A program made the translations under genes and the position numbers. Under the pieces are notes generated by a model. The model did not search any database. It was given only the letters and a program-made list of their open reading frames with translations, and had not been told where the DNA came from. A stretch of DNA of 64,000 nucleotides. Origin: Tetracentron sinense. Taxonomy: Eukaryota > Streptophyta > Magnoliopsida > Trochodendrales > Trochodendraceae. The stretch is from NCBI GenBank assembly GCA_015143295.1, contig CM026565.1, forward strand, positions 30,574,052 to 30,638,051. The letters are read 5' to 3'. This document shows positions 1 through 64,000 of this stretch, one piece after another (position 1 is the first letter of the stretch; every line of letters starts with the position of its first letter).

Positions 1-780
1 TGACCATCATTACTATAAAACAATCAACAGAAAAGCAAAATGAGTCATCAAGTTCACCAATGAACTAGATTCAATTCAATAGTCTTGGTACTTTGCAATG
101 AATCAATGATAGATAAAGCTGCTTTTCGGTGTGAGCTAAATAGCAGAGAAGAAACACACCAACCAAGTCCGAGTCCATGGACTAAACCTAGAGAAATATA
201 TGCTTACTATCAATGGTTTAAAAGGTGTGTGTGAGGCCTGATGTACAACCGTGCAAGATTTAAAATAGGACAAGTCCCTCTTGGATTCAAGGAGAGGAAA
301 TGAAGAACAGGAACAAAATGAGGTGGTTTTACCTTTAGTTTCAACAAAACTCAAGGAAAGGCATGCCTAAAGAGCCTTCAACTTGGAGGCGCAGATAATG
401 TAAGGCATGAGCATTGGTATTCAAGGTATCAACAACTTTGATGCAATGAGGTAAAGTGAAACTTTGGAGGTGCACCTTAGGAAGCTATGGGGCATCTCCA
501 TGAAATAAAATGGGCCGGTGACAATTCTTTTAGGAGAAGTTCTTTCTTTCCATTCTGTTATAATTTTTCCCCTGCCTGGGGGGGGGGCACGTGCTCCACG
601 AAAAGTCTTCTACGTAGTAAAAAAGAAAAATATTGTCCCACCTCAAATCATGGAATAAAATATCATCCAACAAGATATTATCAAAAGATACATAGTGTTC
701 TCTTTGAAACTATAGATTATTAAGGTGGTCGTGCATTCTAATAAGAGTAATATCCTCCATCACCAAATTTAATATCTAGA

Positions 781-1056
781 GACAGGATCCTCTCAGGCAA
801 ATGCATGAGAAAGTCTCTCAGGCACTCACACCATTGTGTCACATGTCCTATTAACCCCAGTTCGGTCAAATTAACCCTTGGGGTTAATAATAATCCAACT
901 TCCTATTAACCCTAGTTCCTAACCCAACTAGGGAAAAAAAAAAAGGCAAAAAGCTATAAAAAAAAAGGCAATGTATGAACGACTGTCAATATAGATAGCG
1001 CAACAATAGGAGTGCCTGAGAGACTCTCTCAAGCGTGTGCTTCAGAGGATCTGAAC
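781..1056. repeat. Foldback MITE-like element with about 50 bp inverted ends
   Basis: The left arm (781-830) and the reverse complement of the right arm (about 1005-1056) share GATCCTCT and then GAGTCTCTCAGGCACTC-like sequence. The interior is AT-rich and contains two TTAACCC-type motifs also found in the Helitron and Tip100-like elements further right. No target duplication is evident, so the superfamily is unassigned. It lies downstream of CCCH exon 2 and is probably intronic. Confidence 0.5.
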
Positions 1057-1515
1057 CTCGGTACTTTTTTTTTGTTTTGATAAATTAAGAACCCTCCAAT
1101 AATTGTGGTCATACATATAGATAAGATTTCCACTTTACACAAGTTACATGCTAAAGGGGAAACTAGTTACATCCTAATTTCATAAACAAGTCTTTGTATT
1201 CAACTACAACTAAAAAATCACCAGAACTGCTGCTAACTAGTTTCCAATTAAATGTGACTCTTGACTAAGCTAATTCATATTGTAACTTTAAGTTATCAAC
1301 CAACCAAAAAATCAGGATTTACTTGCTCCATGCCAAATGTATCAAACCATTTAAAACTTTTACCAATGAAAAATGTAAAATGGGGCAACAAAAAATTTAT
1401 AAAATCAATTTTAGTTTTCCTAGATTTGATTTGCATGCCAATTAAAGCAATCCGAGCAAGGTTTCTAGCTGATATTTTTTAGCAGAAAAGACGAATCAAA
1501 TGGATGAAAGCTAAC

Positions 1516-2246
1516 CGGATGTCGAAAAACACAGGTCTGGTTGAGGCAATTCCCATCCAACCAGTACCAGCAATCCCTCGGATTCAGCCTCGCGCTCTCA
1601 CTGTGCCGATACTCACATTCATTCCCCTGAAAAGGAGCAGCAATACCATTCAGGTTACCCAAGAAAGAAAAAAAATGGCAAAATCCTAAATTGGAATAAC
1701 TTTCCCCACATAAACCAACAAGGCTCAATACAAACCCATCAGCTGCCTCATCTTACAAAACGCATGTTAATGAGAATAACAAAGAGACCAATCCAAATCA
1801 GCGGAAAAAGAACAGGCATAGGTTCGTGAGAATTAATTTTCAAGGTTTCAAACGCAAACCCTAAGAATTCAATATCCTGAAGTGAAAAATATTAACAGAT
1901 CAAAACGAAACCAACAATGAAAAGCCATATCACAAACCATCAAAAGACAAGAGAACAAAAGATTCGGCACACTGCATTTCATCTGATTCGAAAAACTATA
2001 AACCCTAGATGATTTCAAGACACGAGCCCTAGAAACCAAGATCCTTCAAATGAAGGGATACAACAACACATCTAAAACGAAAATCAAAGAAACAAAACCT
2101 AATTGCAGTGATACGAACACAAAGAAATAAATAAAAAAAATCAATAGGAGAATCGAAACAGCGGTCTCACAAACCTTCTTGCATGTGAGGGGAGAAGCCA
2201 AGAAATACACGCAGTCGGTGTTTCGCTTCAGTATTTCATCCTCCAT
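1516..2246 (-). CDS. CCCH zinc-finger protein, first two coding exons (partial)
   Basis: This is probably an RNA-binding CCCH protein of the family that includes Arabidopsis zinc finger CCCH domain-containing protein 17. Exon 1 (2246 down to 2175, 24 codons) starts with MEDEILKRNTDC. Exon 2 (1626 down to 1516, 37 codons) follows a clean phase-0 GT/AG intron whose acceptor reads TTTTCAG. The joined 61 residues carry two zinc fingers: C12-x9-C22-x5-C28-x3-H32, then C44-x7-C52-x4-C57-x3-H61. The ATG at 2246 was chosen because family members begin MEDE or MEEE at this point. A GT donor follows residue 61, and no further exon is visible down to base 1, so the remainder lies beyond the left edge. 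Seen: both fingers and the splice sites. Known: the family. Inferred: function. Confidence 0.85.
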
Positions 2247-2420
2247 TTTCAAGCCAAATTAAAAAGGAAAAATTCTCTCTGAGATTAAATTACAGAGAGA
2301 GAGAGAGAGATTGAGAATCCAAAGCTTTTCTAATTTACAGCCATGGCGGAGAGATGAGATCGGAGGGAGAGGTCGTTGCTTTATTTCTTGGGTTTTATAT
2401 CTCCCGGGGGGTTTTGAAGT
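2247..2420 (-). promoter_or_regulatory. 5' leader/proximal promoter of the CCCH gene, with GA tract
   Basis: The bases just upstream of the CCCH start codon hold a (GA)n tract at about 2293-2311 followed by purine-rich sequence. CT/GA microsatellites are common in plant 5' leaders. I see no clear TATA box, and the transcription start cannot be fixed. Confidence 0.35.
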
Positions 2421-2545
2421 TGTTTTTGTAGAAGGTGGGAAATGCTAAACGAACTCCTTCACAGGCTCACTCGCCCCATTTGTCATTTTTAAATGGGCGA
2501 TTCAACTTTAGGTACTGTTTTTTTTTGTTGGGGGGGGGGTTACAT

Positions 2546-2712
2546 TAGGGCTGCACAAATCCCGATCGGCCCGTTTGTGCGGCTCGGCTCAGCTCAGCCC
2601 GAGATCGGAAAATTCAATCAAGCCGAGCTCAGGCCAACCCTTGTTTGATTCAGTCCGACTTGATTGAGGTTCGGTTCAACCCGAGCTCGGCTCAAATATT
2701 ATTATTATTTTT

Positions 2713-2751
<39 letters not shown>

Positions 2752-2994
2752 AAATATTATTTTTTTAAAAAAAAAATATTCAAGCCGAGCTCGAGCCAAG
2801 CCAAGCCTGGCTCGAGCTTGAATCAATTCGGGCCAGGTTGAGCTTCAAGCCAGGCTTTTGAATTCGGGCTGAGCTTCGGGCCGAACTTTCAATCTTGATT
2901 TCAGGCCGAGCTAGGCTTACGGCCTAGAAAAAACCCTTTCAAGTCGAGTCGACCTTGGCTAATCCTGGAAAAGCCCGACCCGAATACAACCCTA
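2546..2994. repeat. TAGGG...CCCTA-ended repeat rich in GAGCTCGGC motifs
   Basis: The segment begins TAGGGCTGCACAAAT and ends CGAATACAACCCTA, which are short inverted ends. The interior alternates GC-rich GAGCTCGGCT-like blocks with an (AT)n tract near 2717-2745. This resembles widespread plant MITEs with TAGGG termini, but no flanking duplication is convincing. Confidence 0.4.
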
Positions 2995-3050
2995 ATTATT
3001 TTGACCCAAAATTTTAGAACCCGACTGGTTGTGTGTGTGTTTAGAGAGTC

Positions 3051-3298
3051 TTAGTTATATGATATCATTTCAACCAGAGAAAAAAATATTGGCTTAATTT
3101 GTTACCATGTGCGTTAGAGTGTATCCCGGGTTTAGTCTCACATTGATTGGGAAGTCGATTTCGCAAGGGTGTATAAAGAGCCATCAACCCTCCTTAAAAT
3201 GGGCCCTTTTCGAGTGCTTATTTGGACTTACCCTTATGGCACCTTAGCAGCTACCTCAGGTCTGGCTGTGTGTTAGTTACATGATATCATTTCAACCA
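3051..3298. repeat. 220 bp segment bracketed by 26 bp direct repeats
   Basis: A 26-mer starting TTAGTTA and ending TTTCAACCA occurs at 3051-3076 and 3273-3298 with one mismatch. Between the copies lies a TTTAGTCTCACATTG tract followed by GTATAAAGAGCC, reminiscent of small LTR or TRIM-like plant repeats. Apart from this repeat and the MITE at 3682, I see no gene between 2420 and 4400. Confidence 0.35.
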
Positions 3299-3681
3299 AA
3301 AAAAAAGTACAATATTCTTTTTTTAAAAAAAATGAGTTTCAATGCAATATTGATATTTGCTGTAATTTTGTTGTTAAGTTTTAAGATTTTTAAATAAAAT
3401 AATAATATTTTTTTATATACATAAAAAAATAAGAAGTATAAATATTTCTTTTATCTTCAGAGACCGTGCACTCAAGTCCTAGTCCATTCTTCTTCAAAAC
3501 AATGGCAATCAATTGTAACTCAATCTTCATGAAAATAATATTTGGTTTCTTTTAGAGTTAATTTTAAATTTTCATTACTTAGAACATATAGTCATTCATT
3601 TTTTTTTTACTACATTTCTAGAGTTTTTGTTGCTAACAATCCCTTCACACTTTTTCAATTTATTTCTCATTTCGATACTTA

Positions 3682-3828
3682 TGCTATGTTTGGTTGTTGA
3701 GAGAATAGGTGAAAACATGGAAAAGAAAAGAAAATTTTGGATTTCTAATACAATTTTTAGTTGTGTTTTGTCCAATTTTCTTTTCTTTTCCATGTTTTCA
3801 CTTATTTTCTCAACAACCAAACATAGGG
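3682..3828. mobile_element. Tourist-like (PIF/Harbinger) MITE, copy 1, 147 bp
   Basis: The terminal inverted repeats are TGCTATGTTTGGTTG on the left and CAACCAAACATAGGG on the right. The element is flanked by TTA at 3679-3681 and 3829-3831. Its inner arms (GAAAACATGGAAAAGAAAAG and its reverse complement) would fold into a long hairpin. A second copy of exactly the same length lies at 49792-49938, flanked by TAA. A TWA target duplication with foldback structure is typical of non-autonomous Harbinger elements. Confidence 0.85.
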
Positions 3829-4403
3829 TTAGGTTTTGGTGCTCTTGTTTGTCATTTTCTTAATGCATCCTTCCTAAACTAGGTTTCAAGCGCTCTTGGT
3901 ATCGTTCTTGATGTTATCTTCACCTGCTTCTTATTAGAATGGTCCAATTAATAAGAAATAAGTTTGGTGTATAACTAGAATAGAGATAATTTTTAACCTT
4001 TTGATATACTCATGGAATTAATGCAATTAATGCATTTAGTAAGTTGTAATTTCGATATACAATACGAAAATATTAATGTGCTCGTAACAATATACTCTTT
4101 TTTACTTGACTACAAATTTAATTAGATGTTCATCGATTACTATAATATGAGCTTAAGACCCTTAAACAATTTTATTAACCTATTTAAATTAGAAAATCTA
4201 CATTTTAAGGCACTTGATAATTATAATTGTTTAATTTTTATAAAATTAATCTTAAAATTTTAATTAGGATGTTTACGACCCTTAAACACTTTTACTAATT
4301 TATTTAAACTAGAAAACTAAAATTTTATGGGTTATGACACTTAATAATTTTATTTATTTAATTTTTATAAAAAGAAATCCTAATTGCTTAATCTGAAATA
4401 TTA

Positions 4404-4740
4404 TCTCTACTATAATGAGAATTCCCCCCTTAAGAATGGAAATTCCCAAACTACCACCATAGCGTGATTTTTGATAAATTCCCAAACCACCCTTTGAGCA
4501 TATCCCAAATCTAGTTGACTTACAAACAGTAGCCTGATTTTTTATAAATTTCCAAACTACCCTTATATACAAAACCATCATTTCATGTTTTTACTTAATT
4601 CTCAAACTACCCCTTTCTCGTCTACAATCTATTTTAAGATAAAATCACAGCCAATCGCGATTGAACTCCAGGGAGAGTTCAATTGCACCCACAGGTTAAC
4701 ACGTCTCCCTTTTAACCCTACTCAACCGTGGTTAATATTA
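4404..4740 (+). mobile_element. 3'-truncated non-autonomous Helitron
   Basis: The 5' end TCTCTACTATAATGAG follows an A, as in the intact copies here, and the order of internal blocks matches the element at 36181. The block AATCGCGATTGAACTCC, then GGTTAACACGT and ACCGTGGTTAA can all be read, but the terminal hairpin and CTAG are absent. It is therefore a 3'-truncated or rearranged copy. Confidence 0.5.
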
Positions 4741-5215
4741 ATGATATGGAGTTAAAATAATTAAATTTACAACCCAAAGTTAGAATGTTGAACCCTAAGG
4801 GTTATAGACTCTTAACCACAGTTAATCACGTGCAACCCACAAGTGTTTATAATAGGATACCTAATAAGTTAGGATAGTTAAGATTCTTAAATACTTCTAT
4901 AAACTCATTTAAACTAGAAAACCTAAGTGTTAGGACCCTTGATAATTATAATTATTTAATTTTATAAGGATAATTTTAATATTTTATTCAAAAATATTAT
5001 GATTAAAATTAATAATTTAGTAAGTTTTATTAGTTTAATATTAAAAATTCAAAGTATTATTCAATAATATTAGTTTAATAATTAGATTGTGATTTGTATC
5101 TAGTAATTTTATGTAAAATACGTAAATATTATAAAAAATAAGAAGAACAAAGTTGATTTATTTTATTCAAAATTTTAAAATTTCAAGGCCAAAATTTCTT
5201 GAATAATTCAGATAT

Positions 5216-5360
5216 TATCTTGACTGATTAGGTTGTTGAACCCTAAGGGTTAGTAAATCTTAACTACGGTTAATAGGAATTAAAAAGGACACATGTTAAC
5301 CTGTGAGTGCAATTGAACTTTCCCCGAGTTCAATCGCGATTGGTTGTGATTCAATCTCCC
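5216..5360 (-). repeat. Stand-alone copy of the TTAACC/ACACGTG module
   Basis: The order GAACCCTAAGGGTTAG, CTACGGTTAATAGG, GACACATGTTAACC, GAGTTCAATCGCGATTGG repeats the interior of the nearby Helitrons, but without their termini. The same module occurs inside Tip100-like elements at about 44080 and 55140. The rest of 4740-5640 is AT-rich with no gene. Confidence 0.45.
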
Positions 5361-5638
5361 TTTTTCAGATATGGCACTTTTTTTTATGGGAATGTCAGTT
5401 TCACTCGCCCCTTTATTTTAGCCAGAAAACATCCCTTTATTTTAGCAAGAAGACATGGATCCTGATTCTTGTGTCATGATCCTTTTGGCCCCACCACAAA
5501 ATCCTTGCCTTTATGTCCTACAAAAGGGAGAGTGCAATAGGATGAGAATGGGATAGCAAATGCTATCCGTCTCCACTATATTTAAGTCATTTATTCAATT
5601 AAAAGAGCGTGTTATTCAATCTTTTCTCATTATTTTTA

Positions 5639-6021
5639 TTAGCAGGTGGCACGTGCGATGTACATGAGAGCGAGGGGAAGGAGTTAACCACAGTTAATAG
5701 GAGTTAAAAGGGTCACGTGTTAACCCACGGGTGTGATTGAACTCTCCCCAAATTCAATAACGGGTGGCACGTGCGATGCACGTGGAAGCAAGGGGAAGGA
5801 GTTAACTACAGTTAATAGGAGTTAAAAGGGACACGTGTTAACCCACTGGTGCAATTGAACTCTCCTCGAGTTCAATCACGATTGGCTGTGATTCTATTCT
5901 TTAAATAGATAGATGAGCAAGAGGTAATCTGGGAATTAAAGCAAAACATTAAATCATATGGGTAGTTTGGGAATTCGGAAAAATCAAGCTCCGCCTGCCT
6001 CTCCCATTATAATAGTAAAGA
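5639..6021 (-). mobile_element. Non-autonomous Helitron with duplicated 3' terminus
   Basis: On the minus strand it runs from TCTTTACTATTATAATGGG (5' end, preceded by A) to a 3' end reading CCACCTGCTAA, followed by T. A second near-terminal block (GGGTGGCACGTGCGATGCAC on the plus strand at about 5762) lies inside, so the 3' region is present twice. The CACGTGC-NNN-GCACGTG hairpin just inside the 3' end is the expected Helitron signature. Confidence 0.7.
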
Positions 6022-6200
6022 TTAATGTTTTGTTAACCTAATTTTAGAGACTTTAATTTTTTTTTATCAATTTAATTATTGGTTGAGCAGGTTGTACTTC
6101 GAGATAAATCTAGGTCCAAAGTCAAGTTTGGATTCAATTTTAGGCAATTTTGGTCTACTAACTAATAGAGATATGTTTTACTCTCTAATATATATATACA

Positions 6201-6487
6201 CTAGCGGGTGGCAGTGTGATGCACGTGAGAGCGAGGAGAAGGAGTTAACCACAGTTAATTTAATAGGAGTTAAAAGGGACACGTGCTAACCCGCAGGTGT
6301 GATTGAACTCTCCCTGAGTTCAATCACGATTGGCTGTGATTCTAATTCTTTAAATAGATAGACGAGCAAAGGGTAGTTTGGGAATTAAAGTAAAACATTA
6401 AATCAAAATTTTGTTTAATATTAGGATAGTTTGGGAATTTCGGAAAAATCAGGGCTACCCCTACCTCTCGCATTATAATAGTAAAGA
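6201..6487 (-). mobile_element. Non-autonomous Helitron, 287 bp
   Basis: On the minus strand the 5' end is TCTTTACTATTATAATG and the 3' end is GCCACCCGCTAG. It is preceded by A and followed by T, as expected for insertion between A and T. The subterminal palindrome (CACGTGCATCACAC) is slightly degraded. It belongs to the same family as the elements at 5639, 36181 and 53361. Confidence 0.8.
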
Positions 6488-6536
6488 TATAGAAAGGCAA
6501 TTGCAATCTCATATAAAATTTACCAAATATATCTTC

Positions 6537-6733
6537 TTCTTTTTTTCTTTTTTTTGATAATCATGGATATCCTGGGCCTTGAAGCTCATACTAGTCCCAT
6601 GGGCCACACAGGGAATACCCCCATCCCATGCAACCGTTAGTGAGCAACCGCTAGTGAGGGGAGCCAGGAATCGAACTTGAGACCTCCGGCTTTACTGTTC
6701 GTCCAAGTGACCACTGGGCTACAGCCTCAGGAG
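6537..6733 (-). mobile_element. tRNA-derived SINE, family A
   Basis: On the minus strand the head reads CTGTAGCCCAGTGGTCAC (box A-like), followed by GGAGGTCTCAAGTTCGATTCC (box B-like), then a body and an A-rich tail seen as T-rich sequence from 6537. An 18 bp target duplication flanks it: TTTACCAAATATATCTTC at 6519-6536 and TTTACCAAATTTGTCTTC at 6734-6751 (16 of 18 match). Tail plus long duplication indicate LINE-driven retroposition. Between here and 7460 I see nothing gene-like. Confidence 0.85.
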
Positions 6734-7461
6734 TTTACCAAATTTGTCTTCACTCAAAATAGAATAGAGTTCTGATGGGTAATCTGAAGGGGGAACTGCA
6801 GAGAAATATCCGGGCTACAAGGAAGTCTGCAACTGTATTAGATAGACATTAGTGTAGGTAAAAGTATATAAAATATACTTATTTTTGGTATTTTATTTAT
6901 TTTGTATTGAACCTAAGTTGGGGTCACATACTAACTTGGGACTGTGCCTAAACTCGAAATAAGTTTGACAGGGATGGGAAAGGGGGTTAATGTAGTTGGA
7001 CCAACCTACGCCAAAAGTCCAATCCAACCAGATATATTGCAATCCCAAGTCCTAAGTACTGCCATCTTTAAAATGTCTTATTTTGTATCCCATCTTTCTT
7101 GTCTTTCTGCTTTTTTTTTTTTAATCCCATCTTTTCTTGTCTTTCTGCTTTTAGGGTTAAAACATGTTCTCTTACCTTAAAATCTTTTTGGGTTTAGTCT
7201 TGTGTTGGTGTACGATTTCCCAGTTAATAATTTTTTTTTAATAAAAAGGGGTGGCCTACCACTCATATGATTCGATATGAATGAACGACCACGAGGTCCA
7301 CGAGTATCATTAGGGGTAGGGTCCACTAAGAATGGTGTACTACTGCAAGACCATCATTTATTGAGGGAAAATTTCTTTGAAAAATGACAAGTTATTTATG
7401 AGAAATAAAAAAATATTTTCCATCTTAATTTTCCTTCCTGACCTATGTTCTAAGATATGGG

Positions 7462-7663
7462 TGGGTTTCCTTAAGGAGCCTGGTCGTCCAAGGACGAACC
7501 GTAAACCCGGAGGCCTCGAGATCAAATCTGGGCTCCACTCAATATAGGATGTATGGGTTGGGGGGGGGGGGGGGGGGGGGGGGGGGTTTACCTATATATC
7601 ACATGCGACAAGTCTGAGTCTGGTCCCAAGATACCCACTTTTACCAAATTAAAAAAAAAAAAA
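7462..7663 (+). mobile_element. tRNA-derived SINE, family A, with an internal G run
   Basis: A box B-like GGAGGCCTCGAGATCAAATC lies at about 7508. The body matches the copy at 6537 in order (GGCTCC, GTATGGG, GTCTGAGTC, CCAAGATA), and a run of 13 A ends it at 7663. The stretch GTATGGGTTGGGG has expanded into about 27 consecutive G at 7560-7586. No target duplication is certain. Confidence 0.65.
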
Positions 7664-9013
7664 GTGTTAATCTAAGGAGTACCAATTGAAGAAAACAAAC
7701 CATACTAATATCAACCTTTCTATCTCTTCTGATATCAAATTGTTCTAGGAAGTAGCAATGTCATTTTTCTTTATGAAAACCGAATACCAATATGACAATT
7801 ATATCAAAAGCCCTATGATTGATGAACACCTTACAATCAAGATTTTAGGGCTCGTAAAATGTCCTCGACAGTCCTCAGTCTAAGTATCTTTCACTCTAGC
7901 GACAGGTAGCCATTTTCCCTTTCCATTTACATGTTTTGTTCATGGCCTACAATCTTGATTATCGTTATCCTTAAAATTCTACTTCTGCAATCTTAGATCC
8001 TGCAAGTAGCCATATAAATCTTAATCTTGGAACTAGAACGACCCACCTTGTTTCACCGACATGTCCAAGATATGGGGTTTCCTCTAATCTTGAAATTTCC
8101 ATCTCAAATTTTTTCATGCAACCAAACTATAAAAGTTGTGTTAACAGAGGATCTAATTCTAAGATCTATAATGCCTTTATAATGACTCACATAATCTCTC
8201 TGAAAGTCTGAATTATCATTGCTCATATAAAAAAATTACCTTAGAAGTACTCATGTTCTAGCTTTCATGCCTATATTTAGTTGAGAATTCAACTTGCTTG
8301 GAATTCCCATTTTCCTGGGAATTCCCATATATATATCATCACCCTAGTTGATAAAATATATGTTTCTCTCAGTTAAAGAGTCCCATGTAGATCTGCAACA
8401 CCGTTAGTAGTGACATCTTCCCAGCTGATTGCAAGTGAAATCATCCCTCCTGTTGTAGTGAAAGCCCTTCTGTGAGGAAACCCCCACAATAAGAGATCTT
8501 TGGCGCCTCGAGGTTTCTGTTTCTCAACTTCACATCTCCCCTTATTTGTGGCAGGAGCACCCATGGGTATCGTAAAACCAGGGAGGATGGGCATGTTTGG
8601 GATGCTTCTGGTCATATGGGGCTGGCCTTGTCGAGGAAGGGACCCTCCGAAAACCTGTAAACACAGATCCTGCAAAAGCCATTTATGTCTATCCAACAAT
8701 ATTAATTATCCTCGTCTGTAAACTACTGGTCTCTAAAGTTTATAGACACGATGTGAAGGAGGTAATCGGAACTCAGAAGTAGCCCAGCTTAACACCCAAA
8801 ACCTTGGCAAAGCTCTTCAAATTCAAAACTGAAATGAGTTTGAGCTGCCACAATATGTAACATTTTTGTTTTATTGGAAATCATTTCCATATTTATTCCA
8901 TCTCCTGTATTTCTGAATTCCCAACCATTTGTATTTCTGGAAAAATCATTTTTATTACACAAAATTTGAGTTTAACATCGAAAAAAGCTAAGATGTTTAG
9001 TCTCCCTATCCGT
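7664..9013. other. Intergenic region and 3' flank of the CBR2-like gene
   Basis: There is no convincing gene. AATAAA-type polyadenylation motifs on the minus strand occur at 8956-8951 and 8897-8892, about 60 and 120 bases past the CBR2-like stop codon. The latter half is probably transcribed 3' untranslated sequence and readthrough flank. Confidence 0.4.
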
Positions 9014-12000
9014 TCAAAATTTATATACCATATCCTCTGTATATCCAAGTTCTTTGAGTAGGCCTGTGAGCTGCACATAGAACAAGTACCAAAGACGATC
9101 GTTAAAAGGAAGGAAATATTTGGGTAAATGGTTAGAACTAAAGGGTAAAGTGCAGAATGTTCCTTGTATACCTCGCCTTGTGACCGGTCTTTGGCCTTGT
9201 CACCGGATATGTGTTTCATCATCCCAGGGGGGCCGCATACCTGGAGAAGTAATAATAATTGCAGGAATCAGATTGAGGTATTTGATGGAAAATGACAAAC
9301 TAAAGTCATGATCATCATAGTTGCTTTAATTATCAAGAAATATTTGAAACAAACAAACAAATCTTGTGCATTATGATTATCTTATACTACAACAATTGGG
9401 GTTTGTCATGTAATGGATAACAGAGGCGATCAAACCACTTAAATGGCATGATACCCTAATTTTGGGGATCCAAATCTAGCTGTTACAGGACATAACAATA
9501 ATCTATTAGTCGTATGGATTTAAACAACATCAATAACTGATCCAATCTTGTCTTAGCAGCCAACCACAGCAAAACTCTTTTGGATGATCAGACAAAACAG
9601 CAAGTATTCCAGAAAAATGTCCCAGAACACACTATTACAACTATATGATAAACGAAATAAATGAGATGCATTGCACCAGAAAAAGATTCATTATATTTCC
9701 TTTTCATTTTCCATGAAAGTTGTATTGATATGTTGGACACGGCAAACATTGAGTATATGTGGTATCCTCAAGTTTGACCTTATGCAACAGATTGACGAAC
9801 TAGAGCGCTTTGGACGTTGTAAACACAATAGTAACAGAGTAGAACTTACGAGGATAAGTGTGTCTGCACTAGGACTGGGCAAGCCTTTCACAACCATATC
9901 CTTTGATATGTAACCTGCACCTCCTCTCCAAGTCTTCGATGGGTTATCTACAGTGTAGTATATCTGGTATTTTCACCATCAAAGATAAGCATTTTCTTTT
10001 AACAGTAAAACCAATTCCAGGACTGCTACCACAAATAGATTTTCATGCAGTATATACCTTCAAATTCGGGTGGCTATCCGAGAGTATGTCAAGCTTCTCT
10101 TTAAGTAGTATATCATCTGGGGATATGTTAGCATAAAGCAGTGACACCTGAAAGAACAAAAGGTCATCATCAAGCTATAAGTCATAAACAAACCCGATTT
10201 GTTGAGTGCATAGACTTGATGAATGATTGCAGACATTCTATATACAAACCCGTTTTTGGACAGTGCAAAATTTTCTGAGGATCCAAAAGAGTTACTAAGA
10301 GATCGGACAGTTATAATCATGTAGATCAAGTAGATCTTTGACCTTGGAGGCTACTTAAGCATGAGGTGCACCACATGTCCTGATAATCCATCTATCATCG
10401 GAAATGATTGTCTTCAATAATATATATATATGTAGATTTAGTCTGGTCTATAAATAGAATAGATTTGGTTTAGGCAAGAACTTGAGAGAAGATGCTAAAT
10501 AGAGTTGAGATTCATGCTTCAAAAGATAGAGACAACAGAAATACCTGGGTGTTGTCCTCGGGATTCTTAAGAATAGCCTCAATTATCTGCAGCATAGGTG
10601 TAATGCCTGTGCCACCTGCAATCTGGGACAAAAGATGTCAACACTTTAGATAGAAGTGAATACAATTTTTTTTATCATGCATATGAATATAGAAATATTA
10701 CTTGTCTCAATATTGACTATAATAATGGGACTTGGTTACTCTTACCACTGGGCAGGCAAACAATAGAATTTCATTGGGTTTAAAAACAAGGGGGCTCTGA
10801 TGTCTCTTTTATAGAGAGGTACAAATGGCTTGTAGCAAAAGGGGCTTGGTTTCAGGAGTCAGTTACATTATGTTAGTGGGCTCGTCTTGTTGCAACAAGT
10901 TATGTGCAAGAGTATAGAGTGGACTATGATGAGACCTTTGAACTATAATGCCACCGACGTAATTAATATGAAATTTTAGTGTAGTGTATATTTACACTCA
11001 ATCAATTGATAGTATGATTGAGGTTGGATAGTGTTTTGTCTAAAGCTCAACCCAGGAAGGCGCACGCCGAAGTCAACTCCGGGATTTTAACTCTTAACAG
11101 CCCCATCCCCCCTACACCTCTTCGCGAAAGGGAGAAGGTGCACTCCAAAGTCAACCCCGGGATTTTAACTCTTAACAGCCCCATCCCCCCTACACCTCTT
11201 CCCGAAAGGGGGTTCGTTCCCCTTAGCTCCTAGCGCCGGAGCTCCCAGCCTGATTATTTTAGACACAACTTTCCTGTTCTTCAAACCATGGTTTGATGGT
11301 TTGGAATGAAGTGACCCTTTGTGAGACACTCAGTTGCATGTACTTCCCTTACAGGGGGCATTTGGGTCACCACGCTAACTCGATTTGACTGGATTTATTG
11401 TTCCGTAAGAGTTGATAGGTTTTTTGGCCAGAGGGGAATTGTGGGTTCTCTCATCAAGCGCCTGACCTGATAGAGCCGCCTAGCTTACAGAATTTCCTTC
11501 TTCCAACTGTCACTACAGTGCTGGTTTCTCTTCCCTGACAGGTGCCCAAGAGGACAAGTCTCCTGATAAAGCCGCCTAGCTTACAGAATTTCCTTCTTCC
11601 AACTGTCACTACAGTGCTGGTTTCTCTTCCCTGACAAGTGCCCAAGAGGACAAGTCTCCTGATAAAGCCGCCTAGCTTACAGAATTTCCTTCTTCCAACT
11701 GTCACTACAGTGCTGGTTTCTCTTCCCTGACAAGTGCCCAAGAGGACAAGTCACCTGATAAAGCCACCTAGCTTACAGAATTTCTTTCTTCTGACTTTCA
11801 CTACAGTGCTGGTTTCTCTTCCCTGACAAGTGCCCAAGAGGACAAGTCTCCCTCACAAGAATCCCCCAATTATACCGAGAAAAGAAAGGAACATCAGACT
11901 TGTGTTCCTATTATTTCAGGAACAAAAACCAAAGAATTAGCTGTTTGCAGCTTGAGTCCTTTTAATAACCGCTTGCATACAGGGTATTGAGAATGAAACC

Positions 12001-15000
12001 TGTAGATATTGTGTACCACAAGGATTTTCTACGATGCTGGAAAAGAAGGGCTTTCGCTAACCTAAGAGCAGAAGGATCGAATGTCTATGCCTCCATAGGT
12101 GAATTTTCTACAAGTATTGCATGCATAGGCATATGTGAATTCTCCAGAAGAGATCGTTTACATTGGTGTATAACTCCATTGAGATAGAGTTATAGCTTCA
12201 CCCAAACATCCATCCCTAAAAGAAGAATCTCGAATCGCAAAAAATCAAATTTTGGCTTTCCACATATTGCCTATTGTACTTTCATTCTCTCCCTGCATGG
12301 CTGTATTTGAGCTCACATCCACTCTAGCTTTGTCCTTTGAATAAGTGTAGAGCCCATTTCTCAAAGATTAGGGGTTCACAATCACTTCTCATTATTTATT
12401 TTCCATTTCTTTAATGTAAGCCACAAAATGAAAATATTTACTCTTTTTTTTCTGGGTTATGGTTCTCTATCTTTTCTCCAAGGACTAAGCAATGTTTATG
12501 TAGGCTACTATATCACTATATTTCAATAAGTAGTTATAGCACGATGCTTGTTGCTTATTGTAATCAGATATTTGATAGTAAGGAATTATTTGCTAACTAA
12601 TATTGGTTACAACTATATTGATTTCTTCTCTGTTTTTATTTTAATAAGGAAATAATTAAGAATTCAGTTCACTAAGGAGATGAAACTCATGAAAGTTGTT
12701 TCTAACCACTATAACTTTCATTTGGTACAATGAACAAGTTTTCCATGAAAGGAAAATTCTTAAATGCGAATCAACATTTTCTGATGAGGAATACAAGGGT
12801 CAGGATGGAGTACTGCTTTTTCCCATTAAGTTTTAAGCCAGTCGGCATATGTAGCACACATTCAGTGGGATAAGGGTCCACAAACCTGACCGGATGATAG
12901 GAAACATCCAGTCTATATAGTCCTTTGGAAGGTGAGAAGAGCATTGTAAATAGTCAAAAAGAGACATCAAACGCACTTTATTATAATGATCAATAGCTGA
13001 TAGCTCAGGATCGAGAGCCAAGATAGTTATGGTGGCTCCTGTCAATTTCTGGATCCCATATCCCATGTATGCATATCATTGGTGGTATGGCATGGAGTAA
13101 GGAGGATGTATTCTTCCTGTCATCCCATCCCATCCCAACAGAAGTATTCCTCCTCAGAAACCAGAGTTAAAAGCCAAGGACTTTTTTCCTTTTTTTCCTT
13201 CCCTTTTGACTCATTAAAGAATTTGAAAAATCCATTGTGGATCCTCAGACCTTTCCTTACCATGCCAATGTGTTTCTTCATATTGGGAGTATATCTGAGC
13301 TTTTCAATTGGCCTGCAAAACAGAACATACATGAAAACAACAAAGTCCACTAATTTGTCAGCTAATACTAGCACAAATGAAGGTTTTACCCTTTGACTTC
13401 TAGTACATCGCCAGGTTTTAGGCTTGCCAGATGCTGACTCATTTTTCCTTCTGGATAGACCTGCACCGGTTTATAAGGATTGGTAAATCAAGAATGCACG
13501 AGGGGTGGTCACTGTTTGAAGTAAGAGCATCTATAATTATGTGTAAGTTGGATAACAGATGATGGAAAATAACTAGGCCCTTCTGCAACGGTATACCTTA
13601 ATTAATAAATCGAAGTATCCCTTTGAATCTGGATCTGATATAGGAGTGTACCTGAAAATCACATAATAAAGAAATTTCCATTAATTCATGTTTCCTACTA
13701 AGAGAAAATCAAGGACATTAAACATAGAGGGGTAAGACTAGTAACGTAAATATATCATCTAATTATTTCATAACTCAAAACATTGCATTTGCATCAGACA
13801 ATATTGGGTGATCGTGTGTTCCGTTTCTTTCTTGACATCTACAGGGAACATCCAAGACAACTTTCCTTGACTCTTGCATATTATGGTGTCAAAATGGTTC
13901 AGAGTTTGGATTAGAGACTTGGAAGGGGGTAATTTGTATATTATGTTCTGTTTCTGTTCAACGTATTCAGGACATCCATTGTACTCTTTCTTTTCTTGAC
14001 ATCTGCAGGAAAAATCCAAGACAATCACCTTCCTTGAGTCTTAGATATTATGTTGTCAAAGGGATTGGAGTTCGGGTTAGAGACTTGGTTGGGTGAAATT
14101 TGCAAAATTTGGCATTTCGTTTATCCTTTCCAAGGTATTTAGGCCACATAAATTCTAAGACATTTGGTTTCTGATTAAATGTGTGCATTCGTAAAATCAT
14201 ATCGTCCATGTTGTTGCTGAGCAGATACTTTGCAATGACTTTGAGGCAGCTTTGGCTCATTCAAATTTGCGCGACTATAGATAGGTTTCTCCTTTATGTA
14301 AGAGTGTGGATAAAATCCTCCTCTGCATAAGATAGTGGAAGAAATATAAATTTTGTTACTCAATTGTGGTTGAAGTTGACATCCCCAAAGCATTTAATAT
14401 ATTGAAAGATAGGGACTCACTAGAGAAACTGTTTGAGAGATATAGAACTGCAGGAGGCCTGGAAGCATAGACTAAAAAATCGCTATCGCTATGTATGGAT
14501 TTGGAGTTACCCGATACAAAGATACGCAGAACTCTATACAATCCCCCATATCGATATGTTATTGGTCTATGCCGTACATATTGAGCCGATACGCACAACA
14601 CAGATGTAATACGCACCCAATACGTACGATATGGTCTCCTTTCTCCTTCAATAATAATTATTGTACATCCAAATTCTTGAAAAATAAAAGTCAGGTTTCT
14701 AGTTCAAGAACATAATCCATTTTTTAGCGATTAAGTCAAAAATTTTAACTTTCCATGCTAAGGTATTTTTCATATCTTTAAACTTCATAATTTCTACTAT
14801 ATCAAAACATTACTAAAACCCAGTCCGGCAAGATGTCCCATATTTTAATCTTCAAAAATATTTTCATCTATGTGCGATAGCTGGCTCGAGTGATCTCAAC
14901 CCCACACTAGCACTTTCGCCTTAGTGAGAAACCGAGAAGTTTAGAGTCGCCACCAATCAAATAGGGTAGGAGTGTGATTGGTCACCCAACAAATACCTCT

Positions 15001-18000
15001 TGGTCTAAGAACCAAAAGTTAGATTCGGGGATTCTCTTATGGGTTGGGGAAGGTGTTAGGCACCCCAACCCATCCGTCAAATGACGGTTGCCTTTTAATT
15101 TCTCTTCATTATTCTAAATTTTTATCATTCAACCTAAAGAAAGAAGAAAAAAAAGAATAAAATTAATCAGCTCCTTTCGAGATCGGATAGCCTCTCCTTG
15201 ACCGAATCAAGACAAATCTCTCTCTACTTTTGATTTCTTTTATTTTTCGAGATTGGAATGCACCCCTCTTCGACCGAATTGGGGTGATTCTCTGTACTTG
15301 TTTTACTATTTTTTGTCCATTTACTTTGAGATTCAAATTCACCCCTCCTTGACCAAATTGGGGTGATTCTCTCTACAGGGGGACCAAAATCTCTCCAATT
15401 ATCAATGAAGGCAACCCTTCCCTTGACTGATTTGAGGGAAGCCCCACCTACCTATGGAAGACGAAAATGGATCCCAAAACAAGTGATAAGTAAACAAGAT
15501 AAAGAAAACAAAAAATAAATCAAAGAACTCTTCTTCAACCACTTTCCTTCATCCGGATCTCATGTTCCTCGCATTCCGCTCAGATGAAACCCTAGACTAC
15601 TAAAGAAAAGTAGAAGAAGAAAAGATTTCAGATGGGTAGAAGAAGAATCAAAATAAAATGCCTAGAGCGAATAAATATTGCAAACCTTCTTTCAAATTGT
15701 GCTCCAAGTGCCTAAGAAAAATGACTTCCATAAGATTGAGATCCGAACTCAAAGTGACTCTTCCCGGATATCGGTCTTTTCCTCTAAGGTAGATGCAAAA
15801 GAATAAAATCCACAATCCTCCTAGGTTAAGGAGCTTTTGAAGATTTGGTTGTGCGATTCCAAGGTTCCATGGGTTTCAAGGTACAAGTCCAAAAGTTCCA
15901 AAGTGTGGGATTTCAAAAGTTTGGGGTTTTTCTAAGATTCAAAAGTTTGAATGAAGAGTGGGGAATGGAGGCCTTTTATAGAGGTGAAAATTAGGGTTTT
16001 CACCCTTGCAGCCGCAATAGGTTTAAAAGGACATTTAGGAACCCTATTCAAGGTCTAAGATGATTGGCCTGGGCGGAATAAAATAATCATAAAAATCGAA
16101 ATCTCACCCTTTAAAACGGCGAAACTTGGTTTTTCCTTCTTTTGAATGTGGCGCTGAGTTTTAGGCACACGAACTGAAGTTCAAAATTAGGTTAAACAGA
16201 ATTTCGCCATTTTAAAAGGTGAAATACAAATATGGGCACAAAATGAAAAATCGCAATTTGAAACAGAGATTCATGGATTATAGGCATAAAATTTGAAATC
16301 GCCTTTTGAAACGGAGATTAATGGAATATAGGCATACAATTTGAAATCACCTTTTGAAACAGAGATAAATGGGTTTTAGGACTAGTGTCGTTCCAAACGG
16401 GTCTCGGGTTGGTCTCTGGTATGGACTTAGATTTCAGCCACACTATTCGAATCTCGGATCTCTCTTATTGAGTACATCTTTCGATACTTTGAGCTAAAAG
16501 GGCATTTGGATTTGCAAAATTGGGTGTCTACAATCCATGATTCAAAATATCGGTATCGGTCGCCGTATCGATAAGTTCAAAATAGCATATGTATCGGTAC
16601 CGTATCGGTTGGATACGGCGGAAAAATTCAGGATATGCTAAAAAAAGCTTGGATACGCAAAGAAAAACTTGGATACCTTGCATAAAACCTCTTTTAAGGT
16701 AAATATAAACTAAAAACAAACTAAATGAAGGTCTTCAACTATATTTATAAGTTAAAAAAGGCATGTGCGCTGATAAATATGTTTGAAAATACAAACCATA
16801 GTTACTTAACCAAATGATAGAAGCTCACTTGCATTCATAAATAAAAAATATGAAAATACATAGACACTTGTATTCACAAATCAAATTACATACATGATAA
16901 AAGCTCAGTACTACATTGAGCTTCGTGCCGGCTCATACTCTTATCATTGTGGGATCAGGAATTGAGTAGAGAGATACATTATAAGTAGTCCAGACATGAT
17001 GACACCACTGTGTCCAAGTCATCATCGTGCGGTACATGCCTAAGTACATTTGTACACATGCCTACTGCTGAGTCGTGATCTGTCCATAACTGTCAGTCGA
17101 AGACTGGGACTGAGCATCATAACCAATGGCTCCGGATAAGTAGTGTTAGGCTAGGCATCATAACCAATGGCTCCTGATAAGTAGGGTTGGGCTAGGGCAT
17201 CATAATCAGGGGGGATAACCCTATTTACATATTAATATCTAAAGTAAATGAAAGTAAAATCAAGTTAAAATCATTTACTTAAATAATATATTATGTAAAT
17301 TAGTTGTGCGTATCGGGTCTGTATTGTGGATCGTAGTGTAAATTGAAGGAGAAAAAAAACTAACTGAAAAATCCTCGTATCGAGTGTATTGGGCCTGTAT
17401 CGGCCCGATACAATGGAGTTTTTTTTTCCAACGTACTAGTGTATCGGGTAACTCCAAATAGGATACGTATCAGCCTGTATCGGTCGATACGTATCGATAT
17501 TTTAAACCATGCTACAATCTACATGGTCAAACGGTTAATAAACAGTTCAGCATAAAATATTTACGTTCAAGCTTTACAATAAAATTTAACCATATGCAGG
17601 GTACTCCCCATTTAAAATTCATTAGAAATAATTCCAAATTTAAATTACAAGAGCATCAAAATCTAAATTTCCAGTTCAATGATAAATTCGATTTTTAGCC
17701 GTTTGGGGCCAAATTTCAACTTTCAAATTGCAAAGTTTTTTTCCAAATCTTAAGGGCTCATAATTTTTAATATGTCAACACATTATTAAAATGAAAAAGA
17801 CCGATAAAATTATTTCACACATTCGTTTCTATATGGTGTTGGGTTGGGTCACTACATGCTCAATCTCAAGCATCGAGTTCCATTTATTAATAGATTCCAC
17901 AGCTCTCGGATTTACAACAGTATACATGCATATGTACCAGTCCACGTACCACATTCCCATGAGTTGGCCACAATATCACATTATTGTCAATATGTCTGAC

Positions 18001-21000
18001 TCACTTCTAATATATCAATTTATTCAGTTCTTGAGCCTACACCGTTCGAGCCGACACGAAGCTCAATATGGTATTGAGCTTATATCATGTAATTTACTTT
18101 ATGATTGTAGTTCAATATTTTCTTATTTAATTCATTGAATATAAAGTTTTAATATCTAGATTGTATTGTCAATACTTGACTAAGTGACTATTGTTTGTGT
18201 TATCATACATATTTATCAGCATGGTCGCCTTTTTTAACTTATAAATTTCTTAACTCTCATATGTATGGTTATAAATGTAGTTGGGGGCCTTCTTTTAGTT
18301 TGTTTTTAGCTTATATTTGCGTTAAAAGAAATTTTATATAACGTATCTAAGTTTTTCCTTACATATCCAAGTCTATCCTAATTTTTTCCTTCGTATTCAA
18401 CTGATACATATCCTATAATTGACTGACAAATATAGTACCCAATACCGATATTTTACACCATGCCTAGAAGGCACTCAAGCATAACTTTAGAGGTGACATT
18501 AGAGAATCAGATTGTTCCAGCACTAGAATGGCATTTAGAGATTTTTTTTAAAAGCAAGTAGTACGTACCACTATTTTTCCAAAATTCTAGTATAAGAAAT
18601 TCGGGTTTTCCTTTAATTTTTTGCAGGTCCACCAATTGTAAAAGAGAGCTTATCTCACCACAATAAGCTGAGCTTTCAGGGTGAATTCAGGCCTGGATCT
18701 TGCATCATTGATGAAATTAGGATATCTTGGTTTACCAGTGGGGCACATAGCACCTGAGAAGAAACTTTGTGGCTTATTAATTGGCTAGAGAGGGTCTGCT
18801 AAGAGGGTTATATGGGGTATTTAACCATCTCAATCTCCACACCTCTATTATCTCCTTGTTGATCCCAACAGTTCTCTTTAATAACATTGATCATGACCTA
18901 CGTCGACCACACAGATTCGCACTTCTTATTTCTTTGAGCATTAGATTCCATTCATTCGATATGAGTAAAGAAAGCTTCATTTCTAAATGGAAAAGTTCTG
19001 CTTCCATATCTTGAAGCCAATAAGTTTTCATATAGGGGGATGCAGCTTCCAACCATTTGTAGTATGTGCAAGTTGAAGAAGATGTAGATCATCTCCTCCT
19101 TCATTGTTCAGTGGCTTGGAACGTGTAGAGTTTTTGTCTCACTCTTCTAGATATCTGTAGTGTCTCAAAGTAGCAAATACAATTACAATTACAATTACAC
19201 AATGAATGAAAATATAAATAACTAATAAACAATACATATCGCCCATTTTGTATCAGTATAAATATTGTACATGGGGCTACCGAAACCTATACATATTTCC
19301 CGTTTCGTATCGTTTTCGGCGATTTTGATTTCCATGAGACGGGGGTATTCTGATTCTCTAGGATAAAGAGGTCATGGACATCTCCGAATCGGAGGTGGGG
19401 GCTTTCTCCCTCTCCATCCTTTGTAGGTCCCCAATAGATGGATTCTGATGGTTCTTCATGGGTGTGCATGGTTTGGTAGGTTATTCGTATCAGGTAGATT
19501 TTTTGGTAGAACTCAAGAATGTGAGTGCAAGTTGGAGTCTCCCTTGGTGTATTGGTGGGAATTTTAATAGTGTCGGATTTCCTATTGATAAATCTACAAG
19601 ATGCTTAAGTGTCTCAGAGATGAGAGCTTTCGAGAATTTTTTTTTCACCAGATTCTTCTTGAGTACCCCCTACATGGTGATAGATATACATGATCCAATT
19701 TTCAAGAATGCTTAGTAAACTAGATAGTTTCCTATCATGCAATCATTGGAATGATAAACTTCTAGAGGCAAAAGCAGTAGCTTTATCCAGGCCAACTTCA
19801 GATCACATCCAATTATGTTGGATTCATTAAAGGTTTAGGGGCATCCGCAGACAGTTTAAGTTCAAGAATGTGGTCGGGAGCACTCATGTTTTGTCAAGGA
19901 GGTTTGGATCCAATCATAATTTTGGGGCTCGCATTGGTCTGAAATTGAAAGGTCGCAAGGAGAGGCTTCAAATTTGGCACCGTGAGGTATTTGGGAATCT
20001 CTCCGATAATAAGAGGAATATTCTAGAAGAAATCAGTAGCCTGAATTCGAAGGAGGAAGTTGGTATGCTATCATATTCTGGTTCTAGGAGCCGAGATAAT
20101 TTGAAGAATGATTATTTTCATTTGTTGCAATGTGAAGAGATTAGTTGGAAACAAAAATCTCAAGTCAACTGGCTCAAATAAGATGGCCGTAAGTATTTCA
20201 TATAGTCACAAATTTCAGGAGAAAAGTCAAATCACATCTTGAAATTAAAGGTGGGAGATCTTTGTAAGGAGAGTGATAAGGAGATTCGGGAGGCTGCAGT
20301 GTCCTTCTATCAGCAGTTATATAAGGAAGATTGTTAGTACATGCCAAAATTGGACGACATGTAATTCAACTCTCTTTCATACGTTCAAACTTCAAAGAGA
20401 CCTGTTAGAGGGGCCATTTTCTTAACAAAATCATGAATGTTTTTAAGGGTACAGTGGAGATAAAGCTCCTAGGCCAGATGGCTTTTCGATTCAACTCTAT
20501 AAGAAACGAGACAAAGCTCCTAAGCCAGATGGCTTTTCGATTCAACTATATAAGAAACGTTGGAGCATTATCAGTCAAGATCTAAAATTTTCAAATCCGG
20601 CAGGTTTGACCGATGTTGAATACTACCTTTGTCGCCCTGATCACCAAGGTGGAAGGAGCTCAGAACATTAAGGACTTTAGACCGATTAGTCTTTTTGGAA
20701 GCATTTACAAAATTTTGTACAAAGTTTTGGCTTCACAAGTTTTGTGGAAGCCAGACACTCTTGTCCGCTAACCACTTAAAATGGTCATAAGTTCCATCAT
20801 TTCTCGGTGTGCCGAATTTTGTGTAAGACCATAGTTAACAAAATTCGCCAATTTTTTTTCAAAAAATTCGTGAATTATTCATGAATTTTCGGTGTGCCAA
20901 ATTAATCACGAATTTTAGGTTTGCCAAATTATTCGCAAATTATTCGTTTAGTTCAAAAAGTAAATTGCTTATTTTGTATATTATCTAATCAAATTGTTGG

Positions 21001-21554
21001 ATATATTATATAACACCCTCATAGCCACCCCCATTGCCACCCCACCTCCCCACTCCACAACCACCACCACCACCCCCTCCTACCCCACCACCATAACCAC
21101 TACCACAATGCTTGGCTGAACATGGGAAATTAGAAATTACGGGAATTTTATTTTGAATTCTCATGCTCGACCGAACACTAAGCATTCATGTCATGAGAAA
21201 TTGAATATCTCAAGAATTCATTCTCTTGGAAAACTTAAATTCTTGAGAAATAAGCGTTCACGAAACGATCACGCCCTCAATATAATCATGATTACTGGTG
21301 TAAAAAAAGGCTTTATCTCTATTCTTTGTACGTTCAAAGGGCTATCTCATTCCCTTGTTGTAATTTATTCTTCTCTCAATAAAATTCTTTCTATTCATTT
21401 TTAAAAAAGAACAAAATTTTCTATCCTAAAAGGGAAAAAGATGCTCCAGCTAAAAGCCATCATCTATGAGTCTTTCTTGAGATTTGACAGCTCAGTACTA
21501 CCTCCCCACCCTAATTGGTCTATCAGACTAATAACATCTCTCTCTCTCTCTCTT

Positions 21555-21596
<42 letters not shown>

Positions 21597-24500
21597 CAAT
21601 AAACTACTATGATTTCATGGCCTCAGCATAAATGGTAAGAAATTCTCAACTTCACACATAACTTAGAACATGGAAGGTATAAATGCAATAAGTTGGATGG
21701 CAAAGGCATTATCCGAATAAGCGAATGCATGGAAATTTTTTGTTCACTGGAAATGCTCTTTCCAGACTCTGTTTTAGAGGGGGGGAAACTGAATGCTACC
21801 ATTGAGGACTGATGGAACACATTCATCTCTTCATGTTGCAAGGCCTAATATTAACCCCATCTTAGAGGCTCACATTATATGAGAACTCAGACATGTGATG
21901 AGATGAACAAATAATGTTAAATTGGAAACCTAGAAAAAAAACAAAAAGTATGAGAACATGTTAAAATTGATGACTTGTAATAATGGATTATTCGACTGAA
22001 AAAATGTGACTCGTCATGATTACAAGAAAAACGAACAAATATTCATAATATATATAATTATTCTGATCAAGCATGTTTGGATTGAACAGAAAGACTTACG
22101 GGCGAACAACATATTTCGTTTTTCCTTCAGCATCTTGTCCTAATGGGGCCCTGCAATAACAAGAACATATCTAAGTGATGGATATAGTGGCAGAAACATT
22201 TCAAGCAATTCTGATCATACAAGTCTTCTTAGTTCTGAAAATGGGATGAGTTCTGGGAATTGCACAACAAACTCCTCACATAGAAACTATGGAAAATACC
22301 TTGTAAGAAGGCATGAAGCAATGTCAAGACCCAACTTGGCAGTGGGATCAAATGAGAACCTGCCATATTGTGAAAGAACAGTTGCATTGAAATTAATTTT
22401 AAAAAGTTCAGTAATGTACCAATGTGTAGAATAGATAATTCAAATTAAGGGATTACATTATGGCTAGCAAGGTCTATGTCTCTGTGATGGGAATCTATGG
22501 ACACCATGAAAATAAAACTATCCGGAACCGTTACGTAACGGACGTTAAGCAACGGTTTCACTAGAAGCCACCACAATACAATGGGCCCTTTTGATATAGC
22601 AAAAATGAGGAATCCTTTTTGATATGGCATTCAAAGAGGTTCTTAGGTGACAAATTTCTGATGTTCTTTTTGTAAAGTAATGCTGTGACATGACTTGCCT
22701 TTTCATTTGACTCAAACAGTCATTATGTTGTGGAAAAACTCAGCCAACTGATGGCACTTTTTTACCTTGCCAAGTAGATTTATCTTTTGAGTTTTGACAT
22801 GGTAGTGCTTAAATATGACCCGACTTGGTTGTCACAAATTTGCAAGTTTTTTCACACAATGGATATTGGGTATAAATAATCGAAGCAAGAGGATAACCTG
22901 AATAACTTAGTGTTGTGGCTGACCCTTGCAGTGTCTTGCAGCTCAAATTCAACCCACTTATCTGGATTGAGTGCTGAAAATTGAAACAAAAGCATCCACT
23001 GTTATGATGTATAAGAAACGGTGAGAATGATATAGTAAGCACTTCAAGGCTTTCAGCTTCATATTTTACTATGCAAATACTTCTAAATCCAGTTGGTAAA
23101 TCAACCTCCTGAAGACAGCAATAAGTAACTCAACCAATTTGACTTAAGAGAACCCAGGCTGTGACCCTTTATCATTATTTCGAGTTTAAAATTCTGTTCA
23201 AATTTTTGCATTGTAAAGAAAAAGGGAAAAAAAACTGGAAGAAAAACCTACCAATTTTTCGGCCCTCTTCTTCATTGATTTGATCTAGATGAGCCTGTAA
23301 TCAGAAGGCATAATCACCTCAATTATTTAACATTTTATCAGTTTCAGAAAATATATAGGTTAGTTGCCATGAAAAAGTATATCTTAGTTGCATTGGCTTT
23401 AGAGCAGAAAGTGCAAACAGGTGTCTAAACCTCTCACATTCAAGGTTCATAACATTATACTCAACAATATTTTGACACAATATGAAGTGTTCAGTAGACC
23501 AAAAAACAACTTCCATCATTCAGAAAATAACAATGAAGACACAAAAATCTGATTAACCCAAAGGCTTCATAATTTGAATGCACAAACCAAAATTTAATAT
23601 GATGCACAAGCCAAAATTTAATCTGGTAATGAAAAAAGAATGATTTAGCAAAAAAATAAAGAAAAAAAGGTGAAAGGGGGGAAAGAGATCACTGGAACGA
23701 CATAAGTTTCAAAATGAAATAAAGCTATAACTCTTGAAACCAGATTTCCAATCCATAAGAGCATTTATGGAGGTCAGGAAAACAATGGCACCAGCATCCT
23801 TGGAGAAACATAACTAATAGACAATTAAACAACAACGGAAATTCATTTTCCATCTTAAAATGACTTCTCTTCCAATAAATCATTTTTCACACTATATTGA
23901 TTAAAAATATATATATAGACTAAACTACCTAAGTCATTGTATATGTTGTAAAATAGCGACCTTTGGGAAGTCTCACACATAGAAGTGCATGGAAACAACC
24001 ATAAAACGAGGTGTAGTTGGTCACCATAAAAAATGATTATTAAAATAACAAAGACTCTTATAATCTACAAAAAAATAAGAGATTTAGATCCGAAAGTTCG
24101 ATTATGAACCGAGGAAGGTGTTAGGCACCCTGATTCACTAGTCTATGAAAAATACGGTTACCAAGACCTTCCTCATTCCATGTCCCACACCTCTTATTCT
24201 TTCTCACATTCTCCTCTTAAGTAGGCATTTCTAGCCACCATAGTTACCAAGTACGAGTACTGTTGAATAAGGCCTTAATGGGCTGGGCTTTATCTTTATG
24301 TTTTCTACTTACTCTTGTACACTGTTTTTGGGTATATTATTAGTATCTCTTATGTACTAATAGTATACCATTAGTGGAGTATAAATATAAAGAGTAGGAG
24401 AGAAAGAATTAATTTCTCTCACTAATTTTTCCTAAACCTATTCTTCTCTTTCTCTTATTCTTCTTCTTCTTCCCTCTCTCAAACCCTAATCTCTAAAACC

Positions 24501-27500
24501 CTAGTTTCAAACCATAATACTCATTCAAACTAATCCAACTTGGTATCAGAGCCTAAGGGGAGAACCAGGAATTTTTCTGCACAAAAGGGACCACCACGGA
24601 TGTGCTGACATCAACAGCTGTCAGAGTTTTTTGGCCGGTGAGTTTTTGTTATGCCACTTGATAGATTGGCATTTATAGAGATTTGTAGTGATTTTTCTGA
24701 GATTTTTTGGAATTTCGAGATGTATTTTTTCGGAGATTTTCAGAAAAATTCAAGAAAAAAAAGTTTCTAAACCAGTGAATGGTGCGACTGATTCAGATTT
24801 TTTTGAGAGTGCAAATTGGTATTGTTTGGTCTGTATTAAAATTGCGGAGTGTATGAAACTCGTTTCATAGTGATCGGATTAGTATTGAAGTGTCGGCGAG
24901 CAATTTTTTCCCTCATATTTCACGGTTTTTTACTGTTCATGGAAAAAAAATTGTCAAAAAAAAATTTATGCACATGCTGGAATCTTTTTTTAGTTGCCCA
25001 ATTGGTTCTCGATTACTATTGTTGATGTTTTGTTCACTCCTATCAATATAAGGGAGTGAATAGAGCATGTGGAACCTTACCTTTGGTATGTTCTTTAGGG
25101 ATTCGAGAATTTGGAGGTCACTTTTTGAGGTTAGATTGGTGTAAGTCATTTTTTGAGGTTAGATTTGTGTAAATTGACCCTTGAGTAATATGACAGATGA
25201 ATCCAAGGTTAGTGAGTCCTCGAGTATCCCTGTGCAGGGTCGAGGAAGTATTAGAGTTAGTGCAGGTGATGCACCAAACCTCCAAATTACCACTGTGAAA
25301 CTAGATGGGACTAATTTTCTGGAGTGGTCTCAGTTTGCTACATTGTTTGTTAAGGGCAAGGGAAAGATGGGTTATTTGAATGGTGTCATTTCCACTCCCA
25401 AGTCCACAGATCCAGCCTATGCCAAGTGGGAGGCTAAGAATTTCATTGTAATGTCATGGCTTCTCCACTCTATGCAGTCAGATATCAGTAGTACTTACTT
25501 ATTTCTTCCTTCCGTGCATGATATATGGGATGCTGTGACAAAGACCTATTCTGAGATTGGAGGTGCTACCTGGGTTTATGAGTTACGTCAAAGTATTTGG
25601 CAACTAAAATAAGGGGATATATCTATTCCCACGTACTATTCCACTCTTTGTCGTCTCTGGGAAGAGCTGAACCATTATCAGACCTTCAAGGCTAAGTGTT
25701 CCGAAGATGCAGCTGAGTATAAGAAATTAGTTGAACAGGAACCGCGTATTTGAGTTACTTGTCGGGCTGAATATGGATTATGAACAGGTACGGGTTTAGA
25801 TTCTTGGCAAAGATCCAATCTCACCTCCCACTGAGGTCTATGCCTACTTACATCGTGAGGAACGCCGTCGGAGTGCTATGCTCCAACTTCCTACACATAA
25901 TAGATCTGCATTAGCCTCCTCATTCTAGAAGCGAGGCAAGAGTGGTGGTGGTCGTAGTGGCTGAGGAGGTGGTCGTTTTGGACCCTCCGGTTCTTCTACG
26001 GAAGATTGGGATAAACTTAAGTATGATCACTATGGGCGTACCCGTCATACGAGAGATACTTGTTGGGACTTACATGGTTACCCTTCTCCATGAGGCCCTT
26101 TTGGCAGTGGACGAGGAGACAGAGAGACTATTTGGAGGAAATTCGAGTGCACACTCTGTTACCTCCACAGCTTTGGTACCTACTGTTGCACCTCTTTTGG
26201 ATAGTCCTGGTTTATCTAGAGATGAGATCGATGCCTTCTATCGATTTATGTCACAGTTGGAGACTCCTAGTACCACCAGTGTCGCTTTCGTCCCTTACTC
26301 AAGTACCTCAGTCTCGGCTCTCAATGCATCTGTTTCTGATCCTAGTAGCTCTTGGATTATTGATTCGGTAGCATCTGATCATATGACTGGTATGTCCTCC
26401 TTTTTTTCATCTTACTTCATCGATTCTGGTAGAATTAAAGTTAAAATTATTGATGGTACATAATCATCCATTGCAGGTAAAGGGAGTGTTTCTGTCACAC
26501 TCTCTATGTCCCTCTCCTCTATCCTTCACATTCCTAAGTTCACTTTGAATCTTCTATCTGTCAGTCATATTACCAAAACTTTGAATTGTAGCATCACTTT
26601 TTTTCCTTTTGCCATAAGGAGCGAGGATTATATCTGCTAGACCCTTTGTCTTGCATTGCTTCATCAAATACCTCATGGTTTTTGGAGTATTAGTAGCACA
26701 GAGGAGTTGTTCCGGGCCCCGACACATTAGTCATCCCTCTGATTCCCTTCTTAGGCGTTTATTTATGCATTTATCTGTTTCAAGTTTGCTTTCCTTTTTC
26801 AATGTGAAACTTGTGAATTTTCGAAACATTATCGAACTTCATATCCTTATAGCAGTAATAAATGCAATTCCCCTTTTTCTCTTCTGCATTCTGATGTGTG
26901 GGGACCATCTCATGTTCCTTCGTCGAGTGGTTTTAAGTATTTTGTTACATTTGTGGATGACTTTTCTCGTACTACATAGGTGTATATGCTAAAATCTAAG
27001 GGTGAAGTTAACACTGTTTTTATTTCTTTTCATATTATGATTGTCACTCAGCTTAATGCCTCGATTAAAGTACTTCATTCAGACAATGGGGGTGAGTATA
27101 TATGTCTACTAGTTTGACTGTTTTTTTTTTATTCTCATGGTATCATTCATCATCAGACTTCTTATGCCGCCACACCTCAACAAAATGGTGTGGTTAAGCG
27201 AAAAAACCGACATCTGTTAGAAGTCACTCGTTCTCTTATGCTTGCCATGAATGTGCCTAAACTTTTTTGGTCTGATGTCGTATTGGCTGCTACATTCTTA
27301 AGCAATCGAATGTCTTCCCAGATTTTGGAATTTCAATCCCTATGTTTCTTTGTTATCTCCTTCCACTCCTTTGTTTCCAATGGTCCCACGGATCTTTGGT
27401 TATATCTGCTTTATGCATATTGCTCATTCTGATCGTACAAAGCTCGATCCTAAGTCCCTTCGCTGTATCTTTCTTGGGTATGCTCCTCATCAAAAGGGAT

Positions 27501-30500
27501 ATAAATGCTATCATCCCCCTTCCCGTCAGTCCTTCATTTCTATGGATATTACATTTTTTGAGTCTACTTATTTTTCTGCCAGAAAGACATCTCTTCAGAG
27601 GGGCACAACAGTGAAGAGATATTCTCTCTTCCTACTCCTATTTTCTCTACTGACAGCGATTGTAGATAGGGAGAGTGTGAACCCGTTGTCAAAGAATTGC
27701 AAGTACACAAGAGAAGGCAGAAAGATCCTCATGAGCTCCACCAAGAAACCTCTTCTGATCCAGATAACATTGTTCACTCTAGTCCTAACATTGTTGACTC
27801 TGAGATTCTTATTGCTCTTAGGAAAGGTATTAGAGCATGTCATCAGCATCCTATTTCGAATGTTGTCTCTTACCATGCTTTGCCTTCTTCATATCGCTCT
27901 TTTGCCTTGGCTTTGTCTTCTATGTCTGTCCCTCGTAGTTTAGCAGATGCACTGTATCAAGCAGAATGGAAACAGGCTATGGAAGAAGAGATGTGTGCGC
28001 TTGAAAAAATACCTTGGATATGGTCAACTTACCAAAAGGAAAGAGGTCAGTTGGATGTAGGTGGATGTTTACAGTGAAACACCGCTCGTATGGCTCAATT
28101 GAGAGATACAAAGCTCGCTTGGTTGCAAAGAGGTATACTCAAACTTACGGTATAGACTATCAGGAGACATTTACCCCAATTGCAAAAATAAACTCAGTAA
28201 GAGTCCTCTTTTCACTTGCTACCAATCAGGATTGACCCCTGTTTCAGCTTGATGTAAAGAATGCATTTCTCCATGGTGATTTAGAGGAAGAGGTGTATAT
28301 GTTATCTCCTCCTGATTTCAAATGCCCCTCAGATGAAGAGAAGGTGTTTAAGCTAAAGAAGACATTATATGGACTAAAGCAGTCTCCTAGAGCATGGTTT
28401 GAGCGGTTTCGCAATACGATGGTGAAGAATGGTTACAAACAAAGTCAAGCAGACCACACATTGTTCCTCAAGTGGTCTCGTTATGTGGATGACATTGTGG
28501 TAATAGATGATGATATAGATGAGATAGAGTCACTGAAGGGCAAGTTAGCAAAGGAATTTGAGATCAAAGATCTTGGTCTTCTAAAGTATTTCCTAGGGAT
28601 TGAAGTTGTCAGGTCTAAGAAGGGCGAATTTATCTCTCAGCGCAAGTATGTACTTGACCTATTTGAGGAGATAGGCATGATGGGTTGTAAGTAATGTGAT
28701 ACACCCATAAATCCTAATCATAAACTCAGCGAAGCTAGTGGGGAATATCTGTCAGATGTTGAGAGGTACCACAAGCTTGTTGACAGGCTTATATATTTGT
28801 CCCTAACTAGGCCAGGCATTGCTTATGCAGTCAATGCAATCAACCAATTCATGCATTCACTAACTATTGGTCATCTGAATACAGTAAATTGAATTCTCCA
28901 CTACTTAAAGTCAGCTCCTGGGAAAGGCTTGTTGTATACCTATAATAGAAACTTGAGGGTTAAAGCCTAAACCGATGCAGATTGGGCTGGCTCCATTTCC
29001 GATAGACGCTCGGTATTTCACTATAGTTGAAGGTAATCTTGTCACATGGAGAAGTAAGAAACAGAATGTGGTTGCTAGATCAAATGTAGAGGCAAAGTTT
29101 AGACTTATGGCACACAGGGTGTATGAACCATGGTTCAAAAACCCGAAAATTCGACTCGACTCGAAAGTTAACCGGGTTAAGTAACTCGAAAAGCTCGAAA
29201 AAAACTCGACTCGGTTTAACTCGGAATATATATGTCATAACTTGAAAAAACTGGGTTAAAACAACTCAAAGTACACTAATTTTACAGCCTCAAACTTAAA
29301 AAGTAGGATTAATAGAACACATAGAAGGTTGTTTTTATGGACCTAAAACATATGATGCAAAAACAATGTGACATTCGAGTTTAGGTTTTAAAAAATGATA
29401 AAAATACTCTTTTGTGACTCGACCTAGTCTGGCGAGTCGAAAAACTCGGCTTGACTCGTCCGAGTCACTCGAGTAACTCGGCAAATAGTGTCTTCTTCGA
29501 GTTTTGAGGTGACTCGACTCGAAATTCAGTCGAGTCGAGTAACTCAGCCGAGTTACTCGGATGACTCGACGAGTTTTCGAACTATGGTATGAACTGCTCT
29601 GGCTTCAATTGCTCCTGAGTGAGATTGAACTGCCTATTGAAGGTCCTATGAACTAATATTGTGATAATAAAGCAGCTATTAGTATTGCTCACAATCCTGT
29701 GCAGCGTGATCGAACCAAGCATATTGAGGTAGATCGTTATTTCATCAGGGAGAAATTGAAGGCAGGTTACATTTGCACCTTGTTTGTGAAGTCAGAAGAT
29801 CAATTGGCTGATGTGTTGACTAAGGGTCTTGGTGGTACTCAGTTTCGAAATATTGTTGACAAGTTAGGCATGATTAATATCTACACACCAACTTGAGGAA
29901 GAGTGTTGAATAAGGCTTTAATGGGCTGGGCTTTATCTTTATGTTTTCTACTTACTCTTGTACACAGTATTTTGGGTATACTATTAGCAATAGAGACAAT
30001 TAATCTACTCTCACTAATTTTCCCTAAACCTATTCTTCTCTTTCTCTTCTTCTTCCTCTTTCCTCTCTCAAACCCTAATCTCTAAAACCCTAGTTTCAAA
30101 CCCTAATACTCATTCAAACTAATGCAACTAGTACAAGTATAATACAACAATGATCCTTTCAGGAATTATGGGTATTATGCGGGCAAAAACAAGGCAAAAA
30201 TATGGGAAAATTAAAAAGATAATTAATACTTATAAATAAATAGGAATCATGAAACTAACTAATAACAATCATTTAATACGGAATATGCATTTAACACGGC
30301 AACAATTTGTGTATTAAACTTGTATCATACAGCGATACGCGTATTACGTAGTAGGACAGAAGTACACAGTTTTAAACGGCGACCCTCCTAAACGTATCAT
30401 ATGCATATAATACAGGAATTTGGTAACTATGCTAGCCACTTTTGGCCATCCCCAAAATGCCCCTTCCAAAAGATAATATTTAATTTTTCAATAAGAGAAA

Positions 30501-32403
30501 TATAGTGAGAGTTTTGGTGATTTTAGCTATACCAAACCCAAGAAGCTCCACCTTGATAGTAAAATCACCTACTTGCATTGTCAAACCCTATCCTCACCTT
30601 ACCTTGAAAGTTGAAACTAAGAGAAGTTGAAGTCCTTTTAAAATTCCCTCCCAAACTGGTCTTGTGAGCATACTTGCATAACTATTCATTATATGCACCT
30701 TCTGTAGGCGCTAACACCCGACTAGGTAACTGACTACACAATCTCCACATATTGGCCACCAACAACCTTTTTAGCCTGCTAGCATGACCTACTTCAACTT
30801 TCTTACATGGAAGTATTTGAAGTTCATTTGCTTCCTTGCATGCATTAGTAGCAATAACACTAACTAAAGTACTTTTTGATAGCTTGTACAAGTTCCCTAC
30901 CTAAACACCCTTTATGATCACTAATGCACCTTTTGAAATTTTCATAAGTCCAACTTGCCCAATGAACCTTTAACCATCAAAATTCAATTTGGGAAGTGAA
31001 ATAAGACAGGTACATGCCTAACATTTCAAGTAATTCAAGTACTCTTATCGTTCCATCGAACATTCTTAGGCGCACCGAACAAACACCAACCGCTTTACTA
31101 GTTGAGTTGTTCTCATCAACACCACACCGCCCTCACATTCTTCATATGAGATAAACATGACCTATGTGAGCACATGTGATGAGTTGCACCACTATCAAGT
31201 ACCCAATTTTGATGGAAACTAAGATTACAATCTAGTAAACTCTTTCTCTGTAGCTCTCTTTGATTAATATATGCTTGTCTTTATTGATCAAAAAAAAATT
31301 TTGATAGAAACTGAGACTTTTACCTATGACATACACTTCATTTTCAATGAAGCCTGACATTACTTCTTAAACTTCATTCGCTTCATTTATGGAACCAGTA
31401 ACTTCCTTACCTTTATCGCTATCGGAGCCTTTACCAAACTCAACCATTTCATTTTTCAACGATCTGTTTTGAAATGTCCGGTTTTACCACACAACCAACA
31501 TATACCATTGCCATTTGGTCCCCTTGATTTACTTCTAGTTCTAAGATACCCCTAAGATGAACTTCCCTTCCCCTTCAATTAACCTTGCATTGAGAAAGCA
31601 TTGGTCTTTCCCGAACTACCCAAAGAGCAAAGACAAACTTCTTCAGAGTTCATCGGCAAGCAACACACTACTTAGACTTTCCAAGATAAGAGTGCCCCCA
31701 TTGGCATAGTTTAAAGATATGACCAAACCAGTGTTTTAAAAGGCGTGTGAGGCTTACGCCTTAAGGCTCGCCTCGAGGTGAGGCGTAAGGAAAATGCCTT
31801 GAGGCTTAACCATGAGGCTTAATCTCATAAGGCTTACGTCTCGAAGTGGGAAACTAACATGAGGAACACACCTCATGCCTTGAGGCTCGCTTTATGTCTA
31901 TAGGGTACACATCATACATTTACTAAAATTAAGGTTCTAACCACATATCTGAGACTTAAACATTGTTTTTTTTTTCAAACATGTTATTTGTTTCAATTGA
32001 TAACAAATAACACTTTATTTATTTCAGATAAAACATTAAAAATGATGATGATATTAGTTTCAGTTAACACTTAATTTATTATGTTTAATGTATTTAAGCT
32101 TTTAAAATTCTTTGAGTCTAATTCATACTAATTTTCCTACTAGACATTACAAACATTTGAAGCCACTGGCCTACAATGTAGTTCATGACTTCTTCGCAAA
32201 TTTTTGCTAAAATTCTAAATCTACCACATGAATTGATAATTGAACATTATATTCAATATGTATATGAACAAAAAAATAAATTTAAATTTCAGCATTTGTT
32301 TGCCCTTATATTTATTTTTTTAATAGTTAAATAATTTGTATAGTATTTTCTACGTGTAAACACGCGCACACATGTATGCATATACAAATATATATATATA
32401 GAT

Positions 32404-32442
<39 letters not shown>

Positions 32443-34496
32443 CTATTCTTTCATTAACTTTTTAAATATTTTTGTATTTCTCGTATATTTTATTTATTTC
32501 TTAAAATGTTGTGAGGCTTAAGCCTCACACCTTTAGGTTTACGCCTCACACATCTTGAGGTCCTAACGCCTCGCCTCACGCTTTCGCGTTTTAAACATTG
32601 GACCAAATTGTCATAAAATTTTGAAAAAGTACAAATAAGTGTAATGCACTCCATCATTCTTAAAGAATACAACTTCTTTAAGAAAATACGATTTTTCAAA
32701 GACTTCGTTATGTAGACTATCCACCCTTAACCACAAGCCCATGGCCTTCTTCTCGCCTATTATGTTAAACAAAACCTCATCGACTAAGCACAAACGAATT
32801 GTAGATAGAGCATTCAAGTGAAGATCTTCCCATACATCTTTTGTTATGGCTACCGCCTACCGGTTTACTTTACAATGCCTTATGCCAACCTTATTGTACA
32901 AGCAAGTCATCAAACTTTTATTTCCAAAACTCAAAACTCTTGGTCCCATTGAATCTGTCCATCTTAAAAAAATTAACCGTTATCTTTTCTACTCCTATAT
33001 TCTCACAAACAAATTGTCAAACACCATATGCACCAACCTTGCACACCAACCAGAATACTCTAGCCAACAATTTATCAAACACTTTATACACCAACCATGA
33101 AACTCGGATACTAGTTGTAGGGAATGAAGCTCACCCCTATAGGTCCGGTTGTCAGAAATCAAATACCCTAAACTACAATTATGTTGATTCTGGAACCCAT
33201 GAAAATACCCAATGATCATGTGCAATTAAAGAGAAGGAAATATGGAGAAAAAAGTAAACTAAAGACACAACATAATACATAGTTCACCCACAATGGGGCT
33301 GTCCACGAAAATCCCAACACTCATTGTTCTATTCGGAAAACTCTTCACCTAACTCTACCAAGAACTGCAAAATGATTAAGCGCAATCTCTTCACCTAACT
33401 GTACCAAGAACTACGCAACACTCGTTGCTTTACTGGCAGCCCTGCCTTCACACCGTTGTCACAAACCCGAACCAACATCATGATGGCACCCCCAATAACA
33501 AAAAAAAAAAACCGTCTTTTCAAAAAATCGTGAATTCTTCACAAATTTTTGGACTGCTGAACTATTCGCCATTTAATTTGCCAATTTTTTGATTCGCGAA
33601 TTTCCCAAATTTTGCAAATAATTCGTTTTTAAACTATTTATTTTGTATGTTCTTTAGTTAAATTGTTTTTTTTTTTTGTGGTCGAAAAGATAATATATTC
33701 ATTTAGAAACTCCCAGATGACAATGTAAATTCCCCAGAAGACCTCTGAACAGGAATAACAAGAGCACTGACTGTATTCGTAAGGGAGCTAATGCTCATCC
33801 TCAAGGCTCTCCGCGCCTCCATATGAGCATCACAGTTGATAGATCTGGGTGTTTGGTATATTTTTATAATCATTAAATTATTTTTTAATTTTCCCAAATT
33901 TTTCCAAACTTGAGCCTTGCCGAATTATTCCCGAACCCTGACATTGTCACTATGATGGCACCTCCTAATGCACCTTATCTCTAATTTCACACCTCTTATT
34001 CTCTCTCATTATCCCTTCAAGTAGGCATTTCTGGCCACTCTTGGCCACACCCAAATCTTGGTAATTTTAGCTATCATTAAACCCAACATCTACTCTAAAC
34101 TACCAACCTAACCACATTTCTGTCAAATTCGAATCAGCCCATTCCATCAGAGACCATTGGCGTCATCGCAAACAAACCAATCCTCCAAGTAATCCAAATT
34201 CCTTGCTGCTATCCACTCCAGATTCCCAAATGAAGATAACATTACCCAAAAAACAAAAATTTAAATCGACCCATTTCATATACGATCAGATCAAATAGAA
34301 CTCAAATGAAAGCAGAATAAGAAATTACCATATCCGGCGAACAAAAGTAGTAGTAATATGAAATCCCACCAGAAATAGCAGCAATTGCTCCAAAGGGAGT
34401 TCGGAAACTGCTGAAACTGGACTTAGTTTGATCTCTGAATGCATTGGTGAATGCAATTGGAGCAGCTTTTGCAAGTTTTCTGAAGAACATAGCCAT
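9014..34496 (-). CDS. CBR2: NADH-cytochrome b5 reductase, mitochondrial type (complete, 13 exons)
   Basis: This FAD enzyme passes electrons from NADH to cytochrome b5 and is mitochondrial in plants. Coding exons in order: 34496-34329, 23294-23252, 22973-22898, 22359-22300, 22150-22100, 13651-13597, 13460-13390, 13312-13261, 10622-10545, 10147-10058, 9963-9850, 9240-9172, 9070-9014. All joins are GT/AG and phase-consistent, giving 984 nt (327 aa); known plant CBR2 is about 328 aa. The N-terminus ([13 protein letters not shown]) is basic with a hydrophobic anchor at about residues 35-52 ([10 protein letters not shown]...YYYYF). The FAD motif is RPYTPIS at 132-138. The nucleotide-binding loop is GGTGITPM at 195-202, CGPPGM at 288-293 includes the conserved cysteine, and the C-terminus is VYKF. 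No key residue is missing. Introns 1, 5 and 8 are inflated by transposons. Confidence 0.95.
10760..10950 (+). pseudogene. Copia reverse-transcriptase fragment in CBR2 intron 8
   Basis: Conceptual reading gives IERYK, LVAK and [14 protein letters not shown], the signature of the N-terminal part of a Copia reverse transcriptase (family pattern [11 protein letters not shown]...DYxETF). Frame breaks occur between these blocks. No LTRs are recognisable nearby, so it is a short antisense relic within the host intron. Confidence 0.65.
11040..11215. repeat. About 90 bp GC-rich tandem duplication
   Basis: The block CCGGGATTTTAACTCTTAAC ... CCCCCTACACCTCTTC occurs at about 11080-11133 and again at 11157-11205, both followed by CGAAAGGG. 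It is GC-richer than the surrounding intron. Confidence 0.6.
11467..11850. repeat. Minisatellite, four 96 bp units
   Basis: Units begin at 11467, 11563, 11659 and 11755 with CTGATARAGCCRCC and end at 11850, exactly 4 x 96 bp. The first three are nearly identical; the fourth carries several substitutions. Because 96 is divisible by three, a minus-strand reading frame stays open across units, but this is a by-product of the period. Confidence 0.9.
11851..13260. other. Remainder of CBR2 intron 8
   Basis: I see no gene, RNA or defined repeat. The stretch from about 11030 to 12240 is GC-richer and lacks the local transposon vocabulary; beyond 12240 it is ordinary AT-rich intron. Confidence 0.35.
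14871..16532 (+). mobile_element. Solo LTR, 1662 bp, inside hAT-like element B
   Basis: The segment begins TGTGCGATAGC and ends GGGTGTCTACA. ATCTA precedes it at 14866-14870. The matching 3' ATCTA sits at 17517-17521, because element A later inserted within that duplication. The interior contains GAGTCGCCACC and GGAAGGTGTTAGGCACCCC, motifs seen in LTR-retrotransposon ends of many plants. There are no internal coding domains or second LTR, so recombination between LTRs is the likely origin. Confidence 0.65.
16536..17511. mobile_element. hAT-like element A, 976 bp
   Basis: It runs from CATGATTCAAAATATCGG to CGATATTTTAAACCATG with a perfect 8 bp duplication CTACAATC at 16528-16535 and 17512-17519. 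The subterminal regions are dense in CGTATCG/CCGATAC motifs. No transposase is readable, so it is non-autonomous. It is the youngest layer of the intron 5 nest. Confidence 0.85.
18640..19140 (+). pseudogene. LINE 3' coding remnant with zinc-finger (zf-RVT-like) end
   Basis: Fragments read in shifting frames end with PTICSMCKL followed by IIS/LLLHC-like and VQW/AWN-like residues near 19045-19125. This matches the C-x2-C...H-x3-4-C reverse-transcriptase-associated zinc-binding domain of plant L1-type LINEs. Multiple stops show it is dead. It lies in CBR2 intron 5 in antisense. Confidence 0.5.
19440..20770 (+). pseudogene. LINE remnant: endonuclease to reverse-transcriptase start
   Basis: Near 19525-19640 the reading [15 protein letters not shown] corresponds to the GDFN motif of apurinic-type LINE endonucleases. 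A spacer at 19870-20181 ([17 protein letters not shown]) is typical of plant L1 elements. Near 20640-20720 the residues [16 protein letters not shown] correspond to the reverse-transcriptase start (family pattern IPK...DFRPISL). Stops separate the parts. A 51 bp tandem duplication (20458-20508 repeated at 20509-20559, containing CCAGATGGCTTTTCGATTC) lies before the transcriptase block. Confidence 0.7.
20820..22097. other. Repeat remnant and microsatellite in CBR2 intron 5
   Basis: A tract starting CCATAGTTAACAAAATTCG at about 20830 continues with AATTCGTGAATT and ATTCGCAAATTATTCG, and is related to a tract at 33515-33930. Its right end is not identifiable. A compound (TC)n/(AC)n microsatellite occupies about 21537-21594. 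I see nothing gene-like. Confidence 0.4.
25190..29880 (+). pseudogene. Copia gag-pol pseudogene
   Basis: Domains appear in Copia order. Gag starts at ATG 25190 and is open to a stop at 25612. A degraded protease site reads DSVASDH near 26360. Integrase shows HSDVWGP at about 26890, HSDNGGEY at about 27078 and [13 protein letters not shown] at about 27178, where the catalytic Glu is Lys. Reverse transcriptase shows [11 protein letters not shown] at about 28155 and YVDDIVV at about 28483. The RNase H region ([13 protein letters not shown] near 28975) precedes a 458 bp insertion, and [13 protein letters not shown] follows at about 29720. Many stops and shifts plus the altered integrase residue show it cannot move by itself. 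Confidence 0.9.
29129..29586. mobile_element. hAT-like element D inside the Copia RNase H region
   Basis: The ends CATGGTTCAAAAAC and GTTTTCGAACTATG are inverted repeats, and a perfect 8 bp duplication GTATGAAC lies at 29121-29128 and 29587-29594. The interior is built of GACTCG/CGAGT blocks. It interrupts the Copia RNase H reading, so it is younger than the Copia insertion. Confidence 0.88.
30640..33240 (-). pseudogene. Second Copia remnant (gag, zinc knuckle, protease)
   Basis: Read on the minus strand, a gag block ([15 protein letters not shown]...[10 protein letters not shown]) lies at 32817-32640. After an inserted element come a zinc knuckle [13 protein letters not shown] near 31490 and a protease motif [12 protein letters not shown] near 31200. 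[11 protein letters not shown] block near 30800 resembles the pre-integrase region. Frames are broken throughout, and no integrase core or reverse transcriptase is seen. It has the same orientation as CBR2 and fills intron 1. Confidence 0.75.
31729..32600. mobile_element. hAT-like element E inside the Copia remnant
   Basis: It begins CAGTGTTTTAAAAGGCG and ends CGCGTTTTAAACATTG. Flanks are GACCAAAC at 31721-31728 and GACCAAAT at 32601-32608 (7 of 8 match). Subterminal blocks repeat GAGGCTTACGCC/GGCTTAAGCC, and the middle holds a (TC)n(TA)n microsatellite near 32403-32441. It splits the gag segment of the Copia remnant. Confidence 0.78.
33662..33860 (-). pseudogene. LINE 3' tail with poly(A)
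   Basis: On the minus strand [15 protein letters not shown] resembles the C-terminal N-x-x-AH-x-x-A end of LINE-associated RNase H domains. A stop, a short untranslated stretch and a run of A (T-run at about 33667-33677) follow. It sits inside an older AATTCG-rich repeat (33515-33930) in CBR2 intron 1. Confidence 0.5.
33940..34100. repeat. Possible LTR fragment paired with 24170-24238/30432-30560
   Basis: CACACCTCTTATTCT, then AAGTAGGCATTTCT and GGCCACTCTTGGCCA, then ATTTTAGCTAT occur here. The same blocks occur at 24188-24238, continuing at 30432-30540 once element C is removed. These two sites bracket the minus-strand Copia remnant, so they may be its LTRs. Confidence 0.4.
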
Positions 34497-34529
34497 TTCT
34501 ATAGAGAAGATGAAGAACAAAACCCCAAC

Positions 34530-35640
34530 AACGATATGAGGTTTATCAGACCTCTAAAGATCCTCTTTTTCTTTTCGGAAAGTAGACCACTAGTGTCTAG
34601 ACTATGATCCTTGGACTTTGGAAGGGTGAAATTAAAATACAAGAAATAAAAAATTCAATAGAGATAGAAAAAAAAAATTGTCATAATTTCAATATACTTG
34701 GATACATTTTTTTTATTCTCACCTAATGCTTTTATTATCTCTAATTTTAATAAGAAAAATACTAAAATTATTTTTAGAAGAATAGTATTTACTAATTTAT
34801 CCCCGTCTATTAACATTAACATAATAACAATAATAATAATAAATATACATAGCAGGGAAAGAATTGAAAAACTGTTAATTTTTATGCCAAACAAAATGCT
34901 CCAAAATTTTTGCTCCCCAAATTTTGCAGAAATTTTCATTTCAATTAGAAATCTTTGAATTTTCAATGTATGAGACATTGCTAAAGTCATAGTGGATTTT
35001 CTTAAACTTATCAAGTAATTAATGTCTAGATAGAAATAAAAGATGGCATCCTCTCTATAACATTAGAATGTTTTGTGGATTGAAAAAAAAAAAAAAAAAC
35101 ACCTTTGGGCCCAATAAATATGATGCATTATAATGTTTTGCTTAAACCACTTTATATGATTTTTTTTTCTTGTTCATAATGTTATACAGTTATAGGTTCC
35201 ATGTTAAAAGGTCATTCTTATAATCCTTCACCTAACCATTATATAAAATACCAATTACATGATTTTCAATACCAATGTAATAGAAAATTTTCCTTAGTTT
35301 GTTGAATGGGCTACAATGAAATATGTGTTAATAATTTTAGGGAATTTATTTCCTCTCTCGAAGTCGGGTATTTATTGGTTCTGGTTAATTTTACTATTGA
35401 ATTTTTTTTTTTTTGGGTGCTTTAAGCCTTTAACTATATAGAAGGCTTGAAAGGCCATTTTCCTTATTTGAAGTTTCAGAGCATGTTTGGTTAGGTGAAT
35501 TCCTGACTGGGATAAGATGAGCAAGAAGCAATGCATTGTTTGGCTCGCAAGGCAAACAAGGGATGCGGATATTCCTATCCATGACCCTTATTTTGCAAAA
35601 TGACCAACCCCGGAGACAACTATTTGTAACCCCCAGACAT
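34530..35640. other. Region upstream of the CBR2-like gene
   Basis: The short stretch beyond the start at 34496 should hold the 5' leader and promoter. No TATA box is convincing, and the sequence from 34650 to 35450 is very AT-rich without a gene. Confidence 0.3.
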
Positions 35641-35649
35641 GGATGTTAT

Positions 35650-35815
35650 AAATATATGTTTTTATGGTTAGGCCGCAATCCCAGTTAGTGTCTTAGTATC
35701 TGTTCGAGTCAGCAGTGGGGAGTGGAGCGCTTGCTACTCATCAACCGATAGAATTAGATCCCGAGACCTCTCGTCAAGGAGAGGCCACACCCTACCATTG
35801 GAGCAAGCAGCGAGG
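35650..35815 (-). mobile_element. tRNA-derived SINE, family B
   Basis: On the minus strand GCTTGCTCCAATGGTAGGG (box A-like) is followed by GAGGTCTCGGGATCTAATTC (box B-like), TTGATGAGTAGCAAGC and an A-rich end. The order matches the copies at 37148 and 51464. The target duplication is unclear. Confidence 0.6.
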
Positions 35816-36180
35816 TGTAAAATATGTGTTAACTGATGGATGGTGACTTTACGAATTAAGCGAACTGGCATTCTCCTTTCGATAAATTGGTAGGGGTGGA
35901 TCCGAATCCAACTCTTTTTTCTGGCCGTGAGGAAAGAATACCTTGGATGCCTATTCCTTGCTTGGAAACTCAAAAATTGGGTGCCTTTGGGACCACTTAA
36001 GAAATTGGAATTTCATGTGAATATCTGTATTCCTATTCATTTTCTCGGAATTTATCCGAATAGGTAATCGGCGGACCGAATTCAAATTGTACTTTATCTA
36101 TTAATTTATAAATAGATATGAATTGAGATATTGATACACGATAAATATTTGACTGATTATATAACATATTACTATGATAA

Positions 36181-36636
36181 TCTTTACTATTATAATGGGA
36201 GAGGCAGGCGTAGATGATTTTTCCAAAATTCACATACTACCCTTATATAAAAACAAAATTTTGATTTAATGTTTTGCTTCAAAACCCAAACTACCCATTG
36301 CCTTTGATTTAATTTCCAAACTACCCCTTGCTCATCTATCTATTTAGAATCACATCCAATCGTGATTGAACTCGGGAGAGTTCAATCGCACCTGTGGGTT
36401 AACACGTGTCCCTTTTAACTCCTATTAACTGTGGTTAACTCCTTCCCCTCGCTCTCACGTGCATCACACGTGCCACTAGCGAGTTCAATCGCACCAGCAG
36501 GTTAACACGTGTCTCACACGTGCCACTAGCGAGTTCAATCGCACCAGCAGGTTAACACGTGTCCCTTTTAACTCCTATTAACTGTGGTTAACTCCTTCCC
36601 CTCGCTCTCACGTGCATCGCACGTACCACCTGCTAG
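36181..36636 (+). mobile_element. Non-autonomous Helitron, 456 bp, with repeated 3' ends
   Basis: The 5' end TCTTTACTATTATAATGGGA follows an A and the 3' end CCACCTGCTAG precedes a T. Eleven bases inside the 3' end lies the hairpin sequence CACGTGCATCGCACGT. Upstream, CACGTGCCACTAGCGAG occurs twice (about 36469-36485 and 36516-36532), marking two earlier 3' termini. The interior holds paired TTAACTGTGGTTAA and ACACGTGT motifs. There is no Rep/helicase coding. Confidence 0.85.
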
Positions 36637-37147
36637 TATATTATAAGTTTATAAGACTAAAATATTAGTATTAGGTGGCCTTTGGTAACCCTAACCTTCA
36701 ACTTAATAATCTAAAGCCCAACTAAGCACAGTCTTCAAATAAGCTCTACCTATTTAGATTAGTGTTACCAAACACCACTTTAGTGTGTACTATTTACATA
36801 ATTTTAAGACATTAAATTATTTCTAATTTGTATATGATGATAAAATATTAATTTAAACTAAATTCACATTTTTTTATTTAAAATTTTCATAAAGTAATTA
36901 AATAATTCAGATATTATACAAATCTGAATATTTTAATCTGGAGTTGGATATAGATACTCTATTTCATTGTATGTCAGATATTTAATTAAATTTGGAAAGT
37001 CAGATATATAATCGGATATGGATTCAGATATACCATTATTCGCTTCGATTTTACTTCGTTTACAACTCTAATTAGCACCTTAGCTAGCGTAAAAGTACAT
37101 GGAACTACGAGGAGCAAAATGGCACCATTCAAAAGCATATACCCCAG

Positions 37148-37309
37148 ACACCCCCGCCTCTTGCGTGAGTGGTAGGGGTGTAGCCTTCAGTGGAGGGGGG
37201 TCTAGGATCTAATCCCCCAGGGTATGAGTTGCAAGAGCAACAATGCCCAAGCTAACACCTGACCATCTGATCGTACTAACGTAGTTAAATGATAAAAATA
37301 ACAACAACA
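37148..37309 (+). mobile_element. tRNA-derived SINE, family B, with perfect 17 bp duplication
   Basis: The element lies between two perfect copies of AAAAGCATATACCCCAG (37131-37147 and 37310-37326). Its head has CTTGCGTGAGTGGTAGGGG (box A-like) and GGTCTAGGATCTAATCCCC (box B-like), and it ends in an A-rich AACAACAACA tail. This is the best-defined SINE in the window. Confidence 0.92.
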
Positions 37310-37326
37310 AAAAGCATATACCCCAG

Positions 37327-37855
37327 GGTGGAGTTGGGAAGAATTGCCCCCTTGAGCTTTTGGGAAAAAAATATTTTAATAGGGCACAGGTATGGGGCAC
37401 GGGGTAGCTACACCCTGAACTTTTGAAAAAAAATGTCTTTTATATTATATTGTTTAATTATACAATAGGGCATAGCCATGTAGCAAGGTCAGTTGCCCCC
37501 CCCCCCCCCCCCCAACCTTCTGACAAAAAAAAGTTTATATTATATTATTTAAATATTTAGTAGGGAAATATATTGTTTATATAGTATTATTTAATTATTA
37601 GCATGGCATAATCTTAGGGCAAATGGACAACTACTCTTGTAAACAACGAGAAATAATTACCAGTAGGATATGTATGAAACATATGGCCCATGAACTTGGT
37701 TGTCAAAAGAAAAAAATTTAGGAGGTAGCCCCTGAATCACCTACCCTTAGACCCAAAATATTTTGTACCCGCCTAATCATTCTTTACAAATATATCAACA
37801 ATCATTAACATTTTCAATCAACCATTGCTTGTCCCCTATGCGAAAATCTTGGTCT

Positions 37856-37887
<32 letters not shown>

Positions 37888-38343
37888 AAAAAAATAGCTG
37901 GATATCGTGGACCCACTTTACTAGCTAGGTAGGATGATGAAGGTGTGTCCCTCCTGGAATCAATTTCAAGATACAAGAAGAATCCACAAAGTTTCCCTTT
38001 GAGTGATGTGAGGAGAGGTTTCACTCACCCCACATAGACTATGTATGTGCCAAAATAAAATTGCATAGGCAATTAGGATAATAAAATAGAGCCAACTTGG
38101 TTCTTTGTGAATTGTGATAGACACAAATGGGTTCCTTTTAGGACTTAAGGCTTGATCCCAAGCCTTCCCTCAAATAAGGAAAAAGTATCTCTATAGAGAC
38201 ACGAATTTAATTTCTCGGTATTCGTATCATTTATATGAATTTCCTAGAATATGTGTCGGATTTTAAATGCATGTGTTCCTATGAGAATTAATGTCGAAGG
38301 CCTAGATGTAATAACTCCTTATATAATAATAATAGTCATCAAC

Positions 38344-38374
<31 letters not shown>

Positions 38375-38690
38375 ATTAAAATATTCGGGTCTATGGGAGC
38401 ATCCCATTACCTATAACAAGGTCAACATATTTATTTTCTAACTTCTAGGAGTCTAGGATTCAAACCTTGGGTTTTCAGTTTCTAACTCAATTGTTTTGAG
38501 GTCCACTCTCTCATTTATTCAACTTGATGGGATATTTTGACCTCCAATGACCAAAAATTGGGACTTGTCTATTAGACAAGAAATTGTTCCCCTTTGAATT
38601 TCAAGTCCAACGCAAACTAAATCGCCTAAATCCAATAAGTAAGTAAAAAGTTACGGGCAAAATACTGAAGACAATTCCGAGTCAAAAAAA
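37327..38690. other. Repeat-rich spacer with C runs and a TTA microsatellite
   Basis: The tract 37330-37800 resembles interiors of the Tip100-like elements (GGGCATAGCCATG, AGTTGCCCCC, TATTATTTAATTATT). Long C runs occur at 37496-37514 and 37857-37884, and a (TTA)n tract at about 38343-38372. No gene is visible. Confidence 0.4.
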
Positions 38691-40827
38691 ATAGGGAGTG
38701 TGATCGATCGCCCACAAAGACGATTGATTGCCCAGAACGAGTTTTTTGCAGAGAAACACGATTTTGGACCCTTTTTAGCTTCCTTAGGGTCCCAAACTCT
38801 ATATATACCTCTTTAACTCATGAATTAAGTTTTCAATAGCCTCCTTAACCTAAAATAGAGCTTTCTAAGAGATCTAAAGAGGGAGAGATTATGATTTTCT
38901 GAGAGATTCAAAGAGGAAAAAACCTATAAATTTCAAGGATTCAACCAAAGAAGAAGAAAAGAAACTTGAAGATCTAGATCGAACCTCATTCGCAAGCGGA
39001 AGATTGTAGGGAAGCAATCAAAAGAGATAAATAACTTTCATAGTTCTCAATTTTATAACTATTAATTTAAAGTATGGATTTAATGACAAGATCTATGTAA
39101 AAAACATGATTAACAAGAATATCAAAGGATTTTGATCACCCCTCATGCAATGTTTTAATGAATAATGTAAAAATAGATTTCATTTCTATCAATAGGGTAA
39201 TCATTGATGTAAATAAAAAGAAAAATGTTTAGATCCAAAGGAAAAAATAGATCAAAGCATGTTTATTTATTTATATTCCTTATGAAAGATGTTCATGATT
39301 TTTTTGAAATGTTTCTCTTATGATTTTTATTATGTATATCAATAAGGGGAAAATGGAATGAAATTAGTGGTGTATATATGGTTTGAGAATGGATGAATGG
39401 AAAGTATGAAATAATTGAATGATGGATGTAGATCCTTTGTGAGACTAGGGTTACATGTTAGTGTGTTTTGTGGATATAATCTATAAGAATTATGATTAAT
39501 AAATTATGTTTTGTAATTATGATATTGATCTCGATTAAAAAAGAAGTCTTGATATTTAAATTAGATTGTAAATTATACATATTGAAAATAAATTGTGATT
39601 AAAGCCTATAAATTATTGGAAATATAAATATTGTGTGTTTATTTTTATGTTGTTATACGTGATATATTATTGGGTAAAAAAACATTTGATGAGAGTCTTG
39701 CTTGTCTAGGTCTGGTTAACATAGTGGAATGAGATGCTATGATGAGATTTTCTATGGCCCTTGACTGATAGTCCCATGTATAATTTAACCAAATGTATAT
39801 TATTGTGCACTCACTCAAGATAATGAATATATACAAGCATGATAAAAAATAAGATTACAAGTATTATACAAGTACACACGAAAACGATGAATGCATGATT
39901 GAGTTTTGCACTGCCCGAGTACCAGCAAGTCTAGAATCAAGGTAAGACAAGCCGTATGCACTAGATAATGTGTAGACAAGCCGTATGCACCGGATAATAT
40001 ACAGACAAGTCGTATGCACCGGATAATGTATAGACAAGCCGTATATACCAAATAATGTGCAAACCATGTGGAACCTCAATAAATAGGGTATATGTTAGTC
40101 TCTACCACATATATAGCATAGAGTTATTTTAAGTTATTGCACAGTGCATGTTGTTTGATTTATTCATGAAAAAGAAAGACAAGTCAAAAAAGTAAGACAA
40201 GTCAAGTAATAGGACAAGCAAGATAAGTAAGAAAGATAAGTACAAGTGAGCACATGAAAGAATTAAAAAGAAAAAATATTTCGCACTCTGATTTACGTAT
40301 GTGAATTGTAATTGAACTGTTACTCGTATGCATGTTATCGTTATGATATTGTTTAATATGGATTGTTATATAAGCGGAGTAACTTGTTACTCAACCGATA
40401 ACTTTGTTGTCGGTAGGTTCAAGATTTGATAGTTGTGCTTCAGAGCCTTGAGTTGAAGAAGAGTACGTAAAGGAAGATCATGCAGGTGATCATTCTGAAG
40501 ATGAACGGGATTCCGATGGATGACCTTACTATTATTTTAGTTTATTATAAATTGTTTAAATTCCAGAGAGATTATAATTGACTTATTATGAATTTATGTT
40601 TTGATTTAATAAATGGTTGAGAATCACGAGAATGATTCAGATTATGTATGTTCAGTTTCATTACAGATTTAAAATTGATGTTCAGTTGAGGTATTGAATG
40701 TTATTATATTGAAGAAATTTTTAAGTCCATAATTTAGTATGTCTTTATTGCTTCTAACAAGATGGTATGATAAGTAAGTCACATGTCAAAGATCTCACAT
40801 TCTCTTAGGGAATTTTGGGGCGTGACA
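38691..40827 (+). repeat. LTR-like tract ending GGGGCGTGACA
   Basis: A TATATATA box at about 38800 follows an AT-poor stretch, and the tract ends TTTTGGGGCGTGACA, the kind of terminus seen on Ty3/gypsy LTRs. The left boundary and target duplication were not found. The MULE begins immediately after it. No coding domain is present. Confidence 0.4.
39946..40061. repeat. Minisatellite, four 29 bp units
   Basis: Units start at 39946, 39975, 40004 and 40033 with GACAAGYCGTATRYACC followed by RGATAATRT. The fourth is the most diverged. Confidence 0.85.
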
Positions 40828-41135
40828 ATCTCATGTACTGGTTATACCACATGTTATTGCTTCTAAATGAAAGCCACGTGTCTAATTTTTTTTAAATGCC
40901 CACATCAGCCGGCCCAAGAAATTAATAGTAAAAACATTTTCTTTCCCTCTTCCCAAATTTCATTCCCACCCAAATGACAAACCTCATCTTTCGCTCAAAA
41001 TTTGCAGCGCCGTCCACACCGTTCAGCGCCCCCACCACCGTTCATCACTTCACTGACGCTTCTTAGCAACGCCACCTCATCCTTCTCCGCATTTCTTGGC
41101 GATCCATCTTTAGGAAACACTGCCCACCACCGTTC

Positions 41136-41340
41136 ATCTACCTCCTCACCTCCGTCGGATCCCTCCTCATCTCCGCCTTGATGATCGGCTTCACCATTGT
41201 CTGCGCACATGGCTCTTTTAGGGTTCCCGAGGATCTCTTCCTCGACGACCAAGAGCCGCCAATATTGGTTTCCTCTCCTTCCTCGGAGGTGCCGCCTCCT
41301 CCGCTGTAGCCACCGCTTCCGCTGTCACTGTGCGCATTTG
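41136..41340 (+). pseudogene. PRA1-family gene fragment captured in the MULE
   Basis: One frame reads IYLLTSVGSLLISALMIGF, continuing to AHGSFRVPEDLFLDDQEPP. The next frame then reads NIGFLSFLGGAASSAVAT. Together these match the C-terminal half of plant PRA1 (prenylated Rab acceptor) proteins, which act in ER/Golgi vesicle traffic, with one frameshift near 41250. The N-terminal half and a start are not recognisable. Intron-free fragments inside MULE arms are typical of gene capture. The identification rests on motif recall, not alignment. Confidence 0.6.
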
Positions 41341-42054
41341 CTTCGGAAATTCGGGGCAAATCATAGTGTTTGTGAAATTCTATTTTCACTCTGTTGTGTA
41401 GTTGGATCTTAATTGTGCCGATTTGTAGATTTGGTTTTACTAGGGTCTTCAATGGTTTACTAGTACTTAGTAGAATTTTGATTTTTAATGAATGTTGTTT
41501 TGTCAATTGCACTATGTTAGTGTTATTATTGAACATTATTACCAGATTGCGGTGGTGAAAGGATACATGTATGTTGTACCAAATGAGAGCTCTGGTTTGT
41601 TTCTTCGAATGATTTATGGAGATTGGAAGTACTTCTATTATCTATGCCGAATTAACTTGTATGGTTTATGGTCCTGTAGAAGTTTGATTCACTCTTGTGC
41701 ATGTTTGTCTATACTTTTGAGTTTTTGAATTTATTCGATTTAATTGAAAATGTGTTGAGAGTCTATAACCAATTGATTCAAGAAACAGAATTCGTGTAGT
41801 GGCAGAGACTATGATATTTTCTCTGTTCAGTTTGATGAGATTAGGTTTTGGTGATTTTTAAATGAATTTCTGCCAGTTTAAGAAGAGCCAAGTGCTTCAG
41901 ATGGTCCAAGATCTTCTATTGAGAATGCTTGGTTCCTATTACTTGGTTCTTCAATACCATTTCTGAAGACATTATTATGTTCTTTTTCTCTTCAATATCA
42001 TTCATGTATTAATAGCATGGTTTAGATTTTAAGTACGTAGATTAACCTTTACGT

Positions 42055-42743
42055 GTGTGCTCGTGGGTTGATTCCTCATGAATCGGGTGTGTGTGTGTCC
42101 TTTGGGTCATTTGCCTACTGGCTTGCCTTATGTTAAGTTAGTCTACCAAAAAAATCTTTAGTCCCACCTCGGGCAGGTATGATAGTGTACTCGTCCTCAT
42201 AAGGTTCCATAGCCACTCTTACAGTTGGTACCCGTTTTAGAGTGTGCTCGTGGGTTGATTCCTCATGAGTCGGGTGTGTGTGTGAGTCTATGTGTGTGTG
42301 TGTCCTTCAGGTCACTTGCCTTGTGGTAAGTTAGTCTACCAAAAAACCTTTAGTCCCATCTCGGGTAGGTACAATAGTGTACTCGTCCTAATAAGGTTCC
42401 AAAGTCACTCTTACGGTTGGTACCTGTTTTAGAGTGTGTTCATGGGTTGATTCCTCATGAGTCGGGTGTGTGTGTGTGAGTTCATTTGTGTGTGTCTCCT
42501 TCAGGTCATTTGCCTACTGGCTTGCCTTGTGGTAAGTTAGTCTACCAAAAAAAACCTTTAGTCCCACCTCGGGCAGGTATGATAGTGTACTCGTCCTCAT
42601 AAGGTTCCATAACCACTCTTACGGTTGGTACCCGTTTTAGAGTGTGCTCGTGGGTTGATTCCTCATGATTCGGGTGTGTGTGTGTCCTTCGGGTCGTTTG
42701 CCTACTGGCTTGCCTTGTGGTAAGTTAGTCTACCAAAAAAAAA
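42055..42743. repeat. Tandem repeat of about 190-205 bp, four copies (last partial)
   Basis: Units begin with GTGTGCTCGTGGGTTGATTC at about 42055, 42243, 42435 and 42643. Each contains CGGGTGTGTGTGTG, GGCTTGCCTT, TTAGTCCCACCTCGGG and CTCTTACGGTTGGTACC. The (GT)n part differs in length between copies. It lies inside the MULE. Confidence 0.85.
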
Positions 42744-43588
42744 GCTTAACCTTTAGGTGTTGCAGTTGAATATCTTTTCCTTGTCCTTAAATTCAAGCTC
42801 ATTGAGAATCTGTGCATGTTTTTTTTTTTGTTTTTTTGAGAATGTAGTTGTCTATGTATATTCTTAATTCTAAGCAGAAAGAATGGAAATGAAAGGTCTG
42901 TATAGGGTTCAAATGTTGGGCAATAAGATCTAACCTATTGAAGATTTGGTTGAAATTTTGGTTTCCTTAGACCTTGACCTGTCTTATTTGCTGAATTGAA
43001 GATTGCTGCTCAGGTATGCAAATTCCTAAGCAACTTGGTGTATAGCAAGAGGATATGCAATTTTTTCTATAGCTGTAAATTGTAATGTGCACTGTTCACG
43101 CGCACTATTCACGTGCACTCTTTTACTTTTTTATTTTTAAAGAAAAGAAAACAACTTCATTCCAAACTACAAAAAAGTCTCAGAAATCAGAATGCTTAAA
43201 TATTCAATACAAAGTTACAATTTGAAAAGTTCATATCTCTCAATTTGCTAGACTTTATCAAAGTTTCCAACTTTCCATAATGGCTTTATCTTGTGAGTTG
43301 TGACCCATCTGAGCATTTTTTGTTTTTCATTTGCAAATGACCATAACGAAGAAAAGAGACAAATTGGAGAATCCATCAGTTGTGATGGGTCTTTTTTTTT
43401 TTGTTGCTAAATATTGTTGTGATGGGTCTGTAATAATACAAATGGTCCTATTGTAATATCTTTTGTAATGAAATACTTTGACATTTATGAAGACCTATTT
43501 ATTTATTTTGGTAACCTCTTCTTAATATGATATTTGACAATCTTGCTCACTTACCACCTTGGACATGACACCAAAATATCATAAAAAG

Positions 43589-44327
43589 CAGGGGCGAAGC
43601 CAGAATTTTCTAATAGTAGGGGCACCCATGGGTCTAGGGGGTTCGGGGGCGTAGCCTCCGAATTTTTTTTGACAACTAAGTTCTCGGGTCGTTTCGTTCA
43701 TACATTTTGTACATATCGTATGAGTATTGTTTCTCCTTATATACAGGACAGCTATCCCCTTACATCATAGCTATGTCTAGTAAATAATGAAATTAAATGA
43801 TATAAAATATATACTTTGTTTTCAAAAGTTCAAAGATAGTTGCCCCCTTGTCCTATAGTTATGTTATATTAAATAATATAGTATAATGTGTTTTAGGGGA
43901 CAACTACCCCCTTGTCCCATGAGTATGCCTAATTAAATTCTTAAACAACTTAGTATAAAAAATATGAGTTCGGATTCTGTCCAATTGCGATTTAATTTAA
44001 ACAGTTCAATCACACTTACATAACCCCCTTTAACTCTGGTTAACTCTTAGGATTAATATTTTTTTTTCTTAAAAAAAGGTTAAAATGTTGAACCCTAGGG
44101 TTAGTATATCTTAATCATAGTTAATGGGGGTTAAAAGGACACGTGTGTGAACTCAAATATGATCCCAACTCAAAAAAATAAATATTTCCCAAAGTTCAGT
44201 GGCCACCTGCCCCATTCCCATGCTATACCTAAAGAAAATGTAAAATAAAAAATAAAAAAAATAATTGGTTTTCAAAAGTTGAGTGGGGGCACGTGCCCCC
44301 ACAGGTCCCTACCTGGCTCCGCCCCTG
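43589..44327. mobile_element. Tip100-like hAT element 1
   Basis: The ends are CAGGGGCGAAGCCAG and CTGGCTCCGCCCCTG, matching the CAGGGGCGGAG terminus known for Tip100-type hAT elements. Flanking octamers ATAAAAAG and ACAGTAAG agree at 5 of 8. The interior repeats AGTTGCCCCCTTGTCC-like blocks and carries the TTAACC/ACACGTG module at 44020-44160. It is non-coding and nested in the MULE. Confidence 0.75.
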
Positions 44328-44819
44328 ACAGTAAGCACAACTTTGTCAAGGTAAAAAAAATATTCCACCTTAATCAAATATTTTCCCATTAAAATCATTA
44401 ATGTAGCATTTTCTTTTCATTACACATGAAGGAATTACCTAAAAAAACCACAAAAGAATTAATACAAAATCTTGTATCATCCTTGCATAGTTATAAGACA
44501 TCATCTTTACACCAAAACAAACTATAAAAGAAAAGAAAACAGTTCAAAGTCTTCTATCATCCTTGTATGGTTGCACTCCCACCAACATTGACGTGATAGA
44601 TTCTACATAAAAATAAAAATAACATTATGTTACAAAAATACAAGGAAAAAAAAAAAGGCATATATTAAATTTTTTTTTACATGAAAGGTTATAGTTCATA
44701 GAAAATACTTGACTCGGGTGAAGAAACTGAAGATAAAATATCTCCTGAAATTTGAATTGGCATAACAAGACAAGAAAAACATAGTTAAATTCAACAAGCC
44801 AAACTAAGAAAATAAATAT

Positions 44820-46999
44820 TTAAAATAATAAAATTTTAAACTTACCAAACACCATGTGACTATGTTGTGGAGTTAGTGATGTAGTTGCAACTTTTACCTT
44901 TTTTCTTTTCTTCTTTTCCAATTGACTTTTTATTCTAGCATTGGTTATCCATTTCTTTCTCACATGTGGTGGATCAAAAATTGTTCTATCACCAACTAAG
45001 CAATGTTCCCTATCATCACCATTTTTGGGATCTTCTTGGAGATCTTTTTTACCAACATCTTCCATTATACCAATGGCTGCCATGTCCTTCTCAACTAGTT
45101 GTAATATCTCTTTTAGCTTATCTTTGACAATTTTGGTCCCACTAATACTCAATGAAGCCTTATCAAAAATATTATATCCCAATTGACTTAACTCGCTTAT
45201 GCGCATAGCACGAGTAGATTTCTCATTTAGTTGACATAAATCAAGTAAGCAAGACAACCATTTATTTGCATCTTTTGTCCATCTACTTAATATATATTTG
45301 TCAGGAATTATGTTCACATTATTCACAAGAAGCACCCTTAAAGTATGGTGACATAACAATCTCAATGTTTCAAACAACTTGTAACTACAATAAACAATCA
45401 AATTTGATTGGTCAAACTGCACAGTAAGTGCCCTTTTATTCCCATACTTAGTTAGTAAATAAGTAGAATTATTCTCATAATGATTGGTCTCAACACAACT
45501 CAATCCCAAAACATGCACTCAACTCTTCTTCAAACATTCTAAACAAAACAAGAGTATAAACACTAGCAACATGACTCAAGATACCTCCATACCTGGTAAC
45601 TTTTGTAGGTGCACCATTCTCGAAAATCTTCATTCAATTCATCTTGACGCATTTGTGATGCCTTTTCCTCATAAAATTGAATAACTTGGATAAGTGGCAT
45701 AGATGTTCGCATGATTTAATGGAAAACACTATTTGTACTCTCACTCATTTGGGTAGATTTCATCGTTGCTGAGAAAAAATCCACACTGAAAGTTGTAGAC
45801 CACTTTTCTTGAACCTTATATAGCCTACTAAGCCATTGATGATTTTGCAAATTATGTTTTTCAACCATATCATTCCAAGTTGACTCAAACTCTGACTCAT
45901 TTATGCACCCATTTAAACATTTATTGAATCTCCAATGGAAATCAAGATTACTATAGAGTCTAGCAAGGTGTAGTTTAACATTTTTACTAATATGCCATAA
46001 GCAAAGTCGATGACGAGACTTCGGAAACACCAACTTAATAGCATTTGTCATTGCTTAGTCTTGATCCGTAAAAATGCATTTTGGTCGTCGAACTCCCATA
46101 GCTGTCAAAGAAGTCTCAAACAACCAAATAAATGATTCAAATGTCTCATCTATTAAAAATGCACACCCGAGCAAAACATTATTCCAATGATGATTGATCC
46201 CCACAAACAGTGCACAAATTAATTGTATCCATTGGTTCAATAAGTGGTGTCACAGACAACAACATCCCCAAAATAGTCATAATCTAATTTTTCTCTACCA
46301 TCTCTCCAAAAGAAATTTGTCATTCTATTATCTTGGTCTACTTGCATTGAATAGAAAAACATGGGATCATCGCTTTACTTTTGTTTGAAATGATTATATT
46401 ACACTTTGTCCATCCTCAGCTTCAATCATTTCTTTTCTAATAGTACGCAAGTAGTTGTGACAATCTCGCTTAGTGAATCCAGTACAATTGACACCACCAA
46501 CTTCCTTTGATAAATATGAATACGATTGTGTTGCTTTAATGCCCGCACTAACCATTGTGCCAATTTTACTCCCTTGTGTACTTAATACCTTTCTTCCAGA
46601 TCTCAAGTTACACATTTGTTCCACAATTACAAATTGATGATTGTGTGCATAATTGAAATGAGAAACTGTCCAAACATCATTGTTGACATCAAATCGAATT
46701 CTAGCAAAACAACCTGTTCTTGTATCTAAGTGATTTAACTTTTTCATATTACTAGAGTCTTCAAACTCTTTAAACCCTTGTTTTGAACACACAAATTCTC
46801 TCTGCCTAAGAACACCATCAATCACTCGTATTTTTCCTTTTCGAATGCTAAACCCTTTCCTTAAAGCAAATTCATTGTAAATGTTATAAGCTTCTTCTTT
46901 GGAACTCACTTGCATTCTAAACTTGATTTATTCATCATTGTTAACAACACCTTTATCAACTTCCTCAACCTCATTTGGTACACTTCGTGAAAAATCCAT
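44820..46999 (-). pseudogene. FAR1/MULE transposase pseudogene
   Basis: From the start at 46999 the frame stops after about 24 codons. A FAR1 DNA-binding domain then reads EEAYNIYNEFALRKGFSIRK at about 46900 through an AHNH block. Next is the MULE core: TDQDQAMTNAIKLVFP and HRLCLWHISKN at about 46060-45985. A SWIM-like zinc finger follows near 45400 (YCSYKLFETLRLLCHHTLRVL), where the second cysteine of the expected CxC is Tyr. A 45 kb-side C-terminal tail is basic (KKKRKKVK). Stops and frameshifts separate the blocks, so the protein is dead. Confidence 0.88.
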
Positions 47000-47600
47000 T
47001 ATTTATGCTTTAACCTAATCATAAACAAAATATATATAGCATAAACATCTAAAAATAAATACCATAAGTAAATAGGCTGAAAAAAAAACTATCCAGAAAA
47101 CTATTTAAGCAAAATAAATATCACATTAGCACATACTTTCTTTTGGTAGTATTTTGACATATAAATTAATATTAGAAAAATTTATGGAAAAATCAAGTCT
47201 TACAATACCCATCTCTAAAAAAGAGAGAAAATATGAGCAAAACTTAATATACAAGACCACTGGAAAGATATGGTTTGCATTAAGAAAAATGACTATTACA
47301 TTTAAACAAAACAAGTTGTTTACATTATGTAAAAGTGATCTAAGTTGGCCATAGTGAATTTTAGAAAGAGGAATGTGACACAAATAACATTCACTGAACT
47401 GATTTAATTAGAAAAACCAAAAAAAAAAAAAGTTGTATAAAAGAAATGAGAGATGGCAACGAAGGAAATGAAAAGGGGTATTACGTTGCTCTTGGAAGTA
47501 GTAGTTGCCTTGGAGGCGGGAGCCAAGACAATGAATGGCCTGGCCGGTCTCGCGAATCCAGAATCCAGAATCCAGAATCCGATGGTGTATACGGCTTATC
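47000..47600. other. Spacer between the MULE transposase and its right inverted repeat
   Basis: The sequence is AT-rich and presumably held the transposase promoter. A PESRIQ-type triple repeat (CCAGAATCCAGAATCCAGAA) is near 47557. No independent gene is supported. Confidence 0.3.
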
Positions 47601-48217
47601 CAAGGGTTTCCATCACGGAGCTTTCAATCGGGCGATGATAATTTGGTGTTTGTAGCCTTTCAGGAAGAGACTGAACCTGAAGTTTCACTGGGGTTTTGGT
47701 TTTGGGGTTTTTTTTAAGCTTCAGCCTTGTATCGGGGTGGGCGGTATTTCCTGACGATGGGTTACCGATAAATTCAGAGAAGGATGAGGTGGCGTCGCTG
47801 AGAAGCGTCGGTGATGTGATGAACGGTGGTGGGGTGCTGCAAATTTTGGGCGAAAGAGGAGGTTTGCCGTTTGGTGGGAATGAAATTTGGGAGGGGGGGG
47901 GGGGGAGGAAAATGTTTTTGCTATTAATTTCTTGGGCAGACTGATGTGGGCATTTAAAAAAAATTGGACGCGTGGCTTTCATTTATTGGCTGGGTATACC
48001 ATTTAGGATTGCTGATGTGGTATAACCGGTACATTAGATACTTTCTCCAAATAAGGGCCACACTGTTATTTACATATATAATGTAACTGTCCATGGCACT
48101 AAACTGTTACTAGGGATCTAAATCGGTTATTAATCAAAATACAACATAGATATACTTAAAAGACAAACTTCATTGACCCCAGTTAGATATCTGTATTGAT
48201 CATAATATGTTCGTGTA

Positions 48218-48991
48218 CAGGGACGGAGCCAGGGCTCAGTTGGGTACACCTAATAATGGTAGCTACAGGCAATACCAATGCAACAACCTTGCCATATGGT
48301 AGGAAGAGTAGCACACAGGAAAGAGAAAGAATATCATGCAGCTACTACCGGGTTACAATCAACTAGAAGCACTTCAGCAACTTTCTCTCTTTCCATTGGC
48401 GTTTTCCCTTTTTGTACAATCAAAGGTGTCCAAGGGAATAGGGGATTCGGAGACGTAACCCCCGATTTTTGTTATGACCAAGTTCGTGGGCCATTTCGTC
48501 CATATTATATATCCTACATGTATTGTTTATCCTTATTTAGGGAGAAAATGTCTCCTCAGCGTATGACTGTGCCCGTTAAATAATTAAATAACAAAATATA
48601 GAAATATATATTGTTTTCAAAAGTTCCAGCCTCCTTACCCGATTGCTATGTCATATTAAATAATATATATATATATATATATAAATTTTAAATTTAGAGG
48701 GACACTACACCGTGTCCCAAAACTAAGCTATTTTAAATAATTAAATAACATAGTATAAAAGATAATTCTTTTTCAAAAGTTTAAGGGTAGCTTCCCCATG
48801 CCTCATGACTTTGCCTTATTTTTTTCAAAAGTCAGGGCCACTGCCACAAGTCTATGTCTTATTTTTTCAAAAGTTTAAAGGGAGCACTATCCATGCCTTT
48901 GCTATTACAGTATTAGCTATATAAATAATAAAAAAACTGTGTTTTTCAAAATTTCAGGGGACACGTGCCCAGGCCCCTGACTCCGCCCCTG
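48218..48991. mobile_element. Tip100-like hAT element 2
   Basis: The left end is CAGGGACGGAGCCAGGG and the right end CTGACTCCGCCCCTG. The interior repeats blocks such as CAAAAGTT and CATATTAAATAAT shared with elements 1 and 4. The right-flanking octamer TTAACGTG recurs at 49248-49255, whereas the left flank is TTCGTGTA, so the target duplication is ambiguous. No coding. Confidence 0.65.
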
Positions 48992-49791
48992 TTAACGTGG
49001 GATCGGATTTGGTATGGACCACCCCAAAACCAACTAGCCCAGTCACAAAGTCCCTTAACTACCCTTTTAACCCAGATTATGAAATTTAAACTCGTGTATT
49101 TAAATTTTCCAAAATATTTTTTCCTAAAAACCAAGGTTACATGATTGCATCCTCCTAAGGGTTAGTGGACCTTAACCACAGTTAAGGGATGTCAAGAGGG
49201 ACACGTGTTGGCTTGTGGGATGGAAGCCGGGCAGATTTCCATTCTCTGTTAACGTGTACATTAATCATGTATGGCTTGTGAGATTAATACATTGCTAGGA
49301 GAAATGATATGTATATGAGACTACTGCAATATTAGGAGACAAATGAAGTGTCTTATCTATGTTAGAAAACATTTTAGCTTAGGTTTCTTGAAAATGAATC
49401 GCCAGAAACATCACTCTCAGGGAGAAGAATCCAGCAGTAGAATCAAATAACAAATCCAAGTCATTATATGAAGAAAGAAAGTAATGACAGCGCGATTAAT
49501 CGAACAAAAAAGGTATTGAGAGGGATGAGGACTCTTGATTTTGACTCGAAATTCTCTCAAGCTGGAACTGGAATCCTTGGAGTCCGTTTATGCCCCCGAG
49601 GTCACCATGTTTTCCTATTGACACCCTTTAACTATGGTTAAGATTCACCCACTCCTAAGGTTCACCCATCTATCATTGGTTTTTAGAAAAAATATTGATT
49701 CTTTTAAACTCTAGTAGTTTGTAAATTTTAACCAAGGTTAAAAAAAATCGATATTTTCTTTAAAAACTAAGGATAAGTGGGTGAACCCTAA

Positions 49792-49938
49792 TGCTATGTT
49801 TGGTTGCCGAGAAAATAGGTGAAAACATGGAAAAGAAAAGAAAATTTTGAATTTCTAATACAATTCTTAGTTGAGTCTTATCCAATTTTCTTTTCTTTTC
49901 CATATTTTCATTTATTTTCTTGGCAACCAAACATAGGG
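49792..49938. mobile_element. Tourist-like MITE, copy 2, 147 bp
   Basis: It has the same ends as copy 1 (TGCTATGTTTGGTTG, CAACCAAACATAGGG) and the same length, with TAA flanks at 49789-49791 and 49939-49941. Differences from copy 1 are scattered substitutions, several compensated in the opposite arm of the hairpin (TTGTTG to TTGCCG with CGGCAA-like partner). Confidence 0.85.
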
Positions 49939-50359
49939 TAAGGGTGAGTGAATCTTAACCACATTTAAGGGATGTCAATAGGGAGACGTGACGACTTGGA
50001 GCTCTAATGAGTCTGGTTACAATTTGAGATTGATTAACAGTGGTATGTGACTACCACTTTGCGTGGATCTCCCACATCAGATAAGGCTCATCCCACACCG
50101 TTATGTCGCCTTCTTGGATTATTATAATTACACACTTCCCTCTCCGTGACTAAATAAAGAAAATATCTTCAATAATTGAGAATTAGATTATGGTCTAGGC
50201 GACTAGGCCAATGGCATGAATTAAAGACAAAATGCACCATATGCTATTCCCCAATCACTCACTGATAAGAAAGATTAGACTCAACTGCCACTTATTAAAA
50301 TTTATATTAATATGAAATTAACAGGACTACTAGCTATAAGTGAAGAAGATTATTATCTG

Positions 50360-50815
50360 CCTTGGCTATGGTGGTGTTTAGTTCTGAAGGAAGCTATTTA
50401 CATAGAGAAGCTCTTCCTTTGGTAGGGGGCTCAACTCTTTTAGCTGAAGCCTCGGCTCTTGGGTTGGGGCTTTCTGTAGCTATAGCGCAAAAATGAGTCT
50501 GTTATTATCCGATCTGATTCTAAAGGGCTCATAGAGATGTTAACTCAACCAGATAGGCCTATTACTTAGGATATAATCACAATCATGGAGGACATAACTA
50601 GGCTGCGAGACCAAATCCCTCAGCTGTTGTTCCAGTTTGTTAACCAGGCGGAAAATGAGGAGGCCCACTCCCAGGCTCAAGTGGCCCTTCACTCTAGTTT
50701 ATCATACTCTTCGCCTGAGAATGGTGGGAATGCGGTGGTTCCATACGTGGACCATGTAATGAACGATTCTTAGTAATGAAGACATCTTTTTCCAAAAAAA
50801 AAAAACAAAAAACAC
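50360..50815 (+). pseudogene. LINE 3' end with RNase H domain and poly(A) tail
   Basis: Readings include REALPLVGGSTLLAEASALG (acidic AE site of RNase H), then SDSKGLIEML, MEDITRLRDQIPQ and ENEEAHSQAQVAL. This is the order of the RVT_3-type RNase H found at the end of plant LINE proteins. The last reading ends at a stop at 50773 and an A-rich tail follows to about 50833. Frame breaks show decay. Confidence 0.7.
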
Positions 50816-51463
50816 AAGAAAAAAAAGAAAAAAGAAAAGACTGGTAGTCTAATAAGTTAAAGTGAATATAAAGTGTGTAGTGGTGTCGGGTCCGCATATT
50901 AATGTGAGTGCGTGCCCGCCTTAAATAAAACTCAATTATAAGTGGGTAAGTAAGGCATCATTGAATGGAATAAGTGAGAAGAAACTAGTGATCCGACTAT
51001 AGAAAAAATAATGTAATAAAATTAAATTAAAGCACACCAAATTTACATAGTTCGGCAAGATGCCTACGTCTATGTTTATGACCAATGAAAGATCCTTTTA
51101 CTATTTATTTATTTTTTTGTGAAAAATAGGTTTACAAATCTCTCACCACTACTCTGTTTTCACTCAATAAAAGTCATAGTGAAAACACTATTATATATCA
51201 ATCACAAAAAACATAAAATTAGGATGCCCGCTGAATTGAACCTGGTGCATGTACAGCGTACAATCCAAACTAACAATCAACCAGAAGGCAAGGCATAAAC
51301 ATAAGAGGGCTCTAGGTTGATAAAGTTGAAACATATGGACCCTTTAAATGGGGGAGGGGGAGCCCACTTTTTGTGGGGTGCTAATTGTGTACTGTTTTCC
51401 CATAGGAAGAAACAGTTTGGCACCTTTAGCAGCGGAATTTATCACCCACCCTCCCCCACACAC

Positions 51464-51618
51464 TCACCCGGTTTGCTCTAATGGTAGAGTGTGGCCTCTC
51501 ATAAGAGAGAGGTCTTAGGATCCATTCTTACTGGGTGACGACTTGCAAGAGCCCCACTCTCCATTATTAATCACTAACTGATGCTATTAACCGAAGCTAA
51601 ATAATATCCCAAAAAAAG
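51464..51618 (+). mobile_element. tRNA-derived SINE, family B
   Basis: The head GTTTGCTCTAATGGTAGAG (box A-like) and GAGGTCTTAGGATCCATTC (box B-like) are followed by GACTTGCAAGAGCC, shared with the copy at 37148, and a short A tail (CCCAAAAAAAGG). A target duplication was not found. The rest of 50834-52100 shows nothing gene-like. Confidence 0.65.
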
Positions 51619-52108
51619 GTGACAGTTTTATCAATTAATCACAACACCAACTCATATGCAATTAATGTTTAGTAGTATGAATATTATTGCTATTATGGGC
51701 GTTTATATGTAAGGATAAGGATCATCTGCTATCTAAGTAGGGTGTTGTTTCAGCTCAGTTGAGTCCATAGTAAAAAGACATGAGATGCATTACTAAGGCA
51801 AGCAACATCACCAATCCTAGAAATTACTCATGTTGGAGGGTCCAAAAACATACTATAGTGCAAAAACATCACCTCTCTCTCATTATCTAACAATGACTAC
51901 TAATGGGTATTTGAATGGATATTTTGGTATATCATGTTGCTAAGATATGATTCTTCTCAGATTGGTAAGGAAGATTCTTCTTAGATAGGGGTCGTTTGTG
52001 ATTAGGAGGAATGCAACGTTTTTCTATCTCTCACAAAAATATAAAATAGGTAGACTGTATTTGAGTTGTCAAAAGACACCAACTTGGAACATGGATGGTG
52101 ACACAAGC

Positions 52109-52465
52109 CGGGGCGGAGCTAAGGAGGCAGCAACTGCCCCTGAATTTTTGAAAAAAAAAATGTTAAAGGTGCCACTCTTGAACTTTTTTTTTAAAAATTA
52201 TAATATAATATTTAATTAATTAACATGACATAATCATGGGATAAGGGGACACTTACCCCAACAAGGAGGAACAATACCCCTTTGATATGTACAAAACGTA
52301 TAAACGAGATGGCATATGAACTTGGTCCTCAAAATTTTCTGGCACCCCTCTAAACCATAATATTTCACACTCGCTTAAGCATTCTCCACAAATTTATCAC
52401 CAATTACTAGCATTATCAATCAAATATCGCTTGCCCTCGTACAAACAAATCCTGGCTCCACACCT
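52109..52465. mobile_element. Tip100-like hAT element 3 (degraded)
   Basis: CCGGGGCGGAGCTAAGG at the left and CCTGGCTCCACACCTAG at the right are decayed versions of the family ends. The interior CATGACATAATCATGGGATA and GGACACTTACCCC resemble element 1. Confidence 0.55.
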
Positions 52466-53360
52466 AGACGTGAAACATGAGGGGCACTCTTAATTTTCTT
52501 TGAGAGTGCTATAGACATATAGTCTCTCTTTTGAGATGCTTGAGAGAAGTGGTGTAAGTAATGGTTTGCTAATGTAAATTTTTTGGATATATGTTCACCT
52601 TCTTTATGTATTAATTTCTAATTTATTTCACATGGGTAAGTAGTTAATTGGCTTAATTTTGGATTTGAGAATCTTTAGCTTAATGTTAATTGAGGGTGAT
52701 TAATCAACCTCTCCCTCCATTTTTTTTTGAATTGGCTTTGATAGGGGGCTTCACACGCGTGATATTTTGCCCAAACACCTTCCACATTTAAACCCATGAT
52801 ACATAGCCAGCGCTGCCTATAATTCACGCTTTATAAGATCCATTATCTACTATTATAATGAGAATAGGTTCCTTAAAAATGTTGATTGAATTTTGTAACT
52901 ATTAACAAAGTTTCCCTTACACTTATATTCTCTAATAAAATGTTAATCAAAATTTGTTATTATTGAAAAAATTACTCTAACACTTATCTTCTATATTATT
53001 ATAATTAGAATGATAAAATTATTCTTACACTTATTATTTATATATCTCAACTATTATAATCTGACAAAATTACTCTTACACTAATATTTTCTCTATATCT
53101 TTCATTCCATACTTTCCCACATAGCTCACACGAACATCACGTGAGTCTCACTAATATGGTCCCTCTTCTACTCTCTCTTCCTTTTCCTCTTTCACGCGTA
53201 TTGCGTGAGTCTCACTAATATGGTCCCTCTTTCCACTCTCTGTCCCCTTCTCTCTGTCACGTGCTGTTTTGCATTTGGGTTCTGCTTGGTTTTTTTTATG
53301 AAGTTTTTTGTATAGTACAACCTTTCTACTTCGAAGTAAAATGTTTTGAACTTATATATA

Positions 53361-53652
53361 CTAGCAGGTGGCACGTGCGATGCATGTGAGAGCGAGGGAA
53401 GGAGTTAACCACACTTAATAGGAGTTAAAAAGGACACGTGTTAACCCGTGGGTGTGATTGAACTCTCCTCGAGTTCAATCGCAACTGAACTCTCCCCGAG
53501 TTCAATTGCGATTGATTGTGATTCTATTCTTTAAATAGGTAGATGAGGGTAGTTTGGGAATTAAAGTAAAACATTAAATTAAAGTTTTGTTTTATATAAG
53601 GGTAGTTTAGGAAATTTGAAAATTTTTGTCTATCCCATTATAATAGTAAAGA
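53361..53652 (-). mobile_element. Non-autonomous Helitron, 292 bp
   Basis: On the minus strand it begins TCTTTACTATTATAATGGG and ends GCCACCTGCTAG, with A before and T after. The near-terminal hairpin GCATCGCACGTGCC is present on the minus strand. A duplicated GAGTTCAATCGCAA/GAGTTCAATTGCGA block lies near 53470-53510. A similar 5' end fragment (TCTACTATTATAATGAG) lies at about 52848. Confidence 0.82.
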
Positions 53653-53665
53653 TAAGTACTAATTA

Positions 53666-53848
53666 AGGTTTTTTTTTTTTTTATAAACATAGATATCCTA
53701 AGCCTTAAAGACTCAGACTAGTTCCACGTGGTGCATAGGAAATACCCCCACCTCATACAACCTATATCAAGGGGAGCCCAGCAATTGACCCGAGACCTCC
53801 AGGTTTATGGTTCTTCCTTCAGCCACTGGGCTACACCCCCGGGCTTTG
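53666..53848 (-). mobile_element. tRNA-derived SINE, family A
   Basis: On the minus strand GGTGTAGCCCAGTGGCTG (box A-like) and GGAGGTCTCGGGTCAATTGC (box B-like) lead into the body shared with the copy at 6537 and a 16-17 base A tail. The flanks GTACTAATTA (53656-53665) and GCACTAGTTA (53849-53858) agree at 8 of 10. Confidence 0.8.
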
Positions 53849-54349
53849 GCACTAGTTAGTTAGTGGTCCCACAAATCAGTCCAAGATCCATCCCGGCCCT
53901 ATGAAGTACACAGCTTACCACCCTTTCATGAGGGATGATGTAGACAGGTGTATATCTAGGAGGACATCTACGTAGTGCTGTCGTATCTACTACTCTTAAT
54001 AGGGAAAAGAGTGCTCAAAATTCATGTTTTGCAATTTAATGCTCTTTACTGTTGGCCATGAAAATTACCTGACCATACCACCTCGATTAACCATTATATA
54101 AGCACATGATTTTCAGAAATGGGTTGGGGAGAAACTGACAAAAGAATTCAGCATTGAAGGGGACATGTAGGTAATTGGCCTAAAGAAATGCTAGCTAACT
54201 TCCAAACTCTTACAATAAATGCCATTGCTATTTTTGCCTGTTACTTTTAGGACCGGTTGTGACCAAACAAGTTGTTTTCTTAACTTTTAGAACCGGTTGT
54301 GTGACCACACAAGTTGTTTTCTTAACCCCCGACAGGTGTTGTATCCAGG

Positions 54350-55333
54350 CAGGGGCGGAGCCTGGATTTTCTAGTAGTGGGGCACCAATGGTTAATTGAA
54401 AAGAATAGTAATTGTTAATGGATTTTATGGAGGAAGATCAGATGGGTACAAAAATATTCTAGTTTTAGGGGGGATGGGGACCCGGAAAAAAAATTGACGA
54501 ATAAGTTCTTGTGTCGTTTACTAGACAACTATCTCATTGCTTAATGGCTATGCCTGGTTAAATAATTAAGTGAAATTGTATAAAAAATATATTTTGTTTT
54601 CAAATGCTCAAGAGACAAATGTCCCATTGCCTCATAGGTATGCTATATTAAATAATGGAAAGTGCTTAATTTACCGCCACATTTGACTATGTAGTCAAAT
54701 GTGCGATCCTCATTGTCCGATGCATTCCTGTCTAACACCCCTTAACTATGGTTAAGATTCACTCACTCTTAGGGTTAAGCAATCTAACCTTAGTTTTAAA
54801 AAATAACCTTAATTTTTTAAAGCTTAACTATAGTTAAAGGGGTGTTAAAAGGGACATGTAGACACGACATTTGACTACATAGTCAAATGCATGGTGAGTT
54901 AATCACTACCCATAAATAATATAGTATAATTTTTTTAAGGGATAATTGCCCATTTTTTTCTCATAATTATGCCAAATTAAATATTTAAACAACTTAACAT
55001 ACAAATTACGAATTCGGATACTGTCTAATTGCAATTGAACTCAAGACTATTCAATCACACTCACATAGCCCCCTTTTAACTCTAGTAAAGAATTTTTAAC
55101 CCTTAAGGTTAATTTTTTTTTTTCGAATAACAGATGTTAGATTATTGAACCCCAAGGGTTAGTGAATCTAAATTATAGTTAATGGAGGTTACGATGGACA
55201 TGTGTTGACTTGTGGGTGTGATTGAACTTGGGGAGAGTTCAATGGTAATTGCATATGATCCCAACTCAAAAAAAAAATCCACAAGTTTAAGATTATTGAA
55301 CCCCGAGAGGCCCCCCACCTGGCTCTGCCCCTG
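54350..55333. mobile_element. Tip100-like hAT element 4
   Basis: The ends CAGGGGCGGAGCCTGG and CCTGGCTCTGCCCCTG are near-perfect inverted repeats. Flanking octamers TATCCAGG and CACCCAGA agree at 5 of 8. Two copies of the TTAACC module lie inside (54720-54850 and 55020-55260). No coding. Confidence 0.8.
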
Positions 55334-55337
55334 CACC

Positions 55338-56160
55338 CAGAGGTAGGGCCAGGATTTTTTTGTAGGAAAGGCAAGAAATGGTTGATTGAAAAATGAAAAT
55401 GTTAGTAATTGTTAATTGATAGGTAGAAAGTGATTAGGTGTGTACGATTAGATATAGAGAAATGAGGGTTTGGGGGCTACACCCTTGATTTTTTTTGGTG
55501 AATAAGTTTGTGGGCCTTTTCATCTATTCGTTTTGTACATATCGTATGGGTATTGTTTCTTCTTGTTTACGAGGACAATTGTCCCCTTGTGCCATGATTA
55601 TGTCATGTTAAATAATTAAATAACATGTATAAAAGATATATTTTGTTTTAAAAAGTTTCGTGGGTTAGTTGAACCCTTGCCTCATGGCTATGCTCTATTA
55701 AAAATTTAAATAATATAATATAAAATTTTCAAAAGTTCAAGCAATTGCTCCCTTGGCCATGATTATTCCCTTTTAAATAAGAAATTAATTATCAACATGA
55801 GCTCCAGTTGAACAGTCAACCGAAGCAACCCAAAAATTACCTTGGGAAGTGGTAGTTTGGTAATTATGAATACAAACAAGGGCATTTTCTAACACTGAAA
55901 TTTTGGGTTGCTCCGGTTGACTATTCAACCGGAGCTCCTACTATAGTTATTCTCTTTAAATAATTAAACAACGTAATATAAAAAGATAAATATTTTTTAA
56001 AGTTTAAGGAAGTAGCTGTCCATGACTATGCCTTACTAACTTTTTTTTATTTGTAATAGTTCAGGGGTGTAAGATGCCCCTCATGCTCCATTGCTATGTT
56101 CTATGTAAAAAAGTCTTGGTTTTCAAAAATCGGGAGGTCACGTGCCCCTGGTTGCACTTG
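55338..56160. mobile_element. Tip100-like hAT element 5, abutting element 4
   Basis: CAGAGGTAGGGCCAGG opens it and CCCCTGGTTGCACTTG closes it; both are degraded family ends. Interior blocks (GGACAATTGTCCCCTTG, TTAAATAATTAAATAA) match the family. GCACCC occurs at both borders. It starts four bases after element 4 ends. Confidence 0.55.
55799..55937. mobile_element. 139 bp foldback MITE inside Tip100-like element 5
   Basis: GAGCTCCAGTTGAACAGTC is mirrored by GACTATTCAACCGGAGCTC at the right end, and similarity continues inward to AAGCAACCCAAAA, giving arms of about 38 bp. No target duplication longer than 2 bp is evident, so the superfamily is unassigned. Confidence 0.7.
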
Positions 56161-56169
56161 CACCCAAGT

Positions 56170-57370
56170 GATAACTAAAAAAAATTGAAATCTACGTGTG
56201 GGGTTATCACTCCTCTCAATAGGCTAATTGAGTAATCTCTCCAACAGTAATATGAAAAAGAATGAGAAGAAGGATGATTCCGGGTATTGCATTTATTTAG
56301 TTATTTGCATCAGTTAAGTGTTTAGTGGCGGATAGTGAAACTCTTGCATGACATCACCTATTTGGGATTAAGATCCCGCCACCAGGACACACCTACCATA
56401 TAGTAGTGCATTTTTGGTTCCTAAGTGGGGATAATTTTTTAATTTATTTTTTTTGTTGTTGGGAGGGGTTTTGTTATTATTATACTTATTCACTATTAAA
56501 TTTTGGGTAGGTGGGATGGAAGAGATTTACAGTAGCTAATAGAGATAAAGACAGTTAAAATGATATTTTTTTTCTACAGCAATTTGAGGGGGGTCACTCT
56601 TTGTCTCTTTCAACTGCAACCCTTATCATTTCACCTCAAAGACTCCACATTTATCAAAGAAGGATAAGGTGAAACAAGGTAAGAAATTTATGTCTTTTAT
56701 GGTTTTTTTCCTTAGATTATATCTATTTATTGTTGAATGGTAGACAGTAATGACATGGCAAGGTGTAATAGAAAGACAAGCATGTAGATTCCTTTCTCAT
56801 TCCATGATTGGTGCATCTGTTTGTGATAAATGCATATAAAAAACCATCGAAACTTGGAGGATGATGTCTTTTGTATTTGCTTTCTGCAATCTTACATGGC
56901 TGAGTAAAATTTGATATTGATATTGGGTTCTTGTTTGTTTAATGCTCAGTTTTGGTTTTGGGATGAAATTTAGAGAAAACCATTTACTCCACTGATTTTA
57001 GAGATGAAAAATAAAAAATTTCAGTTTTTAGATGTGGGTTTTGGTTTTTAGGTGATGAAGTTTAGGAACCTTGTTAAAGTTTACTGGTTTAGAGGAGGGT
57101 TTGGGTTTTAGGAGCTCAAATCTCGAAAACCCATGAAGGTGTGCTATTTTTGTGAGGTGGGTTTTTAGATTATCAAAGGCAGGAAAAAAAAGACCATGAC
57201 AATTCAGTAGTGTCAAAAGGGGATACAAGATAGAGATCCAGTGGGAATTCACAAGTTTCCAGGTGTGGGTTTTAATTACAAGGAGCTGAAGGAGGCCTCT
57301 TTACTGGGTTTTGAGTTCTAGGCAAACAATACAGATTTTCTACCTTCAGAGGTAGGCTTTGGTATCAGGG
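56170..57370 (+). promoter_or_regulatory. Upstream region and 5' leader of the racemase-family gene
   Basis: A candidate untranslated first exon ends at AACAAG/GTAAGAAA near 56680. A candidate acceptor GGTATCAG lies two bases before the ATG at 57371. This would make a roughly 690 bp leader intron. It is inference from splice-like motifs only. Confidence 0.3.
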
Positions 57371-60300
57371 ATGTTTGATGGAAGCATGAGAATGTCTTTC
57401 CAGGCATTGAATTGCCAATCGCATCTCGTAGGTAACATAAATAAGCATAAGACACAGTTTAAACTTTGGTCATATCCAGCTCTAGCTGTACAACCCTCTT
57501 CAATTCTCTTACACACAGATGAGAGTGGTAATCTACCTGAATCTAAGAAGTGTTCTAGTTCCAAAACAGTTCCGAGAAGCACTAGTTCCCTGCTCAACCA
57601 AGCGAATACGGTGGGTGTCATAGGAGGGGTATCAGTTGTTTCTACTCTGAATTTCTTGGAAAAGCTCGTCCGGTGGAGCTCAAAAGATGGAGAGGAGTGC
57701 CTTCCATTTGTTGTCTGCTGTGATCCGATGTTAAACAAGGAGATTTCATCTCGCGAAAGAAGTTTGTTTCCCTACCTCAAAAGAAAAAGTGCTTGTTCCA
57801 AACTGGATCATACTCCAATTGTGGAGAATTTGAGGTGTAAAAGGGCCTTCCTTGAGAACTCAGGAGCTCGTTGCATAGTTATGCCTTGTCATATATCACA
57901 TGCTTGGCATGGTGAGATCTCTGAGGACTGTTCTGTTCCCTTCCTTCATGTGGGTGAGTGTGTTGCCAGGGAGCTCAAGGAAGCAAAGTTGAAGCCACTT
58001 GAAGCTGGGAGTAATTTACGGATTGGGGTGCTTTCCACTGATGCGACTTTAACCGCAGGTTCTTATCAGGAGCAACTACAGAGTCAGGTATTTCAATCCG
58101 TGACTCATATCTGTTTACAGTTCAGATTGTATGGTATTCGAAATCTTGTTAGGAAGAGCTCTAGAGTACTTAAATTAGCAGATGTATTGTTGCATATCAG
58201 AAAAAAATAGAATATATTTGTTCGTGGTAATTTCTTCTTACAATCGTGTAAAAGCCATGAAGTGTTCGTCATTATCATCAGCTTCAGTTGGTCCATCCAC
58301 TGAGCCTCAGTTTACCTGCAAAAAGAATTGATGCACTGTTTATTGGCAGTCAATTTGAATCCTGTTTCACAAACTTTCTTGGGGTTTAGAGGACAAAAAT
58401 GATGCACTTTACCGAAATACTTTGACTGCTTCAAGTGGAATTCAGTGGGAGTCATGGCCCATGGGACCTTGCATGAGAAAGCAGCAGATTCAGGTGTATG
58501 ACATTGACACCAACGAACCATTTATATAAATAATTTCATCGTATTTAAATATTCTTCTTCTTATTTCGTCACTTATTTTATAAATTCTTTTGAAACTTAG
58601 GATATCTATAACAGAATATGACATAAACTTGATGAAGTATAAAATTGATCAAATGATGGTAGATCTAGTTGGGAGGCATTGGACAGAGAAGTTCATAGTG
58701 CATGAGTGAAAATATGGGTAGTAAATTCCTACTATTGAGGTAGAGATTTTAAGCTGGTACCAGCTTTCAATATATTCACCACAAACATCCTAACTTTTAT
58801 GTATCTTAGCGACTTATTCAATTATTATAATATTTTTCACGTGGGTAGATCTTAAGTGTGCTAGTCTTTCATACAAAGACTTGATTACCCGCCCTCAAGG
58901 AATTTCTGACTGACAGTGATCCTCTACTGTCCCACCAAGGGTCAGGACAACCTGATCTCGTGGTCCTGTTTCATCCTCCAGAAAAATCTATTGTCTTTAT
59001 ACACAAAGGATATAGAGGTCAGAACCTGTAGAACAGATCCCATTCAAGTAAAGATACTTAGGTTCATATCTCCTTTGTTCAGTTGTTCTACCATAAATAC
59101 TGTGTTTGCTTATAAAATGATATTGAATAATCTGTTTTCATTATTAATAATTCTAATTTGCCCATAAAATTTAAAGAAACTAAAAATGTTTAGTTCATTA
59201 AAAGACAAAACTAAGTAGTAAATTAAAATATTAGAGCGAAAAATGGCTGTGTTGTACTTGAAACATGGAATAGGTAGTTGGTTGTATTAGCAATAAAAGA
59301 AAGTGAGGTTGGTTCATGATCTATTTCTTTCTCAGACTTTTGTTTAGTTTCAGCTTATTTCTAATTAACTGCCAGTTAACAAATAATGAATTGGAAATAT
59401 GAGAGGGCTGAAGAACAAAGGTTGCAGGATATTGTGATAAGGCTATATGATTTGATAATTGAACCTTGTGCTCCTTTATAACATTGTTAAGATTCTCAGA
59501 TTTTCATTTCATATTCCAAATGATAGAATGTCATAGAAAATGATTGATCATTCAACTTGAATTGTATTCGAAAATAATAATATATGAAGTATGTGACTTA
59601 ATAGAAGCCAGAACGACATGGAGTTCAACAGTAGCTGTTGGTTTGGTTAGTTTTAACTTTTAACTTCCTGCTGAATGGGGATGGAATAGGATCCAGGTAT
59701 TATTATGTTCCTTTTGGACCTTTCAACTCTGAACCACCGGCATACCAAAATTCTCAAGTCATACTATTTTTAGGAGTTGCATCACCCTACATAGGAACTT
59801 TTTTTTTGTCCAGCCATATTACAATCTTAAGATATATGAATTTTGAGAACGTTAACTACATGATGCGAAGGAATCTCCTTCACACGAGATTCCTTCGCCT
59901 AAGTTCCTCATAGGTTATATGATGGAAGATGCAGGGCTGTGTGGGGTGCCACAGCCCAGTGGAGAAAAAGAGTCCTATATGATGATCTCACATAGTTACA
60001 TGTATTACTTTTACAGCATCAAGTGTCCTTGTAGCTATCGAAACAATATCTGAATGGGAGACTTTCCAAGCTTATCTCTATTGTACAATGGAACTCTACT
60101 GTAGTTCTCCCTTCCCACTTATTAATAAAGCCTTTTATTTATCAAGTCAAACAAGAAAGATCATGTCCTTGAGTCTAAACCTCTAAAACATCAAAGTAAA
60201 ATAATGCACCTGAGTACATTGATGCGTCAGATATAATCAAGGTTTGAAATCCCGAACTTGTCGGTGATTTCGGTCCTTCAATCCAAACCGAAATCCCAAA

Positions 60301-63300
60301 AATTTTGGTCTCGGCGGGATTTCGGTCCTTAATTTATTAATATTCTATTAAATATATATATTTAATGAAATTTTGTATATTAAAAAATAATATTTTATTA
60401 AAATTTAATATATATATATAGATAAATATTGATATTTTATGATAAAAATATCGAAATATTTCAGAATTTTAAGAAAAAAACAACAAAAAAACTATTTAAA
60501 AATAAATTTCCGAAATATCGCCAAAATTCCGAAATTTCACCCAAAATTTCCAAAATCCTGCCCGAAATCGTGTTTTCCAAAATCTAAGCCAAATCGATAT
60601 CAGTGGGGGTGGGCGAAACTAGGATTTTGCGGGATTTCAAACCATGGATATAATACATCAATAAGAATTCAGGTAACCTTCCAAAAAGAAAAGAAAACGA
60701 TATCAGGTAAAATAATTATGTTAACCATATGGTGGGATGTTTATTACATGCAATGATTAATACATCACCATAGCATGCTCTTTGAACTTGCTTGGTGAGA
60801 TACCAATTAGTCAGAGACTAATTCCATGTAGAAAGAACACATTTCTTCTATACGTAAATCTCCTGTCCTCAGCCCCAGCACACCACAGGCCTCGCAACTC
60901 CAAAACCCCTCATTTCTGCTATTTCCCAGACAAACTTGAATAGACCAAGAGCCCTGTCCACCTTCTGAATTCCACCCCAAACCATCCTCCCCTCATCAGA
61001 TGTCAGAAACTTCCTATTTCACAAGCAGAACCTATCTAGTATCTGCACCACCAAAACCATAAACACCTCCACAGATTTCTCCTTCCGTATCTCTAACACT
61101 GTCATATAGATAATACTGCACAAGTGTGAACAGGCACTGAGATGAGTGGCCCAGGGTCTTTGAGAGCTTCTTCTGTACTAGGCTTTCCTGATGATGGGCG
61201 TCCTTGTATCCGATATCTCTGCCCACCAAGACATCCTACAACCCTTCTTTAATGACCTTGAGCTTTGACAAATTGTATAATAACCCCTTCTCACTTGTAA
61301 AGAGGTCGTTGAACATCTCCACGTTGTCAGAAGGTAGGGTAATTAGCCTTCTTTGTAAGGGAGAAAAGGAGGCGAATGGGAGACTTTCCTAGTTTGATCT
61401 CTATGTATAATTTCAATTTCTGCTTATTAATTACAGAATTCAGATGTGACTTGTGGCATCAACAAACTAACTTTATCACCATCATGTTTCTGTTGTCTTT
61501 CTTGGTAGAGAGGAATTTCTATTGGTTTGAATTCATATGAACTACTCAGACATGGAATGGTTCTGCAGTTCTCTTTCATAGATCATAAATCCAATGCCCT
61601 GCAACATGGAAATCTTGTATGAGTTTGAACTCAAAATTTTGCTTTCGATAAAAAAAAACTCCGATCTACTTGGGAAGTTTGAGAAAATTCGGGGAGGGGG
61701 AGGGGGGTAAAAATTATCAACCTTACAAAAAGGGCCCTACATGCCCGTAAAGTTGGGAAATAGTCCATAAGACCATCACAAGGGCTCTACACAATTAAAT
61801 TGCCCAAAGGCAGGAAATGGGTCTTATGCAGCCTGGGCTTGAACGAAGTAGAAAGCCCAAATCCCAAGATCGAGATCAAATGGGCCCTTGACGGCCCGGG
61901 TTTTGGGAACGAAGAAGAAAGCCCACAAATCCGAAGTTAAATGGGCCACACACCTACTAAAATGGGTCTGTCCATGAAGAAGCCATAACCCACCAAATGG
62001 GTCGGCCCGCTAACATCAAAGCTTTTATGGTTTAAAACCATTAAAATGAGTGAGACTCACAAGATCTTTATCTCAAGAGTTTATAAATAAGACTCTCAAG
62101 CCAAGAAAAAAGGGGGATAGACAGACAATCAAGACAAGACCTCAAGAGAGAAATCAAAGAAGAGAGAAGGATTCGAGAAAAGAAGAAAAGATCAAAGAAG
62201 GGACTCAAAGCTCTCCAAAGAAGAATCAAGTCAAAGCTAAAGCAAGTTTTCCAAAGAGAAAAGCACCTCCGTAGCCGGTAACACGCTAAGCACTGAAGGA
62301 AGGAGAAAGCTACTACAATCTTCAAAGAAAATCAAGTCAAAGCCAAAGTCCGGTTCTTACCAAAGAGAAAAGAGTCACACAACTTCTTCAAGTGCGAGGA
62401 ACACGCCCATCGACCCCTTGTTCTTGTCACAAATTAATTTTTGAAACTCTGACCGTTAATCAACGGGTTTATTGAGAGTGTACCATTTTTAATATTAAAT
62501 TGTTATTTGATCCTCCATTATTTCATCCGCGAAATTTTGGGTGGACAAATACTTCAACCTAGGTGTTTGATGTCAGGGTTGCATCCAAATTATCTCGTAA
62601 ATTCGAGACAAAAATGGACATTTCATATCCATTAACGTCTTATTTTACACTTAGACTTAGTGGGAAAACTTCAGATCAATAGAACATGAAGACAACAAAT
62701 TTTTCGAAATACCATGTATCATCTCAATCACAACCCAATCAAGCTCCTGGACTCTGCAATCACTATACTCTACATCTAACATGTGCTCATCTTCCTAAAT
62801 TTCAAAGCTTAACCTTATCATGAATTTTAATTTGTTCTTCCACCAATACTTTTCTTCCTTCTGCGAAATCCCATGTGAATTTCTTAGTCAGAGCTTTCAG
62901 TTCCTAGAACGTAATTAAATGTCACTGATACCGATAAAAAAATGTCAGACTACGAAGAAATTTCTACTTTTTTTGTTTATTGTATAAACTGATGGTATTC
63001 TTTTAGCACCTATGCAGGATGGGGAAATACACTAATCCTGAAACTCATATTCATCGTCGAATCCCTTAATATGCAGGGGTTTGAGGTTGTGTTGCCAGAC
63101 AAAGCGACCATGGAGCATACTATAATTCCTGCAGTTGAAGCATTGAACAGAAAGGACATGGAAGGGGCACGAAATCTCTTGAGAATTGCACTCCAGGTTC
63201 TTCTGGTGAGGGCTGTGAACACTGTCATCCTTGCTTCGGATGACATGAAGGGTCTTCTGCCCCAGGACGATCCTCTTCTTAAGAAATGTATTGACCCGAT

Positions 63301-63367
63301 GGATGCTTTGGCCAGGTCAACTATAAAGTGGGCTCAATCAACTGAAAACCAACATAAGCACACTTAA
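57371..63367 (+). CDS. Aspartate/glutamate racemase-family protein (complete, two coding exons)
   Basis: Members interconvert amino-acid enantiomers without pyridoxal phosphate; the plant member's substrate is not certain from sequence. Exon 1 is 57371-58087 (239 codons) and exon 2 63077-63367 (96 codons plus stop), joined in phase 0 by GT/AG. The 335 aa product is close to the roughly 330 aa of the Arabidopsis homologue I recall (At1g15410). The substrate loop reads VGVIGGVSVVSTLNF (residues 81-95) and the first catalytic cysteine lies in MPCHISH (C173). The C-terminal half contains LVRAVNTVILASDD, where bacterial enzymes carry their second catalytic cysteine; here the position lacks Cys. 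The N-terminal 75 residues could include a transit peptide. The ATG at 57371 matches the MFDG start expected for the family. Confidence 0.9.
58211..60229. other. First part of the racemase-family intron
   Basis: I see no gene here. A perfect 13 bp inverted repeat (GCGAAGGAATCTC, 8-base loop, GAGATTCCTTCGC) lies at 59865-59898. The rest is ordinary AT-rich intron. Confidence 0.35.
60238..60646. mobile_element. hAT-like element F in the racemase intron, 409 bp
   Basis: The ends are CAAGGTTTGAAATCCCG and CGGGATTTCAAACCATG. A perfect octamer GATATAAT lies at 60230-60237 and 60647-60654. The interior has ATTTCGG/CCGAAAT blocks. It sits inside the left copy of the segmental duplication. Confidence 0.9.
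60660..61031. repeat. Segmental duplication, left copy (intronic)
   Basis: The sequence from AAAATAATTATGTTAACCAT through CCCCTCATCAGATGTCAGAA to ACAAGCAGAACCT is repeated in the same orientation at about 63668-64000, downstream of the last exon. Related TTATTAATAAAGYCTTTTATT blocks at 60120 and 63549 suggest the duplicated unit starts earlier, at about 60090 and 63520. Minus-strand readings here are broken by stops. Confidence 0.8.
61640..62600 (+). repeat. LTR-like tract in the racemase intron
   Basis: Several AATGGGCC/GGCCCGG blocks (61850-62010) precede TTTATAAATAAGACTC at about 62080, a TATA-like start. A purine-rich AAGAGAGAAATCAAAGAAG leader follows, then GGTTTATTGAGAGTGTACC and a TGGGTGGACA end near 62556. 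This layout fits a retrotransposon LTR, but boundaries and duplication were not found. No coding domain is present. Confidence 0.35.
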
Positions 63368-63453
63368 ACGTTGGTAGTATTTACAAATATTGTTATCATT
63401 GTAGGGGACCTGTGTAAGAATACCAGTCCTTTGTTGCTATATATTTTTGTGTC

Positions 63454-63459
63454 AATAAA
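63454..63459 (+). terminator. Polyadenylation signal of the racemase-family gene
   Basis: AATAAA lies 87 bases after the stop codon, preceded by a TTGTGT-rich stretch, a normal plant 3' end arrangement. Confidence 0.6.
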
Positions 63460-63519
63460 GGATCATTATAAGCATAGAATCAATTTGATGATTAGTACTT
63501 GGACAAGTATTTTGCTGTA

Positions 63520-64000
63520 CAAGGGAATTGTAGTTCTCCCTTCTTGATTATTAATAAAGTCTTTTATTTATTAAGTCAAACAAGGAAAGATTGTGTCCAT
63601 GTAACATCAAAAATACATGAATAAGATATCGGGTAACCTGCGAAAAAAGAAAAGAACACGAAATCGGGTAAAATAATTAAGTTAACCATATGGGTGGATT
63701 GTTGATTACATGCAATGATTAATACATCACCATTGCATGCCCTTTGAACTCACTTGGTGAGATACCCATTAATCAGAGACTAATTCCATGTAGAAAGAAG
63801 ACATTTCCTTTATATGCAAGTGTCCTATCCTCAGCCCCAACACACCAAAGATGACCTTGCAACTCCAAAGCCCCTTTCATTTCTGCTGTTTCCCAGACAA
63901 ACTTGAACAGACCAAGAGCCCTGTCCAACTGCTTCATTCCACCACAAACCATCCTCCCCTCATCAGATGTCAGAACCTTCCCAATACACAAGCAGAACCT
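63520..64000. repeat. Segmental duplication, right copy, with minus-strand coding-like tract
   Basis: This is the partner of the left copy. On the minus strand 63991-63773 is open and contains GLFKFVWETAEMKG and KGNVFFLHGISL before a stop. I do not recognise the protein. It could be the last exon of a gene entering from the right edge, or another repeat relic. Confidence 0.5.

Follow-up and report, generated by a model that had tools for sequence, protein, structure and literature searches.

The window analysed here is a stretch of 64,000 nucleotides of Tetracentron sinense DNA (C15:30574052-30638051), which carries on its minus strand an NADH-cytochrome b5 reductase-like (CBR2-like) gene whose first intron, with GT/AG ends, hosts most of the features in Table 1. 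With the Arabidopsis CBR2 protein as query, collinear exon matches run from 34487 down to 9017, alongside a few chance matches, and the stretch 23295-34328 corresponds to exactly one intron, exon 1 ending at 34328 and exon 2 starting after the CAG at 23295. The sequence-only reading had placed a transposon nest in CBR2 intron 1, and both the single GT/AG intron and the collinear exons bear this out. It had also claimed that the gene reads through with intact splice sites; the splice sites are indeed intact in the sequence, and the gene, which appears to keep its coding exons, would read through the nest. The genome searched was the plant's own (1,161,278,568 bases, 1.16 Gb, in 1479 contigs), where a peptide of 134 aa from the first exons finds its best match at this locus (E 5.4e-29). 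Of the 8 matches that this peptide search gave, 5 are here; the other 3, at different places, stand at 38-42% with E values over 0.1. It revealed neither a second good CBR2 copy nor a gene-level empty site for intron 1. A search of the plasmid collection gave no match.

Table 1. Features of the window: the host gene, the elements nested in its first intron and two open frames outside it.
Feature	Position	Strand	Remarks
Exon 1, coding part, CBR2-like gene	34329-34494	-	Splice junction and CBR2 protein match
Intron 1, CBR2-like gene	23295-34328	-	11,034 bp; donor ATG/GTAATT, acceptor CAG/GC
Layer 1, old retrotransposon remnant, probably Copia	24147-34089	-	LTR pair; pieces of gag, zinc knuckle and protease region
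Layer 2, hAT-type element C	24239-30431	+	In old left LTR; 319 bp without Copia; duplication and inverted ends
Layer 3, plus-strand Copia	24261-30129	+	Inside C; LTR pair, AGTAC duplication, Pfam domains
Layer 4, hAT-type MITE D	29129-29586	+	458 bp; in plus-strand Copia, downstream of reverse transcriptase
hAT-type element E	31729-32600	+	872 bp; in gag region of old element; duplication, inverted ends
hAT-type element F	33491-33954	+	464 bp including G; duplication; genome relatives
G, 5'-truncated LINE-like end	about 33669-33849	-	Inside F; poly-A read as poly-T at left
Open frame with FAR1 DNA-binding domain	46397-46915	-	E 2.3e-18
Open frame with Asp/Glu racemase domain	57359-58207	+	E 4.3e-15

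Intron 1 is read here as a nest of seven elements, which contribute ~10 kb of its 11 kb: an old remnant that houses C, E and F, with the plus-strand Copia inside C, D inside that Copia, and G inside F. The deepest branch has four layers, from the old minus-strand remnant, probably Copia, through C and the plus-strand Copia to D. All of these layers, together with a separate insertion of E, had already been recognized in the sequence-only reading, which overlooked F and G.

The right (5') LTR of the old element is taken to end at 34089, a boundary placed by eye, and the left end lies somewhere within 24147-24186. The LTR core pair (24186-24238 versus 33988-34038) is 85% identical over 53 nt (E 5e-9). 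A Pfam scan of four stop-free pieces, with E values up to 10 considered, found Pol_BBD above the cut-off (E 9.1e-7) and, below it, zf-CCHC (0.0016) and the copia-type Retrotran_gag_2 (E 0.12), and the element is probably a Copia. Neither integrase nor reverse transcriptase was seen by eye in its translations and, with the Pfam scan covering those four pieces, a truncated element is one reading of the remnant. No clear target duplication was found around it by eye. The claim that an old Copia fills the intron thus holds for the presence of the remnant and, with probability, for its class, but not for its extent, as the intron continues for ~850 bp to the left of it and for 239 bp to the right.

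That C landed in a possible LTR of this old element had been proposed too, and C very probably did so, because the left copy, 74 nt past the end of C, resumes its match to the right LTR over 28 nt. The score of this match, 40, was reached by 0 of 2000 shuffles, although 18 of 5000 random window stretches did reach it, a set that can include the LTRs themselves. The opposing interpretation, in which the left-hand block is an independent repeat, the old element has no LTR there and C landed in unrelated intron sequence, can appeal to the shortness of the shared 53-nt block, to the gap before the match resumes, and to the distal parts of the LTRs, where the alignment is no better than chance (1911 of 2000 shuffles as good), with F removed or not. 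Likewise, when the right LTR part, together with its flank, was used to search the genome, these two places alone came up, and thus no further relatives of the old LTR. However, besides the resumed match, the left and right blocks share their orientation and enclose retrotransposon coding pieces, and we hold the independent-repeat interpretation to be quite unlikely.

Inside the left LTR, element C is bounded by an exact 8/8 duplication (CTAGCCAC, 24231-24238 and 30432-30439), and its inverted ends match at 12/12 positions. The C family was followed in the plant's own genome through the best 40 matches, scored from 1859 first-look candidates; here, as for the other elements, the relatives fetched are the best-scoring loci of each search and no random sample. 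In all seven C relatives the left end runs directly into the body of C, with no Copia between. At the aligned ends, two of them carry 8/8 duplications, two more 7/8 (L026 being one, its right end located by motif) and one 6/8; L025 and L029 carry none there, and reach 7/8 and 5/8, respectively, when the ends are slipped by up to 3 nt.

The plus-strand Copia that interrupts C shows LTRs at 24261-24540 and 29904-30129 and an AGTAC duplication at 24256-24260 and 30130-30134. This exact duplication, together with the seven Copia-free C relatives, upholds the earlier claim that the Copia split C. Its open frames are interrupted by stops, and still two RVT_2 matches (E 6.6e-40 and 6.8e-19) and one to Retrotran_gag_3 (2.5e-11) lie above the cut-off, with a piece of rve (integrase) upstream of the reverse transcriptase below it (E 0.004). 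In the three relatives fetched, the matching LTR starts with TGTTGAA after a purine-rich tract. With its paired LTRs, 5-bp duplication and Copia-type gag and reverse transcriptase, the element reads as a Ty1/Copia LTR retrotransposon. Between the two LTRs there are 13 differences over 224 aligned sites, besides gaps, of which the main one is the lack of ~50 nt of the first LTR in the second; judged by LTR matches, these nucleotides are largely present in the relatives L039-L041, and their absence here is probably a later deletion.

The innermost element of this branch, D, is flanked by an exact 8/8 duplication (GTATGAAC, 29121-29128 and 29587-29594) and has terminal inverted repeats matched at 10 of 12 positions. 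It had been described as an insertion into the RNase H region of the Copia, of which the exact duplication and the position downstream of the reverse transcriptase stand, but the Copia piece after D (29657-29893) matched no RNase H model; we take the site to be the RNase H region because it follows the reverse transcriptase, and on the basis of motifs. A search with the target of D (best 40 matches scored of 656 candidates) provided seven Copia relatives, all of them lacking D at this point, one (L036) over a shorter stretch. The D family itself, in the best 40 matches scored of 3081 first-look candidates, is 96-98% identical to the query besides the window copy. The seven relatives fetched all have an 8/8 duplication, and all eight copies, the window copy included, measure 458 bp. 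Four of the seven relatives (L002-L008, compared with window positions 29129-29586) are identical to each other over the 458 bp, and the D family was therefore active very recently; it looks very young. The D-family duplications begin with GT in seven of the eight copies examined, and the family may have a target preference. Compared with the majority of the seven relatives, the window copy differs at 8 of 458 sites, every change being C>T or G>A, six in CHH, one in CHG and one in CG contexts. A methylation footprint in D was considered and rejected for want of CG or CHG enrichment (6/8 changes in CHH versus 103/183 cytosines).

Two further branches start from the old element. Element E separately split its gag, as the sequence-only reading had stated, with an imperfect duplication (GACCAAAC / GACCAAAT, 7/8). 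Of its seven relatives, drawn from the best 40 matches scored of 3552 first-look candidates, five carry 7-8/8 duplications where their ends align, and L019 and L021 carry none there; slipping the ends by up to 3 nt gives these two 5/8 and 7/8, respectively. Element F sits either in the distal portion of the old right LTR or in the leader next to it, between exact copies (8/8) of ATGGCACC at 33483-33490 and 33955-33962; its left end (CCCAATAAC) and the complement of its right end (CATAGTGAC) agree weakly. Among the best 40 matches scored of 2140 candidates, F itself is the only full-length one, and in many relatives F positions 1-177 and 360-464 are adjacent. The four relatives fetched (L046-L049) are all uninterrupted at this point, and the segment at about 33669-33849 is therefore a further insert, G. 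The same four fix the left end of F and show duplications of 7-8/8, with their ends picked from the permitted motifs by the best-scoring duplication, a choice biased toward a match. A weaker relative of F (starting with CATAGTTAAC) occurs at 20830-20941, in a later CBR2 intron, where no duplication was found; it failed to fix the left end of F, its best ungapped match being one base off.

In the case of G, the edges are marked by a short repeat, TGTTT (5 nt), on both sides, partly within the T run. In all three G relatives fetched, the element extends further in the 5' direction, past the point at which G breaks off, and the sequence upstream of the G end in the two relatives scanned, L045 not among them, matches RVT_3 above the cut-off (E 5.8e-7 and 4.7e-11). 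RVT_3 is a reverse transcriptase-like (RNase H) domain, and plant LINEs carry one near their end. In the F/G stretch of the window itself, Pfam found nothing.

The order old element, C, plus-strand Copia and D, as originally read, is supported because target duplications, divergence and those relatives of the host elements that lack the insert at other places in the genome agree on it, and the duplications of C, the Copia and D were all found again exactly. Insert-free relatives are available for three inserts, namely D, the plus-strand Copia and G; these relatives, together with the boundaries and duplications, fix the order within each branch, and the branches of C, E and F stay unordered relative to one another. 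As a control for chance, 192,288 CA...TG pairs lying 200-7000 nt apart in intron 1 were examined, and an exact outside 8-mer was found in 8 of them, versus 2.9 expected from 4^-8. At least 10/12 terminal inverted-repeat matches occur in just two of these 8, namely C with 12/12 and D with 10/12; the remaining six have 3-6 of 12. This control leaves out E, whose duplication is 7/8, F, whose left end is not CA, and the 5-bp duplication of the Copia.

The exact duplications also bear on whether part of the nest could be an assembly artefact, with repeats misjoined inside intron 1. High-copy repeats such as D, C, E and F (3081, 1859, 3552 and 2140 first-look candidates) are trouble spots for assembly; however, D, C, the Copia and F each sit between two exact copies of a duplication, a pattern not expected from a misjoin, and the window sits within a 40-Mb contig, making such an artefact extremely improbable. 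We consider it very likely that independent insertions into one intron built the nested cluster.

The divergence of the elements offers a rough time scale for these insertions. The distance between the LTRs of the plus-strand Copia (K2P 0.061 over 224 columns), at 6.5e-9 to 1.3e-8 substitutions per site and year, gives an age of 2.3-4.7 My, and that of D would be 1.4-2.7 My. A later arrival of D than of the plus-strand Copia fits this divergence, with date ranges that are rough and overlap.

Copy-and-paste insertion of retrotransposons and in-trans cut-and-paste movement of hAT elements are standard mechanisms, and the most likely pathway for the nest would start with an old retrotransposon, probably Copia, inserting in the direction of the gene. 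The cut-and-paste, non-autonomous hAT-type elements C, E and F would then have landed in the LTRs and gag region of this old element. C in turn would have received a Copia of the opposite direction and F a LINE-like fragment, and the MITE D would have landed in that Copia. The assignment of C, D, E and F to the hAT type comes from their 8-bp duplications and termini, and all four would have been mobilised in trans by hAT transposases. The gene would tolerate the nest since the whole intron is spliced out, probably with the help of heterochromatin-masking machinery of the IBM2/EDM2 type (PMC4417168). In Arabidopsis, IBM2 and EDM2 help to mask intronic heterochromatic transposons, and reduced CHG methylation accompanies downstream transcription defects, according to the same source (PMC4417168). 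The introns handled in this way resemble the present one in being filled with transposons within an apparently working gene, here as read from the sequence alone.

A last question is whether the nest may be more than debris, that is, a heterochromatic intron conditioning the expression of the only CBR2 copy. In its favour, the genome search revealed no second good CBR2 match, and in Arabidopsis the transcripts of host genes are affected by long, methylated transposons in their introns (PMC4417168). However, the eight C>T or G>A changes of D show no enrichment in CG or CHG contexts, and we deem this role unlikely. The bolder proposal, that the nest is a heterochromatin-dependent intron tuning the only CBR2 copy and that the D family is still jumping, such that D-bearing and D-free alleles may segregate today, seems quite unlikely.

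Independent insertion, the preferred explanation, has parallels in other nested transposons of plant genomes (e.g. PMC3903597), which likewise consist of elements within elements; here, one intron holds seven elements of different kinds, namely Copia, hAT-type and LINE-like ones and an old remnant, and as far as can be told the difference lies in particulars only. As regards D, the closest likeness is to BniHAT-1 and BniHAT-2 of Brassica nigra, high-copy hAT MITEs of 673 and 666 bp (PMC7385995), which are also short and AT-rich, with terminal inverted repeats, 8-bp duplications and high copy numbers; D, with its 458 bp, is smaller, and the likeness is one of build. Transposon nests of this kind are ordinary in large plant genomes and the general view remains unchanged, yet the layers of the present one give a clean and testable record of how a plant genome grows, and it points to high-copy hAT-type families, among which D looks very young.

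Other repeats were observed elsewhere in the window. A plus-strand stretch at 19300-20760, in a later CBR2 intron, resembles by eye a decayed LINE reverse transcriptase, and the three pieces of it scanned with Pfam gave no reverse transcriptase match. The gene is flanked on both sides by tandem repeats (36361-36610 and 5645-5880), with periods of 50 at 36456 and 118 at 5645, which look related by eye, being of the GTTAACACGTGTC type on opposite strands. Finally, a tandem array with 3.5 copies of a 192-bp unit spans 42055-42741.
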